Shown here in pieces: positions 1-47,719 of a DNA stretch of 47,719 bases. Positions within the stretch are counted from its first letter, which is position 1. Each line of letters begins with the position of its first letter. The DNA comes from Caulobacteraceae bacterium (GTDB lineage: Bacteria > Pseudomonadota > Alphaproteobacteria > Caulobacterales > Caulobacteraceae), in the NCBI GenBank assembly GCA_028290905.1, contig JAQGIW010000076.1, positions 1 through 47,719 of the forward strand, written 5' to 3'. The notes under the pieces are model-generated. The model made no database searches. It was not told the origin of the DNA and saw only the letters and a list, made by a program, of their open reading frames with translations. The position numbers and the translations under genes were made by a program.

Positions 1-2
1 AC

Positions 3-506
3 TCGTGGTTCGACGCCCCCTTTCAGGAATGGATCGACGACTACCATCAGAACACGATCGCCGCGGTTCGACTGGTCCATGCCTTTACTCCGGCGATGAA
101 AGAGCGCGGCTGGGGGCGTTTGATCCAGGTCTCGTCTCGAAACGCCATCTCGCCACACGCGAATTTACCGACCTACGGCGCCGCGAAGGCCGCGCTCAAC
201 AACGTGACCCTCAGCCTGTCCAAGGCGCTGGCTGGAAGTGGCGTCACATCGAACGGGATCATGCCCGGCCTGATCTACACACCGCAACTGGACAAGTGGT
301 TCATCGAGACCGCGCAAAGGCAAGGGAGTGACGACCCTGAGTTTGGCAAGCAGTATGCTCTCGAGAACATCATCGACCAGACCGTCAGCAGGCTTGGGCA
401 GCCTATGGATATTGCAGCCGCGGTCTGCTTCCTGGCCAGCCCGCTGACCGACTTCATGACCGGCACGACCTTTCGCATCGATGGCGGCTCGACACCCACC
501 GTGTAG
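3..506 (+). CDS. SDR family oxidoreductase, 5'-truncated by window edge
   Basis: Open frame from base 3 (SWFDAPFQEWIDDYHQNTIAAVRLVHAFTPAMKERGWGRLIQVSS...); YGAAKAALNN active-site YxxxK motif; C-term DFMTGTTFRIDGGS typical of SDRs. Confidence 0.93.
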   Translation, partial: SWFDAPFQEWIDDYHQNTIAAVRLVHAFTPAMKERGWGRLIQVSSRNAISPHANLPTYGAAKAALNNVTLSLSKALAGSGVTSNGIMPGLIYTPQLDKWFIETAQRQGSDDPEFGKQYALENIIDQTVSRLGQPMDIAAAVCFLASPLTDFMTGTTFRIDGGSTPTV

Positions 507-533
507 CGCGCTGAAGCCAAACCTCGGCGTGCG

Positions 534-671
534 TCAGGCTTTGAGCAGCGCCGCGGCGATGCGCTCGCGGGTCATGGGCAGGTCGCGAATGCGGGCGCCG
601 AGCGCGTGGGCGACCGCGTTACCGATGGCGGCCATGACCGGCCCCTGGCTCACCTCGCCCAGACCGAACGG
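534..671 (-). pseudogene. C-terminal remnant of xanthine dehydrogenase-family molybdopterin-binding subunit
   Basis: Reverse-strand frame ...PFGLGEVSQGPVMAAIGNAVAHALGARIRDLPMTRERIAAALLKA* matches the C-terminal GxGE...AxANAV...G.R.R.LP.T.ER pattern of this family; no upstream domains present. Confidence 0.75.
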
Positions 672-676
672 TCGCG

Positions 677-767
677 GCGCGGCGGTGGTCTTGCGCTGGT
701 CGCCCCTTCAGGGGAACGCTCCGCGCCACGAAGGGCTCGAAGATCCTCCATTCCTCATCCGACATCG
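677..767 (-). mobile_element. IS5-family transposase N-terminal fragment
   Basis: Reverse strand ATG gives MSDEEWRIFEPFVARSVPLKGRPAQDHRR, the characteristic IS5-type transposase N-terminus; homology stops after DHRR. Confidence 0.75.
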
Positions 768-875
768 GTCCGCGAATCAAGAATGCTCTCTCTCAAAGAG
801 CAGCCTTGAATCAGAGCCCGATCTATAGCGGAGTCGTCAGACCCCAATGTTGTCGACATAACCTAGGAGACCGGA

Positions 876-1301
876 ATGATCATGGGTCGCATGATATCGA
901 ATCGCCTTGGACGCCTGGCGGCCGGCGTGGTCGCCGCCTCGGCGACGCTGGGCGCCGCCGCCTCGGCCGCACCCGCCGCCGACTCGAACGGACGGAACTG
1001 CTTCACGGTCAATGACTGGCATGGCTGGTCATCGCCCAGCCCCGACGTCCTCTACCTCGCGGTGAATTTCAGGGACGTCTACAAGGCCACGCTGGCCCAG
1101 CCCGTGGAGGGACTGCATCTGATGGACACCGTGGTGATCTCCGATGAGGCGGGCCTTCAGAGTGTTTGCAGCGCCGTCGACCTGCACCTGATCATGACTC
1201 ATCGCGGCGGCGGCAGCCGGCGGGGCCTAATCGTCAGGTCGCTGACCAAATTGACGCCCGAGGAGATCGCCACAATCCCCAAGAAGGATCGTCCGAACTA
1301 G
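876..1301 (+). CDS. exported protein, DUF6491-like
   Basis: N-terminal Ala-rich signal-like sequence, then CFTVNDWHGWSSPSPDVLYLAVNFRDVYKATL...LTPEEIATIP pattern. Confidence 0.65.
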   Translation: MIMGRMISNRLGRLAAGVVAASATLGAAASAAPAADSNGRNCFTVNDWHGWSSPSPDVLYLAVNFRDVYKATLAQPVEGLHLMDTVVISDEAGLQSVCSAVDLHLIMTHRGGGSRRGLIVRSLTKLTPEEIATIPKKDRPN

Positions 1302-1306
1302 GACAC

Positions 1307-2003
1307 CTACAGGGCCAGAGCTCGCTGAAGATCAGCGTGTTCGAACGCGCTTTCCATTCGGCGGATTTCGGCAGGACGAACGCCGACGGCTTCCGCCGTG
1401 CGCCGCCACCCAGCCGTCGCCGCGCCGACGACCTTGACGATCGCCCTGGCCGCCGCATCGCCGAGACCGAAATACCCGGCGACCGACAGGACCAAGCCAA
1501 GATCGCAGGCGCCGTCATCGACGTCGATGGTGGTGGTGAGGATGCGCGGACGCACGTCGGCGGGCGTGGGATTGAGGTCGTAGGCGGGCGACAGCGTCCA
1601 GCCGCCCCGCCCGAGCCAAACGAAGCCGTGATTGCGCAGATGGTCGTCGACGTTCGAGACGAGGACGTTGAACACCATGCGCCGAAAGAGCTCCGCGGCG
1701 TCTTCCCTGGGCCGGGCGCCGTGCTGATTGAGGACGTCGGAAAGCTCCGGATAGCTGGCGCGCTCCCCGTCTCGCAGGCCCATCGTCGACAGCGCGGACA
1801 GGAATGGAATGCCCGGCGACAGGAACGAACGGGCCAGGGCCGACCGCCAAGGCCAGCTCCAGAGAGAAGCGATCGGGATCGGCCAACCAGTCGGCGTGAT
1901 ATTCGAAGACAACGGTCTCCCCGCCCCTGCGCGGCGTGCGACGGAGCGTGCCGACGCGCTTCAGGCCGCTGGCGGGGTCGATGTGAACTTCGATGTCCGT
2001 CAT
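1307..2003 (-). pseudogene. hipA: HipA-family kinase toxin, internally deleted and frameshifted
   Basis: N-term domain (VFEYHADWLADPDRFSLELALAVGPGPF) in one frame is followed directly by the C-term part (GIPFLSALSTMGLRDGERASYPELSDVLNQHG...VFNVLVSNVDDHLRNHGFVW...LSPAYDLNP) in another frame; the central kinase region is missing. Confidence 0.85.
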
Positions 2004-2347
2004 GTCTCGGGGTTCGGCCCGGGGTTCGGCTTGGGGGACGAACGCCGCCTGACGCGGGTCGGCAGTGCGTCGGCGGCAAGCTGTTGACCGACGTGGTCCG
2101 TGGAGGGGTCGGCGACCTGGCCAAGGTGGTCGAGGAGGCCCAGGGCGTTCAACACGGCGGCATAGATGCCGACGCCAACCCCATCGTCACCCGCCTCGAT
2201 CTTCTGAAGCGTAGGGCGCGTGGTGAAGGCCCGCTCGGCCACGATCTCTGCCGTGAGGCCCCGCCTCTTGCGCGCGTCTCGAAGGTCGCCGCCCAGTTTG
2301 CTCAGGGCGCGGCGCACGGCGAGTGGTGGGTGATGAGGGGTTGGCAT
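2000..2347 (-). CDS. hipB: HipB-like XRE-family antitoxin/repressor
   Basis: MPTPHHPPLAVRRALSKLGGDLRDARKRRGLTAEIVAERAFTTRPTLQKIEAGDDGVGVGIYAAVLNALGL = HTH; ATGA overlap with hipA start. Confidence 0.8.
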   Translation of the reverse strand: MPTPHHPPLAVRRALSKLGGDLRDARKRRGLTAEIVAERAFTTRPTLQKIEAGDDGVGVGIYAAVLNALGLLDHLGQVADPSTDHVGQQLAADALPTRVRRRSSPKPNPGPNPET

Positions 2348-2396
2348 GTAAACATCCCTTTTCGCTATCCAGCGTTTGCGCAAAGGGATATTTACA
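2347..2396. promoter_or_regulatory. inverted-repeat operator upstream of hipB
   Basis: TGTAAACATCCCTTTTCGC (2347-2365) versus GCGCAAAGGGATATTTACA (2378-2396): 17/19 complementary arms. Confidence 0.75.
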
Positions 2397-2498
2397 TTAG
2401 AGCGTCGCGTTGAGAAAGAGGCAATCGCGTTATCGTCTCCCACTGATGTCGTCGGCCGGCGGCAGAAGCCCTCGCGACCGTCAGGCCCAAGTCGTCAG

Positions 2499-3473
2499 TC
2501 AAGGGTGGAGGTCGGCCATGTTGGCGACTCCGCCGACGGCCTTGGCGGCGGCGCCCAGGATGGCCTCGGCCAGGTCTTCGTAGTTCATGCCGGGGAGGGG
2601 GCAGACGTTGTCCAGGTCCGCCAGGATCGCGGGCGGACAATCCTCGATCGGCACGCCTTTCACCTCGGCCCATTTCTGTATCTGATTGCGAAACCGTGCC
2701 GTCACCAGCGGCTGTTGATTGTTCATCGGGTCGGCCATGGCCTCCTCCAGGGAGACGAACTCGACGCCGCGCGCGGCGAAACCGTCGAGGATGGCGCCGA
2801 TGCAGTCGGCGGCGATCGGCGTGCCGTGGATCAGCCAGATGTGGACGGGATCGCGACCGAAGATCAGGCGCGCGGCGGCGTGCTGGACGCTAAGTTGCTT
2901 GAGGGCGGTGTCCACGCAGGCTTGGCGCAGCCAGGCCTTGGCAGTCTCGTCGCCGGCGATGATCGCGCGCGTATAGGGCCTGGAGAACTGGGCGTCATAG
3001 AACCACAGGCTGATCGGCGCGACCGCGTAGCCGGCGCGGCCGAGCCAGGCCAGCACCTCGTCGCGCTTGGCCGCCGTGTCCCCCCACATGTCGAAGCAAT
3101 GGCGAAAGTAGCGGGTGGGCGCCGCGTCCGACCACCTGGCGATCAGGGCTTCCGTTTTCTCGATGTCGGCGATGTAGTTCCTTGGAGCCACCCAGTTCAG
3201 GCTGGCGTGATTATGGGTGTGGTTGCCGATGTGATGACCGGCCTCGGTCCACCCGTCGAACACCTGCGACAGCGCCCGGTCGTCGTCGACCGGGGCGGTG
3301 TTGGAAAAGGCGTAGACGCCGCGTACGCCGTGGCTGCGGAAGGCGTCGGTCAGGCGCCGGGCGATGGTCTGGTAGGGATAGCCGTTCAATTCGGGCACGC
3401 CCTTCCACTGGAACAGGTCGTCGACGGTCAGGGCGATCCTGATGGGGCCGGACATGGACTTGGGTGAGGTCAT
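2499..3473 (-). CDS. polysaccharide deacetylase family protein (NodB-like)
   Basis: IALTVDDLFQWKG..., HQIGNHTHNHASL-type motif (HHIGNHTHNHASLN), internal start MTSPKSMSG. Confidence 0.85.
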   Translation of the reverse strand: MTSPKSMSGPIRIALTVDDLFQWKGVPELNGYPYQTIARRLTDAFRSHGVRGVYAFSNTAPVDDDRALSQVFDGWTEAGHHIGNHTHNHASLNWVAPRNYIADIEKTEALIARWSDAAPTRYFRHCFDMWGDTAAKRDEVLAWLGRAGYAVAPISLWFYDAQFSRPYTRAIIAGDETAKAWLRQACVDTALKQLSVQHAAARLIFGRDPVHIWLIHGTPIAADCIGAILDGFAARGVEFVSLEEAMADPMNNQQPLVTARFRNQIQKWAEVKGVPIEDCPPAILADLDNVCPLPGMNYEDLAEAILGAAAKAVGGVANMADLHP

Positions 3474-3529
3474 CGTGGCTTCCTTTCCGCGGGCGCCCGA
3501 CCCGTTGCGGCGGGTCACAGGTGGTAATA

Positions 3530-3571
3530 TGACAGAAGTCACGTTTTGCGCAATGAACATGACAAACGTCA
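3530..3571. promoter_or_regulatory. pair of TGAC-N4-GTCA operator sites in divergent promoter
   Basis: TGACAGAAGTCA (3530-3541) and TGACAAACGTCA (3560-3571), both followed by CG, 30 bp apart, between the deacetylase gene and the TetR gene. Confidence 0.75.
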
Positions 3572-3587
3572 CGATTCGAGAGGGGCG

Positions 3588-4196
3588 ATGAGCACCGGCA
3601 TCGGCGTCCGGCAACCGGCCCAGGCGCGCAGCCGCGAGCGGGTGGAGCGCATCCTTCTGGCGACGGAGGCGCTCATCGAGCAGACGCCGCTGGATGAGAT
3701 CAGCGTGGCGATGATATCGGAACGTTCAGGGGTGAAGCGGGCGACGATCTATCAGTTTTTCCCCAGTGTGCAGGCGATCCTGAAAGTCCTCGGCCAGCGT
3801 TTCCTGGACGAGATCTACGACGACTTCACGCGGATCGAGACGCCTGGAACGCAGGACGCCTGGCGGCGGACGACGGGCGCCCTGATCGATGCGATGGTGG
3901 ATTTCTACAGCCATCACCCGGCGGCCTGTTCGCTGTTCCTGGGCGACGGCAGCCTGCATGGCCTGCGCCTCATCGACCACGATTTCGACCAGCGCTATGT
4001 CGAACTGCTTCGCGCGCAACTGGGAGGCGGCCCGGCGATCCAGGCCGGCGCGCAGGGCGATCCGATGCAGGTCGCGGTGATGATCGGCATCTCGACGATC
4101 TCGCTCAGCGTGCACCGTTTCGGCCGCATCACCGACTATTACCGCACCCAGGCCAGGCGGGCTGTGCAGGCCTATCTGGGAACGCTACTGGGCTAA
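3588..4196 (+). CDS. TetR/AcrR family transcriptional regulator
   Basis: RSRERVERILLATEALIEQTPLDEISVAMISERSGVKRATIYQFFPSVQAILKVL = TetR HTH. Confidence 0.92.
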   Translation: MSTGIGVRQPAQARSRERVERILLATEALIEQTPLDEISVAMISERSGVKRATIYQFFPSVQAILKVLGQRFLDEIYDDFTRIETPGTQDAWRRTTGALIDAMVDFYSHHPAACSLFLGDGSLHGLRLIDHDFDQRYVELLRAQLGGGPAIQAGAQGDPMQVAVMIGISTISLSVHRFGRITDYYRTQARRAVQAYLGTLLG

Positions 4197-4226
4197 CCAG
4201 GCCGGCGAGGCCGGGCGAGGCCGGCG

Positions 4227-4252
4227 CAGGGGACAGGAGCACCCGTCCCCTG
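4227..4252. terminator. stem-loop between convergent genes
   Basis: CAGGGGAC...GTCCCCTG 8-bp perfect stem, 10-nt loop, downstream of TetR and of the cupin gene; no strong T-tract. Confidence 0.5.
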
Positions 4253-4294
4253 ATTCGTGCCGGCGCCCTTCGTCCGAAAGCGCTCCAGGCTCCG

Positions 4295-4942
4295 CTAAAG
4301 ATCCAGCTCGGTCTGACGAAAGGCTGTGTCGCCGATGTTCTCGGGGACCCGCCAGGAGTCTCTGTGCTCGTTGGCCCGGTCGATCAGCGTCTGGACGGCG
4401 TCAAGGGATTGCTCTTCCAGCTTCATCCCCGGGGCTTCAGGTTCGCCGCCGCCCGCTCTGAACTCGAGCACTTCCACGCCGGCAGGGCCGGCCGTGTACT
4501 TGTAGGGGTGGCCGTTGGGAACGAAAAATCCCGCGCCGGGCCCCAGGCGGTGCTTGCCGAGAATGATTTCACCGGCAACCACGTAGTACAGACAGTCGCC
4601 GTAACGGGGGTGGCTGTGGGCGAATAGCGGAAAATTGGGTCCGAACCAGGCGTGCACCAAGCTCATGCCATCAGGAACGTTTTGGCTGAACAGAGAGGTG
4701 ACCGCCGACCCGCCTTGAATCGACTCCACCATCTCGGCCATCTTCTGCCGCACCGGTTCTTCGCCATATTCCGCCGCCAGGGCGCTGTGCTCGAAATACT
4801 CCGCGACCCTGGCGGGGTCCGCGGGACTGGGGGGCCCGGGCTGATTGATCTTCGTATTCGTAAAGATCTCGAACGGCCCCCGCGGGGACACGTATTTCCT
4901 CGAAGCTTTCGCCAGTTCCTGCTGTTTGATCGCCGCGTTCAC
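4295..4942 (-). CDS. cupin-domain protein
   Basis: HAWFGPNFPLFAHSHPRYGDCLYYVVAGEIILGKHRLGPGAGFFVPNGHPYKYTAGPAGVEVLEFR cupin motifs; GTG start with GGAGG upstream. Confidence 0.8.
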   Translation of the reverse strand: MNAAIKQQELAKASRKYVSPRGPFEIFTNTKINQPGPPSPADPARVAEYFEHSALAAEYGEEPVRQKMAEMVESIQGGSAVTSLFSQNVPDGMSLVHAWFGPNFPLFAHSHPRYGDCLYYVVAGEIILGKHRLGPGAGFFVPNGHPYKYTAGPAGVEVLEFRAGGGEPEAPGMKLEEQSLDAVQTLIDRANEHRDSWRVPENIGDTAFRQTELDL

Positions 4943-5166
4943 GTTGCTCCTCCGTCGCACCTTTGATTGTCGCTGAGGTTGGCACGGAACCGATGCCCTG
5001 GCCAGATGGAGACGAACCGTATTCTCCATAGGGATCAGGTCTGGGTCGGAAATTATACCCCCGGAAATATCCCAAGAGGCAGGGGATGGAAGGACCCGGA
5101 CTCGACTGCCGATCCCCCACGGCGGTAGCGTACCAAAGAGCTCATAGAGGAAGGAGCGGGGTGGAA

Positions 5167-5505
5167 ATGAAAATCTGGCCAGTGGCGGCGGCGTGGCTAT
5201 TACTTGCTCCTGCTGCGTTCTCGCAGCAGGAGCTAGATCAGAGCCGAGCCGGTTTTCATAATGACCAGGGCGACGCAACTGCGTTGTGGGCGGAGCGCGC
5301 TAAGGAGAGGAAAGCCGCTCGCAAACAGACCGCGCGCCGGGCCCAGGTCGCGGCCTTCGCGGCCGACCCGGCCCATCCCTATTTTGGGATCGTGCGCGGG
5401 AAGATGTTCGAGCTGCTACGTGACGGCCAAGCTTCATCGATGCAACAGGCCTACGACCTCGCAGTGAGCCAGACGCCGAATCTGCCGGCGATCCCGCCGC
5501 CATAG
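5167..5505 (+). CDS. small exported protein of unknown function
   Basis: Signal peptide MKIWPVAAAWLLLAPAAFSQ; C-term AHPYFGIVRGKMFELLRDGQASSMQQAYDLA; RBS GGAAGGAG upstream. Confidence 0.65.
   Translation: MKIWPVAAAWLLLAPAAFSQQELDQSRAGFHNDQGDATALWAERAKERKAARKQTARRAQVAAFAADPAHPYFGIVRGKMFELLRDGQASSMQQAYDLAVSQTPNLPAIPPP
5206..5233. repeat. perfect 12-bp hairpin inside signal-peptide coding region
   Basis: GCTCCTGCTGCG-TTCT-CGCAGCAGGAGC. Confidence 0.85.
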
Positions 5506-5532
5506 GCACGATAAATGTCGGGCGCCCCGACA

Positions 5533-6735
5533 CTATCGAGCGATCGCCGCGGCGGCGGGGCGGTCCCTGGTCAGATGCAGCGTCGAGAGGATCAGCAAGG
5601 CGGCGATCAGCATCACGGCGCCCAGCGCCAGCACGGCCACGACGTTGTGGCCGGCGATGACGCGCGAGGCCAGGAACGGGCCGATCGCGCCGCCCATGAG
5701 CCCGACGCCGCCCGACTGCGCAGCGGCGCTGCGGCTGGGATCGGCCTCGATCAGCATCGGCACCTGAAACGGCGCGGAGAAGAGGGCGACAAAGCCGATC
5801 GCCATCGCGCCGGCGATGAACAGCCAGGCCGGCGGCATGGCCGCGAACGCCGCCCAGCTGGCCAGGACGACGCAGCCGGTGGCGAGCAGCACCATGTAGT
5901 AGCGAATCCGGCCGGCGAGCGCGGTCGCCATGGCGCTGCCCAGGATCTGCACGGCCAGCGAGGCGGTGATCGCGGCCCCGGCGATGGCGGCGCTGAGCCC
6001 GGTCTGCTCGGCCAGGGGCACGAAGTAGATGGCGACACCGGCGATGGAGGCGGTGAAGAGGAAGGTGACGCTGAGCGCCAGCCAGCCGCGCGGCGGCGGC
6101 CAGCCCGCCCGCGTCGCGCCGCTGGGCAGAGCCGCATATTCGCGAGGACACAGGAGGGCGAACGGCGCGCACAGCGCGATCAGGCCGGCGGCGACGACGA
6201 AGGCGCCGATGGCGTGGAACCGCGGCAGGACAAGGCCGGTCAGCGCCGCGGTCAGGCCGAGTTCGCTCAGGGTCAGGGCGGTGTAATAGACGCCCGACCA
6301 GCGCGCGGGCGTCTTCGAACGCACCACCATGCCGATCAGGATCCAAAGCAGAATGCCTTCCGGAACGCCCGCCAGCGCCCGGATGCCGACCACCCCCCAG
6401 CCACGCCCCCACCCGGTGGCGAGATCGATCGCGGCCAAGGTGAGCACGGCCAGGGCCCCGATCGCGCGGATGCGCGCCGGCGGCACGAAGGCGCTGAAGG
6501 CGGCGTTGGTCGCCGCCATCGCCAGCGCCTCGGCCATCGCCGTATCGCCGATACGCTCGACCGGAATGTGCCCCTCGCCGGCAAGCGCCCCCAGCAGCAG
6601 CGGCATCGGTCCGCTGAGCAACAGGCCCACGACGCCCATCGTCAGCGCGCCGGTGGTCTGCAGCAGCGGCAGGTCGCTGGGGCCCGGCGGCGCGGCGGCA
6701 GCCGCGACGAGGAGCGGTTCATCGGCGATCGACAT
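5533..6735 (-). CDS. MFS transporter
   Basis: 400 aa, about 12 hydrophobic segments; MFS-like arrangement, SGVGLMGGAIGPFLAS. Confidence 0.85.
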   Translation of the reverse strand: MSIADEPLLVAAAAAPPGPSDLPLLQTTGALTMGVVGLLLSGPMPLLLGALAGEGHIPVERIGDTAMAEALAMAATNAAFSAFVPPARIRAIGALAVLTLAAIDLATGWGRGWGVVGIRALAGVPEGILLWILIGMVVRSKTPARWSGVYYTALTLSELGLTAALTGLVLPRFHAIGAFVVAAGLIALCAPFALLCPREYAALPSGATRAGWPPPRGWLALSVTFLFTASIAGVAIYFVPLAEQTGLSAAIAGAAITASLAVQILGSAMATALAGRIRYYMVLLATGCVVLASWAAFAAMPPAWLFIAGAMAIGFVALFSAPFQVPMLIEADPSRSAAAQSGGVGLMGGAIGPFLASRVIAGHNVVAVLALGAVMLIAALLILSTLHLTRDRPAAAAIAR

Positions 6736-6860
6736 GCGGCTCGGCCGTCCCGGAGTTGTTTTCTTTCAGTCAGCCGGACCGAGGGTTCGGATGTCAAACC
6801 AAATCTGGGGGAGATCATTGGCCGTGCGTCGGCGCGCCGCGGCCACCAGCTTGAACATCT

Positions 6861-8093
6861 CTATCGGCCCGGCCCGGCCTTGGCCGCGGAGGCGCGCACG
6901 ATCGGAATCTCATCAGGCGCCAGCGGCTTCATCCACGTCTTGCGGGCGAGGGCCGCCTCGATATGGGGCGCGAGCTCCTTGGCCTTTTTGGCCTCGCGCT
7001 CGGCGACCTCGGCCTTGAACTCGGGCATCACCTCGGCGGCGAACAGCTCCAGGGCCTCGCAGATGTGGGCGTGCCGGTTGTGGCCGGCCTGCTGCAGGAA
7101 GATCACCTGGTCGACGCCGACATCCTGGAACTCGCGGATGTGGCGACGGATGTCGTCCGGCGTGCCGATGCCCGAGACATAGGTGTCGGCCCGCTTGGCC
7201 GCGTCGATCACCTCCTGGGTCCGGTTGCCGCGGGCGGTGATATAGTCATGCCACAGGGTCGAGCGGCCGGGGACGGTGTCGTGCGCGACCAGGGCGTTGA
7301 CGGCATAGCCGAAGAACTCGAAGCCCTCGTGGCCGCGACGGATGGCCTCGTCCCGGTCCCCGTGCACCGAGAAGTTCGAGACGGTGGCGATGTTGGCGTT
7401 CACGGCATGGCCGATCGGCACGCATTCCTCGGACTTGATGATGCCGTAATAGATGTCCGCCCAACGCTTCGCTTCGTCGGGATCGATGAACGAGAAGGAC
7501 AGCGCGCCCAGGCCCAGCGAGGCCGCCACCCTGATCGTGTCGCGGTTGGTGCAGGCCATCCACATCGGCGGATGGGGCTTCTGGACCGGCTTGGGAATGA
7601 CGTTGCGGCACGGGAAGGAGAAGGTCTCGCTCTCGTATCCGGGATAGGGGCTGAGCACCATCATGTTGGCGATCTGTTCGGCCGCCTCGATCGCCATGGC
7701 CCGCTTCTGGCGCGCCGGGATGTGAAAGGCGCCCAGCTCGAGCCGCGTCGCCCCCTCGCCGATGCCGAAGTCGAGCCGGCCCTTGGAGATGATGTCCAGG
7801 GTGGCCAGTCCCTCGGCGGTCCGGGCCGGATGGTTGTAGTTCGGAATCACCTGGCGGATGCCGTGGCCCACCCGGATGTTTTTGGTCAGGGCCGCGCAGG
7901 CCGACAGGAACACCTCGGGGGCGGAGGAATGCGAGTATTCCTCGAGGAAGTGGTGTTCCACCTCCCAGGCGTAGTCGTAGCCGAGCTTGTCGGCCAGCAC
8001 GACCTGTTCCAGCGCCTCATGGAACAGCCTGGCCTCGTCGCCCTCGTTCCACGGTTTGGGCAACTGGTGCTCGTAGAATATGCCGAACCGCAT
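6861..8093 (-). CDS. LLM class flavin-dependent oxidoreductase
   Basis: MRFGIFYEHQLPKPW...YDYAWEVEHHFLEEYSHSSAPEVFLSA...IRVGHGIRQVIPNYNHPARTAE. Confidence 0.93.
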   Translation of the reverse strand: MRFGIFYEHQLPKPWNEGDEARLFHEALEQVVLADKLGYDYAWEVEHHFLEEYSHSSAPEVFLSACAALTKNIRVGHGIRQVIPNYNHPARTAEGLATLDIISKGRLDFGIGEGATRLELGAFHIPARQKRAMAIEAAEQIANMMVLSPYPGYESETFSFPCRNVIPKPVQKPHPPMWMACTNRDTIRVAASLGLGALSFSFIDPDEAKRWADIYYGIIKSEECVPIGHAVNANIATVSNFSVHGDRDEAIRRGHEGFEFFGYAVNALVAHDTVPGRSTLWHDYITARGNRTQEVIDAAKRADTYVSGIGTPDDIRRHIREFQDVGVDQVIFLQQAGHNRHAHICEALELFAAEVMPEFKAEVAEREAKKAKELAPHIEAALARKTWMKPLAPDEIPIVRASAAKAGPGR

Positions 8094-8263
8094 GGTCGCC
8101 TTCTCCCGATCCCGGCTTGTCGCCTGTTCGGGCAAGTAGACCGCAAGACGACGCCCGATGAAAGCCGGACGTGGCGGAAGCCGCCCCCTTCACGGCCGCG
8201 CGATCCGGCCTAAGGTAAGGGAAATGCGCCGGGCCATCATGGCGGCCGCGGCAGGAGGAGAAC

Positions 8264-9178
8264 ATGGACGACCTATCCGCCCTCGACGGCGCCAAGCCCC
8301 CGCCGTCATCGCGCTTCGGTCTGCCGATCAGCCCGGAGGCCCTCGAGCTCTGGGATGAGATCGAGCGGTTGGACCTGGTCCGCAACATCGCCGAGCTGGA
8401 GGTGCTGGGCTGGACGGTGATCCCGCCGGAGAAGGCCGCGCCGCCAGGGTTCTGCGACCGGTTGCGCGACAAGATCCTGGAGGTCGCCGCGCGCCGGGAC
8501 GGTCGGCCGGCCGATCTGGAGGCGGGCGCGACGCACACCCGCACCAATCGCCCGATCGGCGGCCTCTACACCTATCTTCTGTTCGAGGACCCGATCTTCC
8601 AGGAGGCGATGTGCAACCCGATCGGGATGGCGCTCACCACCTACCTGCTGGGCAAGAACGCCATCGCCTCGAACTGCATCGGGGGGCTGAAGGGGCCGGG
8701 CGACGTCGATCTCGGTCTGCATTCCGACAATGCTTTGATGGTGGCGCCGTTTCCGTCGATCCCGCAGGTCTGCAACATCACCTATGCGCTGTCGGACTAC
8801 ACCAGGGAGGACGGCGCATTGTGCTTCGTCCCCGGCAGCCACAAGTATCTGCGCCATCCAGCGCCCGGCGAGGGCCTGGACCAGCGGGTTCCCGTCGAGT
8901 GTAAGGCCGGCTCGATCATCTTCTGGGGCGGCGCCGCCTGGCACGGCGCCTTCGCGCGCACCGCGCCCGGCCTGCGCATCAACCTGATCATGGCGATGAT
9001 GCGTTCGCACATGCGCCCGCAAGAGCCCTACCGCGAGAACGTCACCCAGGCGATCCTCGACGCCAACCCGCCGCGCTTCGCCAAGCTGATGGGCAGGCAC
9101 CTGAACTACGGCTGGAAGGAAGAGGGTCCTCAGAACGAGGCTACGGCCTACAACGTCTCGCGGCACGCCTACGACTGA
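8264..9178 (+). CDS. phytanoyl-CoA dioxygenase family protein
   Basis: GLHSDNALMVAPFPSIPQVCNITYALSDYTREDGALCFVPGSHK...AWHGAFARTAPGLRINL: HxD...H Fe(II) site. Confidence 0.9.
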   Translation: MDDLSALDGAKPPPSSRFGLPISPEALELWDEIERLDLVRNIAELEVLGWTVIPPEKAAPPGFCDRLRDKILEVAARRDGRPADLEAGATHTRTNRPIGGLYTYLLFEDPIFQEAMCNPIGMALTTYLLGKNAIASNCIGGLKGPGDVDLGLHSDNALMVAPFPSIPQVCNITYALSDYTREDGALCFVPGSHKYLRHPAPGEGLDQRVPVECKAGSIIFWGGAAWHGAFARTAPGLRINLIMAMMRSHMRPQEPYRENVTQAILDANPPRFAKLMGRHLNYGWKEEGPQNEATAYNVSRHAYD

Positions 9179-9198
9179 AGGCGGCCGGTGAATCGGAT

Positions 9199-9987
9199 CT
9201 AAACGTGGCCGCCTTGACCGCCGTCCACGGTGATCGCCGCGCCGTTGATGTAGGAGGCGCCGCTGGTGCAGAGGAAGACGATCACGGCGGCGACTTCTTC
9301 GGCGGTTCCGTAGCGCCCCACCGGAACGGCCCTGGCGTTGCCCGCCAGGACGGCCTCCATGGTCGTCCCGTTGGCGGCGGCCACTTCACCCGCCGCCCGC
9401 TCCCACATCGGCGTGTGGATGAGACCCGGCAGGACCGAGTTCACCAGGACGTTGTCGGCGCCGTATTTTCGCGCCAACGCCTTGCCCATCGCGATCATGG
9501 CCGCCTTCGAGGCGCTGTAGTCGATGAGCGCCGCGTTGGGATAGAGCGCCGCGCCGCTCGACACCATCACGACCCGGCCCCACTTGCGCTCCCGCATCCC
9601 GGGCAGCAGCCGGCGCGTGCAGCGAACCGCCGACATCAGGTTCAGCTCGAACAGTGAGAACCAGTCGTCGTCGCTCATGTAGAGAAAGTTGCGCGACGGC
9701 GAGGCGCCGACGTTGTTCACGAGGATATCGACCGGGCCCTCCGCCAGCACGCCATCCATGAACGCGTCCACAGACCGCCGGTCCGCCATATCCGCCGTGA
9801 ATCCGCGGATCGACCCGTCGCCCCTTGGCGGGCGGTAGTCGGACAGCGCCGCGACGTTGTCGGCGCCGCGCGAACAGAAGCACACGCGCGCGCCCTGGTC
9901 GGCGAGGGCGCGGACGGCGGCCGCTCCGATGCCCAGGCTGGCGCCGGTCAGCACGGCCCGCTTTCCCGAAAGGTCCAGGTCGATCAT
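9199..9987 (-). CDS. SDR family oxidoreductase
   Basis: MIDLDLSGKRAVLTGASLGIGAAAVRALADQGARV, NNVGAS, YSASKAAM, GAAITVDGGQGG. Confidence 0.93.
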   Translation of the reverse strand: MIDLDLSGKRAVLTGASLGIGAAAVRALADQGARVCFCSRGADNVAALSDYRPPRGDGSIRGFTADMADRRSVDAFMDGVLAEGPVDILVNNVGASPSRNFLYMSDDDWFSLFELNLMSAVRCTRRLLPGMRERKWGRVVMVSSGAALYPNAALIDYSASKAAMIAMGKALARKYGADNVLVNSVLPGLIHTPMWERAAGEVAAANGTTMEAVLAGNARAVPVGRYGTAEEVAAVIVFLCTSGASYINGAAITVDGGQGGHV

Positions 9988-10132
9988 CTTAAGGGGTCCT
10001 TTGAGGTTGAGGCGGCGCCACAAGCTAAACATGACCGCGCGGCGCGCGCCACGGTGGGCCGACCGCTGTCATCGCAACGCTATTGGTTGGCGGTGTTCAT
10101 GCAGGTTCTCGGAAATGCTATGGATGGAAGCT

Positions 10133-10408
10133 ATGAGCGACGCTGTCGGCCCTGGCGATCTGGTTCTGTGCGTCAATGTCGCCCCGAACCATGCCACGGG
10201 TAGGCCGGTGCCCCTGCGAGCCGGGGAGACCTACCGTGTCATCGCGGTCATGGAATATGCCTGCCCATGCGGACGTTCCGATGCCCTGCTGGATGTAGGA
10301 ATTGACTACGGGTGGTGCCAAACGCGCTTCCGACTCCTGCCCAAGCCCAAGGCCGAGACCAAGACGCGCCGCGTATCGGCGCCCAAAGAGAAGGAGACGG
10401 TTCGATGA
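10133..10408 (+). CDS. small hypothetical protein with CPC motif
   Basis: MSDAVGPGDLVLCVNVAPNHATGRPVPLRAGETYRVIAVMEYACPCGRSDALLDVGIDYGWCQTRFRLLPK. Confidence 0.55.
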   Translation: MSDAVGPGDLVLCVNVAPNHATGRPVPLRAGETYRVIAVMEYACPCGRSDALLDVGIDYGWCQTRFRLLPKPKAETKTRRVSAPKEKETVR

Positions 10409-10582
10409 ACAAGGGACTCCCTTCCCGGTCCGGCTGACGCGCGCGGGTGTGGCGCGCGTCTGGAGTCCGCTTGGGGTCGAGAGCGATCACGAGCCGCTCG
10501 CCAGGGAGCCGACGCTGCAACCGAATAGCCGGGCGGCGGCGGCGTGCGGCGGTGTACTGTCAGGCATGGGAGAGGCCTGAGG

Positions 10583-11137
10583 TTGGCGGGGAAGGTTACG
10601 CACCTCGAGACGCAGCGGCTGACGTTGAGGCGGTTCACCGCGTCCGACGGGCCGGCCGTCCATCTTTACATGGGCGATCCCCTGGTCACCCGGTGGCTGC
10701 CGAAGGGGCGGCTGGACAAGGCCGGGGCGCAGACTTTTGCCGACAAGAACGCCGGGAGGCGCCCGAGGGCGATCGCCGTCGTCGAACGCGCGTCGGGCGA
10801 GCTCGTGGGGCACATGGACTTCCATCCCTGGCTTGGGCGCGGCACGCGCGAGATCGGCTGGGCGATTGGCCGTCCATACCAGCGACGGGGCTATGCCACC
10901 GAGGCCGCCCGCGCCCTCTTGGCCCATGCGTTCGAGACGCTGCGCTGTCACAGAGTGGTGGCGACCTGCCAACCGGAGAACGTCGCCTCGTGGCGCGTGA
11001 TGGACAAGTTGGGCATGCGCCGGGAAGCCCACTTCCGCCAGCACCTCCTTCGCGATACCGGCGAGTGGTGGGACGAGTATTTCTACGCCCTGCTGGCGGA
11101 AGAGTACTTCGGCCGGGCCGCCCCGATCAGCGGCTAG
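10583..11137 (+). CDS. GNAT family N-acetyltransferase (RimJ/RimL-like)
   Basis: LETQRLTLRRFTASDG...EIGWAIGRPYQRRGYATEAARALLAHAFETLRCHRVVATCQPENVASWRVMDKLGM; TTG start proposed. Confidence 0.9.
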   Translation: MAGKVTHLETQRLTLRRFTASDGPAVHLYMGDPLVTRWLPKGRLDKAGAQTFADKNAGRRPRAIAVVERASGELVGHMDFHPWLGRGTREIGWAIGRPYQRRGYATEAARALLAHAFETLRCHRVVATCQPENVASWRVMDKLGMRREAHFRQHLLRDTGEWWDEYFYALLAEEYFGRAAPISG

Positions 11138-11257
11138 ACGGGAGCCCGCCGGCGTAGTCCAGCGCGTCGAAGCGACACTGCGCGCGGAGGACTAAATTTC
11201 TTCGGTCGCGCGGGGGCTTCGGCGACAGCGTCGGGCTGGCAGCCGCGCACCAGCCGC

Positions 11258-11731
11258 TCACACCCCCGCCTTCGCCAGGTTCGCCTTCGGGATCACGGCC
11301 GTGAACGCGCCCCTGTCCTTCGCGCGATCGCGGGCGAAGTCGGCCCAGGCGGCGGCGACGGCGGTGGGGGCGCCGGGCGCTAGCTCGGCGCGGCGGGTGA
11401 CGAGCCGGACGCGGCGGATCGCCGTGGCGGCCTGGGCCCAGAGGTCGACGTTTTCCACGGGCGCGTTCTGACCGGCCTCGGCAGCAGTGATGCGGCACGG
11501 AATGGCGAGCACCGCGGGCGAAGCGGTCTGGAGTTCGACGCCCGCGCCCGGCGCCAGGTCGGCCAGCGCCGCAGCGATCGCCGCCAGGCTCGTCCGCTCC
11601 AGGTCGAACCGGCGCGCGCCGCCGGCGCTCCCGCTGACCTCGCCGGCGTTCAGCCGCACGATGGCCCAGCCGCCAATGCGGAAGTTCGCGTGGTGGGCCA
11701 CCTCGAGCCAGATCCGAACCGAAGCAGGCAT
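11258..11731 (-). CDS. hypothetical protein, possibly RNase H-fold
   Basis: MPASVRIWLEVAHHANFRIGGWAIVRLNAGEVSGSAGGARRFDLERTSLAAIAAAL...; RNase H-like pattern is weak. Confidence 0.5.
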   Translation of the reverse strand: MPASVRIWLEVAHHANFRIGGWAIVRLNAGEVSGSAGGARRFDLERTSLAAIAAALADLAPGAGVELQTASPAVLAIPCRITAAEAGQNAPVENVDLWAQAATAIRRVRLVTRRAELAPGAPTAVAAAWADFARDRAKDRGAFTAVIPKANLAKAGV

Positions 11732-11789
11732 GAGACGGCGGCTATCACGATTGCGGCCGACCTCGACGGCAATTCGAAGGTGGCGCCCG

Positions 11790-12812
11790 TCAGCGCCAGC
11801 CCAGGGCCGGCGCCACATGCACGAGGATCGCCTCCAGGAGGTGGGCGTTGTAAGCGACTCCGAGCTGGTTGGGGACGGTGATCAGAAGGGTGTCGGCTTC
11901 GGCGATCGCTTCGTCGCCGCGAAGCTGTTCCACCAGAATGTCGGGCTCGGCGACGTAGCTGCGGCCGAAGATCGCCCGGCCCGGCCCGCCGAGGAAGCCG
12001 ACCTGGTCGGCGTCCTCGCCGCCCGGACCGAAGTAGGCGCGGTCCAGGTCATCGACCAGGGCGACGATGTTGCGGCTTACCGAAACGCGGGGCGCCCTCG
12101 CATGCCCCGCTTCCGCCCAGGCGGCCCGAAAGGCCCGGATCTGAGCGGCCTGCTGAACGTGGAACGGTTCGCCGGTCTCATCGGCCTTCAGGGTCGAGCT
12201 TTGCAGGTTCATGCCCAACTTCGCCGCCCACACCGCCGTCGCGTTGGACGCGGCGCCCCACCAGATGCGCTCGCGCAGGCCTTCCGAATGAGGCTCCAGA
12301 CGCAGCAGGCCCGGCGGGTTGGGGAACATGGGGTCAGGATTAGGTTCGGCGAACCCCCGGCCGCGCAGGAGGTCGAGGAACACCCGGGCATGGCGGCGGC
12401 CCATATCGGCGTCGCTCTCGCCCTCGCCGGGCTCGTAGCCGAAGTAGCGCCAGCCTTCGATCACCTGCTCAGGCGATCCGCGGCTGATCCCAAGCTGCAA
12501 CCGGCCGCCGGCGATCAGGTCCGCCGCGCCTGCGTCCTCGACCATGTAGAGCGGGTTTTCGTAGCGCATGTCGATCACGGCCGTGCCGAGCTCGATGCGG
12601 CGGGTCCTGGCGCCGGCGGCCGCCAGCAGCGGGAACGGCGAGGCAAGCTGACGGGCGAAGTGATGGACGCGGAAGTAGGCGCCGTCGGCGCCCAATTCCT
12701 CGGCGGCGACCGCCAGGTCGATGGACTGCAGGAGCACGTCCGCCGCCGACCGGGCCTGAGACTGGCTGGCGGCCGTCCAGTGGCCGAAGGAGAGGAAACC
12801 GATTTTCTTCAT
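11790..12812 (-). CDS. LLM class flavin-dependent oxidoreductase (bacterial luciferase-like)
   Basis: MKKIGFLSFGHWTAASQSQARSAADVLLQSIDLAVAAEELGADGAYFRVHHFARQLASPFPLLAAAGARTRRIELGTAVIDMRYENPLYMVEDAGAADLI. Confidence 0.92.
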   Translation of the reverse strand: MKKIGFLSFGHWTAASQSQARSAADVLLQSIDLAVAAEELGADGAYFRVHHFARQLASPFPLLAAAGARTRRIELGTAVIDMRYENPLYMVEDAGAADLIAGGRLQLGISRGSPEQVIEGWRYFGYEPGEGESDADMGRRHARVFLDLLRGRGFAEPNPDPMFPNPPGLLRLEPHSEGLRERIWWGAASNATAVWAAKLGMNLQSSTLKADETGEPFHVQQAAQIRAFRAAWAEAGHARAPRVSVSRNIVALVDDLDRAYFGPGGEDADQVGFLGGPGRAIFGRSYVAEPDILVEQLRGDEAIAEADTLLITVPNQLGVAYNAHLLEAILVHVAPALGWR

Positions 12813-12885
12813 CGCTTGCAGACTATCGGGAACCTGCGATCGACGACACCTCCGCGAAGTGGCCGCACCGCCTCTTCGTGTCGTC

Positions 12886-14163
12886 CTAGAAGAAGACGAA
12901 GGACCGGACCACGACGTTCTTGCGGCATCGGGCGTCGGCGGGCGCGGTCGGGTCGACACAGGCCGTATGGAACGACCAGCGCGAGACGGAGCCGTCGGTC
13001 TCGGAGTCATAGCACTTGAGCATTGAGACCTCGGTGGGCGTCTGCCGGGGGAACCAGTACCACTCGTGTTCGGGACGGTAGGTGAAGCGGGTGGTCTCGC
13101 CGACGCGGTCGTCGTAAATTCGGTAGTTGGTGATGTACGGCTGGTCGGCGAAGGAGGGCCAGGCGCAGAGCACGAATGGGAACTGCTCGACCGTTTCCAT
13201 CGGCTTGGCGAGATTGATCGACATGAACCGCCGCGACATCTTTCGGTCGGCCTCTTCCTCCGTGTAGTGCTGGGTGCGCCCGAAGTTGCGCAGGTTCCGG
13301 GTGAGCAGCTCGCGGCAGCGCACGCGGCCGCTGTTGTCGTTCAGGTCGTTGTGCACGATGTTGGCGTAGCGGAGGTTGACACCCGGGTTCTTGTTGTCCT
13401 GGTCTTCCGTGGGGTCGCCCGCGTAGTCCTTGTCGAAGACGTCGTGATTGTAGACCAGCGCATCGGTCGCGCCCGGGAAGAACCCGAGGAGGAGCTTCTC
13501 GATCTCGGGGTAGAACACCCGCTCCACCTCCGCCGAATCGTAGAAGTTCGTGCACGCCGACTCCAGGTGCGCCAGCGAGACACCGAGCCGGTCCATGCAT
13601 TCGGGGCTGCCCGGCGAGAGGCCCGGGTAGTCCTCGCCGATGCGCCGCGCGTCGCGCATCACCTGCGGGAAATAGAGGTCCCGCCGCAGGTTGTCCCTCT
13701 CGTTCTGGCGCAGGATCTCCGCGACGTCCGCGCGCGCCGGGTCCCGCCAGACGGCGTTGGACGGGACAACGGAGTAGGTCGGCCGCTCGTAGGCCGTATA
13801 GCGCAGCGGCAGCGCCAGGCCGCCCTCGGGGGCCCTGGCGCCGTTCGCGCGGATGTGGTCCAGGCACTCATCGGACTTGCGGAACCCGAGGCCCCAGCGG
13901 GTCTCGATCGGGCCTGGCGGCGCATTGTCGATCATGTCGATGACGCGCCGGCTCTCGCCCTCGGCGATCTGGGCGAGCGCGTCCGCGAGCGCCGCGCCGG
14001 TTCCCGCATCGCCGTTCCGATCGAACGACATGTAGGAGAGGCCGCCGTTCGCCGCGATCGGCGGCGGCTGCCCCTCTGTGCGCTGGAGCGGCGGCACATA
14101 GGCCGACGAGACGCTCTTCGTGTCCGCCGCAACGTTCCTGTCGGCGATCTCGAGCCGGCTCAT
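12886..14163 (-). CDS. CmcJ/NvfI family oxidoreductase-like protein
   Basis: C-terminal VHNDLNDNSGRVRCRELL...RRFMSINLAKPMETVEQFPFVLCAWPSF...YNIYDD...RFTYRPEHEWYWFPRQTPTEVSMLKCYDSETDGSVSRWSFHTACVDPTAPADARCRKNVVVRSFVF. Confidence 0.8.
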   Translation of the reverse strand: MSRLEIADRNVAADTKSVSSAYVPPLQRTEGQPPPIAANGGLSYMSFDRNGDAGTGAALADALAQIAEGESRRVIDMIDNAPPGPIETRWGLGFRKSDECLDHIRANGARAPEGGLALPLRYTAYERPTYSVVPSNAVWRDPARADVAEILRQNERDNLRRDLYFPQVMRDARRIGEDYPGLSPGSPECMDRLGVSLAHLESACTNFYDSAEVERVFYPEIEKLLLGFFPGATDALVYNHDVFDKDYAGDPTEDQDNKNPGVNLRYANIVHNDLNDNSGRVRCRELLTRNLRNFGRTQHYTEEEADRKMSRRFMSINLAKPMETVEQFPFVLCAWPSFADQPYITNYRIYDDRVGETTRFTYRPEHEWYWFPRQTPTEVSMLKCYDSETDGSVSRWSFHTACVDPTAPADARCRKNVVVRSFVFF

Positions 14164-14577
14164 AGCGCACCTCCGATCCGTTCAGCCTCACTTGGGAGGC
14201 CGCGCCCGCGTTTTCCAGACCGTCGCCCGCGCCACAAGCGCTCGTCAACTCGCCGGCGCGGCGAGTTTCCGGAGCCATGCCAAACCCTGCTACTGGCGCG
14301 CAAACCAACAGTTAGGGCCACGCTCGGGAACCGCTTTGGAGTCGAGCAGAACTTAGCGCCGCTCCGGACACCGGACATACGGCCAGGCGGCCTACGACTG
14401 CTTTCGAACGAGCCGTTTGAAAAGGCCGAGCAGGCTAGATTCATGACCAACGACATCGCTGGCCGGCTCACATTCTTTGGCGAGGCTGAACTTATCTAGG
14501 CGTCAGCCGTTTGATCCTGGCGCCACTGGGAAGTCAGACCCGGTGGCGACGGCATTTGCCGTGAGTAGGAGAACACC

Positions 14578-15258
14578 ATGCTTGGCAAAACGACCTTCGC
14601 ATCGCTCGTCGCATCGAGCGCCATGACCTTGGCCATCGCGACGCCCGCGGCAGCCAACAAGATGACTGATCGCGCCCACGAAGCCATCGCCGCTGCAGAG
14701 GCCAAGATTCACACCGCCGAATCCATGGGCGCCAGCACAGATGCGCCGCGCGATACGGCCGAGGCGCGGGCGATGCTGGCGAGCGCCAAGGAGGATTTCG
14801 CATCCGGCCACAAGGAGCCGGCGATTCAGGAGGCGATCCGGGCTTCGGCCCTTGCCGACACCGCCATCGGGATGTCGCAGCGGCACAAGGACGCCGCCAT
14901 CGCCTCTGCGCGTGAGGCCCAGAGCGCAACTGCCGACAGGGCCCAAGATCAGGTCGCCGCCGCCCGAGACCAGGCGGCCGCCGCCCAGCAGCAAGCTGTA
15001 GAAGCCAACGTGCGCGCCGACACCGCTCAGCAATCCGCCGCCGCTTCGGCGGCCGACGCGGAGGCCGCGCGCAACGCCGCGGCGATAGCGGCTGCGACGC
15101 CCCCGCCGCCGCAGGTTGAAACGACCGTCACGACCCAGCAGCCGGCCAGTGGTCATCACTCTACGCGCACGAGAGTGACGCGGCGCACGACGACAACCAG
15201 TTCGGCGCCCGCCCCTTCGGCTCAGGTCACCACGACGACCAAGGTGACCCCGCAGTAG
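14578..15258 (+). CDS. exported Ala-rich coiled-coil protein, DUF4398-like
   Basis: Signal peptide; AHEAIAAAEAKIHTAESMGASTDAPRDTAEARAMLASAKEDFASGHKEPAIQEAIRASALADTAI. Confidence 0.65.
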   Translation: MLGKTTFASLVASSAMTLAIATPAAANKMTDRAHEAIAAAEAKIHTAESMGASTDAPRDTAEARAMLASAKEDFASGHKEPAIQEAIRASALADTAIGMSQRHKDAAIASAREAQSATADRAQDQVAAARDQAAAAQQQAVEANVRADTAQQSAAASAADAEAARNAAAIAAATPPPPQVETTVTTQQPASGHHSTRTRVTRRTTTTSSAPAPSAQVTTTTKVTPQ

Positions 15259-15286
15259 CGAGGCAGAAACAGGCGCGGCGGATCGC

Positions 15287-16102
15287 TCAGTTCAGCTTCG
15301 ATCGCAGGCGGTCGCGCGCCGCCTGCGCGAAGCGCGCCGCGTCAGGATCGAGGGTCTTCGCGCGGCCCAGCGCCTGAAGCGCGCCCGCCAGCGCGCCTCG
15401 CGCTTCCCGGGCGCTGGCGACATACAGCCAGAACCGATGGTCGGAAGGGTTCAGCAAGGCGCATCTCAGGGCCGCCGCCTCCATCCGCGCGTCGTCTCCG
15501 CCCTGCTGGGCACGGACAAGAATGTTGTTCTGGAGCCGGGTCAACACGGTTCGATCGGTCGCCGGCGCCATCAGGAGGTCGTGCCGGCCGGCCGCGCCGG
15601 GCGGGAGGCCCGCGGATAGAGCGCGGCGCGTCAATTCCGCGGTTTCGACGGGCTCTCCTCCGTTGAAAGGATCGATCGCCATCGGCCCGTCCCGGGTCTC
15701 CAGTCGAAGCAGGAAATGGCCTGGAAAATCCAGCCCTCGCACCACCAGCCCACACCGCCGCGCGACATCGATATAGATTATGCCCAGGGCCACCGGCAGG
15801 CCCTTGCGACGCTCGAAAACCGAGATGATATCGGCGTTGTCCAGATCATCGTACGTGGTGGTATCGCCTGAAAAGCCAAGGTCGCCGGCCATGGTCCCGG
15901 GTAACGCTGTCTGTGGCGGCGCCCACCTGAGTCGTTCCTCCAGTCGTGTCGCCGCTCGCTCGATCAATGCTCGGGCGACCTCCAGGCCGCGGTCCGGCCT
16001 GTCGTGGATCGCGCAAGCGAACGCGGCCCCGATCAGAGGAAATGCCTCGTCCGGCGCGGCGCCGGCGGCGATCAAAGTCTGTTCGGCTTCCTCGCGGGTC
16101 AT
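15287..16102 (-). CDS. SirB1-like transglutaminase family protein
   Basis: NADIISVFERRKGLPVALGIIYIDVARRCGLVVRGLDFPGHFLLRLETRDGPMAIDPFNGG. Confidence 0.88.
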   Translation of the reverse strand: MTREEAEQTLIAAGAAPDEAFPLIGAAFACAIHDRPDRGLEVARALIERAATRLEERLRWAPPQTALPGTMAGDLGFSGDTTTYDDLDNADIISVFERRKGLPVALGIIYIDVARRCGLVVRGLDFPGHFLLRLETRDGPMAIDPFNGGEPVETAELTRRALSAGLPPGAAGRHDLLMAPATDRTVLTRLQNNILVRAQQGGDDARMEAAALRCALLNPSDHRFWLYVASAREARGALAGALQALGRAKTLDPDAARFAQAARDRLRSKLN

Positions 16103-16215
16103 GGGCTGTCCGCATCTCCATACCAGACCGCGCGGCCGACGCAGACATTCTGGACGCGGCGCGGGGGGTGCTCTATCTCGTCGGTGCAAGAAACACTCAT
16201 GGGAAAGACCTCGGG

Positions 16216-17205
16216 ATGAAGACTCGGATCACGGAGATGTTCGGCGTCGAGACGCCGCTTGTCATGGGCGGCATGACGGGGGTCGGCTATGCCGACCTCG
16301 TGGCCGCCGTGGCCAACGCCGGCGCGCTCGGCTTCCTGACCGCCCACATGTTCAAGTCGGGCGAGGAGCTTCTCCAGGAGATCGAGAAGACCAGGAGCCT
16401 CACGGACAAGCCGTTCGGCGTGAACCTCACGCTGCTGCCCTCCATCAATCCCATTCCCTACGACGAGTATCGCGAGGCGATCATCCACTCGGGGATCAAG
16501 ATCGTGGAGACGGCCGGACGCGCGCCCACCGACCATCTGCCGGCCTTCAAGGAACACGGGGTCAAGGTCATCCACAAATGCACCTCGGTGCGTCACTCCG
16601 TTTCGGCGGTGCGGAACGGGGTCGACATCATCAGCATCGACGGCTTCGAGTGCGCCGGCCACCCCGGCGAGGACGACATCGGCCTCATTGTGCTGCTGCC
16701 GGCGACGGTGGACGCGGTGAATGTTCCGGTGATCGCCTCGGGCGGCATGGCCGACGGGCGCAGCCTCGTCGCCGCCCTGGCGCTGGGCGCCGACGCCGTG
16801 AACATGGGGACGCGCTTCCTGGCCACGGTCGAGGCGAAGATCCACGAGAACGTGAAGAAGAAGATCGTGGAGAATACCGAGCGGGACACGGTCCTCGTCG
16901 GCCGCACCCTGCGCAACACCGCCCGCGTGGCGCGCAACGCGATCTCGGAGCAGGTGGCCGAGATCCAGCGCGACCCGACCAAGACCTTCGCCGACGTCAA
17001 GGAGCTGATGGCCGGCGTGCGTGGCCGCGCGAACGTCCTGGAGGGCGGGGACCTGGACGGCGGCATCTGGTCGAGCGGCCAGAGCCAGGCGCTGATCCAC
17101 GACATCCCGACCTGCAAGGAGCTCGTCCGCAACATCATGACCCAGGCCGACGAGATCCTGAGCCAACGGCTCGCCAAGATCTCCGGCAGCCGCGCCCTGG
17201 CCTAG
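16216..17205 (+). CDS. nitronate monooxygenase / NAD(P)H-dependent flavin oxidoreductase
   Basis: MKTRITEMFGVETPLVMGGMTGVGYADLVAAVANAGALGFL...VDIISIDGFECAGHPGEDD...VIASGGMADGRSLVAALALGADAVNMGTRF. Confidence 0.93.
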   Translation: MKTRITEMFGVETPLVMGGMTGVGYADLVAAVANAGALGFLTAHMFKSGEELLQEIEKTRSLTDKPFGVNLTLLPSINPIPYDEYREAIIHSGIKIVETAGRAPTDHLPAFKEHGVKVIHKCTSVRHSVSAVRNGVDIISIDGFECAGHPGEDDIGLIVLLPATVDAVNVPVIASGGMADGRSLVAALALGADAVNMGTRFLATVEAKIHENVKKKIVENTERDTVLVGRTLRNTARVARNAISEQVAEIQRDPTKTFADVKELMAGVRGRANVLEGGDLDGGIWSSGQSQALIHDIPTCKELVRNIMTQADEILSQRLAKISGSRALA

Positions 17206-17223
17206 GCTGCGGCCTTCGGGCTT

Positions 17224-17250
17224 CTTCCCTCCCCTTCACGGGGAGGGAAG
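17224..17250. terminator. bidirectional terminator hairpin
   Basis: CTTCCCTCCCC-TTCAC-GGGGAGGGAAG perfect 11-bp stem between convergent genes. Confidence 0.7.
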
Positions 17251-17253
17251 TCG

Positions 17254-17943
17254 TCAGGCGTAGTCCAGGCTCGGGCGGAAGTCGCCGCGGCCTTCGGGGG
17301 TGAAGTCGAGGGCGGCCCACAGGGGCCAGATCAGGTCGATGTGACGGGCGTCCTGGCCGGGGTCGCGGGGCGCCCAGGCCAGTTCGCTGGCCCAGGCGTG
17401 GCGCACGCCATCGTCGGCGCGGGTGAAGACGTTGAGGATCGGCCGCTCGCGGCCCTCGGCGTCCTCGCCGTGATAGTCGGGGTGGTAGCTGTTGTGGGCC
17501 GACGACAGCAGCCGCACGTTGCGCCAGCCCCGATCTGCCGCGTGGGCGCGGAAGCGGGGAATGGGCGAGCGGGCGACGGCGGCGATGGCGACCTTCTGGG
17601 CGATGTGCGGGATCTGGCCGTCGAGGCCGTCCATCATCGAGGTGCAGGACGGGCAGGCGCGCTCCATCGCCGGGCCGTACATGAAGCTGTACAAAAGGAG
17701 CGTGCTCTTGTCGCCGAACAGCTGCGAGAGGCACACGGGGCGGGCGTCCTCGCCCTCCTCGAAGACGTAGTCGGTGGGGACGGGGCCGCCGGGCGGCAGG
17801 GCGCGGCGCTGGGCGGCGACGGCCTCGGTCTGGCGGCGCAGGGCCATCTCGGCATCCAGCAGGCGGTCGCGGGCGGCGCGATAGGCGGCGCTCTCACCGG
17901 GGAAGCGAACGTCGTGCAGGGTGCGCTCAGCAATGTCGGACAT
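17254..17943 (-). CDS. DUF899 family protein (thioredoxin-like fold)
   Basis: PTDYVFEEGE...SQLFGDKSTLLLYSFMYGPAMERACPSCTSMMDGLDGQIPHIAQKVAIAAVARSPIPRFRAHAADRGW. Confidence 0.92.
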   Translation of the reverse strand: MSDIAERTLHDVRFPGESAAYRAARDRLLDAEMALRRQTEAVAAQRRALPPGGPVPTDYVFEEGEDARPVCLSQLFGDKSTLLLYSFMYGPAMERACPSCTSMMDGLDGQIPHIAQKVAIAAVARSPIPRFRAHAADRGWRNVRLLSSAHNSYHPDYHGEDAEGRERPILNVFTRADDGVRHAWASELAWAPRDPGQDARHIDLIWPLWAALDFTPEGRGDFRPSLDYA

Positions 17944-18013
17944 GGCGGGGTCCTTTCGGCAGGGTTTCGTGACCGAAGGCTACACCCGTCGCCGCCGTCT
18001 GGTAAGCCCCCAC

Positions 18014-19447
18014 TTACGCAGTGGGCGCCGGCGACCAGCCGCCGCCCAGGGCCTTGAAGGCCTGGACCGAGCGGCGGAGCGCCTGGACGCGGGCGCCGGT
18101 GAGCGCGGTTCTCGCATTGCGCCACGTCCTCTCGGCCTGGAGCGTCGAGGTCAGGTCTTCGACGCCGGCGGCGTAGTTCGCCCGCGCGCCACGATAGGCT
18201 GACTGCGCCTCCGCCTCGCCGGTGGTCAGGAGCGCGACGCGGGCCTCGTCGGCGGAGAGGGCGACGAGGGCGTTCTCGGCCTCGCCGTAGGCGGTCTGCA
18301 CCGCCTTCTCGTAGGCGATAATCGCCTGGTCGGCGCGCGCGCCTTGGGCCCGGATCTTGCTCTTCAGCCTGGGCAGATCGAGGATCGGCTGGGTGAGCCC
18401 CAGCCCGATGGACCAGAACTCACTGCTGGCGGGCCCGCCGAAGCCCGGCCCGGCGCTGATCCCCAGCTCCGGGTTCAGGGTCAGCCTCGGAAGGAGCGCC
18501 AGCTGGTCGAGCTTGAGCTGGCCCAACGCCGATGCGACCGCCTCGGCCGCTTCGCGGACGTCCGGGCGACGGGCGAGAAGCTCGCCTGGCGCGGTGGTCG
18601 GTACGGCAGGCGGCGTTCCGGCCTCGGCCGGCGTGGGGAGGCTGTCCAGCGGGTCGACGCCCTGTCCCACCAGGACCAGCAGGATGCGGCGGGCGACATG
18701 CAGTTGGCTGGCAAGGTCGGCGACCCGGGCGTCCGCCTGGGCGACGAGGGCGGCGGTCTGCTCGGCGTCGGCTGTCGAGCCCACGCCGTGGACGGCTCTC
18801 CTGCGCGCGATATCCGCGAGTCCGCGCTGGATGCGCTGCTCTTCCCGGGCGTCCTCGAGCTGGATGGCCAGACCGCGGGCCTGGAAGAGCTGGTCGGCGA
18901 CGTTGGCCGCGAGGCTCGTCCGGGTGGCTTCGTAGTCGAAGCGCGCCGCGGCGAGGTCGGCGTTGGCCTTGCCGCGCGCCGCGCGAGCGCGCCCGAACAG
19001 GTCGATCTCCCAGCTCACGCTGAAGTCGGCGCTGTAGCTGTTGGTGGTCCCCGAGTTGTCGAGCGAGACCGGGCCGGCGCCGGGGATGAAGATGGCCGAG
19101 GGACCCGAGAGGAGATGGCTGGCGGTCTTGACGGCCGAGCCCTGCAACCCGCCCTGCGGCCAATAGGCCGCGAGCGCGCCGCCGCGTACGGCGACCGCCT
19201 CGTCGAGGCGGGCGCGGGCGCTGCGGGCGTCCGGCGCGTCGGCCAACGCCTGGCGGATGAGCTGCTCCAGCTGCGGATCGTCGTAAGCGCTCCACCACCG
19301 CTCCAGGGGCGCCCCCGGCCGGGTGATGTCCCTCGGGGCCTCGAAGGCCACGGGAAGATGGATGTCTGGCCTGGGTGTGTGCCGCCCCGACGCGCAGCCC
19401 GCCAGCAGCGACAAGGTCGCCAGAAGCGACGGGCCGGCCCTATTCAT
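18014..19447 (-). CDS. efflux transporter outer membrane subunit (NodT/TolC-like)
   Basis: Lipoprotein-type start LATLSLLAGCASGR; SADFSVSWEIDLFGRARAARGKANADLAAARFDYEATRTSLAANVADQLFQARG. Confidence 0.92.
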   Translation of the reverse strand: MNRAGPSLLATLSLLAGCASGRHTPRPDIHLPVAFEAPRDITRPGAPLERWWSAYDDPQLEQLIRQALADAPDARSARARLDEAVAVRGGALAAYWPQGGLQGSAVKTASHLLSGPSAIFIPGAGPVSLDNSGTTNSYSADFSVSWEIDLFGRARAARGKANADLAAARFDYEATRTSLAANVADQLFQARGLAIQLEDAREEQRIQRGLADIARRRAVHGVGSTADAEQTAALVAQADARVADLASQLHVARRILLVLVGQGVDPLDSLPTPAEAGTPPAVPTTAPGELLARRPDVREAAEAVASALGQLKLDQLALLPRLTLNPELGISAGPGFGGPASSEFWSIGLGLTQPILDLPRLKSKIRAQGARADQAIIAYEKAVQTAYGEAENALVALSADEARVALLTTGEAEAQSAYRGARANYAAGVEDLTSTLQAERTWRNARTALTGARVQALRRSVQAFKALGGGWSPAPTA

Positions 19448-21899
19448 AGCGTAGCGCCCCGACGGGCTTGGCCCGCGCCACCCGCAGCGCATGGACGAAG
19501 ACCGTCGCCCAGGCGATGACCAGGGCGGCCCCCGCCGCGGCGGCGAAGGTCCACGGCGCCAGGTCCACGTGGTAGGCGAAGCCGCCCAGCCACCCGGTGA
19601 GGACCAGGAAGCTGACTGGCCAGGCGATCAGGTTGGCCCACAGCACCGGCTTGGTGAACTGCCAGATCAGCAGCCGCAGGATGTCGCCCGTGTCCGCGCC
19701 CATGGCCTTGCGGATGCCGATCTCCTTGGTGCGCCGCTCGGTGGTGTAGGCCGACAGGGCGAACAGGCCGAGCGCCGCGATCGACAGGGCGACGACGGCG
19801 GCGATGGTGATCAAGGCGCCCTGGATGATGGTGTCGATGTAGAGCCGAAGGGTGAACAGCGTCACGAACACGCGCTGGATGGGCGCGTCGCCTTCGATCC
19901 GCTTCCAGACCCGGTCGATGCCCGCGAGGCTCTCCGGAATGCGGCGGCCGTCGAGCTTCGCGCTCAGGGCGATGGAGTAGTACGAGACCTTCGGGCCGAC
20001 CATGTACAGGGTCGCCTCGATCGGCGACCGCATCGAACCGAAGGTGAAGTCCGGGATGACGCCGATGATCTGGGAAGGACGCGCCGGATCCTGGCCGAAG
20101 GCGGTCGTGGGATCGGCGTGGAAATGCCACATCACCGTGTGGCCCAGCGCGGCTTGCGGCGACGTGTAGCCGAGTTTCTTCACGGCCGTTTCGTTGATGA
20201 CGACCGGCGGGTTGACCTCGGAGCCGGCGAGGAAACCGTCGCTCGGTCGGCTCCGGTCGAACAGGCGCCCCGCCAGCGGCTTCAGGCCGTAGACTTCGAA
20301 GAACCCGAAATCCACCGGCGCGATGGTCATGGTTTCGTGCCTGCCGTCGATGACAGAGTCGTCGAGGATGTTGGAGAGAGACGGCAGGAGCGTGCTCGCC
20401 GAGGCGCACGCCGCCCTTTGCACCCCGGGAACGGTGAGCACCGCGTCGCGCAGCCTGTCCGTGCAGGGGCTGGCGGCGATGAACAGGACCTGGTCCTTGT
20501 CGAGCCGCATGCCCTGGTTGAGGGCGTACCAGGTCTGGCGGGCGATGGTGATGGCGCCGAGAACCAGGGCGATCAGAACCGCGAACTGGACGATCACCAG
20601 CGCCTGCCGCACGCCCACCCCGCCGCCTGTTGGCGGCAGTCCGCCCTTCAGCACCGCCGCCGGGCGGAAAGCGGAGAGCACGAAGGCGGGATAGGCGCCG
20701 GCCAGGATCGCCACGAGCAACGCAGCCACGCCGATGCCGGCGGCGAGCATCGGGTCGGTCGCGTAGTCGAAGGCGATACGCCGCTGCAGCAGGGCGTTGA
20801 AGGCCGGCAACGCCAGCTCGGCGATGGCGATCGCGAACACCACGGCGAAGACCACATAGAGGAAGGCCTCGCCCATGAACTGAACGATGAGGTCGCGCCG
20901 GGAGGCGCCGGCCGCCTTGCGCACGCCGACCTCGACCGCGCGCCGCCCCGCCCGGGCGGTCATGAGGGTGATGAAATTGATCGCCGCGACCAGCACGACG
21001 AGCACGCCGACCCCGGCGATGGCGGCGATCACCGTCTTGTCGCCGGCGGGTTTGAACGCGCCTTGGGTGGAAGGCCGCAAGTGGATGGCGGTGAGGGGGA
21101 CGGGGCGAACGATGATCTTGGTTTTCGCCCAGGTCGAGTTGTATCGCTCCAATGCGTAGTGTCGCCGCACAAACCCGGGGAGTTGCGGCTCGATCGTCGA
21201 CACCGACGATCCGGGCCGTAGACGAACGTAGGTCGCCACGACGTTGTTGAGCGGGGTGTCCACCTGTTGCAGGTGGGTCAGGGCGCTATAGGGAGAGCGG
21301 CCCGAGGCGAAGATGTCGGAGATCAGGTGGGTGTTCGACGGCAGGTCTTCGAGCACGGCCGTCACCCGCATCGGATGCTTGTCGACGAGCAGGGCTTCGC
21401 CGATCGGCGCGTCGCGCCCGAAGTACTTGCGGGCGACGGTCCGGGTAAGGACGATGCTGTCGGGCGCGTCGAGCGAGCCGGCGAGATCGCCCGCGATCGT
21501 GGGCATCGGCATGACCCGGAAGAAGTCCTGATCGGCCCAGCCAAGGTTCGGCTCGGCCGCCGAGAAGTTCCCTCTTTGCACGGAAGGGGGGAAGTTCGCC
21601 GTCGAGAGCCTGGCGGCGTATTGCACCTGCCGGAAGTCGAGCTTCAGCGCGGGCGCCAGCATCATCGGCGTGACATCCGATTCGATGGCCCTCTCGCCGA
21701 CGTTGAGGATGCTTTCGGAGACCCGGTAGACTTGGCTGTTCCCCGGGACGAAGCGGTCGTAGCTGTACTCATCGCGCACGAAGAGGGCGATGAGCATCGC
21801 CGCGGCGAAGCCGATAGCCAGGCCGGCGATGGTCACGCCGGCATAAAGACGGTTGCGCGCCAAGTTGCGCAGAGCCGCCGCGAAATAGCTTCTGAACAT
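19440..21899 (-). CDS. ABC transporter permease, FtsX/MacB type
   Basis: MFRSYFAAALRNLARNRLYAGVTIAGLAIGFAAAMLIALFVRDEYSYDRF...RRTKEIGIRKAMGA. Confidence 0.93.
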   Translation of the reverse strand: MFRSYFAAALRNLARNRLYAGVTIAGLAIGFAAAMLIALFVRDEYSYDRFVPGNSQVYRVSESILNVGERAIESDVTPMMLAPALKLDFRQVQYAARLSTANFPPSVQRGNFSAAEPNLGWADQDFFRVMPMPTIAGDLAGSLDAPDSIVLTRTVARKYFGRDAPIGEALLVDKHPMRVTAVLEDLPSNTHLISDIFASGRSPYSALTHLQQVDTPLNNVVATYVRLRPGSSVSTIEPQLPGFVRRHYALERYNSTWAKTKIIVRPVPLTAIHLRPSTQGAFKPAGDKTVIAAIAGVGVLVVLVAAINFITLMTARAGRRAVEVGVRKAAGASRRDLIVQFMGEAFLYVVFAVVFAIAIAELALPAFNALLQRRIAFDYATDPMLAAGIGVAALLVAILAGAYPAFVLSAFRPAAVLKGGLPPTGGGVGVRQALVIVQFAVLIALVLGAITIARQTWYALNQGMRLDKDQVLFIAASPCTDRLRDAVLTVPGVQRAACASASTLLPSLSNILDDSVIDGRHETMTIAPVDFGFFEVYGLKPLAGRLFDRSRPSDGFLAGSEVNPPVVINETAVKKLGYTSPQAALGHTVMWHFHADPTTAFGQDPARPSQIIGVIPDFTFGSMRSPIEATLYMVGPKVSYYSIALSAKLDGRRIPESLAGIDRVWKRIEGDAPIQRVFVTLFTLRLYIDTIIQGALITIAAVVALSIAALGLFALSAYTTERRTKEIGIRKAMGADTGDILRLLIWQFTKPVLWANLIAWPVSFLVLTGWLGGFAYHVDLAPWTFAAAAGAALVIAWATVFVHALRVARAKPVGALRYE

Positions 21900-21910
21900 G
21901 GGCTTCGCTC

Positions 21911-21975
21911 CTCTAGTTCTTTGTTTTAACGCGCGTTTTGTCCCGAAAACCGGTTCCCGCTTTTCGGAACGCGCT
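21911..21975 (+). repeat. dispersed intergenic repeat, copy 1 (partial)
   Basis: CTCTAGTTCTTTGTTTTAACGCGCGTTTTGTCCCGAAAACCGGTTCCCGCTTTTCGGAACGCGCT; matches 26024-26087. Confidence 0.85.
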
Positions 21976-22655
21976 CACGCAGCCAGAAGGGTTTCGCTGA
22001 CCACGCGGCCGTCGAGCAGCTTGATCGATCGCTGGGCGAGGGCGGCGTGGGCCAGGGAATGGGTCACCATGACCACCGTGACGCCGTCGGCCGCCGCCTG
22101 GGTGAGCAGCGCCATCACCGCCTCACCATTGGCCGTATCCAGGTTGCCGGTGGGCTCGTCCGCCAGGATCAGCTTGGGCCGGGAGACCAGCGCGCGCGCG
22201 ACGGCGACCCGTTGCTGCTGCCCGCCCGAGAGCTGCTGCGGACGATGGCCGGCGCGGTGGGCGATGCCCACCCGCTCGAGCGCCTCGGCGACCCGGCTTC
22301 TGCGCTCGCCGCCGGCGTCCCGGCGATAGATCAACGCCACCTCGACATTCTCGGCCACCGTCAGGTCGTCGATCAGGTTGAAGCTCTGGAAGACAAATCC
22401 CAGCTTGTCGCGGCGCAGCCGTGTCAGGGTCTTTTCGGGATACCCGGCGACATCCTCGCCGAAGAACTCGTAGGCCCCGCTTGTCGGGCTATCCAGGAGG
22501 CCCAGCACATTGAGCAAGGTGGACTTGCCGCACCCCGAGGGCCCCATGATGGCGACGAATTCGCCGGCCCCGATCTCCAGCGAGACGTCATCCAGCGCCA
22601 GGGTCTCTATGTCCGTCGTCCGGTAGGTCTTGCAGACGTTCGTCAGTTTCAACAT
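21975..22655 (-). CDS. ABC transporter ATP-binding protein (MacB/LolD-type)
   Basis: Walker A MGPSGCGKSTLLN; signature LSGGQQQRVAVARAL; Walker B LILADEPTGNLD. Confidence 0.96.
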   Translation of the reverse strand: MLKLTNVCKTYRTTDIETLALDDVSLEIGAGEFVAIMGPSGCGKSTLLNVLGLLDSPTSGAYEFFGEDVAGYPEKTLTRLRRDKLGFVFQSFNLIDDLTVAENVEVALIYRRDAGGERRSRVAEALERVGIAHRAGHRPQQLSGGQQQRVAVARALVSRPKLILADEPTGNLDTANGEAVMALLTQAAADGVTVVMVTHSLAHAALAQRSIKLLDGRVVSETLLAA

Positions 22656-22667
22656 CTCTGGGGTTCC

Positions 22668-23939
22668 CTATTTGGCAAGGTTGACGCGATCGACTTTCTC
22701 GAAACCGGTGTAGTCGGAGGTGATGACCCGATCGCCGGGCTTCAGACCGCTCAGGATCTCGACCTGTTCGGCATTGCGTCCCCCGATCTTGACACGCCGC
22801 CGCTCGGCGAAGCGGCCGCCAGCGTCTGCCACCATCACCCAGTCGCCGCCGGAGCGCTCCAGGAAGCCCCCCGCCGGCAAGATCACCGCCGGCCGATCCC
22901 CGCCCAGCGAGAGCTTGCCTTCCACGGCCTGGCCCGGTCGCAAACCGGATGGCGTGGGCCCCTCGAAGGCGAGGTCGACGGTGAAGACGCCGTCCTTGAC
23001 CTGCGGATAGACGCGCTCGGCGCGGAGCTTCCAATTGCGGCCATCGATGTCGACATCGGCGCTCTGCCCCACCCGCACCCGCCCGAGATAGAATTCGTCG
23101 ACCGTCGCGGTGACCTTGAAGCCGGTGTTGGGCACGATCTCGCCGAGCCGGTCGCCGCGGTTGTGGTTCTCGCCGACGTTCTGGATGAGAGAGGCGAGCT
23201 GACCGCTGACCGGCGCCTTGACCACCAGATTGTCGAGCTTGCCATGGGTGATGGCGAGGCTCTTGTGCAGGCTGACCAGTTCGGCGCGGATCGCGGGAAG
23301 CTGCCGCAGCCGCAGAGCTTCCTCGCCGGCGTTGGTCCGGGCCTGCAGCGGACGAAGGCGCACATTGTAGGCGAGCTCGTCGCGCAGCTGGTCGCTGGTC
23401 TCCACCGGGATATAGCCATCGGCCGACAGCTCGCGCCGGCGGTCGGCGGCCCGGCCGAGCCGCACGATATTGTAGTCGATCTGGACGGCGGCCTTCTCGT
23501 TGGCGAGCCGGCTGTCCTCGAGCTGCTTTTCATAGGACTGAAGCTGGGTGATCGATTCGACCAGACGGCCTTCGCGGTCGAGTACGTCCAGTTCCAGTTC
23601 GGTGTTGCGGAAGGCGAGAAGCGGCTGGCCGGCGGTCACCATGTCGCCGCCGCGCGCCATCACCCGTTGGACCTGACCGCCCTCCTCGGCGTCGAGAAAG
23701 ATGATGTCGTGCGGAACGACCTTCCCCCGCAGCGGGGTCAGGTCGTGGAAGACGCCTCTCTGGACGGTGTCGATGGTCACGCTCGTGGCCGGGACGCGCA
23801 CGGATCGTTGCGTCGCCCCGAAGAAGCTCGCGCCGAGGTAGGCGACCACGCCCAGTCCCACGACCAGGGCGCCCCCTATGAGAATCCGCCGGCTGCGCCA
23901 CCTCGACCGCGGGATCCTCCGATCCATGTCCGTGCTCAT
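22668..23939 (-). CDS. efflux periplasmic adaptor subunit (HlyD/MacA-like)
   Basis: Single TM N-term, VKAPVSGQLASLIQNVGE, VEILSGLKPGDRVITSDY. Confidence 0.92.
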   Translation of the reverse strand: MSTDMDRRIPRSRWRSRRILIGGALVVGLGVVAYLGASFFGATQRSVRVPATSVTIDTVQRGVFHDLTPLRGKVVPHDIIFLDAEEGGQVQRVMARGGDMVTAGQPLLAFRNTELELDVLDREGRLVESITQLQSYEKQLEDSRLANEKAAVQIDYNIVRLGRAADRRRELSADGYIPVETSDQLRDELAYNVRLRPLQARTNAGEEALRLRQLPAIRAELVSLHKSLAITHGKLDNLVVKAPVSGQLASLIQNVGENHNRGDRLGEIVPNTGFKVTATVDEFYLGRVRVGQSADVDIDGRNWKLRAERVYPQVKDGVFTVDLAFEGPTPSGLRPGQAVEGKLSLGGDRPAVILPAGGFLERSGGDWVMVADAGGRFAERRRVKIGGRNAEQVEILSGLKPGDRVITSDYTGFEKVDRVNLAK

Positions 23940-24041
23940 CGGCCTCCTCCAACGACTCGAATATGAAGCGGGATCGCCATCTGATGAAACACTGCAGAAT
24001 CAACGGGTTATCGGAAAGTCGAATTCGACCTCGCAGTCGGA

Positions 24042-24059
24042 CTGTCCGGGAACGGACAG
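24042..24059. promoter_or_regulatory. perfect palindrome in divergent promoter, candidate response-regulator operator
   Basis: CTGTCCG-GGAA-CGGACAG between adaptor gene (-) and response regulator (+). Confidence 0.75.
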
Positions 24060-24106
24060 GCGGGAGCCGATGGGCGCCGCGCGCGGACTGCGCTAGCCTC
24101 CTCGCC

Positions 24107-24664
24107 ATGGTCGGCTCCGTCCTCGTCGTCGATGATGACCGCGACGTTCTGCACGCGGCGCGGCTCGCGCTGGCGCGGGAGGCCCAGCGCGTCGAGACGT
24201 CCGCGGCGACGGACGGTCTGGAGGACCTGCTCGCGGCGGACGCCTATGAGGCGGTCCTGCTCGACATGAACTTCGCGCTCGGCGACCACAGCGGCCGCCA
24301 GGGGCTGGATTCCCTGGAGCGCGTCCGGGCCTTCGATCCCAACCTGTCGGTGGTGCTGATGACGGCGTTTGGCGGGGTCTCGCTGGCCGTCGAGGCGCTC
24401 AAGCGCGGCGCCGTGGACTTTGTTCTCAAGCCATGGCGCAACGAAAAGCTGATCGCCACCGTGTGCGCCGCCGCCGAACTGACCCGCTGCAGGCGCGCGG
24501 CGGATATGAGTTTCGACCTGGAGAGCGCCGAGCGGACGGCCATCCAGCGGGCGCTTGCCCACCACAAGGGCAATATCTCCCGCGCGGCCGCGAGCCTTGG
24601 CCTCACGCGCCCGGCGCTCTACCGGCGACTGGCCCGCCACGGACTGTCGAATGGCGCACCTTAG
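24107..24664 (+). CDS. response regulator: receiver + Fis-type HTH, no AAA+ domain
   Basis: MVGSVLVVDDDRDVLHAARLAL...AVLLDMNFA...VLMTAFGGV...FVLKPWRNEKL...AIQRALAHHKGNISRAAASLGLTRPALYRRLARHGL. Confidence 0.92.
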   Translation: MVGSVLVVDDDRDVLHAARLALAREAQRVETSAATDGLEDLLAADAYEAVLLDMNFALGDHSGRQGLDSLERVRAFDPNLSVVLMTAFGGVSLAVEALKRGAVDFVLKPWRNEKLIATVCAAAELTRCRRAADMSFDLESAERTAIQRALAHHKGNISRAAASLGLTRPALYRRLARHGLSNGAP

Positions 24665-25994
24665 CCTGAAGGGCGCCGGCGGCTTCGCCATCGGCGTCTG
24701 GCTCCGCGCCGTCCTGATCGGCGCGCTCGCCTTCGGCGCCATCGATGTCGCTGTCCATCACCTTTACGCCACGGCCCTGGTCCTCGGGGGCGCCGCCGCC
24801 GTCCTGGGCCTGGAGCTTGCTCACAAGGCCGACGCCACCGACCGGATGCTGGCCCAGTTCATCAGCGGCCTGACGGCCGAGGGCCATGAGCGCCCCACCC
24901 CCCCTCCGGGCCTGTGGCGGCTCGGCGGCGCCATCGAACACGCGTTCGATCGGCTGGGTCGCGCGCGCGCCCAGCGCCAGCAGCGCACCGATTTCGCCGA
25001 AGCCCTGGCCGACAATGTCCTGGCCGCCCTGCTCGTGGTGGACGCCGCAGGAATGGTCGTTCGCGCCAATCGCGCCGCCCATCGTCTCGTCGGGGAAGCC
25101 GGCGGGCCGCTCGACCGGCTTCCGGCCCTCGGCCCGCAAGCCGCCCACCGCCTTCTGGGGTTGGCGTCGGGCGGGAGGGAGATCGTTCGACTGGCGGACG
25201 ATCGGTCCGTGCTGGCGTCGATGAACGTCTTCTCGACGCCCGGCCACGAGCCTCTTCGCCTTCTCTCCCTGCAAAGCCTCTCCAGCGATCTCGACGCCGT
25301 GGTGCTAAAGTCCTGGCAGGACCTGGTGCGGGTGCTGGCGCATGAGATGATGAACTCTCTGACGCCGATCTGTTCGCTCAGCGACAGCGTCGCCGCGGGT
25401 TTGCGGCGTTCGGCGGAGGAAGGCGCCGCGCCGAGCGCACTCTCGGTGGATGTTGCGGAGGCTGTCGAGGTCATCGCCCGTCGAAGCGCCGGCCTGATGA
25501 ACTTCGTCGAGCGCTATCGCAAGCTCGCGGAGACGCCCGCCGCGATCAGGACCCCTATCGCGATGAGCCAGTTCGTCGAAACTCTCGATCGGCTGATGGC
25601 CCCCCTGATGAGCGAGGCCGGCGTCGACTATGCGAGCGAGGTCGAGCCCGCGAACCTGATCCTGGAGGCCGACCGCGATCTGCTCGAACAGGCGACGATC
25701 AACCTGTTGAAGAACGCGCTCGACGCCGTCTCGGGACGCGCGGGCGCCGCGATCCGGCTCTCCTGCCGGCTAGGCGACGACCATGTCGCCATGACGGTCG
25801 AAGACAATGGTCCGGGCCTGGCCTGCGACGACGCCGAGACGGCGTTCGTACCCTTCTTCACCACCAAGGCCGGCGGTTCGGGGGTCGGCCTGACCCTGGC
25901 GCGTCAGATCGCGCTCGCCCACGATGGCCGGATCGAGCACGTGCGCCGCGCGCCCACCGGGGCAGTCTTCCAGCTACTCCTGCCGCGCGGCTAG
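24651..25994 (+). CDS. sensor histidine kinase (NtrB/NtrY-like)
   Basis: Two TM segments, PAS-like region, H-box LAHEMMNSLTPICSLSDSV, N-box, G-box EDNGPGLACDD, FTTKAGGSGVGLTLARQI; overlaps response regulator stop. Confidence 0.94.
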   Translation: MAHLSLKGAGGFAIGVWLRAVLIGALAFGAIDVAVHHLYATALVLGGAAAVLGLELAHKADATDRMLAQFISGLTAEGHERPTPPPGLWRLGGAIEHAFDRLGRARAQRQQRTDFAEALADNVLAALLVVDAAGMVVRANRAAHRLVGEAGGPLDRLPALGPQAAHRLLGLASGGREIVRLADDRSVLASMNVFSTPGHEPLRLLSLQSLSSDLDAVVLKSWQDLVRVLAHEMMNSLTPICSLSDSVAAGLRRSAEEGAAPSALSVDVAEAVEVIARRSAGLMNFVERYRKLAETPAAIRTPIAMSQFVETLDRLMAPLMSEAGVDYASEVEPANLILEADRDLLEQATINLLKNALDAVSGRAGAAIRLSCRLGDDHVAMTVEDNGPGLACDDAETAFVPFFTTKAGGSGVGLTLARQIALAHDGRIEHVRRAPTGAVFQLLLPRG

Positions 25995-26087
25995 AGAGCC
26001 GATCTGATGGAATCAGATCGACGCTCTAGTTCTTTATTTGAGCGCACGTTTTATCCGAAAACCGGTTCCCACTTTTCGGGACGCGCT
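25993..26087 (+). repeat. composite intergenic repeat, copy 2 (hairpin + conserved tail)
   Basis: AGAGAGCCGATCTGAT-GGA-ATCAGATCGACGCTCT stem (14/16) followed by CTCTAGTTCTTTATTTGAGCGCACGTTTTATCCGAAAACCGGTTCCCACTTTTCGGGACGCGCT. Confidence 0.85.
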
Positions 26088-26108
26088 CTCGCCTCAGGTC
26101 GCCTTGCT

Positions 26109-26657
26109 TCAGGCCGCCAGGGCGGCCTCGATGGCGCCGACCAGGGCGGGGTCGTTCGGCGCGGTGGTCGGGGCGAAGCGGGCGATGACCTCGCCGTTCT
26201 TGCCGACGAGGAACTTCTCGAAGTTCCACAGCACTTCCGGGACGGGATTGGGCGTCATGCCGTAACCCTTGAGCCGCTCGCGAAAGCCCGCCGCGTCGCC
26301 TTGCGCCTCCGGCTTGGCGCTCGTCAGGGCCTTGTAGAGCGGGTGCTTGTCCGGGCCGACCACGGTGATCTTGGCGAACATCGGGAAGTCGACCGCGAAG
26401 TTGGTCGTGCAGAAACTGGCGATCTCCTCGTTCGTCCCCGGCTCCTGCGCCCCGAAGTCATTGGCCGGGAAACCCAGCACCACCAGGCCCTTGTCGCGAT
26501 AGTCGCGGTAGAGCGCCTCGAGGCCCTCGTACTGCGGGGTGAGGCCGCACTTGGACGCCACATTGACCACCAGCGCCACCTTGCCCTTGTAGTCGGCCAG
26601 CGAAGCGGGCTTGCCGTCAATGGTCTGAATCGGAATATCCGCAACGGCGGTGGTCAT
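26109..26657 (-). CDS. glutathione peroxidase
   Basis: GKVALVVNVASKCGLTPQYEGLEALYRDYRDKGLVVLGFPANDFGAQEPGTNEEIASFC...WNFEKFLVGKNGEVIARFAP. Confidence 0.95.
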   Translation of the reverse strand: MTTAVADIPIQTIDGKPASLADYKGKVALVVNVASKCGLTPQYEGLEALYRDYRDKGLVVLGFPANDFGAQEPGTNEEIASFCTTNFAVDFPMFAKITVVGPDKHPLYKALTSAKPEAQGDAAGFRERLKGYGMTPNPVPEVLWNFEKFLVGKNGEVIARFAPTTAPNDPALVGAIEAALAA

Positions 26658-26806
26658 GTCTTTCGCTCCCTGAATGGTTGGCGCGCAACCTACGCCATCG
26701 GAGTTTTGATGCAATCGCCGAGGGTTCGGAGCACACCCGGAGCGCCTTCGAGGTCACCCATGGACACTCGCCCCGATTTCATCGCCCACTGGTCGGAGCT
26801 GGCGCC

Positions 26807-27790
26807 ATGAGGGTTCTGGTCACGGGCGCCGCGGGGCGCCTCGGCGAGGCGCTGGTCCGCATCCTGCGGCGGGCCGGGCATGACGTCGTCGGGCTGGATG
26901 TCCTCGCCTCGGAGCACGTCACCCGCGTCGGCTCCATCGTCGACCGCGCCTGGGTCCGGGAGGCGATGGCCCGTGTCGAGACGGTCTTCCACGCCGCCAC
27001 CCTGCACAAGCCGCACGTGGCCACGCACACGCGCCAGGATTTCGTCGACACCAACGTCACCGGCACGCTCAATCTGCTGGAGGAGGCGTCGGCGGCAGGG
27101 GTCGAGCGCTTCATCTTCACCAGCACGACCAGCGTCTTCGGCGACGCCCTCTCGCCACCTCCGGGGGCGCCCGCCGCCTGGATCACCGAGGACGTCGTCG
27201 CCGTCCCCAAGAACATCTACGGCGTCACCAAGGCGGCGGCGGAGGATCTCTGCCAGCTCTTCCATCGCAACCAGCGCCTGGCCTGCCTCGTGCTGCGGAC
27301 GTCGCGGTTCTTTCCCGAGGAAGACGACGACAGCGCGGTGCGACAGGCCTGGCCGGACGACAACCTGAAGGTGAACGAATACCTGCACCGGCGCGTCGAC
27401 ATCGAGGACGTGGTGAGCGCCCACCTGCTGGCGGCGGAACGGGCCCCGGCGATCGGCTTTGGCAAATACATCATCAGCGCCACCACGCCGTTCCAGCCCG
27501 GCGATGTCGGTGGCCTGGCCGTCGACGCTGCGGCCGTCGTGCGGCGGCGGGTTCCTGCCTACGAAGCCGAGTACGAGCGGCGCGGCTGGCGGATGTTCCC
27601 GGGCATCGGCCGCGTCTACATCAACGACCGCGCACGCCGCGACCTCGGCTGGCGGCCGCTGCACGACTTCCCTTCGATCATTGCGCGTCTGCAGGCCGGG
27701 GGCGAGGTCGCGAGCGCGCTGGCCAGGGAGATCGGATCGAAGGGTTATCATGGGGCAGCGTTCGTCGAGGGCCCTTATCCAGTGGAGTGA
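26807..27790 (+). CDS. NAD-dependent epimerase/dehydratase family protein
   Basis: MRVLVTGAAGRLGEALVRILRRAGHDVVGLD...FIFTSTTSVFG...YGVTKAAAEDL. Confidence 0.92.
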   Translation: MRVLVTGAAGRLGEALVRILRRAGHDVVGLDVLASEHVTRVGSIVDRAWVREAMARVETVFHAATLHKPHVATHTRQDFVDTNVTGTLNLLEEASAAGVERFIFTSTTSVFGDALSPPPGAPAAWITEDVVAVPKNIYGVTKAAAEDLCQLFHRNQRLACLVLRTSRFFPEEDDDSAVRQAWPDDNLKVNEYLHRRVDIEDVVSAHLLAAERAPAIGFGKYIISATTPFQPGDVGGLAVDAAAVVRRRVPAYEAEYERRGWRMFPGIGRVYINDRARRDLGWRPLHDFPSIIARLQAGGEVASALAREIGSKGYHGAAFVEGPYPVE

Positions 27791-27961
27791 GTCGTCGAGA
27801 TCCCTTCGTGGAGAAGGGCCAGCAGTCGGCACGCCACGCGCCATCGAGCATTCACGGCGGCGGTTGTGCGTACGAAATCGCACCCAACGGATTAGCTTAT
27901 CCGCAAGCGGAACCTTAGCGCCATCTTAGGTTTTTCTTAGGCAAAACTGGGACGCCCGAGA

Positions 27962-29305
27962 ATGCCTGCCCACGCCCGCCCGCCCCATTATGGACTTTTG
28001 CTTCTCGGAGCGTACGCGGGGGCGCTGTCGCTCGCGCCGATGACGGCGGCGGCGAAGCCGCGTGAGGGCGTGGAGGCCCGGCTGAAGCGGATCAACGCGC
28101 TGCTGGCGGCCCAGGCGCTGCGCATCCAGCAACAGGAAGACCGCCTGGCCGCCGAGGAGCGGGAGATCGCGCGCCAGCGGGCCGAGCTGGCCGAACTGCG
28201 GGCGCGGCAAGCGGCCCCGCCCCAGAACCAGGCTGCGGCGGGCGTGGTGGCGCCTCCCCTCCCGAGCGCTGCCCTGGCCCAGAACGCCGCCCCGCCGCCT
28301 CCCCCGACCCCGGCGCCGAGCGGACCTACGGCCGCCCTGCCCGCCAGGCCGGTGGGCCAGGCGCCCGAGACCAACATCAAGCCCGTCGTCCTGGCCTCCA
28401 TCCCGCAGAACCTCGGGGTGCTGACGCCCCGCCATCACTTCGTCTTCGAACCGGGCGTCGAATACGACCGGGTGGGAACCAACCGCCTCGTCTTCGAGGG
28501 CGTGGAGATCGTGCCCGGCCTCCAACTCGGACTCGTCAACGCCAATTCGGTCGCCGCCGACGTGGTGATCGGCACCGCCGACCTGCGCTACGGCGTGACC
28601 AACCGCCTCGAGCTCGAGGCCAAGGTCCCCTATTTCTACAACCACGACCGGCTGACATTCATCGCGCAGCAGGTGACCACCGGGGCGCCGCCGGTGAACA
28701 TGACCACCAACCTTCAGGGCTACAGCCTGGGCGATGTGGAGTTCGCCGCACGCTACCAGATCAACCGGGCCCAGGAGGGCAAGCCCGTGTGGATCGCCAG
28801 CCTGCGAGCGCGCGCCGACACCGGGATCGGTCCTTACGACGTCCACTTCAACAGCTCGGGAATCGCCACCAGCCTTCCCACCGGCTCCGGTTTCTGGGGA
28901 GTGGAGCCGGGCATGACCATGCTGCTGCCCATCGACCCGGTGGTGCTGTTCGCCAACGCGGGCTACATGCGCAACTTCCCCGGAAACGTGAACAAGACCA
29001 TCGGCTTGACGCATGTCGGCCATGTTTCGCCCGGAGATTCCGTGGACACCAGCTTCGGCTTCGCCTTCGCCCTCAATCCCAGCTTTTCCTATTCCCTGGG
29101 CTTTTCCAACAGCTACATCTTCGGCGCCAGCCAGCAGCTGAACGCGACGGTCCTGCATTCGAACGACCTGGAGGTCGGCTCTCTCACGCTCGGCCTCTCT
29201 TTTCGGGTTCGCCGGAACCTGCTCCTGACGACCAACCTGCAGTTCGGCGTCACCCCGGACGCGCCCAATCTGCAGGTGATCTTCCGAATGCCACTCTCGT
29301 TCTGA
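27962..29305 (+). CDS. FapF-like outer membrane beta-barrel protein with N-terminal coiled coil
   Basis: Signal-like N-term; coiled coil GVEARLKRINALLAAQALRIQQQEDRLAAEEREIARQRAELAELRARQ; Pro-rich linker; barrel GVLTPRHHFVFEPGVEYDRVGTNRLVFEGVEIVPGLQLGLV...ADLRYGVTNRLELEAKVPYFYNHDR. Confidence 0.8.
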   Translation: MPAHARPPHYGLLLLGAYAGALSLAPMTAAAKPREGVEARLKRINALLAAQALRIQQQEDRLAAEEREIARQRAELAELRARQAAPPQNQAAAGVVAPPLPSAALAQNAAPPPPPTPAPSGPTAALPARPVGQAPETNIKPVVLASIPQNLGVLTPRHHFVFEPGVEYDRVGTNRLVFEGVEIVPGLQLGLVNANSVAADVVIGTADLRYGVTNRLELEAKVPYFYNHDRLTFIAQQVTTGAPPVNMTTNLQGYSLGDVEFAARYQINRAQEGKPVWIASLRARADTGIGPYDVHFNSSGIATSLPTGSGFWGVEPGMTMLLPIDPVVLFANAGYMRNFPGNVNKTIGLTHVGHVSPGDSVDTSFGFAFALNPSFSYSLGFSNSYIFGASQQLNATVLHSNDLEVGSLTLGLSFRVRRNLLLTTNLQFGVTPDAPNLQVIFRMPLSF

Positions 29306-29326
29306 CGCCGAAGAGCCGCGGCGAGT

Positions 29327-29866
29327 TCAGTGGGTGACCGCGCCGAGAGTGGCGGCGTTCAGGCCGCTGGACAGGCCGGCGCTGGTCTGGAACATGGCCG
29401 CCGACCGGCTCAGTTGGGTGAAGTTGGGGAGCACCAGGTTCACGGCGGTGTCCTGCCGGATCACCTTGTTGCTCGCGGTGTTGATCACCAGGTTGAGAAG
29501 TTGGTTCCCGGAGACGCCCTGCGCCAGGGTCACCGCTCCACCCAGGCTGAACGCCCCGCCGGCCGCCAGGCCCAGGCGCGCCGCCAGCGCGGGGTCCGCA
29601 GCGGTCAGGCCTGGACCGGCGGTGGTGAGGCTGGCGATGGCGCCGTTGTCGCCGAGGGTCAGGGTCGTGAGCAGTGCGAGGCGGCCGTCGACATAGGTTT
29701 TCTCCACCGCGCCGAAGCCGAAAGTGATCCCGCCGGCGGTCACGAACCCCCCACGGACATCGTCCAGCTCCGCATCGCTCATCGGCGTGGCGGCAGGAAC
29801 GCTCGCCGCCACGCCCACGGCCAGGGTGGCGGCGACCATCCACGCCCGCCGCGCCAGCGCCCTCAT
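29327..29866 (-). CDS. exported protein with double-glycine-like motif, Fap-type locus component
   Basis: Signal peptide ...LAVGVAASVPAATPMSDAELDDVRGGFVTAGG; C-term GNQLLNLVINTASNKVIRQDTAVNLVLPNF. Confidence 0.7.
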   Translation of the reverse strand: MRALARRAWMVAATLAVGVAASVPAATPMSDAELDDVRGGFVTAGGITFGFGAVEKTYVDGRLALLTTLTLGDNGAIASLTTAGPGLTAADPALAARLGLAAGGAFSLGGAVTLAQGVSGNQLLNLVINTASNKVIRQDTAVNLVLPNFTQLSRSAAMFQTSAGLSSGLNAATLGAVTH

Positions 29867-30582
29867 CGCGTCGCTCCCAGTTGGGTCACCTGGAACAGGG
29901 GTGGCGTCTCCACCACCAGGTCCAACTCCGGCGGGGTGAGCGCCGTCGCCATCGGGGGCGGCGCCCTGAAGCGCCACTCTTCCGGTCGGTTGAAGGCGCC
30001 GCGGGCGCCGCCCTCGTCGTGGATCATGAAGACGATGTGTCCCCAGACCTTCTCGAAATCTCCGCGCGAGTAGATCTTCACGCCGCTGGCAGGGTCGCCG
30101 ACCAGCACCTCCCCGGGGCGCACGCCCTTGATGACGACGAAGTGCTTGTACGGTCCGATGCTGATCACGGCGATCGACGGCGCCTGGATTTTCAGTAACT
30201 CGTCGTAGCCGAGCCTGTAACCATCGGGCTTGAAGCCCTGGTTGGCGAGGTATGTCTTCATGTCCAGGAGGGAGAAGCCGACCTTCTGGATCTTGGCCTG
30301 ATCGCCGGCGGCGTACATGGCGCGAAAGACCTGCGCCTCGCCGACATCCCGGCCGTAATGATAGCGCAGCAGGGTGGCCACCGCGGCCGATCCGCAACTG
30401 TAATCGTACCTCTGGCGCAGCACCGCGCGGAACGGGATGTCGCGATAGGTCGTGACCGGCAGGCTATACGCTCCCCTCACGCCCTCGATCGCGATCTGCG
30501 CGTGGCCGGCCGCCGACAGCGCGCACAAGGCCATCACGCTCGCCGCCAGGCCGATATCCCGATCCGCCCTGCGCCCGGCCAT
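29863..30582 (-). CDS. periplasmic C39-family cysteine peptidase (FapD-like)
   Basis: Signal peptide; Q...YDYSCGSAAVATLLRYHYG (Q/Cys), YKHFVVIKGV (His), VGDPASG (Asp); no ABC transporter domains. Confidence 0.88.
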   Translation of the reverse strand: MAGRRADRDIGLAASVMALCALSAAGHAQIAIEGVRGAYSLPVTTYRDIPFRAVLRQRYDYSCGSAAVATLLRYHYGRDVGEAQVFRAMYAAGDQAKIQKVGFSLLDMKTYLANQGFKPDGYRLGYDELLKIQAPSIAVISIGPYKHFVVIKGVRPGEVLVGDPASGVKIYSRGDFEKVWGHIVFMIHDEGGARGAFNRPEEWRFRAPPPMATALTPPELDLVVETPPLFQVTQLGATR

Positions 30583-30586
30583 GTCT

Positions 30587-30991
30587 TCAGCGCAGCGGCG
30601 TCACGGTGACGCTGAGGCTGCCCTGCAGGATATTGTTGTTGCCGGTGTTGATGACGAAATTGCCGATGCCGTTGAACCCCTGCAGGGCTCCGGCTTCGAA
30701 CGACACCGCCCCCGTCTGGACGTTGGCGGCCGAGATCGAATTGCCGCCGTCGGACGCCGTCAGGGTCTGGGCCGTTATCGCCATCGGCGTGGGGCTCTGT
30801 CCGGCGCTCACCGCGTCAAGCTGCGCCTCGTCCATGACGGCCGGCGCCCACCAGGGCGCCATCGGCCGCGCGCCCGAGGACGCATTCGACGACAAGGGGG
30901 CGGCGCCGCCAGGGGCCGCGGTCGCCGCGCCCGCGATGAGGAACAGAGCGAGCACCCCGATCGCGGAAGCTTTTTCGAGATTGAGCAACAT
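30587..30991 (-). CDS. small exported protein, Fap-type locus component
   Basis: Signal peptide MLLNLEKASAIGVLALFLIAGAATAA; MDEAQLDAVSAGQ; C-term GIGNFVINTGNNNILQGSLSVTVTPLR. Confidence 0.7.
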   Translation of the reverse strand: MLLNLEKASAIGVLALFLIAGAATAAPGGAAPLSSNASSGARPMAPWWAPAVMDEAQLDAVSAGQSPTPMAITAQTLTASDGGNSISAANVQTGAVSFEAGALQGFNGIGNFVINTGNNNILQGSLSVTVTPLR

Positions 30992-31032
30992 CTTGCACCT
31001 CGAATTCACGCATCTCGAATCACCGGTCGAAT

Positions 31033-31058
31033 GGGGGCCGGACCGGGGTCCGGCCCCC
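31033..31058 (-). terminator. intercistronic hairpin
   Basis: GGGGGCCGGAC-CGGG-GTCCGGCCCCC perfect 11-bp stem between 31068 stop and 30991 start. Confidence 0.65.
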
Positions 31059-31067
31059 GCGTCGACG

Positions 31068-31883
31068 TCAGTGGCCGAAGGTGATGTTCGCATTGGCCGA
31101 CAGCGACGTCGCCGCCTGGCTGGCGGAGCCGATGCCGGTGTTGTTGCTCACTGTCTGAATGCCGGCGAAGGCTGCGGAGCCGCTGTTGCCGGTGCTGATG
31201 GCGCCGGTCGTCACGCTGCCGCTGGAGTACGAGCCGGGGCCGACCGGCGCGCCGGTCACCGTGGCCGAGAGATCCTCCCACGAAAGGCTGGCGGTGATGA
31301 CGTTGTTGGAGTCCGTCGTCGTGTTGTTCGAGTTCGTGTCTGTATGCGTGTGCGTCGAGGTGTCGTTGTAAGACCAGTTGTACGAACCGTTGGTCGAGTT
31401 GTTGGGGTTGTATGAATCGTTGGTAGAGTTGTTGGTGTGATCGTCCGTATTCGTCGTGGTCGTCGTGTTCGTCGTGTCATTTACGGTTTTACTGTGTGTG
31501 TTGTACGAGCCGTTGGTAGAGTGATCAGAGTTATCAGCGGTCTTTGTTGTCGTGTTGTTGGAATTCTTAGTCAAGGTGTTATTGGAATCGTTTACCGAAT
31601 TATCTGTTTTGGTGATTGTTTTGTTGTCTGTTTTAGTATTGTAGGAGTCGTTGGTTGAGCTGTCCGTCTTGGTGAGGGTCTTGGTGTTTTTGGAGTCATT
31701 GGTTGAATTGTCCGTCTTGGTGACGGTCTTCGTGTTGTTGGAGTCATTCGTCGAATTGTTGTTGTAAGAACTATTCGTCGAATCGTTTGTCGTGGTCGTC
31801 GTCGGGGTGGCCGCCATGGCGACACCAAATAGCCCGCAGCTCAACACGACGGCGGACGCTGAGGCTAGAAAATGGACCCGCAT
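31068..31883 (-). CDS. secreted Asn/Thr/Ser-rich repeat protein, FapB/FapC-like putative amyloid subunit
   Basis: Signal peptide MRVHFLASASAVVLSCGLFGVAMA; 16-aa repeats STNDSNNTKTVTKTDN / STNDSKNTKTLTKTDS; C-term AAFAGIQTVSNNTGIGSASQAATSLSANANITFGH. Confidence 0.75.
   Translation of the reverse strand: MRVHFLASASAVVLSCGLFGVAMAATPTTTTTNDSTNSSYNNNSTNDSNNTKTVTKTDNSTNDSKNTKTLTKTDSSTNDSYNTKTDNKTITKTDNSVNDSNNTLTKNSNNTTTKTADNSDHSTNGSYNTHSKTVNDTTNTTTTTNTDDHTNNSTNDSYNPNNSTNGSYNWSYNDTSTHTHTDTNSNNTTTDSNNVITASLSWEDLSATVTGAPVGPGSYSSGSVTTGAISTGNSGSAAFAGIQTVSNNTGIGSASQAATSLSANANITFGH
31302..31793 (-). repeat. degenerate 48-bp tandem repeats encoding N/T-rich segment
   Basis: Repeating GTTGGAGTCATTCGTCGAATTG / TTGGTGACGGTCTTCG modules; + strand is G/T-rich and C-poor. 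Confidence 0.75.
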
Positions 31884-32150
31884 GTGTATGCTCCGTTTCC
31901 TCGGCGCGGCGCGGGGGACGACCCCCCGCCCAGGACGCTCGGGAGGTTATATGCCGGTGCGGCGCGGACGTTTAGGCTGCGTCCCTTTCCGTACAATCTT
32001 TGGTCACAGACGCGGCGATTTCGGGTCGGCAGAGTGAGACCTTGACCTTGCAGAGGCTAAGGTTGAAACAATCTACATTTTTATCTGTTTGCTCAATCTG
32101 AGGTTTCGCTAGAATGTAGACCCACCGAACCATATGTCGGGGAGGTTACA

Positions 32151-32945
32151 TTGTTGGATCGGGGCCGAGAAATGCCGACACTTCGAGTCGATGTGCTAGA
32201 ACGAGGGCGACCACGGCCTGCCATCGACAGATATGTCCCGAGCGGCCGTAACCATCTACTTCGTGTGGCTAGCGCGGACGATCTCGCGCTGCTCTCGCCG
32301 CATCTGAGATCCGTCGATCTGCCTGCCCGCAGGATTCTCGAGCGTCCTGGCGAGCCGATCGAACAGGTCGTATTCCTGGAGGGCGGCGTCGTCTCCGTCG
32401 TCGCCCGCGCCGCCGGCGGCCGCCACATTGAGGCCGGGTTGATCGGCTTCGAGGGAATGACGGGAATCTCCGTGGTGATGGGCGATGACCGCTCGACCCA
32501 CGAGTCTTCGGTCCAGGTGGCGGGCCGCGGCGCCGGCATCGCCGCGGACGCCCTGCGCAAGGCGATGGGCGCCAGCGTGACCCTCCGCGCCATGCTTCTG
32601 CGGTACGTGGAAACCTTCATGATCCAGACTGCCCACACCGCCCTCGCCAACGGCCGCGGCACCATCGAGGAGCGCCTGGCGCGGTGGCTGCTGATGGCCC
32701 AGGACCGCCTGGGCGGCAGCCAGTTGCCCCTGACCCATGACTTGCTGGCCCTGATGCTCGGTGTTCGCCGCGCGGGCGTGACCGACGCCGTCCACCGGCT
32801 GGAGGGCGAGGGCGTCATTCGCGCGCGAAGGGGCCTTATCCTGGTGAGGGACCGGGGCCGGCTGGAGGCCGTGGCCGGCGGCGCCTACGGCGGCCCGGAG
32901 CAGGAGTACCGCCGCCTCCTGGGCGGTTGGCCGATCGGTTACTGA
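32151..32945 (+). CDS. Crp/Fnr family transcriptional regulator
   Basis: Cyclic-nucleotide-binding-like domain LERPGEPIEQVVFLEGGVVSVV...; HTH LTHDLLALMLGVRRAGVTDAVHRLEGEGVIRARRG; GGGGAGG SD before TTG start (alternative ATG 32172). Confidence 0.9.
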   Translation: MLDRGREMPTLRVDVLERGRPRPAIDRYVPSGRNHLLRVASADDLALLSPHLRSVDLPARRILERPGEPIEQVVFLEGGVVSVVARAAGGRHIEAGLIGFEGMTGISVVMGDDRSTHESSVQVAGRGAGIAADALRKAMGASVTLRAMLLRYVETFMIQTAHTALANGRGTIEERLARWLLMAQDRLGGSQLPLTHDLLALMLGVRRAGVTDAVHRLEGEGVIRARRGLILVRDRGRLEAVAGGAYGGPEQEYRRLLGGWPIGY

Positions 32946-32995
32946 AGCCAAAGCGAACTGTGCTATCGGCGGCCTCCCGCCTCCAGGAGAGCCGC

Positions 32996-33901
32996 ATGCG
33001 CCCCCTCTATTTCGCTGCCCTCGCCGCAGCGCTCCTCGACGTCGCCGTCCTGGCCGGCGGCCCCGTCGTGGCCGCCCCATCGGTCGCAGCCGGGGCCGAC
33101 CTGCCCGCCGCCATCTACGTCGATCCGCCCGCCGACAAGGTCCATCCGGCCCGCATGGCGGTGCTGCACATCCCCAGCGGCGGGGTCGCCATCAACGGCG
33201 TCGCCTATGTGGCGGCGGGAGCCGGCCCGCACCCCACGGTGGTGATCTGCCACGGCCTCCCGGGCAACGAGAAGAACCTCGATCTCGCCCAGGCGATCCG
33301 GCGCGCCGGCTGGAACGCGGTCACCTTCAACTATCGCGGCTCCTGGGGCAGCCCTGGCGTCTTCCGCTTCGGCCAGAACCTGGAGGACGCCGACGCCGTG
33401 CTGGCCTACCTCGCCGATCCGGCCAACGCCAAGGCCCTGGGGGTCGACCCCAGGCGGGTGGTGATCATCGGCCACAGCATGGGCGGCTGGGTCGCGGTGA
33501 CCACCGCCGCCCACCATCCCGAGCTCGCGGGCCTCGCCACCTTCTCGGCCGCCGACATGTCCCGCCTGGCCCAGGCCCCGGCGCCCGTCCGCGTGAAGCT
33601 GATGTCGGAAAACATGGAGGCGCTCGCCGGCGTCACGCCCGAGAGCATGGCCGCCGAGGCGGCCGAGAGCACCCCCTCCCACCCCTTCGAGAAGTCGGCC
33701 GTCGGGCTGGCCGGTACTCCCTACCTCGCCCTTACCTCGGACGACGGCCTGGCGCCCGACACCGACGCCCTGGTGGCCGCAATCCACGCCCGGGGCGGCA
33801 ACCGGATCGCCCCCGGCCACGTCGCCACCGACCACGGCTGGTCCGACCACCGCATCGAGCTCGAAGCCCGCGTGATCAACTGGCTGTCGTCCTTGAAGTA
33901 G
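32996..33901 (+). CDS. alpha/beta hydrolase, exported
   Basis: Signal peptide; VVICHGLPGNEKNLDLAQAIRRAGWNAVTFNYRGSWGSPG...VIIGHSMGGWVAV. Confidence 0.9.
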   Translation: MRPLYFAALAAALLDVAVLAGGPVVAAPSVAAGADLPAAIYVDPPADKVHPARMAVLHIPSGGVAINGVAYVAAGAGPHPTVVICHGLPGNEKNLDLAQAIRRAGWNAVTFNYRGSWGSPGVFRFGQNLEDADAVLAYLADPANAKALGVDPRRVVIIGHSMGGWVAVTTAAHHPELAGLATFSAADMSRLAQAPAPVRVKLMSENMEALAGVTPESMAAEAAESTPSHPFEKSAVGLAGTPYLALTSDDGLAPDTDALVAAIHARGGNRIAPGHVATDHGWSDHRIELEARVINWLSSLK

Positions 33902-33930
33902 CCGGAGAGCCGGCGGGACGCCGGCGCTCC

Positions 33931-35277
33931 TTACGGCCGGAAGAACGCCCCGGCGGGACCGGGAAACTCGACCGGGCTCTCCCAACCGTCGGCGGTCCGG
34001 GACGACACCCCGAAGAAATAGTCGTCGATATTGATCCCCTTGAGCGTCATCGTCGTCGCCCCGCCAGTGAGGAGGCTCTGGTCCTCGCGCCATTGCGGAT
34101 CGGTGGTCTCGCGCCACCACACACGATAGTCGCTCGCCCCGGGCGCCGGCGCCCAGCTGAGCGAGGTGTCGGCGCTCACCGCCCCGGCGAGCTTCAGATC
34201 GTCCGGTGGTGGCGGCGCGGAGGCCAGGGCGGCCAGGGTGACCGTGTTGAGCGCCGTCACCTTGGCCAGGTAGGGGAAATCGACCCCCGCGATCACGTCG
34301 CCATAGGCGACGCCGCCTTCGACGCGCACGTCCTGGTGCTGGCGCGTGTAGTTCTCGTCGGCCTCGGTGATCCGCACGGCGGGGTAGCCGGCCTCCTGCA
34401 TCGGCAGCTGGTCGCCGCCGCGCCCGAAACGGTCGGAACGCAGGATCATCCGTACCCGGAGCGACGGCGTGTAGGCCTCGGCCAGGCCGCGCATGAAGCG
34501 GGCGATCTCGCGCGAGGGCGTGTCGGCCTCCGCCCCCGACCGGCGCCGGTCCACCGCTTCGGCGGAGGTTTCGTCCGCCCTCGTGCCTTCGGAGAACACC
34601 CGGACCTCGTTGTCGACCACCCGGCCGTCCTGGCCATGGGTTCCGCCGATGATGTCGTTGTTCAGCACCGCCTCCACGCGCCAGCGCCGGATCCTGGCGT
34701 AGTCGGCTAGCAGCTTACCGCCATAGAGGCCCTGTTCCTCGCCCGACAGCACGGCATAGACGACGGTGGCCGCAAAGCGCCGGGAAGAGAGGATCCGCGC
34801 CGCCTCCAGCACCGCCGCCACTCCGGATGCATCGTCATTGGCGCCCGGGGCGTCGTGGGTGGAGTCGAGGATGTTGCTGTTGCGGCTGTCGATATGGCCG
34901 CTGATGATCACCACGCGGTCCGGATCGGTGGTTCCCGGCTGGATGGCGATGACGTCCTGCACGACGGCGGGGGTGGGGATCCGCGGGCCGCTGACTGTAT
35001 GCTCGGGGGTGTCCACCACCAGGCAACCGCGGCACAGGGCGCCGATCGCCTCGAACCGGCTCTTGGCCCAGCGCCGGGCGGCGCCGATGCCGCGGGTCGT
35101 CGAGACGGTGTCCGACAGCGTATGGCGCGTCCCGAAGTCCGCCAGCCGCTCGATCGTCTCACGCAGGCCCTCCGGATTCACCGAACCGGCGATGGCCGCC
35201 AGTTCCGGATGGGGGACCTCGGCGACCGCCGCCAGAGGCAGTGCGACCAGTGTCAGGGCGAAGACTGGGGCCCGCAT
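33931..35277 (-). CDS. M28 family metallopeptidase
   Basis: VVIISGHIDSRNSNILDSTHDAPGANDDASGVAAVLEAARILS...AVLSGEEQGLYGG; signal peptide. Confidence 0.93.
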   Translation of the reverse strand: MRAPVFALTLVALPLAAVAEVPHPELAAIAGSVNPEGLRETIERLADFGTRHTLSDTVSTTRGIGAARRWAKSRFEAIGALCRGCLVVDTPEHTVSGPRIPTPAVVQDVIAIQPGTTDPDRVVIISGHIDSRNSNILDSTHDAPGANDDASGVAAVLEAARILSSRRFAATVVYAVLSGEEQGLYGGKLLADYARIRRWRVEAVLNNDIIGGTHGQDGRVVDNEVRVFSEGTRADETSAEAVDRRRSGAEADTPSREIARFMRGLAEAYTPSLRVRMILRSDRFGRGGDQLPMQEAGYPAVRITEADENYTRQHQDVRVEGGVAYGDVIAGVDFPYLAKVTALNTVTLAALASAPPPPDDLKLAGAVSADTSLSWAPAPGASDYRVWWRETTDPQWREDQSLLTGGATTMTLKGINIDDYFFGVSSRTADGWESPVEFPGPAGAFFRP

Positions 35278-35293
35278 GCGAAAAACTCCCTCT

Positions 35294-36361
35294 TCACCTT
35301 CCGGCGAACAGCGCCTTGGCGAGCTTCACGTGCACGCCCTTGTTGCGGTCGACCAGTTCGGTGATCTCCACGTCGCCGGCGATGCTGATCAGCATATAGG
35401 CCTCGTCGCGGCTGAGGCCCTTCTCGGCGACCAGGAAGTCGATCATGTGCCGCAGAGCCTTGCGGGTGGCGTTGCCGAGGTCATCGTCGAAGCCCATGGC
35501 GATGTAGTCGGTGGGGGTCTCCGCCCGGGGATAGGGTCCGCCTTGGCCGAGTCCCCCGTCCGGGCCCAGGGCGTGGCCCTTATGGAGGATGAACTGGATG
35601 GTCCCCACCAGCGAGGTCTCCATGGCCGTGATGTCCACCTCGCCATTGCCCTGGCCGGCGTGGCCGTCGCCGATCTCGAAGAGGGCCCCCGGCGTCCACA
35701 CCGGCAGGTAGAGCGTCGTCCCGGCGACCAGCGACTTGTCGTCCATATTGCCGCCGATCACCGTCGGCGGGGCGCTGTCGTAGCGGCCGAACGCCGGCGG
35801 CGGCGCCACCCCCATGCTGCCGAAGAACGGGTGCAGGGGAACCTCCACGCCGGGCGCGAAGCGGGCGACCATCCGCTCGCGGTCGAGCGGGATGATCTTG
35901 ACCTTGGCATAGGGGAAATCGTCGGTGAGGAACCCCGCCCCGTAGCGGAAGGCGTTGTAGGCATAGGGGATGGCCAGATCGATCTTCCGGATGCGAACCT
36001 CGAGGGTGTCGCCGGGCTCCGCGTCCTCCACATAGACCGGTCCGTTCAGGATATGGCCGCCGGGCCCGCGGTCCTTCTGCGGCACCCCGTCGAACACGGC
36101 GCGCAGGCTGGCTTCAACGTCGGCGGGCGCAACGCCAGCCTTCTCCAGGCCGGTGGGGCTGTTGGTGAGCAGGGTGTGGAAGACGACCGTATCGCCGGAG
36201 CGGATGCGCAGCACCGGCCTGGCGGCCGCGTCGTAGTTCCCCCAGGCGACCGTGGCGGGCGTCGCTCGAAGATCGAACGTCTCGGCGTGGACGAGGGTGG
36301 CGGCGGCGAGCACTAACGCCGCGACGGCGACAGCGCGCCGGAGAACGGGGACGTGAATCAA
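35294..36361 (-). CDS. exported acetamidase/formamidase family protein
   Basis: NGPVYVEDAEPGDTLEVRIRKIDL...GDGHAGQGNGEVDITAMETSL; hydrophobic N-term; TTG start with AGGAG upstream. Confidence 0.88.
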   Translation of the reverse strand: MIHVPVLRRAVAVAALVLAAATLVHAETFDLRATPATVAWGNYDAAARPVLRIRSGDTVVFHTLLTNSPTGLEKAGVAPADVEASLRAVFDGVPQKDRGPGGHILNGPVYVEDAEPGDTLEVRIRKIDLAIPYAYNAFRYGAGFLTDDFPYAKVKIIPLDRERMVARFAPGVEVPLHPFFGSMGVAPPPAFGRYDSAPPTVIGGNMDDKSLVAGTTLYLPVWTPGALFEIGDGHAGQGNGEVDITAMETSLVGTIQFILHKGHALGPDGGLGQGGPYPRAETPTDYIAMGFDDDLGNATRKALRHMIDFLVAEKGLSRDEAYMLISIAGDVEITELVDRNKGVHVKLAKALFAGR

Positions 36362-36606
36362 GCGAGGGTCTCCTGAACGACCGAGCCTAGGCGAGGCGGC
36401 CCGGCTCCGCCAGCGCGCCCGACCGGCCGACCGCAGGGAGGGCGCGGCCGGAGCCCGACGTCGCCAACACACCGCCGCTCAGGGGCCCGATAGGCTGGCT
36501 CGATCCCCCTGATCGGAACAATCGATTTTACAACAGCGCGCCCGGGGAGCGTTCGTTCGTTGCGTCAGGCGCCCATCGTCGGCTCGTGCGCGCCTGGTCG
36601 GCATAG

Positions 36607-38817
<2,211 letters not shown>

Positions 38818-38850
38818 CGCGGTCCGACGTCTGACCGGGAAGACCAGAAC

Positions 38851-38885
38851 CCCGGGGCGGCGATCGCTACGATCGCCGCCCCGGG
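38851..38885. terminator. katG terminator hairpin
   Basis: CCCGGGGCGGCGATCG-CTA-CGATCGCCGCCCCGGG perfect 16-bp stem. Confidence 0.75.
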
Positions 38886-39066
38886 CGCTGGCCCTTACGA
38901 GGCTCACCGAGCCCGACCGCGCAGAGGGCGCCGGACGCGGTGGTCGATCTGCTGCGCGCCACGGGCCCTGGACCGCGCTCTAGCGTCAACGCAATATAGA
39001 ACGCGTTCTAGCGCCGTTCGGCGCCCTGACCGGGCTCAGCCGCCTGGCGACGAAGGAGGAAGGACC

Positions 39067-40152
39067 ATGGAATTCTCCGTCTTCATCATTGGGCCAACGG
39101 CCGGCCAGGGCTCCGAGGCGCAGGTCTACGACTCGATCCTGCGCGAAATCCGCCTCGCCGACGAGCTCGGTTTTGACGCGCTCTGGTTCGCCGAGCACCA
39201 CTTCGACAACCTGTTCAGCACGAGCCCGTCCCCCAATCTGTTTCTGGCCATCGCGAGCCAGACCACCCGGCGAATCAAGATCGGCACGGCCATCACCGTC
39301 CTGCCGTTCCATTCTCCGACGCGCCTCGCCGAAGAGGGCGCGATGCTGGACCGCCTGTCGAACGGGCGCTTCCAGTGGGGCATCGGCCGCGGCATCACCG
39401 GCCACGAGTTCCACTCCCTTGGGCTCGACGCCGCCAATTCCTGGCGAACGTTCGCCGAAACCCATGACGCGGTCATCGCCGCCTGGAAGAACGGCCGGAT
39501 GGAATACGAGGGAGCGTTCGTCAAAGTGCCGTCGACCGAGATCGCGCCGCGCGTCGTCCAGCAGCCGCATCCGCCGGTCTGGATGACCGCGCAGAGCCCA
39601 AGCTCGGTCGAATGGGCGGCCGAACACGACTACCCGGCCATGCAGATCGGCGAGGACCTGGCGGCGGGCGCGGGCCAGCGCGAGCGCTATGAGGCCGCCG
39701 CGGGGCGGGCCGGCGTGAAGATCAGGCGCGGCGGCATCGTGCCCCTGCGCATGGTCTGCGTGGCGCCCACCGACGCCGAGGCCAAGGCGATAGCCGGCGA
39801 TCGGGTGGTGCGCTTCTGGGATCATACCGCCCGCACGACCGCGCCGGTATTTTCCCAGTCGCCGGGCGCGGCGGCTGGAACGGCGGGCTACGAGTATTGG
39901 CTGAAGCAGAATCCCTCCCGCTTCCAGGGCGTGGGGGTCGACCGCCTGATCGAGGCGGGCCTCGTGCTGGCCGGATCGCCCGGCTCGGTCATCGACCAGG
40001 TTCGGCGGCAGGTCGAGTTCCTCGGCTGTTCGCACCTGATGTGCGACTTCTGGCGGCCGAGCGGGATCGAGGAGCGCGAGGCGTCCATGCGCCTCTTCGC
40101 CGAACAGGTGATGCCGGCCTTCGCCCAGGACGTCCGGGCGGCGGCCGAGTAG
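39067..40152 (+). CDS. LLM class flavin-dependent oxidoreductase
   Basis: MEFSVFIIGPTAGQGSEAQVYDSILREIRLADELGFDALWFAEHHFDN...IKIGTAITVLPFHSPTRLAEE. Confidence 0.94.
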   Translation: MEFSVFIIGPTAGQGSEAQVYDSILREIRLADELGFDALWFAEHHFDNLFSTSPSPNLFLAIASQTTRRIKIGTAITVLPFHSPTRLAEEGAMLDRLSNGRFQWGIGRGITGHEFHSLGLDAANSWRTFAETHDAVIAAWKNGRMEYEGAFVKVPSTEIAPRVVQQPHPPVWMTAQSPSSVEWAAEHDYPAMQIGEDLAAGAGQRERYEAAAGRAGVKIRRGGIVPLRMVCVAPTDAEAKAIAGDRVVRFWDHTARTTAPVFSQSPGAAAGTAGYEYWLKQNPSRFQGVGVDRLIEAGLVLAGSPGSVIDQVRRQVEFLGCSHLMCDFWRPSGIEEREASMRLFAEQVMPAFAQDVRAAAE

Positions 40153-40158
40153 GGTCAT

Positions 40159-40231
40159 CCAAAGCGAAACGATCTGGCAAAGCGAAGCGATTGGGCAAAG
40201 CCAATCGATCCGGCAAAGCCAAAACGATTTG
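40159..40231 (+). repeat. four imperfect tandem repeats of about 18 bp
   Basis: CCAAAGCGAAACGATCT / GGCAAAGCGAAGCGATTG / GGCAAAGCCAATCGATCC / GGCAAAGCCAAAACGATTTG. Confidence 0.85.
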
Positions 40232-40243
40232 GGAGGAAGCGCG

Positions 40244-41053
40244 ATGGGCAAGCTCGATGGGAAGGTCGCGATCGTCACCGGCGGCGCGCGCGGACTGGGC
40301 CGGGCCTATGCGCGCCGCCTGGCCGGCCTCGGCGCGAAAATCGCCGTCTCGGACCTCAACCTGAAGTCCTATGCGGAGTTCGAGGGCGAGGCCAAGGCGA
40401 TGACGGCCGAGACGACGGTCGACGAGATCAAGGCCGACGGCGGCGATGCGCTCGGCTTCGAGTTCGACATCGGCGACCGCGACGCGGTGTTCGCCATGGT
40501 CGACGAGGTGGTGAAGGCCTGGGGCACGGTGGACATCCTGGTCGCCAACGCCGGCGGCGGTCGCGGCAAGCCGAGGGAGACGACCGCGACGCTCGTCCCG
40601 CAGGACCTGCTCGAACTGGTCACCCGGATGAACTTCTACGGCACCGTCCATAGCTGCAGCGCCGTGGCGCCGGCGATGAAGGCGCAGAAGAGCGGCAAGA
40701 TCGTCACCGTCGCCTCCTACGCCGGCTCGGTCGCCGGAATCGGCGGCGGCTACGCCCACTACGGGGCGAACAAGGCGGCCATCGCCCACTACACCCGCTA
40801 CCTCGCCCAGGAGCTGGGCCCTTACAACATCAACTGCAACTGCATCGCGCCAGGCGTGATCGAGACCGCGCGCATCGTGGAACTGGTCGGCGCGCGCAGC
40901 GGCGACAACGAGGGCAATCGCGAGATCGCCCTGCGCCGCAACGGCCAGCCGGAAGACTGCGCCAAGGTGGTCGAGTTCCTGACGACGGACCTGTCGGACT
41001 ACGTCTCCGGCGCCCTGATCCCGATCGATGGCGGCTGGAACCGGGCCGGCTGA
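40244..41053 (+). CDS. SDR family oxidoreductase
   Basis: MGKLDGKVAIVTGGARGLGRAYARRLAGLGAKIAVSD...YAHYGANKAAI...SGALIPIDGGWNRAG. Confidence 0.95.
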   Translation: MGKLDGKVAIVTGGARGLGRAYARRLAGLGAKIAVSDLNLKSYAEFEGEAKAMTAETTVDEIKADGGDALGFEFDIGDRDAVFAMVDEVVKAWGTVDILVANAGGGRGKPRETTATLVPQDLLELVTRMNFYGTVHSCSAVAPAMKAQKSGKIVTVASYAGSVAGIGGGYAHYGANKAAIAHYTRYLAQELGPYNINCNCIAPGVIETARIVELVGARSGDNEGNREIALRRNGQPEDCAKVVEFLTTDLSDYVSGALIPIDGGWNRAG

Positions 41054-41068
41054 GGACCCTGAAGCGTC

Positions 41069-42784
41069 ATGTCCATCCAGCCGTTGATCAGCGAGAAGAC
41101 CAGGACCAGCGACGCGGTGCTGCGCGTGCTGGAGGACGCCGGCATCGAGATGGTGTTCGGCATGGCCGGCGGCCACACGGGCCGTCTGTTCATGGCCCTG
41201 GCCGGGCGCCAGAATTCCATCCGCACCCTGACCGTGCGCGAGGAGTCGCTCGCCGGCGTCATGGCCGAGGTCTACGGCCGCCTGACCCGCAAGCCCGGCG
41301 TGATCATCGGCCAGGGACCCTGGGTGCTGGGCAACGGCCTGATCGGGACGATGGAGGCGCTGCTGTCCTCTTCGCCGATGCTGCTGCTGACCGACTTCAG
41401 TGACAGCCCGGGCTTCAACCTGCACGGCCCCTACCAGGCCGGCACCGGCGACTATGGCGTCTGGGACGCCCGCCAGGCCTTCGGCGGCGTGACCAAGCAG
41501 GTCTTCGAGGCGAACGACCCGACCACCGCCGTCCAGGCGACCCAGCTAGCGGTCAAGCACGCCATGAGCGGACAGCCCGGCCCGGTCGCGGTGCTCTACG
41601 GCATGGCCGGTCTGGCCGGCAGCGTCGGGCCGGACAGCCGCCCGCGACTCTATGCGACCGGTCCCTACCTGCCGACCCGGCCGCCGCCGGCCGATCCGGC
41701 GCGGGTGGCCGCCGCCGCCAGGGCCATCGCCTCGGCCAAGGCGCCGGTGGTGATCGCGGGCAACGGCGTGCGCATTTCCAACGCCTACGAGGCTCTGGTC
41801 CGGTTCGCCGAAGGCGCCGGCGTACCGGTCGTCACCACCGCCTCGGGCAAGGGGACTTTCGCCGAGACCCACCCACTGGCGCTCGGCGTTTTCGGCACGT
41901 TCGGCATCGCGGCGGCCAATGCGGCGGTGGCGGTGGCGGATGTGGTGATCGTCGCGGGCTCGAAACTCGGCGCTTCGGACACCGCGCGCGAGAACCCCGC
42001 CCTGCTCGACCCCATCCGCCAGACCTTCATTCAGATCGATGTCGAGCCGCGCAACGCATCCTGGACCTTCCCGTCGGAACACGTGCTGATCGGCGACGCG
42101 GGCGCGACGCTCGATCAGCTGCGGGACGCCGTCGGCGCGGACGCGGCGCGCATCGACCGGGGCAAGGGCCGTGTCGAGACGATCCGCAAGGCGGAGGGCT
42201 ATTTCGATACGCCCGAGTACCTCTCCGACAAGGCGCCGATCATGCCCCAGCGGGTGATCGGGGAGCTGCGCCGGAACCTGCCCGACGACTCCATCGTCAC
42301 CTGCGATGCGGGCGAGAACCGCATCCTGATGACCCACTTCTACCAGACGCGCGCGGCGGGCGGCTTCCTGCAGGCGGCGGGCGCCGGTCCGATGGGCTTC
42401 GCCATCCCGGCGGCGCTGGCGGCCAAGCTGGTGCATCCGGACCGCACGGTGGCCGCCGTCTGCGGCGACGGCGGCTTCGCCATGACGATGAACGGGCTGA
42501 TGTCGGCGCTGGAGCACAGGATCCCGATCATCGTGGTGGTGTTCAACAACCACGCGCTCGGCTGGGTGCTGCACGGCGGCGGACCGTTCGCGGCGGAGTT
42601 CAACGACTTCGACCACGCCGCGATCGCCCGCGCGATGGGCTGCAACGGCGTCCGGGTGACCGATCCGGCCGACCTCGCCGGGGCGATCCAGGCGGCGACC
42701 CGGTCGGACCTGCCGACCGTGATCGACGTCGTCACGTCACTCGACGTGTCGTTCCGCGACGTGACCTCGCCCCTCGCGGACTGA
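41069..42784 (+). CDS. thiamine pyrophosphate-binding enzyme (acetolactate synthase-like)
   Basis: FGMAGGHTGRLFMAL...REESLAGVMAEVYGRLTRKPGV...VCGDGGFAMTMNGLMSALEHRIPIIVVVFNNHALGWV (GDG...NN TPP motif). Confidence 0.94.
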   Translation: MSIQPLISEKTRTSDAVLRVLEDAGIEMVFGMAGGHTGRLFMALAGRQNSIRTLTVREESLAGVMAEVYGRLTRKPGVIIGQGPWVLGNGLIGTMEALLSSSPMLLLTDFSDSPGFNLHGPYQAGTGDYGVWDARQAFGGVTKQVFEANDPTTAVQATQLAVKHAMSGQPGPVAVLYGMAGLAGSVGPDSRPRLYATGPYLPTRPPPADPARVAAAARAIASAKAPVVIAGNGVRISNAYEALVRFAEGAGVPVVTTASGKGTFAETHPLALGVFGTFGIAAANAAVAVADVVIVAGSKLGASDTARENPALLDPIRQTFIQIDVEPRNASWTFPSEHVLIGDAGATLDQLRDAVGADAARIDRGKGRVETIRKAEGYFDTPEYLSDKAPIMPQRVIGELRRNLPDDSIVTCDAGENRILMTHFYQTRAAGGFLQAAGAGPMGFAIPAALAAKLVHPDRTVAAVCGDGGFAMTMNGLMSALEHRIPIIVVVFNNHALGWVLHGGGPFAAEFNDFDHAAIARAMGCNGVRVTDPADLAGAIQAATRSDLPTVIDVVTSLDVSFRDVTSPLAD

Positions 42785-42802
42785 ATCCCCTGGAGTTTCA
42801 CG

Positions 42803-43588
42803 ATGAACGTCAAGAACAAGGTCGTGGTCGTCACCGGCGGTGGTTCGGGCATCGGCGCGGCGCTCTGCGAGCGGTTTGCGCGGGAGGGTGCGACGGGCGT
42901 CGCGGTGGCGGACAAGAACGAGGCGAATGCAAAGGCGGTCGCGGCGTCGATCGACGGACTGGCCGTCGCGTGTGACGTGACCGCGGAAGCCCAGGTCAAG
43001 GGCATGATCGCCGAAGTCGAGCAGCGCCTGGGGCCCATCGACCTCTTCTGCTCCAACGCCGGCGTCGCCATCGCCGACCCCGATGTGCGCGACCCCAGCG
43101 GCGCCCCGGACGAGGTCTGGACCCTCAACTGGCAGGTTCATGTGATGAGCCATGTCTACGCCGCCCGCGATCTTGGACCCAGGATGGCGGCGCGCGGCGG
43201 CGGCTACTTCCTGAACACCATCTCGGCCGCCGGCGTGCTCACGGCGGTCGGCAACGGCCCCTACAGCACGACCAAGCACGCCGCGGTCGGTTTCGCCGAA
43301 AGCCTCGCCATTGCGTACCGCGATCGCGGCGTGGGCGTATCGATCCTATGCCCGCAGGGCGTGGATACGCCGATGCTGCGCCAGTCGATGCACGGTCCCT
43401 CCGTCGCCGACGGCGTGCTAACCGCCGAGGCGGTCGCCGGCATCGTGGTCGAAGGCCTGGCCGAGGAACGGTTTCTTATCCTGCCGCATCCGGAGGTGTT
43501 GCAATACATGCAGCGCAAGACCTCGGACTACGATCGCTGGCTCCGCGGCATGGGCAGGCTGCACCACAAGCTGACCGAGCGGCGCTGA
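42803..43588 (+). CDS. SDR family oxidoreductase
   Basis: MNVKNKVVVVTGGGSGIGAALCERFAREGA...CSNAGVA...YSTTKHAAVGFAESLAI. Confidence 0.94.
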   Translation: MNVKNKVVVVTGGGSGIGAALCERFAREGATGVAVADKNEANAKAVAASIDGLAVACDVTAEAQVKGMIAEVEQRLGPIDLFCSNAGVAIADPDVRDPSGAPDEVWTLNWQVHVMSHVYAARDLGPRMAARGGGYFLNTISAAGVLTAVGNGPYSTTKHAAVGFAESLAIAYRDRGVGVSILCPQGVDTPMLRQSMHGPSVADGVLTAEAVAGIVVEGLAEERFLILPHPEVLQYMQRKTSDYDRWLRGMGRLHHKLTERR

Positions 43589-43625
43589 CGATTGATGCCG
43601 CACGGCTCCGCCAGCGCGCCCTGCC

Positions 43626-44060
43626 TCAGCTGGCGGTCGGATCAGCCAGTGCGAAGCCTTCCTTCCGCGCCGCTTCGGCGAGGCGGTCATCGAGCGTGAC
43701 GACCTGGAGCGTCGGCGGGCGGCGCTCGGCGGCGATGAAGGCCGCGGCGAGTTGCAGGGCGTCAGCCGCCCGCAGCGGGTGAACGCGAAGAAACCGTACC
43801 GCGCTCTCTCGGACGATCTCACTGGGTTCGATCTCATGCCAGCCGTCGGCGAGCTCTTTCAGCCGGTCGGATGCGAGCGCGATTCCCGCAGGGTCGAGTG
43901 CGCCGGCGCGTTCGAGGCGAGCCAAGGCCGAGACGCATTCCACTTCCGACCCCCACCACACCAGCATATCGGGATCGCGCCTCGCGAGCGCCTGCATGCG
44001 TTGGGTCGTCGATTCGGCGACCAGCAGCGGCACGATCGCCGAGGCGTCCCAGAATTTCAC
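43626..44060 (-). CDS. vapC: VapC-type PIN-domain toxin
   Basis: MKFWDASAIVPLLVAESTTQRMQ...RVHPLRAADALQLAAA...FVTLDDRLAEAA-like (VVTLDDRLAEAARKEGF). Confidence 0.92.
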   Translation of the reverse strand: MKFWDASAIVPLLVAESTTQRMQALARRDPDMLVWWGSEVECVSALARLERAGALDPAGIALASDRLKELADGWHEIEPSEIVRESAVRFLRVHPLRAADALQLAAAFIAAERRPPTLQVVTLDDRLAEAARKEGFALADPTAS

Positions 44061-44356
44061 CGCCCCTCCCGACGCTCCTCCAGGAGGGCCTGAACCGCCG
44101 ACGCGCCGGCCCCGGCGCTCGGCGGCGGGCTGGTGAACAACGCCTGAGGCGGAGGCGCGCGCCGCGGCCGCACGACGCCGTCACGAAGCAGCCGCGACAG
44201 CCTTCCGTCCGGCTCAGCCTCCTGGTCGGCGGTCACGGGCTCCAACCTGGCGACGGGCCGTCCCCGATCGACGATCAGGACCGGCGAGCCGGCCTTGAGG
44301 CCGTCGATCAAGGCGCTCAGGTTATTCTTGGCCTGGGTTATGCTGGCTTTCTTCAT
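44057..44356 (-). CDS. Phd/YefM-type antitoxin
   Basis: MKKASITQAKNNLSALIDGLKAGSPVLIVDRGRPVARLEPV; ATGA overlap with toxin. Confidence 0.92.
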   Translation of the reverse strand: MKKASITQAKNNLSALIDGLKAGSPVLIVDRGRPVARLEPVTADQEAEPDGRLSRLLRDGVVRPRRAPPPQALFTSPPPSAGAGASAVQALLEERREGR

Positions 44357-44364
44357 ACGGCCAG

Positions 44365-44399
44365 AATGGCCATTTTGAAAAGGCTATTCAAGCCTTTTC
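44365..44399. promoter_or_regulatory. antitoxin promoter palindromes
   Basis: AATGGCCATT (44365-44374) and GAAAAGGC-TATTCAA-GCCTTTTC (44377-44399). Confidence 0.7.
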
Positions 44400-44674
44400 T
44401 GGATCGGCCTTCGCGAGCCGCCTTGGCGCGTTGACGGACCACTACGCGGCGCTCGGAAGACCGACCATAAGGCCGTAGGCGCCGAGCAAACTGCGTTCGA
44501 GCGCAGGCGAATGTCGGTTCGGGGTCGAACTTCCCCGTTGGCCGTGCGCCCGAAACCGGACACGATGTCTGGCCCGCACCCCTAGCCCTATCGGCGGTTC
44601 AGCCTGAACCAACCGCACCCAAGGCGATGGCGCACCGCGGCGGCCCCATACTGAGCGCCAGGAGGAAACCCAAT

Positions 44675-45451
44675 ATGCCCCAGCTGCAAATCCCCGACGT
44701 CGGCGTGCTCAACTACGAGGTGGAAGGCCACGGCGCGCCGGCTTTCGCCCTGATGCACGGGTGGTGCTCGAATCTGCGCCACTGGGACCGCCAGGCCGCG
44801 TTCTTCGCGCCGCGCCATACCATCGTACGCGCCGACCGACGCGGCATGGGCCAGTCCGCCGCCTGCAAACCGGCGGCGAGCCCCTCGGACCATGCCGACG
44901 ATCTCGCGCGCGTGCTCGACGCGGCGGGGGTGGAAAAGGCGATCGTGGTCGGCCACGCCGGCGGCGGCGCCGGGGCGATCGCCTTCGCGGCGCGCTACCC
45001 GGACCGCACCCTCGCCCTGATCGGCGTCGACACCAGCGCGGCGCCGGCCTCGCCGCCGGACAGCGACGCCTACCGGTGGATGAAGGACTTCGCCGAGGGG
45101 ATCCGCGACAAGCCGGGCGAGTTCGAACGCCGCTACCGCACCTTCTTCGGACCGAGGGCCGATCCGGCGCTTGTCGACTCCGTCGTGGCCTCGGCCCTGA
45201 AGACGCCGATCGAGGTCGCCAGCGCCGAACTCATGGGCCTGGCGACGACCGACACCGCGGCGCTGGCGCGCCAGGTGACCGCGCCGGTGCTGTGGGTCAC
45301 GGCCCGGCCGGTCGATGTCGAGACGCTGCAATCGATGTTCGCCGACCTCACGCCCGCGGTTGCGGTCGGCTCGGGCCACTATCTGCAGCTCGAGGTCCCC
45401 GACCAGCTGAATGCGATGATCCAGACCTTCGTGGAGCAGCGCGTGTTCTGA
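44675..45451 (+). CDS. alpha/beta hydrolase
   Basis: FALMHGWCSNLRHWDRQAAFFAPRHTIVRADRRGMGQS...IVVGHAGGGAGAIAFA; AGGAGG SD. Confidence 0.93.
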   Translation: MPQLQIPDVGVLNYEVEGHGAPAFALMHGWCSNLRHWDRQAAFFAPRHTIVRADRRGMGQSAACKPAASPSDHADDLARVLDAAGVEKAIVVGHAGGGAGAIAFAARYPDRTLALIGVDTSAAPASPPDSDAYRWMKDFAEGIRDKPGEFERRYRTFFGPRADPALVDSVVASALKTPIEVASAELMGLATTDTAALARQVTAPVLWVTARPVDVETLQSMFADLTPAVAVGSGHYLQLEVPDQLNAMIQTFVEQRVF

Positions 45452-45454
45452 AGC

Positions 45455-46102
45455 TCAGGAGAGCTGCCACTGGTCGAAGGCGGTGATCGTTTCGGGCGGC
45501 GGGCGGCGGGCGGGACTGAACGTGTCGCCGATCGTGTAGCCGACCGGCAGCAGCGCCACCTGGGTGACGTCGTCGGGAATGCCGAGGATGGCGGCCGCGT
45601 CCTTCTCGCGCACCAGGTGCAGGGTGGTCAGCGCCGCACCGAGGCCCCGGGCGCGCAGCGCCAGGTTGAAGTTCCAGACCGCCGGGTAGATCGAGGCGAA
45701 GAAGCCGGCCGACGCGGCGACGCCGCCGCCCTCGGCGGGGCGGCCCATCAGGCACGGGATCACCAGTAGCGGCATATCTTGCATGTGCTCCGCAAGGTAC
45801 ATGGCCGAGTCGAACACCCGCGAGGTCTGCGCCTCGCCCGCGGTCCTGGCGCGCTCGCTGGCCTGCGTGAAGTAGTCCGCCGACACGCTGCGATAGAGGT
45901 CGGCCAGCGCCTGCTTCTTGGCCGGATCGGCGACCACCACCCAGCGCCAGCCCTGGGAATTGGAGCCGGTGGGCGCCTGCTGCGAGATCCGGATGCAGTC
46001 GAGGATCACCTCCCGCGGCACCGGCCTGGTCAGGTCCAGTCGCTTGCGCACCGCGCGCGTGGTGGTGAGCAGTTCGTCGGCGCACTCGAGATGTATCGTC
46101 AC
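45455..46102 (-). CDS. nitroreductase family protein
   Basis: TTTRAVRKRLDLTRPVPREVILDCIRISQQAPTGSNSQGWRWVVVADPAKKQALADLYR; GTG start. Confidence 0.93.
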   Translation of the reverse strand: MTIHLECADELLTTTRAVRKRLDLTRPVPREVILDCIRISQQAPTGSNSQGWRWVVVADPAKKQALADLYRSVSADYFTQASERARTAGEAQTSRVFDSAMYLAEHMQDMPLLVIPCLMGRPAEGGGVAASAGFFASIYPAVWNFNLALRARGLGAALTTLHLVREKDAAAILGIPDDVTQVALLPVGYTIGDTFSPARRPPPETITAFDQWQLS

Positions 46103-46245
46103 GGCCGGAGTCTCCCTGGGGTTCTTTCTGATTGCGGTCCACTCTCGGGGCCGCACGGCGCCGGGTCAAGCCGGGCCGCTCAGCCCTGGACGCGCGGAAC
46201 AAAGATCGCCAAGCTCAGCGCCAAAACAGAGGAGAGGACACGTCA

Positions 46246-46674
46246 ATGGCGAGCGACGACATCGTCGAGATCGAACAACTGCTCTACCGATACTGCTTCG
46301 CCGTCGACAGCGGCGGCCCCGACGACGTCGCCGCCCTGTTCAGCGAAACCGCCGTCCTGGTTCCGGTCTACACCGGCGAGGCGCCGGCCAACGGGCGGGC
46401 GGCGATCCTGCAATGGTACGTCAACTACCAGAAGGGCACGCGCGCGGCGGTCGACCATCTGCGGCACGCCGTCACCAATCCCCTGATCGAGGTGAGCGGC
46501 GATCACGCGACAGCGCAGTGCTACCTGACGGCCAACAGCGTCTCCAAGACCAGTGGCAAGGCCAGCTGGACCGCCGGAACCTACAAGGACAAGCTGGTCA
46601 GGGAAGCGGGCCGCTGGCTGTTCGCCGAGCGGCAGATCCACGTCCACTACGCGACGGAGAGCGAGACGCGCTGA
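46246..46674 (+). CDS. SnoaL/NTF2-like family protein
   Basis: MASDDIVEIEQLLYRYCFAVDSGGPDDVAALFSETAVLVP...HLRHAVTNPLIEVSGDHATAQCYL. Confidence 0.9.
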   Translation: MASDDIVEIEQLLYRYCFAVDSGGPDDVAALFSETAVLVPVYTGEAPANGRAAILQWYVNYQKGTRAAVDHLRHAVTNPLIEVSGDHATAQCYLTANSVSKTSGKASWTAGTYKDKLVREAGRWLFAERQIHVHYATESETR

Positions 46675-46719
46675 TCGGCGACGACCTCAATGGGGCAAAA
46701 AACCTAGGGAGACCAGGAC

Positions 46720-47571
46720 ATGAAGCTCGGCATCTTCGGTATCAACCAGGGGGCGCTGGCCACGAACCCATCGCTGCTCGCCGAGGTCGCCAAGGCGGCC
46801 GAGGACCTTGGGTATGAGTCTCTGTGGGGTGGCGAACATATGTGCCTCCCTTCCCCGAGGGTTGCCCCTTCGCCGGCCGAACCGACCGACCCCCTCCTTG
46901 ATCCGCTGCCCGCCCTGACCTGGGCCGGGGCCCATACATCCAAGATCCTTCTGGGAACCGGCATCCTGCTTCTGCCCCAGCGCAACCCGGTCGCACTGGC
47001 CAAGGAAGTCGCCAGTGTCGATGTGCTGACGGGCGGGAGGTTCCTGCTCGGGATCGGGGTCGGGTACCTCGAGCCGGAGTTTCAGGCGGTCGGCGTGCCG
47101 ATGGAACATCGCGGCAAACGTGCGGATGAATACCTGGCGGCCATGCAGGCCCTTTGGGGCATGGAGGCGCCCGCTTTCCAGGGCGAGTTCGTCAATTTCA
47201 GGAACGTCGACGCCTATCCCAGGCCCGTCCGTCGCGAAGGACCCCCGGTGGTGATGGGTGGCCACTCCATGGCGGCGTTCAGACGCGCCGTTCAAACCGC
47301 CGACGAGTGGTACGGTTTCGCGCTCGACGTTCAACGCACAAAGGCGTGCCTTGCCGGACTGACCGAAGCCCAGGACCGCCATGGGCTCGGGCGCGCGAAA
47401 GAACGCCTGCCCATCACCATCACGCCCCCGATGGCGGCGACGCCGCAAGTGGTGGCCGACTATGCCGGCATCGGCGTTGGCCGCTTGAACCTGATAGCGC
47501 GGGGAGCCCACGATAGAGACGGCTACCTGCGTTTCCTCGAGGCCAACGCACCAGCGAGGCTGGTCCGTTGA
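46720..47571 (+). CDS. LLM class flavin-dependent oxidoreductase
   Basis: MKLGIFGINQGALATNPSLLAEVAKAAEDLGYESLWGGEHM...TSKILLGTGILLLPQRNPVALAKEVASVDVLTGGRFLLGIGVGYLEPEF. Confidence 0.94.
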   Translation: MKLGIFGINQGALATNPSLLAEVAKAAEDLGYESLWGGEHMCLPSPRVAPSPAEPTDPLLDPLPALTWAGAHTSKILLGTGILLLPQRNPVALAKEVASVDVLTGGRFLLGIGVGYLEPEFQAVGVPMEHRGKRADEYLAAMQALWGMEAPAFQGEFVNFRNVDAYPRPVRREGPPVVMGGHSMAAFRRAVQTADEWYGFALDVQRTKACLAGLTEAQDRHGLGRAKERLPITITPPMAATPQVVADYAGIGVGRLNLIARGAHDRDGYLRFLEANAPARLVR

Positions 47572-47627
47572 AGTATGGCTCGGTGGCGCAAGCGCCGGTC
47601 GATCATTACGCTTGGCTTGCAGCCTGA

Positions 47628-47719
47628 CAGCCGACGTCCGCGGCGTGGAGGCGGGCCGACCTCAAGGGCGACGTCATCATTCTAATCTTCTGGGCCACCT
47701 GGTGCGCCCATGCCGCGAG
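47628..47719 (+). other. open frame resembling TlpA/AhpC-type redoxin core, truncated by window end
   Basis: RRADLKGDVIILIFWATWCAHAA; in-frame TGA at 47625-47627 and no clear start codon. Confidence 0.5.

Follow-up and report, generated by a model that had tools for sequence, protein, structure and literature searches.

Sec-exported proteins encoded 3' of stand-alone C39 peptidase genes share a second, double-glycine-type leader behind the signal peptide. Its conservation points to a maturation route that we regard as probable, in which Sec export and signal peptidase cleavage would be followed by trimming by the C39 enzyme in the periplasm. The main substrate would be S1, which holds the position of Pseudomonas FapE, and its trimming would license the export of another protein, S3, with a FapF-type pore. 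The choice of S1/FapE as substrate is well supported by the sequence comparisons; that the leader docks and is cut, at which bond, and that the cut licenses export is what we infer. The original prediction had proposed a two-step, Sec-then-C39 maturation for the two motif-bearing proteins around the peptidase, and motif conservation beside stand-alone C39 genes supports it on comparative grounds.

A Fap-like cassette in a Caulobacterales genome

Judged by homology, the window (the whole 47,719-nucleotide stretch of DNA analysed, from a genome that its nearest named relatives, Phenylobacterium and Caulobacter, place in the order Caulobacterales) holds a diverged Fap (functional amyloid)-type cassette for fibre or amyloid secretion, an assignment that follows from the best curated matches of the peptidase to FapD and of the convergent gene to FapF. 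The cassette comprises a FapD-type C39 peptidase, a FapF-type pore, two motif proteins (S1 and S2) and an exported Asn/Thr/Ser-repeat protein (S3), and the five-gene set is found again in Caulobacterales relatives. Signal peptides and open reading frames were called by a simple heuristic. S1 (29327–29866, minus strand), Sec-exported and 179 aa long, lies on the 3' side of the C39 gene, where FapE stands in Fap operons. The peptidase gene (29863–30582; 239 aa) sits between S1 and S2 (30587–30991; Sec-exported, 134 aa), all on the minus strand. S3 is encoded at 31068–31883 (minus strand), and the outer-membrane pore, with an N-terminal coiled coil, at 27962–29305 (plus strand), convergent with S1. 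A Crp/Fnr-like regulator, recognized by eye at 32151–32945 (plus strand), is divergent to the cassette, whose expression it might govern.

The original description of a stand-alone exported C39 enzyme flanked by S1 and S2 proved accurate. The peptidase belongs to PF03412 (Pfam E 2e-19), and among NCBIfam families it comes closest to FapD (E 4e-40), scoring 137 bits where the cut-off is 330, which by sequence makes it a FapD homologue and not an equivalog. Gln57, Cys63, His147 and Asp163 are kept in 67–68 of 68–69 aligned peptidase sequences and are invariant in A3. The AlphaFold core has pLDDT > 90, and the top Foldseek matches are PCAT1, 6MPZ (the LahT-leader complex) and ComA; the protein has the C39 fold with the Gln/Cys/His/Asp set by which MEROPS defines C39. 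As a 239-aa stand-alone ORF without fused ABC transmembrane and ATPase domains, it falls outside the AMS/PCAT exporters. The pore matches NCBIfam FapF with E 2e-37 (129 bits against a cut-off of 700) and the FapF structures 5O65/5O67 in the PDB with E about 1e-28; by the same reasoning it is a FapF homologue, not an equivalog.

S3 is dominated by Thr, Asn and Ser (30%, 23% and 14% of residues 23–190) in NDSxNxSYN-like repeats, and is a putative fibre subunit unlike FapC in sequence, perhaps with a FapC-like role. Its C-terminus resembles that of S2 (hhalign P-value 1e-6), and the two proteins appear to have this C-terminal domain in common. There is no leader motif behind the S3 signal peptide, nor in any of the 30 ORFs of upstream Asn-rich, putative fibre-type proteins. 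At one locus (L153, G532:C11) a Fap-like cassette occurs as a tandem duplicate, with two C39 genes 2.9 kb apart that have equal profile scores, and upstream of each lie S2-type proteins with identical N-terminal sequence.

The second leader and its conservation

Both motifs lie where the original prediction had placed them, in the two ORFs it named. In S1 the leader MSDAELDDVRGG (-12 to -1, residues 29–40; 29747–29782, minus strand) directly follows the signal peptide, which ends near residue 26, and the predicted scissile bond is Gly40–Phe41. In a LahT150-leader co-crystal, Leu-12, Glu-8, Leu-7 and Val-4 of a double-glycine leader occupy the C39 groove, and positions -4 to -11 are helical (PMC6363468). 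S1 fits every position of that register, with M-12, E-8, L-7, V-4, G-2 and G-1, and conforms to the double-glycine consensus L(-12)xxxE(-8)L(-7)xxV(-4)xGG, which bears out the likeness to the C39 leaders of bacteriocin exporters from which the prediction had started. The AlphaFold model of S1 places a signal helix at 4–19 and a leader helix at 31–38 that ends at the glycines and precedes a beta-rich domain; with pLDDT about 63–71 in that stretch, the leader helix is only suggestive. Foldseek found no significant match of the model in the PDB.

Among 33 diverse S1 homologues, which are otherwise 18–38% identical to the window S1, G39 (-2) is the sole invariant residue besides Met1, and R38, G40 and G46 are nearly invariant. 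Position -4 is often non-hydrophobic (Q, A or E), which counts against the leader reading. Searches of these homologues against Pfam and NCBIfam returned no named family beyond weak matches to FapE (two of the 33, best 6e-5) and to bacteriocin leaders.

The S2 leader is looser. MDEAQLDAVSAG (-12 to -1, residues 53–64; 30800–30835, minus strand; predicted bond Gly64–Gln65) begins about 27 residues past the likely signal-peptidase site, so that a position just downstream of the signal peptide, originally ascribed to both motifs, holds for S1 and fails for S2. It departs from the consensus by Q-8 and A-2, with G at -1. Homologues of S2, with leaders such as IGETELGAISGG, MSADEMAATSGG and LSLEDMDALSGG, have GG at -2/-1 in 14 of 31 cases and GR in seven of 31, and in a few the motif is degenerate.

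Shuffling the mature N-terminal 80 aa yields a leader-like match in 2.2% of cases for S1 and 0.24% for S2. A single motif is thus attainable by chance, and the decisive evidence is conservation. We reduced 145 loci to 68 with C39 sequences <70% identical; at 57 of the 68 an exported ORF follows on the 3' side of the C39 gene. The leader is present in 41 of these 57 neighbours, against 0.65 ± 0.77 after shuffling and 7/339 control exported-like ORFs drawn from twenty 20-kb stretches. Conservation among orthologs, on which the prediction had been staked, is therefore strong and in the correct register. The 41 leaders have L, V, I or M at -12, D or E at -10, E or D at -8, L (37/41) or M at -7, R at -3 (38/41), G at -2 (41/41) and G (30), R (6) or K (5) at -1, several of these counts being biased upward since the positions served to choose the best window. 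The F or Y at +1 (37/41) supports the register independently, because that position lay outside the scoring. Some of the 16 low-scoring neighbours are near-misses with RGG (L010, L036, L162); others belong to FilB-type or very distant loci where the gene is not a FapE homologue. Rescoring was confined to the 3' neighbour because a looser earlier count over all exported neighbours (54/201 near a C39 gene, 7/178 in controls, 10.3 ± 3.0 shuffled) had missed some real leaders. The leader-bearing loci, beside stand-alone C39 genes, come from Alpha-, Beta- and Gammaproteobacteria and Desulfuromonadales.

Canonical Pseudomonas systems carry the same element. At four loci where FapD exceeds the NCBIfam cut-off (L139–L142), the 3' neighbours bear the canonical FapE leaders LKDQELATLRGR, LKDAEMAELRGR, VPEHELAEMRGR and LKDQELAQLRGK, each followed by Tyr; the neighbour at L140 is FapE with an NCBIfam E of 2e-105. 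FapA of canonical fap operons carries LSDGDFASVASG or LSDSDFAGVTSG (Pseudomonas FapE and FapA were identified by NCBIfam matches above cut-offs). A second C39 type in Pseudomonas genomes adjoins DUF6160/FilA proteins whose signal peptide is immediately followed by MDDSSLSSVTGQ. The mature parts of S1 and FapE barely align (hhalign probability 1.4%), and between the full sequences the alignment is confined to 41 columns near the C-terminus, so that the leader behaves as a transferable recognition element for a common partner.

Co-occurrence also links leader and peptidase. Of the 398 genomes of the order, 28 match S1, and 25 of these show a strong match to FapD as well (Fisher p 1e-29), a figure that is partly trivial, as the genes are inherited as one cassette. 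Three cases break the pattern: a contig end truncates the gene at L231, stop codons interrupt the copy at L229, and L230 holds a remnant next to fapD debris. The decayed copies, from two closed genomes of the order, lie at L229:6840–7300, with no fapD within the 14 kb read, and at L230:6590–6990, as if the cassette decays together. Stronger evidence comes from DUF6160 proteins, which are present in 8/8 genomes that have a FilB-type C39 and in 1/391 others (p 6e-16), the FilB-type group being defined from weaker FapD-profile matches. All but two of the DUF6160 loci read, many of them unlinked, show the leader; of the two, L207 is truncated at a contig end, and the heuristic could not resolve L208.

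A candidate maturation route and its rivals

In the proposed route S1 and S2 would be synthesized with one leader behind the other. The first, the Sec signal peptide, would direct them to the periplasm and be removed by signal peptidase I; the second would form a short helix that docks in the groove of the C39 enzyme of FapD type, which would cut behind it and free mature S1 (and S2) in the periplasm. The recognized leader would have a hydrophobic residue at -12, an acid at -10/-8, Leu at -7, often a hydrophobic residue at -4, Arg at -3, Gly at -2, Gly, Arg or Lys at -1, and Phe or Tyr at +1. Trimming would probably license S1 to work with the FapF-type pore in the export of the leaderless S3. 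The licensing step draws on Pseudomonas data: the C38A mutation of FapD abolishes secretion of FapC, and FapE appears in mass spectrometry without N-terminal peptides (PMC5557850). Because position -1 is Arg or Lys in Pseudomonas FapE, trypsin-based mass spectrometry cannot tell a FapD cut behind that residue from a tryptic one. C39 enzymes cleave at Gly-Gly, Gly-Ala or Gly-Ser sites, and the Arg or Lys of canonical FapE and the Gln of DUF6160 proteins are unusual at -1; either P1 specificity differs or the bond is shifted, which makes the exact bond uncertain in these proteins.

The same non-canonical residues (R, K and Q in many members) favour a different role for the motif, as a docking signal to which the C39 protein would bind but which it would leave uncut, FapD acting as a chaperone for S1/FapE; catalytically dead, binding-only C39-like domains do exist in some type I exporters (PMC5557850, PMC6173800). 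We consider this unlikely: unlike in those degenerate domains, Cys, His, Asp and Gln are kept throughout, the loss of secretion with FapD C38A (PMC5557850) speaks for catalysis, and the Gly at -2 is invariant, which docking of a helix alone would not need. There is only a slim chance that the main target of the C39 enzyme is the FapF-type pore, cut in the linker that joins its coiled coil to the barrel, and that the S1/S2 motif serves another role. Such cutting has been proposed for Pseudomonas FapF (PMC5557850), and 15/30 FapF-like proteins have GG in the region ahead of the barrel, but these linkers are Gly-rich by composition, only 1/30 contains a leader-like motif, and the linker of the window pore has no GG.

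That the motif is a chance or compositional likeness, or ordinary conservation of the S1 domain unrelated to any protease, is very improbable; a lone motif has a shuffle probability of 0.2–2%, but conservation, register and occurrence in proteins with unrelated mature parts all stand against it. Least probable of the readings weighed is one in which a bacteriocin-type ABC exporter (PCAT), encoded elsewhere in the genome, uses the motif or left it behind as a relic. The window's own genome does have a second C39 domain in an ORF of PCAT size on contig C130, yet S1 and S2 carry Sec signals, and in six of the ten genomes tested (G312, G304, G057, G121, G117 and G675) PF03412 matches no gene other than the FapD-type one, while the S1/FapE motif is still kept; on this ground we rejected the exporter reading. 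The second C39 domain (C130:3644–3997, L002) lies in an ORF of 782 aa, a size typical of peptidase-containing ABC exporters.

Known systems and wider significance

We lean towards a broader reading in which stand-alone periplasmic C39 enzymes (FapD, FilB and relatives) would provide a general post-Sec maturation route, acting through a second leader of double-glycine-like type, with G at -2 and G, R, K or Q at -1, on Sec-exported proteins with unrelated mature parts, including distantly encoded DUF6160 proteins; FapE, and possibly FapA, would be the long-sought substrate of FapD. C39 enzymes and double-glycine leaders are textbook knowledge. Published work already describes FapD and FapE and raises the possibility of FapE being processed by FapD: a 2017 study saw no canonical C39 sequences in Fap proteins (PMC5557850), and a 2025 review has FapD only 'thought to' process FapE and FapF (PMC12822426). 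In the literature searched, which excluded most subscription journals, we found neither the second leader in FapE-position proteins, nor its register, nor the extension to DUF6160, and searches on FilB/DUF6160 with C39 likewise turned up no mention of this motif. FapD activity is essential for amyloid secretion in Pseudomonas, and its substrate is a long-open question; a conserved leader specifies precisely which residue to mutate and which neo-N-terminus to seek, which makes the substrate directly testable. One recognition element would also join Fap, Fil and related cassettes and offer a way to find unlinked substrates.

The window cassette shares with Pseudomonas Fap (fapABCDEF) a FapD-type exported C39 enzyme, a FapF-type coiled-coil barrel and exported subunits, and the gene 3' of fapD bears the same leader and holds the same position as S1. 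By contrast, the window FapD and FapF fall below the NCBIfam cut-offs, no FapA, FapB or FapC was matched in the window, fapF is convergent instead of last in the operon, and -1 is Gly in place of the Arg or Lys of FapE. Neither S2 nor S3 has a Pfam or NCBIfam match to Fap subunits with their GNxGNxxAGxxNQQxN repeats, and the N/T/S repeat of S3 differs from this FapB/FapC amyloid type; the cassette is therefore Fap-like, not a fap operon proper. In a 2013 survey Fap was confined to Beta-, Gamma- and Deltaproteobacteria (PMC3792158), classes that do not include the Caulobacterales; a 2018 review reports fapD-fapF pairs in further phyla (PMC6173800).

With the AMS/PCAT enzymes (ComA, PCAT1, LahT) the window peptidase has in common the C39 fold and catalytic residues; the leaders of the two kinds share the register L-12, E-8, L-7, V-4, G-2, G-1 and the short helix before the site. 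Unlike the AMS/PCAT enzymes, the window peptidase is stand-alone and Sec-exported with no ABC transporter attached, its candidate substrates are Sec-exported proteins of about 130–250 aa, and the cut would follow inner-membrane transit, uncoupled from it. The Fil system (FilA/DUF6160, FilB C39 and FilC barrel; a 'putative pilus system' in NCBIfam) likewise has a stand-alone C39 gene adjoining a FapF-like barrel, and exported proteins in which [LM]DDxxLxxVTGQ immediately follows the signal peptide. It differs in having Gln at -1, several unlinked candidate substrates and mature parts unrelated to S1. The DUF6160 (FilA-like) exported proteins at L199–L218, which come from Pseudomonas-type and related genomes and many of which are encoded apart from any C39 gene, have [LM]D[DN]xx[LM]xxVxGQ at the mature N-terminus.

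Follow-up and report, generated by a model that had tools for sequence, protein, structure and literature searches.

Among described systems, the Fap amyloid export system of Pseudomonas (FapA-F) is the closest to the locus studied here. In Pseudomonas sp. UK4, the catalytic Cys of FapD is required for secretion and FapE is the sole Fap protein with complete N-terminal processing; published mass spectrometry found no processing of FapA-D (PMC5557850). The target of FapD is stated to be unknown in the Fap literature, the Fap proteins being without canonical C39 sites (PMC5557850). The linkers of FapC, 35-259 aa in length, are not part of the cross-beta core and make the fibril softer (PMC12392863); their place outside the amyloid core is also documented in PMC6173800, and PMC3792158 provides further backing for this linker behaviour. 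FapA is the component most often missing from accepted Fap operons (PMC6173800). Dueholm et al. found that the FapD and FapF models match two larger protein families, and in 2013 a large number of FapD- and FapF-like matches were excluded as non-Fap (PMC3792158). Rouse et al. described fapD-fapF pairs in further phyla (PMC6173800).

The window (the whole stretch of DNA analysed, 47,719 nucleotides) holds a five-gene cluster composed of ORF1, ORF2, a stand-alone C39 peptidase, ORF4 and a FapF-like porin. The features of the locus are the following:

31071-31883, minus strand: ORF1, 271 aa (stop codon 31068-31070), with orthologues that have a variable array and a conserved module
31812-31883, minus strand: Sec-type signal peptide of ORF1, MRVHFLASASAVVLSCGLFGVAMA, judged by eye
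31314-31811, minus strand: Asn/Thr-rich array of ORF1 with a 16-aa period, a predicted disordered hydrophilic linker (shuffling, length variation)
31071-31313, minus strand: C-terminal module of ORF1, a candidate fibre-forming unit (orthologue alignment, ORF2 homology)
30587-30991, minus strand: ORF2, with a signal peptide, a propeptide with a double-glycine-type leader and a single module, GIGNFVINTGNNNILQG
30800-30841, minus strand: leader of ORF2, AVMDEAQLDAVSAG, predicted C39 cleavage after the last G (P = 0.007 by shuffling)
29863-30582, minus strand: stand-alone FapD-like C39 cysteine peptidase with an N-terminal signal-like sequence (Pfam PF03412, E = 2e-19)
29327-29866, minus strand: ORF4, a secreted protein with a canonical double-glycine leader and a FapE-like N terminus
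29747-29788, minus strand: leader of ORF4, TPMSDAELDDVRGG, predicted C39 cleavage after GG (position counts, matrix)
27962-29305, plus strand: FapF-like outer-membrane porin with an N-terminal coiled-coil-like region (NCBIfam FapF, E = 2e-37)
32151-32945, plus strand: Crp/FNR-type regulator, divergent from ORF1 (Pfam HTH_Crp_2, E = 3.5e-14)

The ORF2, C39 and ORF4 genes nearly abut one another downstream of ORF1 on the same strand, and the porin gene is convergent. Between ORF1 and the divergent regulator there is no FapA-like gene. By its position, the Crp/FNR-type protein is a possible regulator of the cluster. Regulators near other loci differ (e.g., a LuxR-like gene in L003), and regulation may vary. 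The peptidase matches the NCBIfam models FapD (E = 4e-40) and FilB (2e-33), and its active-site Cys, His, Asp and Gln are invariant columns of the family alignment. The porin matches the FapF entries 5o65, 5o67 and 5o68 of the PDB over the barrel (E about 1e-28), and its N-terminal region appears heptad-like by eye. Neither protein comes near its Fap equivalog cut-off (137 vs 330 bits for the peptidase and 129 vs 700 bits for the porin), and the FilB match also stays below the cut-off. A Pfam search returned no match for ORF1 or ORF2. Elsewhere in the window, an 18-bp unit is repeated four times at 40160-40232 (78% match), and a gene on the plus strand at 36625-38817 matches a Pfam peroxidase in two stretches, which fits a catalase-peroxidase.

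ORF1 is single-copy in the genome. The original prediction described an Asn/Thr-rich array of 16-aa repeats in its product at 31302-31793, almost free of Ala, Leu and Gly. This array is real and slightly longer than predicted, spanning residues 25-190 (166 residues; 31314-31811 in the window). Its self-match score was highest at a lag of 16 aa (44; the top score among 1000 shuffles was 27), which rules out chance repeats arising from composition. Thr (51), Asn (39), Ser (24), Asp (17) and Lys (11) make up 86% of the array, and Ala, Leu and Gly occur just twice each. Tandem Repeats Finder, one of the checks proposed with the prediction, detected 2.5 copies of a 48-bp unit (31639-31759, 86% match) and two copies of a 30-bp unit (31377-31435). 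The remaining C-terminal part of ORF1 (81 residues) has an ordinary composition and carries the module motif F-A-G-I-Q-T...N-T-G...Q...A-N-A-N-I-x-F. The predicted AT-rich dip and G/T-rich plus strand were likewise recovered: GC content in the array is 0.48 compared to 0.65-0.75 around it, the plus strand has a strong excess of G and T, and A and C make up 40% and 33% of the coding strand. At the three codon positions, GC is 0.19/0.49/0.71 in the array and 0.48/0.64/0.93 in the module, third positions of the array being somewhat low (0.71 vs about 0.9). These patterns arise mainly because Asn, Lys and Thr are encoded by AAN and ACN. Since the protein sequence accounts for the oddity, an independent element of strand composition was ruled out.

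The array was also expected to expand and contract, and comparisons of close relatives bear this out. Two Ectothiorhodospira mobilis genomes have modules that are 99% identical and arrays that differ by about 50 residues when counted from the common start MLNFKK (L068 and L084), and whole DNSNNS units separate the arrays of two close Phenylobacterium orthologues (L013 and L020). Across loci, ORF1 ranges from about 170 to 1,130 aa, with ORF2 and the C39 peptidase being far more constant in length. The sequence of the array is not conserved among orthologues, which only keep its polar, N-rich character, and in some of them (e.g., Caulobacter CCUG 60055, L033/L003) the array is very short and the module intact. 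On these alignments, the conserved unit of ORF1 is the module and not the array.

ORF2 carries a homologue of the ORF1 module (hhalign 89.9%, E = 1.7e-6), with reversed and shuffled controls near null. Genuine Fap loci, retrieved with the FapD model, served for comparison. A module profile derived from ORF2 alone placed 12 of 13 FapB proteins above the 95th percentile of their shuffled copies, and the combined module profile placed all 13 there. Similarity to FapC was weak, the combined profile placing 4 of 14 proteins above the 99th percentile of their shuffled copies. The alignment of ORF2 with FapB repeats was collinear over 37 columns (P about 2e-4) and its reversed control was null. This weak but collinear relationship between module and FapB repeats is supportive, not conclusive. 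The module motif is related to the FapB repeats and is not the consensus GN-x-GN-x2-AG-x2-NQQ-x-N, and at most one module was detected in each ORF1 of the family. Searches of PDB sequences with the module profiles gave no credible match, and AlphaFold2 models had low confidence (pLDDT of 42 for full ORF1 and 53 for the ORF2 module). One of the Fap loci (L118, genome G264) carries two tandem fapB-C-D-E sets beside one fapF, an apparent duplication of the Fap operon.

Double-glycine leaders of bacteriocins follow the consensus L-12, S-11, E-8, L-7, G-2, G-1. A leader of this type follows the signal peptide of ORF4 and is near-invariant among 54 non-redundant orthologues, of which 51 have L or M at -7, all 54 have G-2 and 51 have G-1 (three rows were misplaced by the site search). 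We built a search matrix from the ORF4 leaders and obtained P values by shuffling. Between the signal peptide and module of ORF2, the matrix recovered a leader in 41 of 60 non-redundant orthologues at P<=0.01 and in 51 of 60 at P<=0.05, compared to a random-ORF background of 10/150 and 18/150, respectively. C39 proteins gave 0/44 matches and porins 2/44, the latter near background. The leader was recovered in 12 of 12 non-redundant FapE proteins at P<=0.01 (e.g., IELKDQELATLRG/R and RELSDSELGQQRG/R), where the motif takes the form RG/R or RG/K (the slash marking the putative cut) at the place corresponding to the leader of ORF2 and ORF4. Furthermore, the N termini of ORF4 and FapE are in register (profile alignment, 91.6%) over the leader and roughly the next 20 residues. 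The mature parts of the two proteins gave no alignment on their own, and the similarity is carried by the leader region. Because the ORF4/ORF2 family keeps GG, the motif is clear here and points to RG/R or RG/K as a candidate cleavage site for FapD, a prediction from sequence. Leader cleavage of ORF1 was dropped as a candidate, its best match in the window falling inside the module and enrichment in the family being modest (13/52 at P<=0.01). A leader in FapA was rejected given its weak score and the mass spectrometry mentioned above.

We scanned 85,462 species genomes with an alignment of the C39 peptidase, which yielded 80 loci; the 77 that were fetched were analysed. Note that the loci were collected via the C39 gene, whose presence is by construction, and that the presence of the other four genes is not. 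ORF starts were set by a mechanical rule and signal peptides recognised by eye, and some loci derive from metagenome bins whose labels are doubtful. Profile maps recovered ORF1-ORF2-C39-ORF4-FapF in most loci wherever the contig was long enough. The loci belong mainly to Alpha-, Beta- and Gammaproteobacteria, and also to deltaproteobacterial lineages, with hosts that include Phenylobacterium, Asticcacaulis, Caulobacter, Brevundimonas, Sphingopyxis, Ectothiorhodospira, Aromatoleum, Massilia, Lysobacter and Geobacteraceae. Two C39 genes from contigs titled Verrucomicrobia (L026) and Akkermansia (L082) cluster inside Caulobacteraceae and with Cupriavidus/Luteimonas, respectively, and these contigs are probably misbinned. 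Within the 77 loci there are 37 ORFs rich in N/T/S/D, 35 of which lie directly upstream of ORF2 on the same strand; the other two overlap ORF2 slightly (-124 and -162 bp) and miss the distance limit, probably through the choice of ORF start. Plasmid records that hold a complete cluster exist for Cupriavidus metallidurans CH34 (L124), Croceicoccus (L125) and Polymorphobacter (L127). In the Croceicoccus and Polymorphobacter plasmids, the N/D/T/S-rich proteins are annotated as hypothetical beside a C39 family peptidase (the Croceicoccus record reads hypothetical protein, C39 family peptidase, transporter). Three relatives in the same family as the window genome (G029, G020 and G018) also carry this cluster, and the sequences recur in the records of Asticcacaulis taihuensis (L016), Caulobacter CCUG 60055 (L033) and Caulobacter 17J65-9 (L019), which puts the window in Caulobacteraceae. 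Distribution is patchy: none of the 15 other genomes of the genus had a match to ORF1, and of 150 genomes of the order, about 12 have a stand-alone FapD-like peptidase.

We consider it likely that ORF1 is a secreted fibre subunit encoded in a Fap-like cluster and that the array forms its disordered, hydrophilic N-terminal extension of variable length. ORF1, ORF2 and ORF4 would reach the periplasm by Sec, where the C39 peptidase would cut the propeptides of ORF2 and ORF4 at the double-glycine-type leaders. Subunits would then exit via the FapF-like porin, and on the surface the modules of ORF1 and ORF2 may stack into a cross-beta fibre, the N/T-rich tails making up its outer brush in the manner of FapC linkers. 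The array is probably a linker or brush and the conserved module the fibre unit, a reading that follows from the low aggregation score of the array, its length variation and its likeness to FapC linkers. The original prediction took the polar repeats as a sign of a functional amyloid. An amyloid setting is supported by the FapD and FapF homologues in the cluster; the implied role of the N/T repeats as the amyloid-forming part is not supported by the aggregation scores or by their unconserved sequence, and FapC linkers offer a better parallel. That the array would itself be the amyloid core, stacking through Asn/Thr ladders, strikes us as decidedly unlikely. The array is N-rich, of low complexity, tandemly repeated and sits within a Fap-like cluster, and N-rich stretches are generally able to form amyloid, but its predicted aggregation is low (-0.58 vs -0.05 for the module, on the AGGRESCAN scale), and D and K recur every few residues. 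Its unconserved sequence and its very short length in some orthologues with an intact module also speak against a core. The same scale gave means of -0.53 for the N-terminal regions and -0.11 for the modules of 29 orthologues.

ORF1 could instead be a surface adhesin or stalk protein that does not form fibres and leaves through the FapF-like porin, with the array as a (possibly O-glycosylated) spacer and the module as an anchoring or capping domain. Surface proteins often contain Ser/Thr-rich spacers, and the Fil-type clusters, which have the same pair of C39 peptidase and porin, carry the annotation of a putative pilus system and not of an amyloid. We regard this explanation as unlikely given that the module is common to ORF1 and ORF2 and resembles FapB repeats. 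An N-glycosylated version of the stalk was ruled out, as the genome has no STT3 and bacterial sequons are at the level of shuffled sequences (2 vs 1.7 expected). The leader and the peptidase are both of bacteriocin type, and the sole family match of ORF4 was to a bacteriocin model (weak, E = 0.076), which would fit ORF2 and ORF4 as microcin-like peptides and the cluster as a bacteriocin exporter. It is very improbable that they are: the proteins have Sec-type signal sequences, the C39 domain lies outside any ABC transporter, the porin is FapF-like, ORF2 has its module in common with the large ORF1, and there is no apparent immunity gene. The fibre subunit with a disordered, length-variable extension is the interpretation we retain for ORF1.

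By its sequences, the cluster is a widespread, unnamed one resembling the Pseudomonas Fap amyloid export system. The literature searched, largely open-access papers, contained no description of the N/D/T/S-rich ORF1/ORF2 substrate family. Low-complexity proteins rich in N/D/T/S are usually left as hypothetical, and here they mark a coherent secretion cassette, which may explain part of the FapD- and FapF-like matches put aside as non-Fap in 2013 (PMC3792158). In turn, the candidate site in FapE makes the published question of the FapD target testable. We give an even chance to a more general proposal, according to which pairs of a stand-alone periplasmic C39 peptidase and a FapF-like porin share one rule: Sec export, followed by a cut at the double-glycine-type leader [LV]-[SD]-x-x-E-L-x-x-x-x-G-[GRKQ]. 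The cut would occur at GG in ORF2 and ORF4, at RG/R or RG/K (or just after the second residue) in FapE of Fap, and perhaps at TGQ in DUF6160 of Fil. If true, this shared two-step rule would group these systems into one broad class of secretion, with the N/D/T/S-rich proteins as one of its substrate families.

Phylogenetic analysis of 76 C39 domains resolved three groups, Fap (100/98), Fil (100/99) and the window family (94/92). The window peptidase falls in a Caulobacteraceae-rich group (99/91) outside the Fap and Fil clades. The putative Fil pilus system of Acinetobacter (FilA-F, DUF6160) likewise has a C39 peptidase and a FapF-like porin, next to a first gene whose secreted product bears a leader-like motif (QSMDDAALSGVTGQ). 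In contrast to the cluster described here, Fil has DUF6160 substrates, a FadL-type protein in its cluster, no N-rich array and a separate C39 clade; no FadL-type gene is present in the window cluster. Loci L121 and L126 are clusters of Fil type, with DUF6160 in Pseudomonas, the corresponding ORF in A. baumannii, and their own C39 peptidase and FapF-like porin. Their first genes carry, in the order listed, the leader-like sequence QSMDDAALSGVTGQ (L121, 5296-5748, minus strand) and QSMDDAALSAATGQ (L126, 4655-5521, plus strand) after the signal peptide. The processing of bacteriocin and microcin leaders by peptidase-containing ABC transporters shares the C39 protease fold and positions E-8, L-7, G-2 and G-1 with the present cluster, but here the leader comes after a Sec signal, the peptidase is stand-alone and apparently periplasmic, and the substrates are larger and fibre-like. 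The array resembles the FapC linkers L1 and L2 in being polar, repetitive, length-variable and outside conserved repeats, and true FapC proteins with such polar repeat linkers were also recovered (an S/D-rich repeat linker in L115 and an N/T-rich N-terminal stretch in L123). Unlike those linkers, the ORF1 tail does not alternate with repeats and stands ahead of a single module, and it can approach 1,000 aa. The cluster would work much as Fap does yet is not filed as Fap, because the multi-repeat subunits by which Fap is recognised are not found and the scores lie below the equivalog cut-offs. It differs in having one module per subunit (about three repeats in FapB and FapC), no FapA upstream, a porin that is usually convergent, a separate C39 clade, C39 and porin scores far below those cut-offs, a canonical GG in ORF4 in place of the GR/GK of FapE, and a leader in ORF2 as well. 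With Fap it shares the gene order of subunits, C39 peptidase, FapE-position protein and porin, a homologous peptidase and porin, a FapB-like module, a large subunit with variable polar linkers, and a FapE-type leader motif at the same place.
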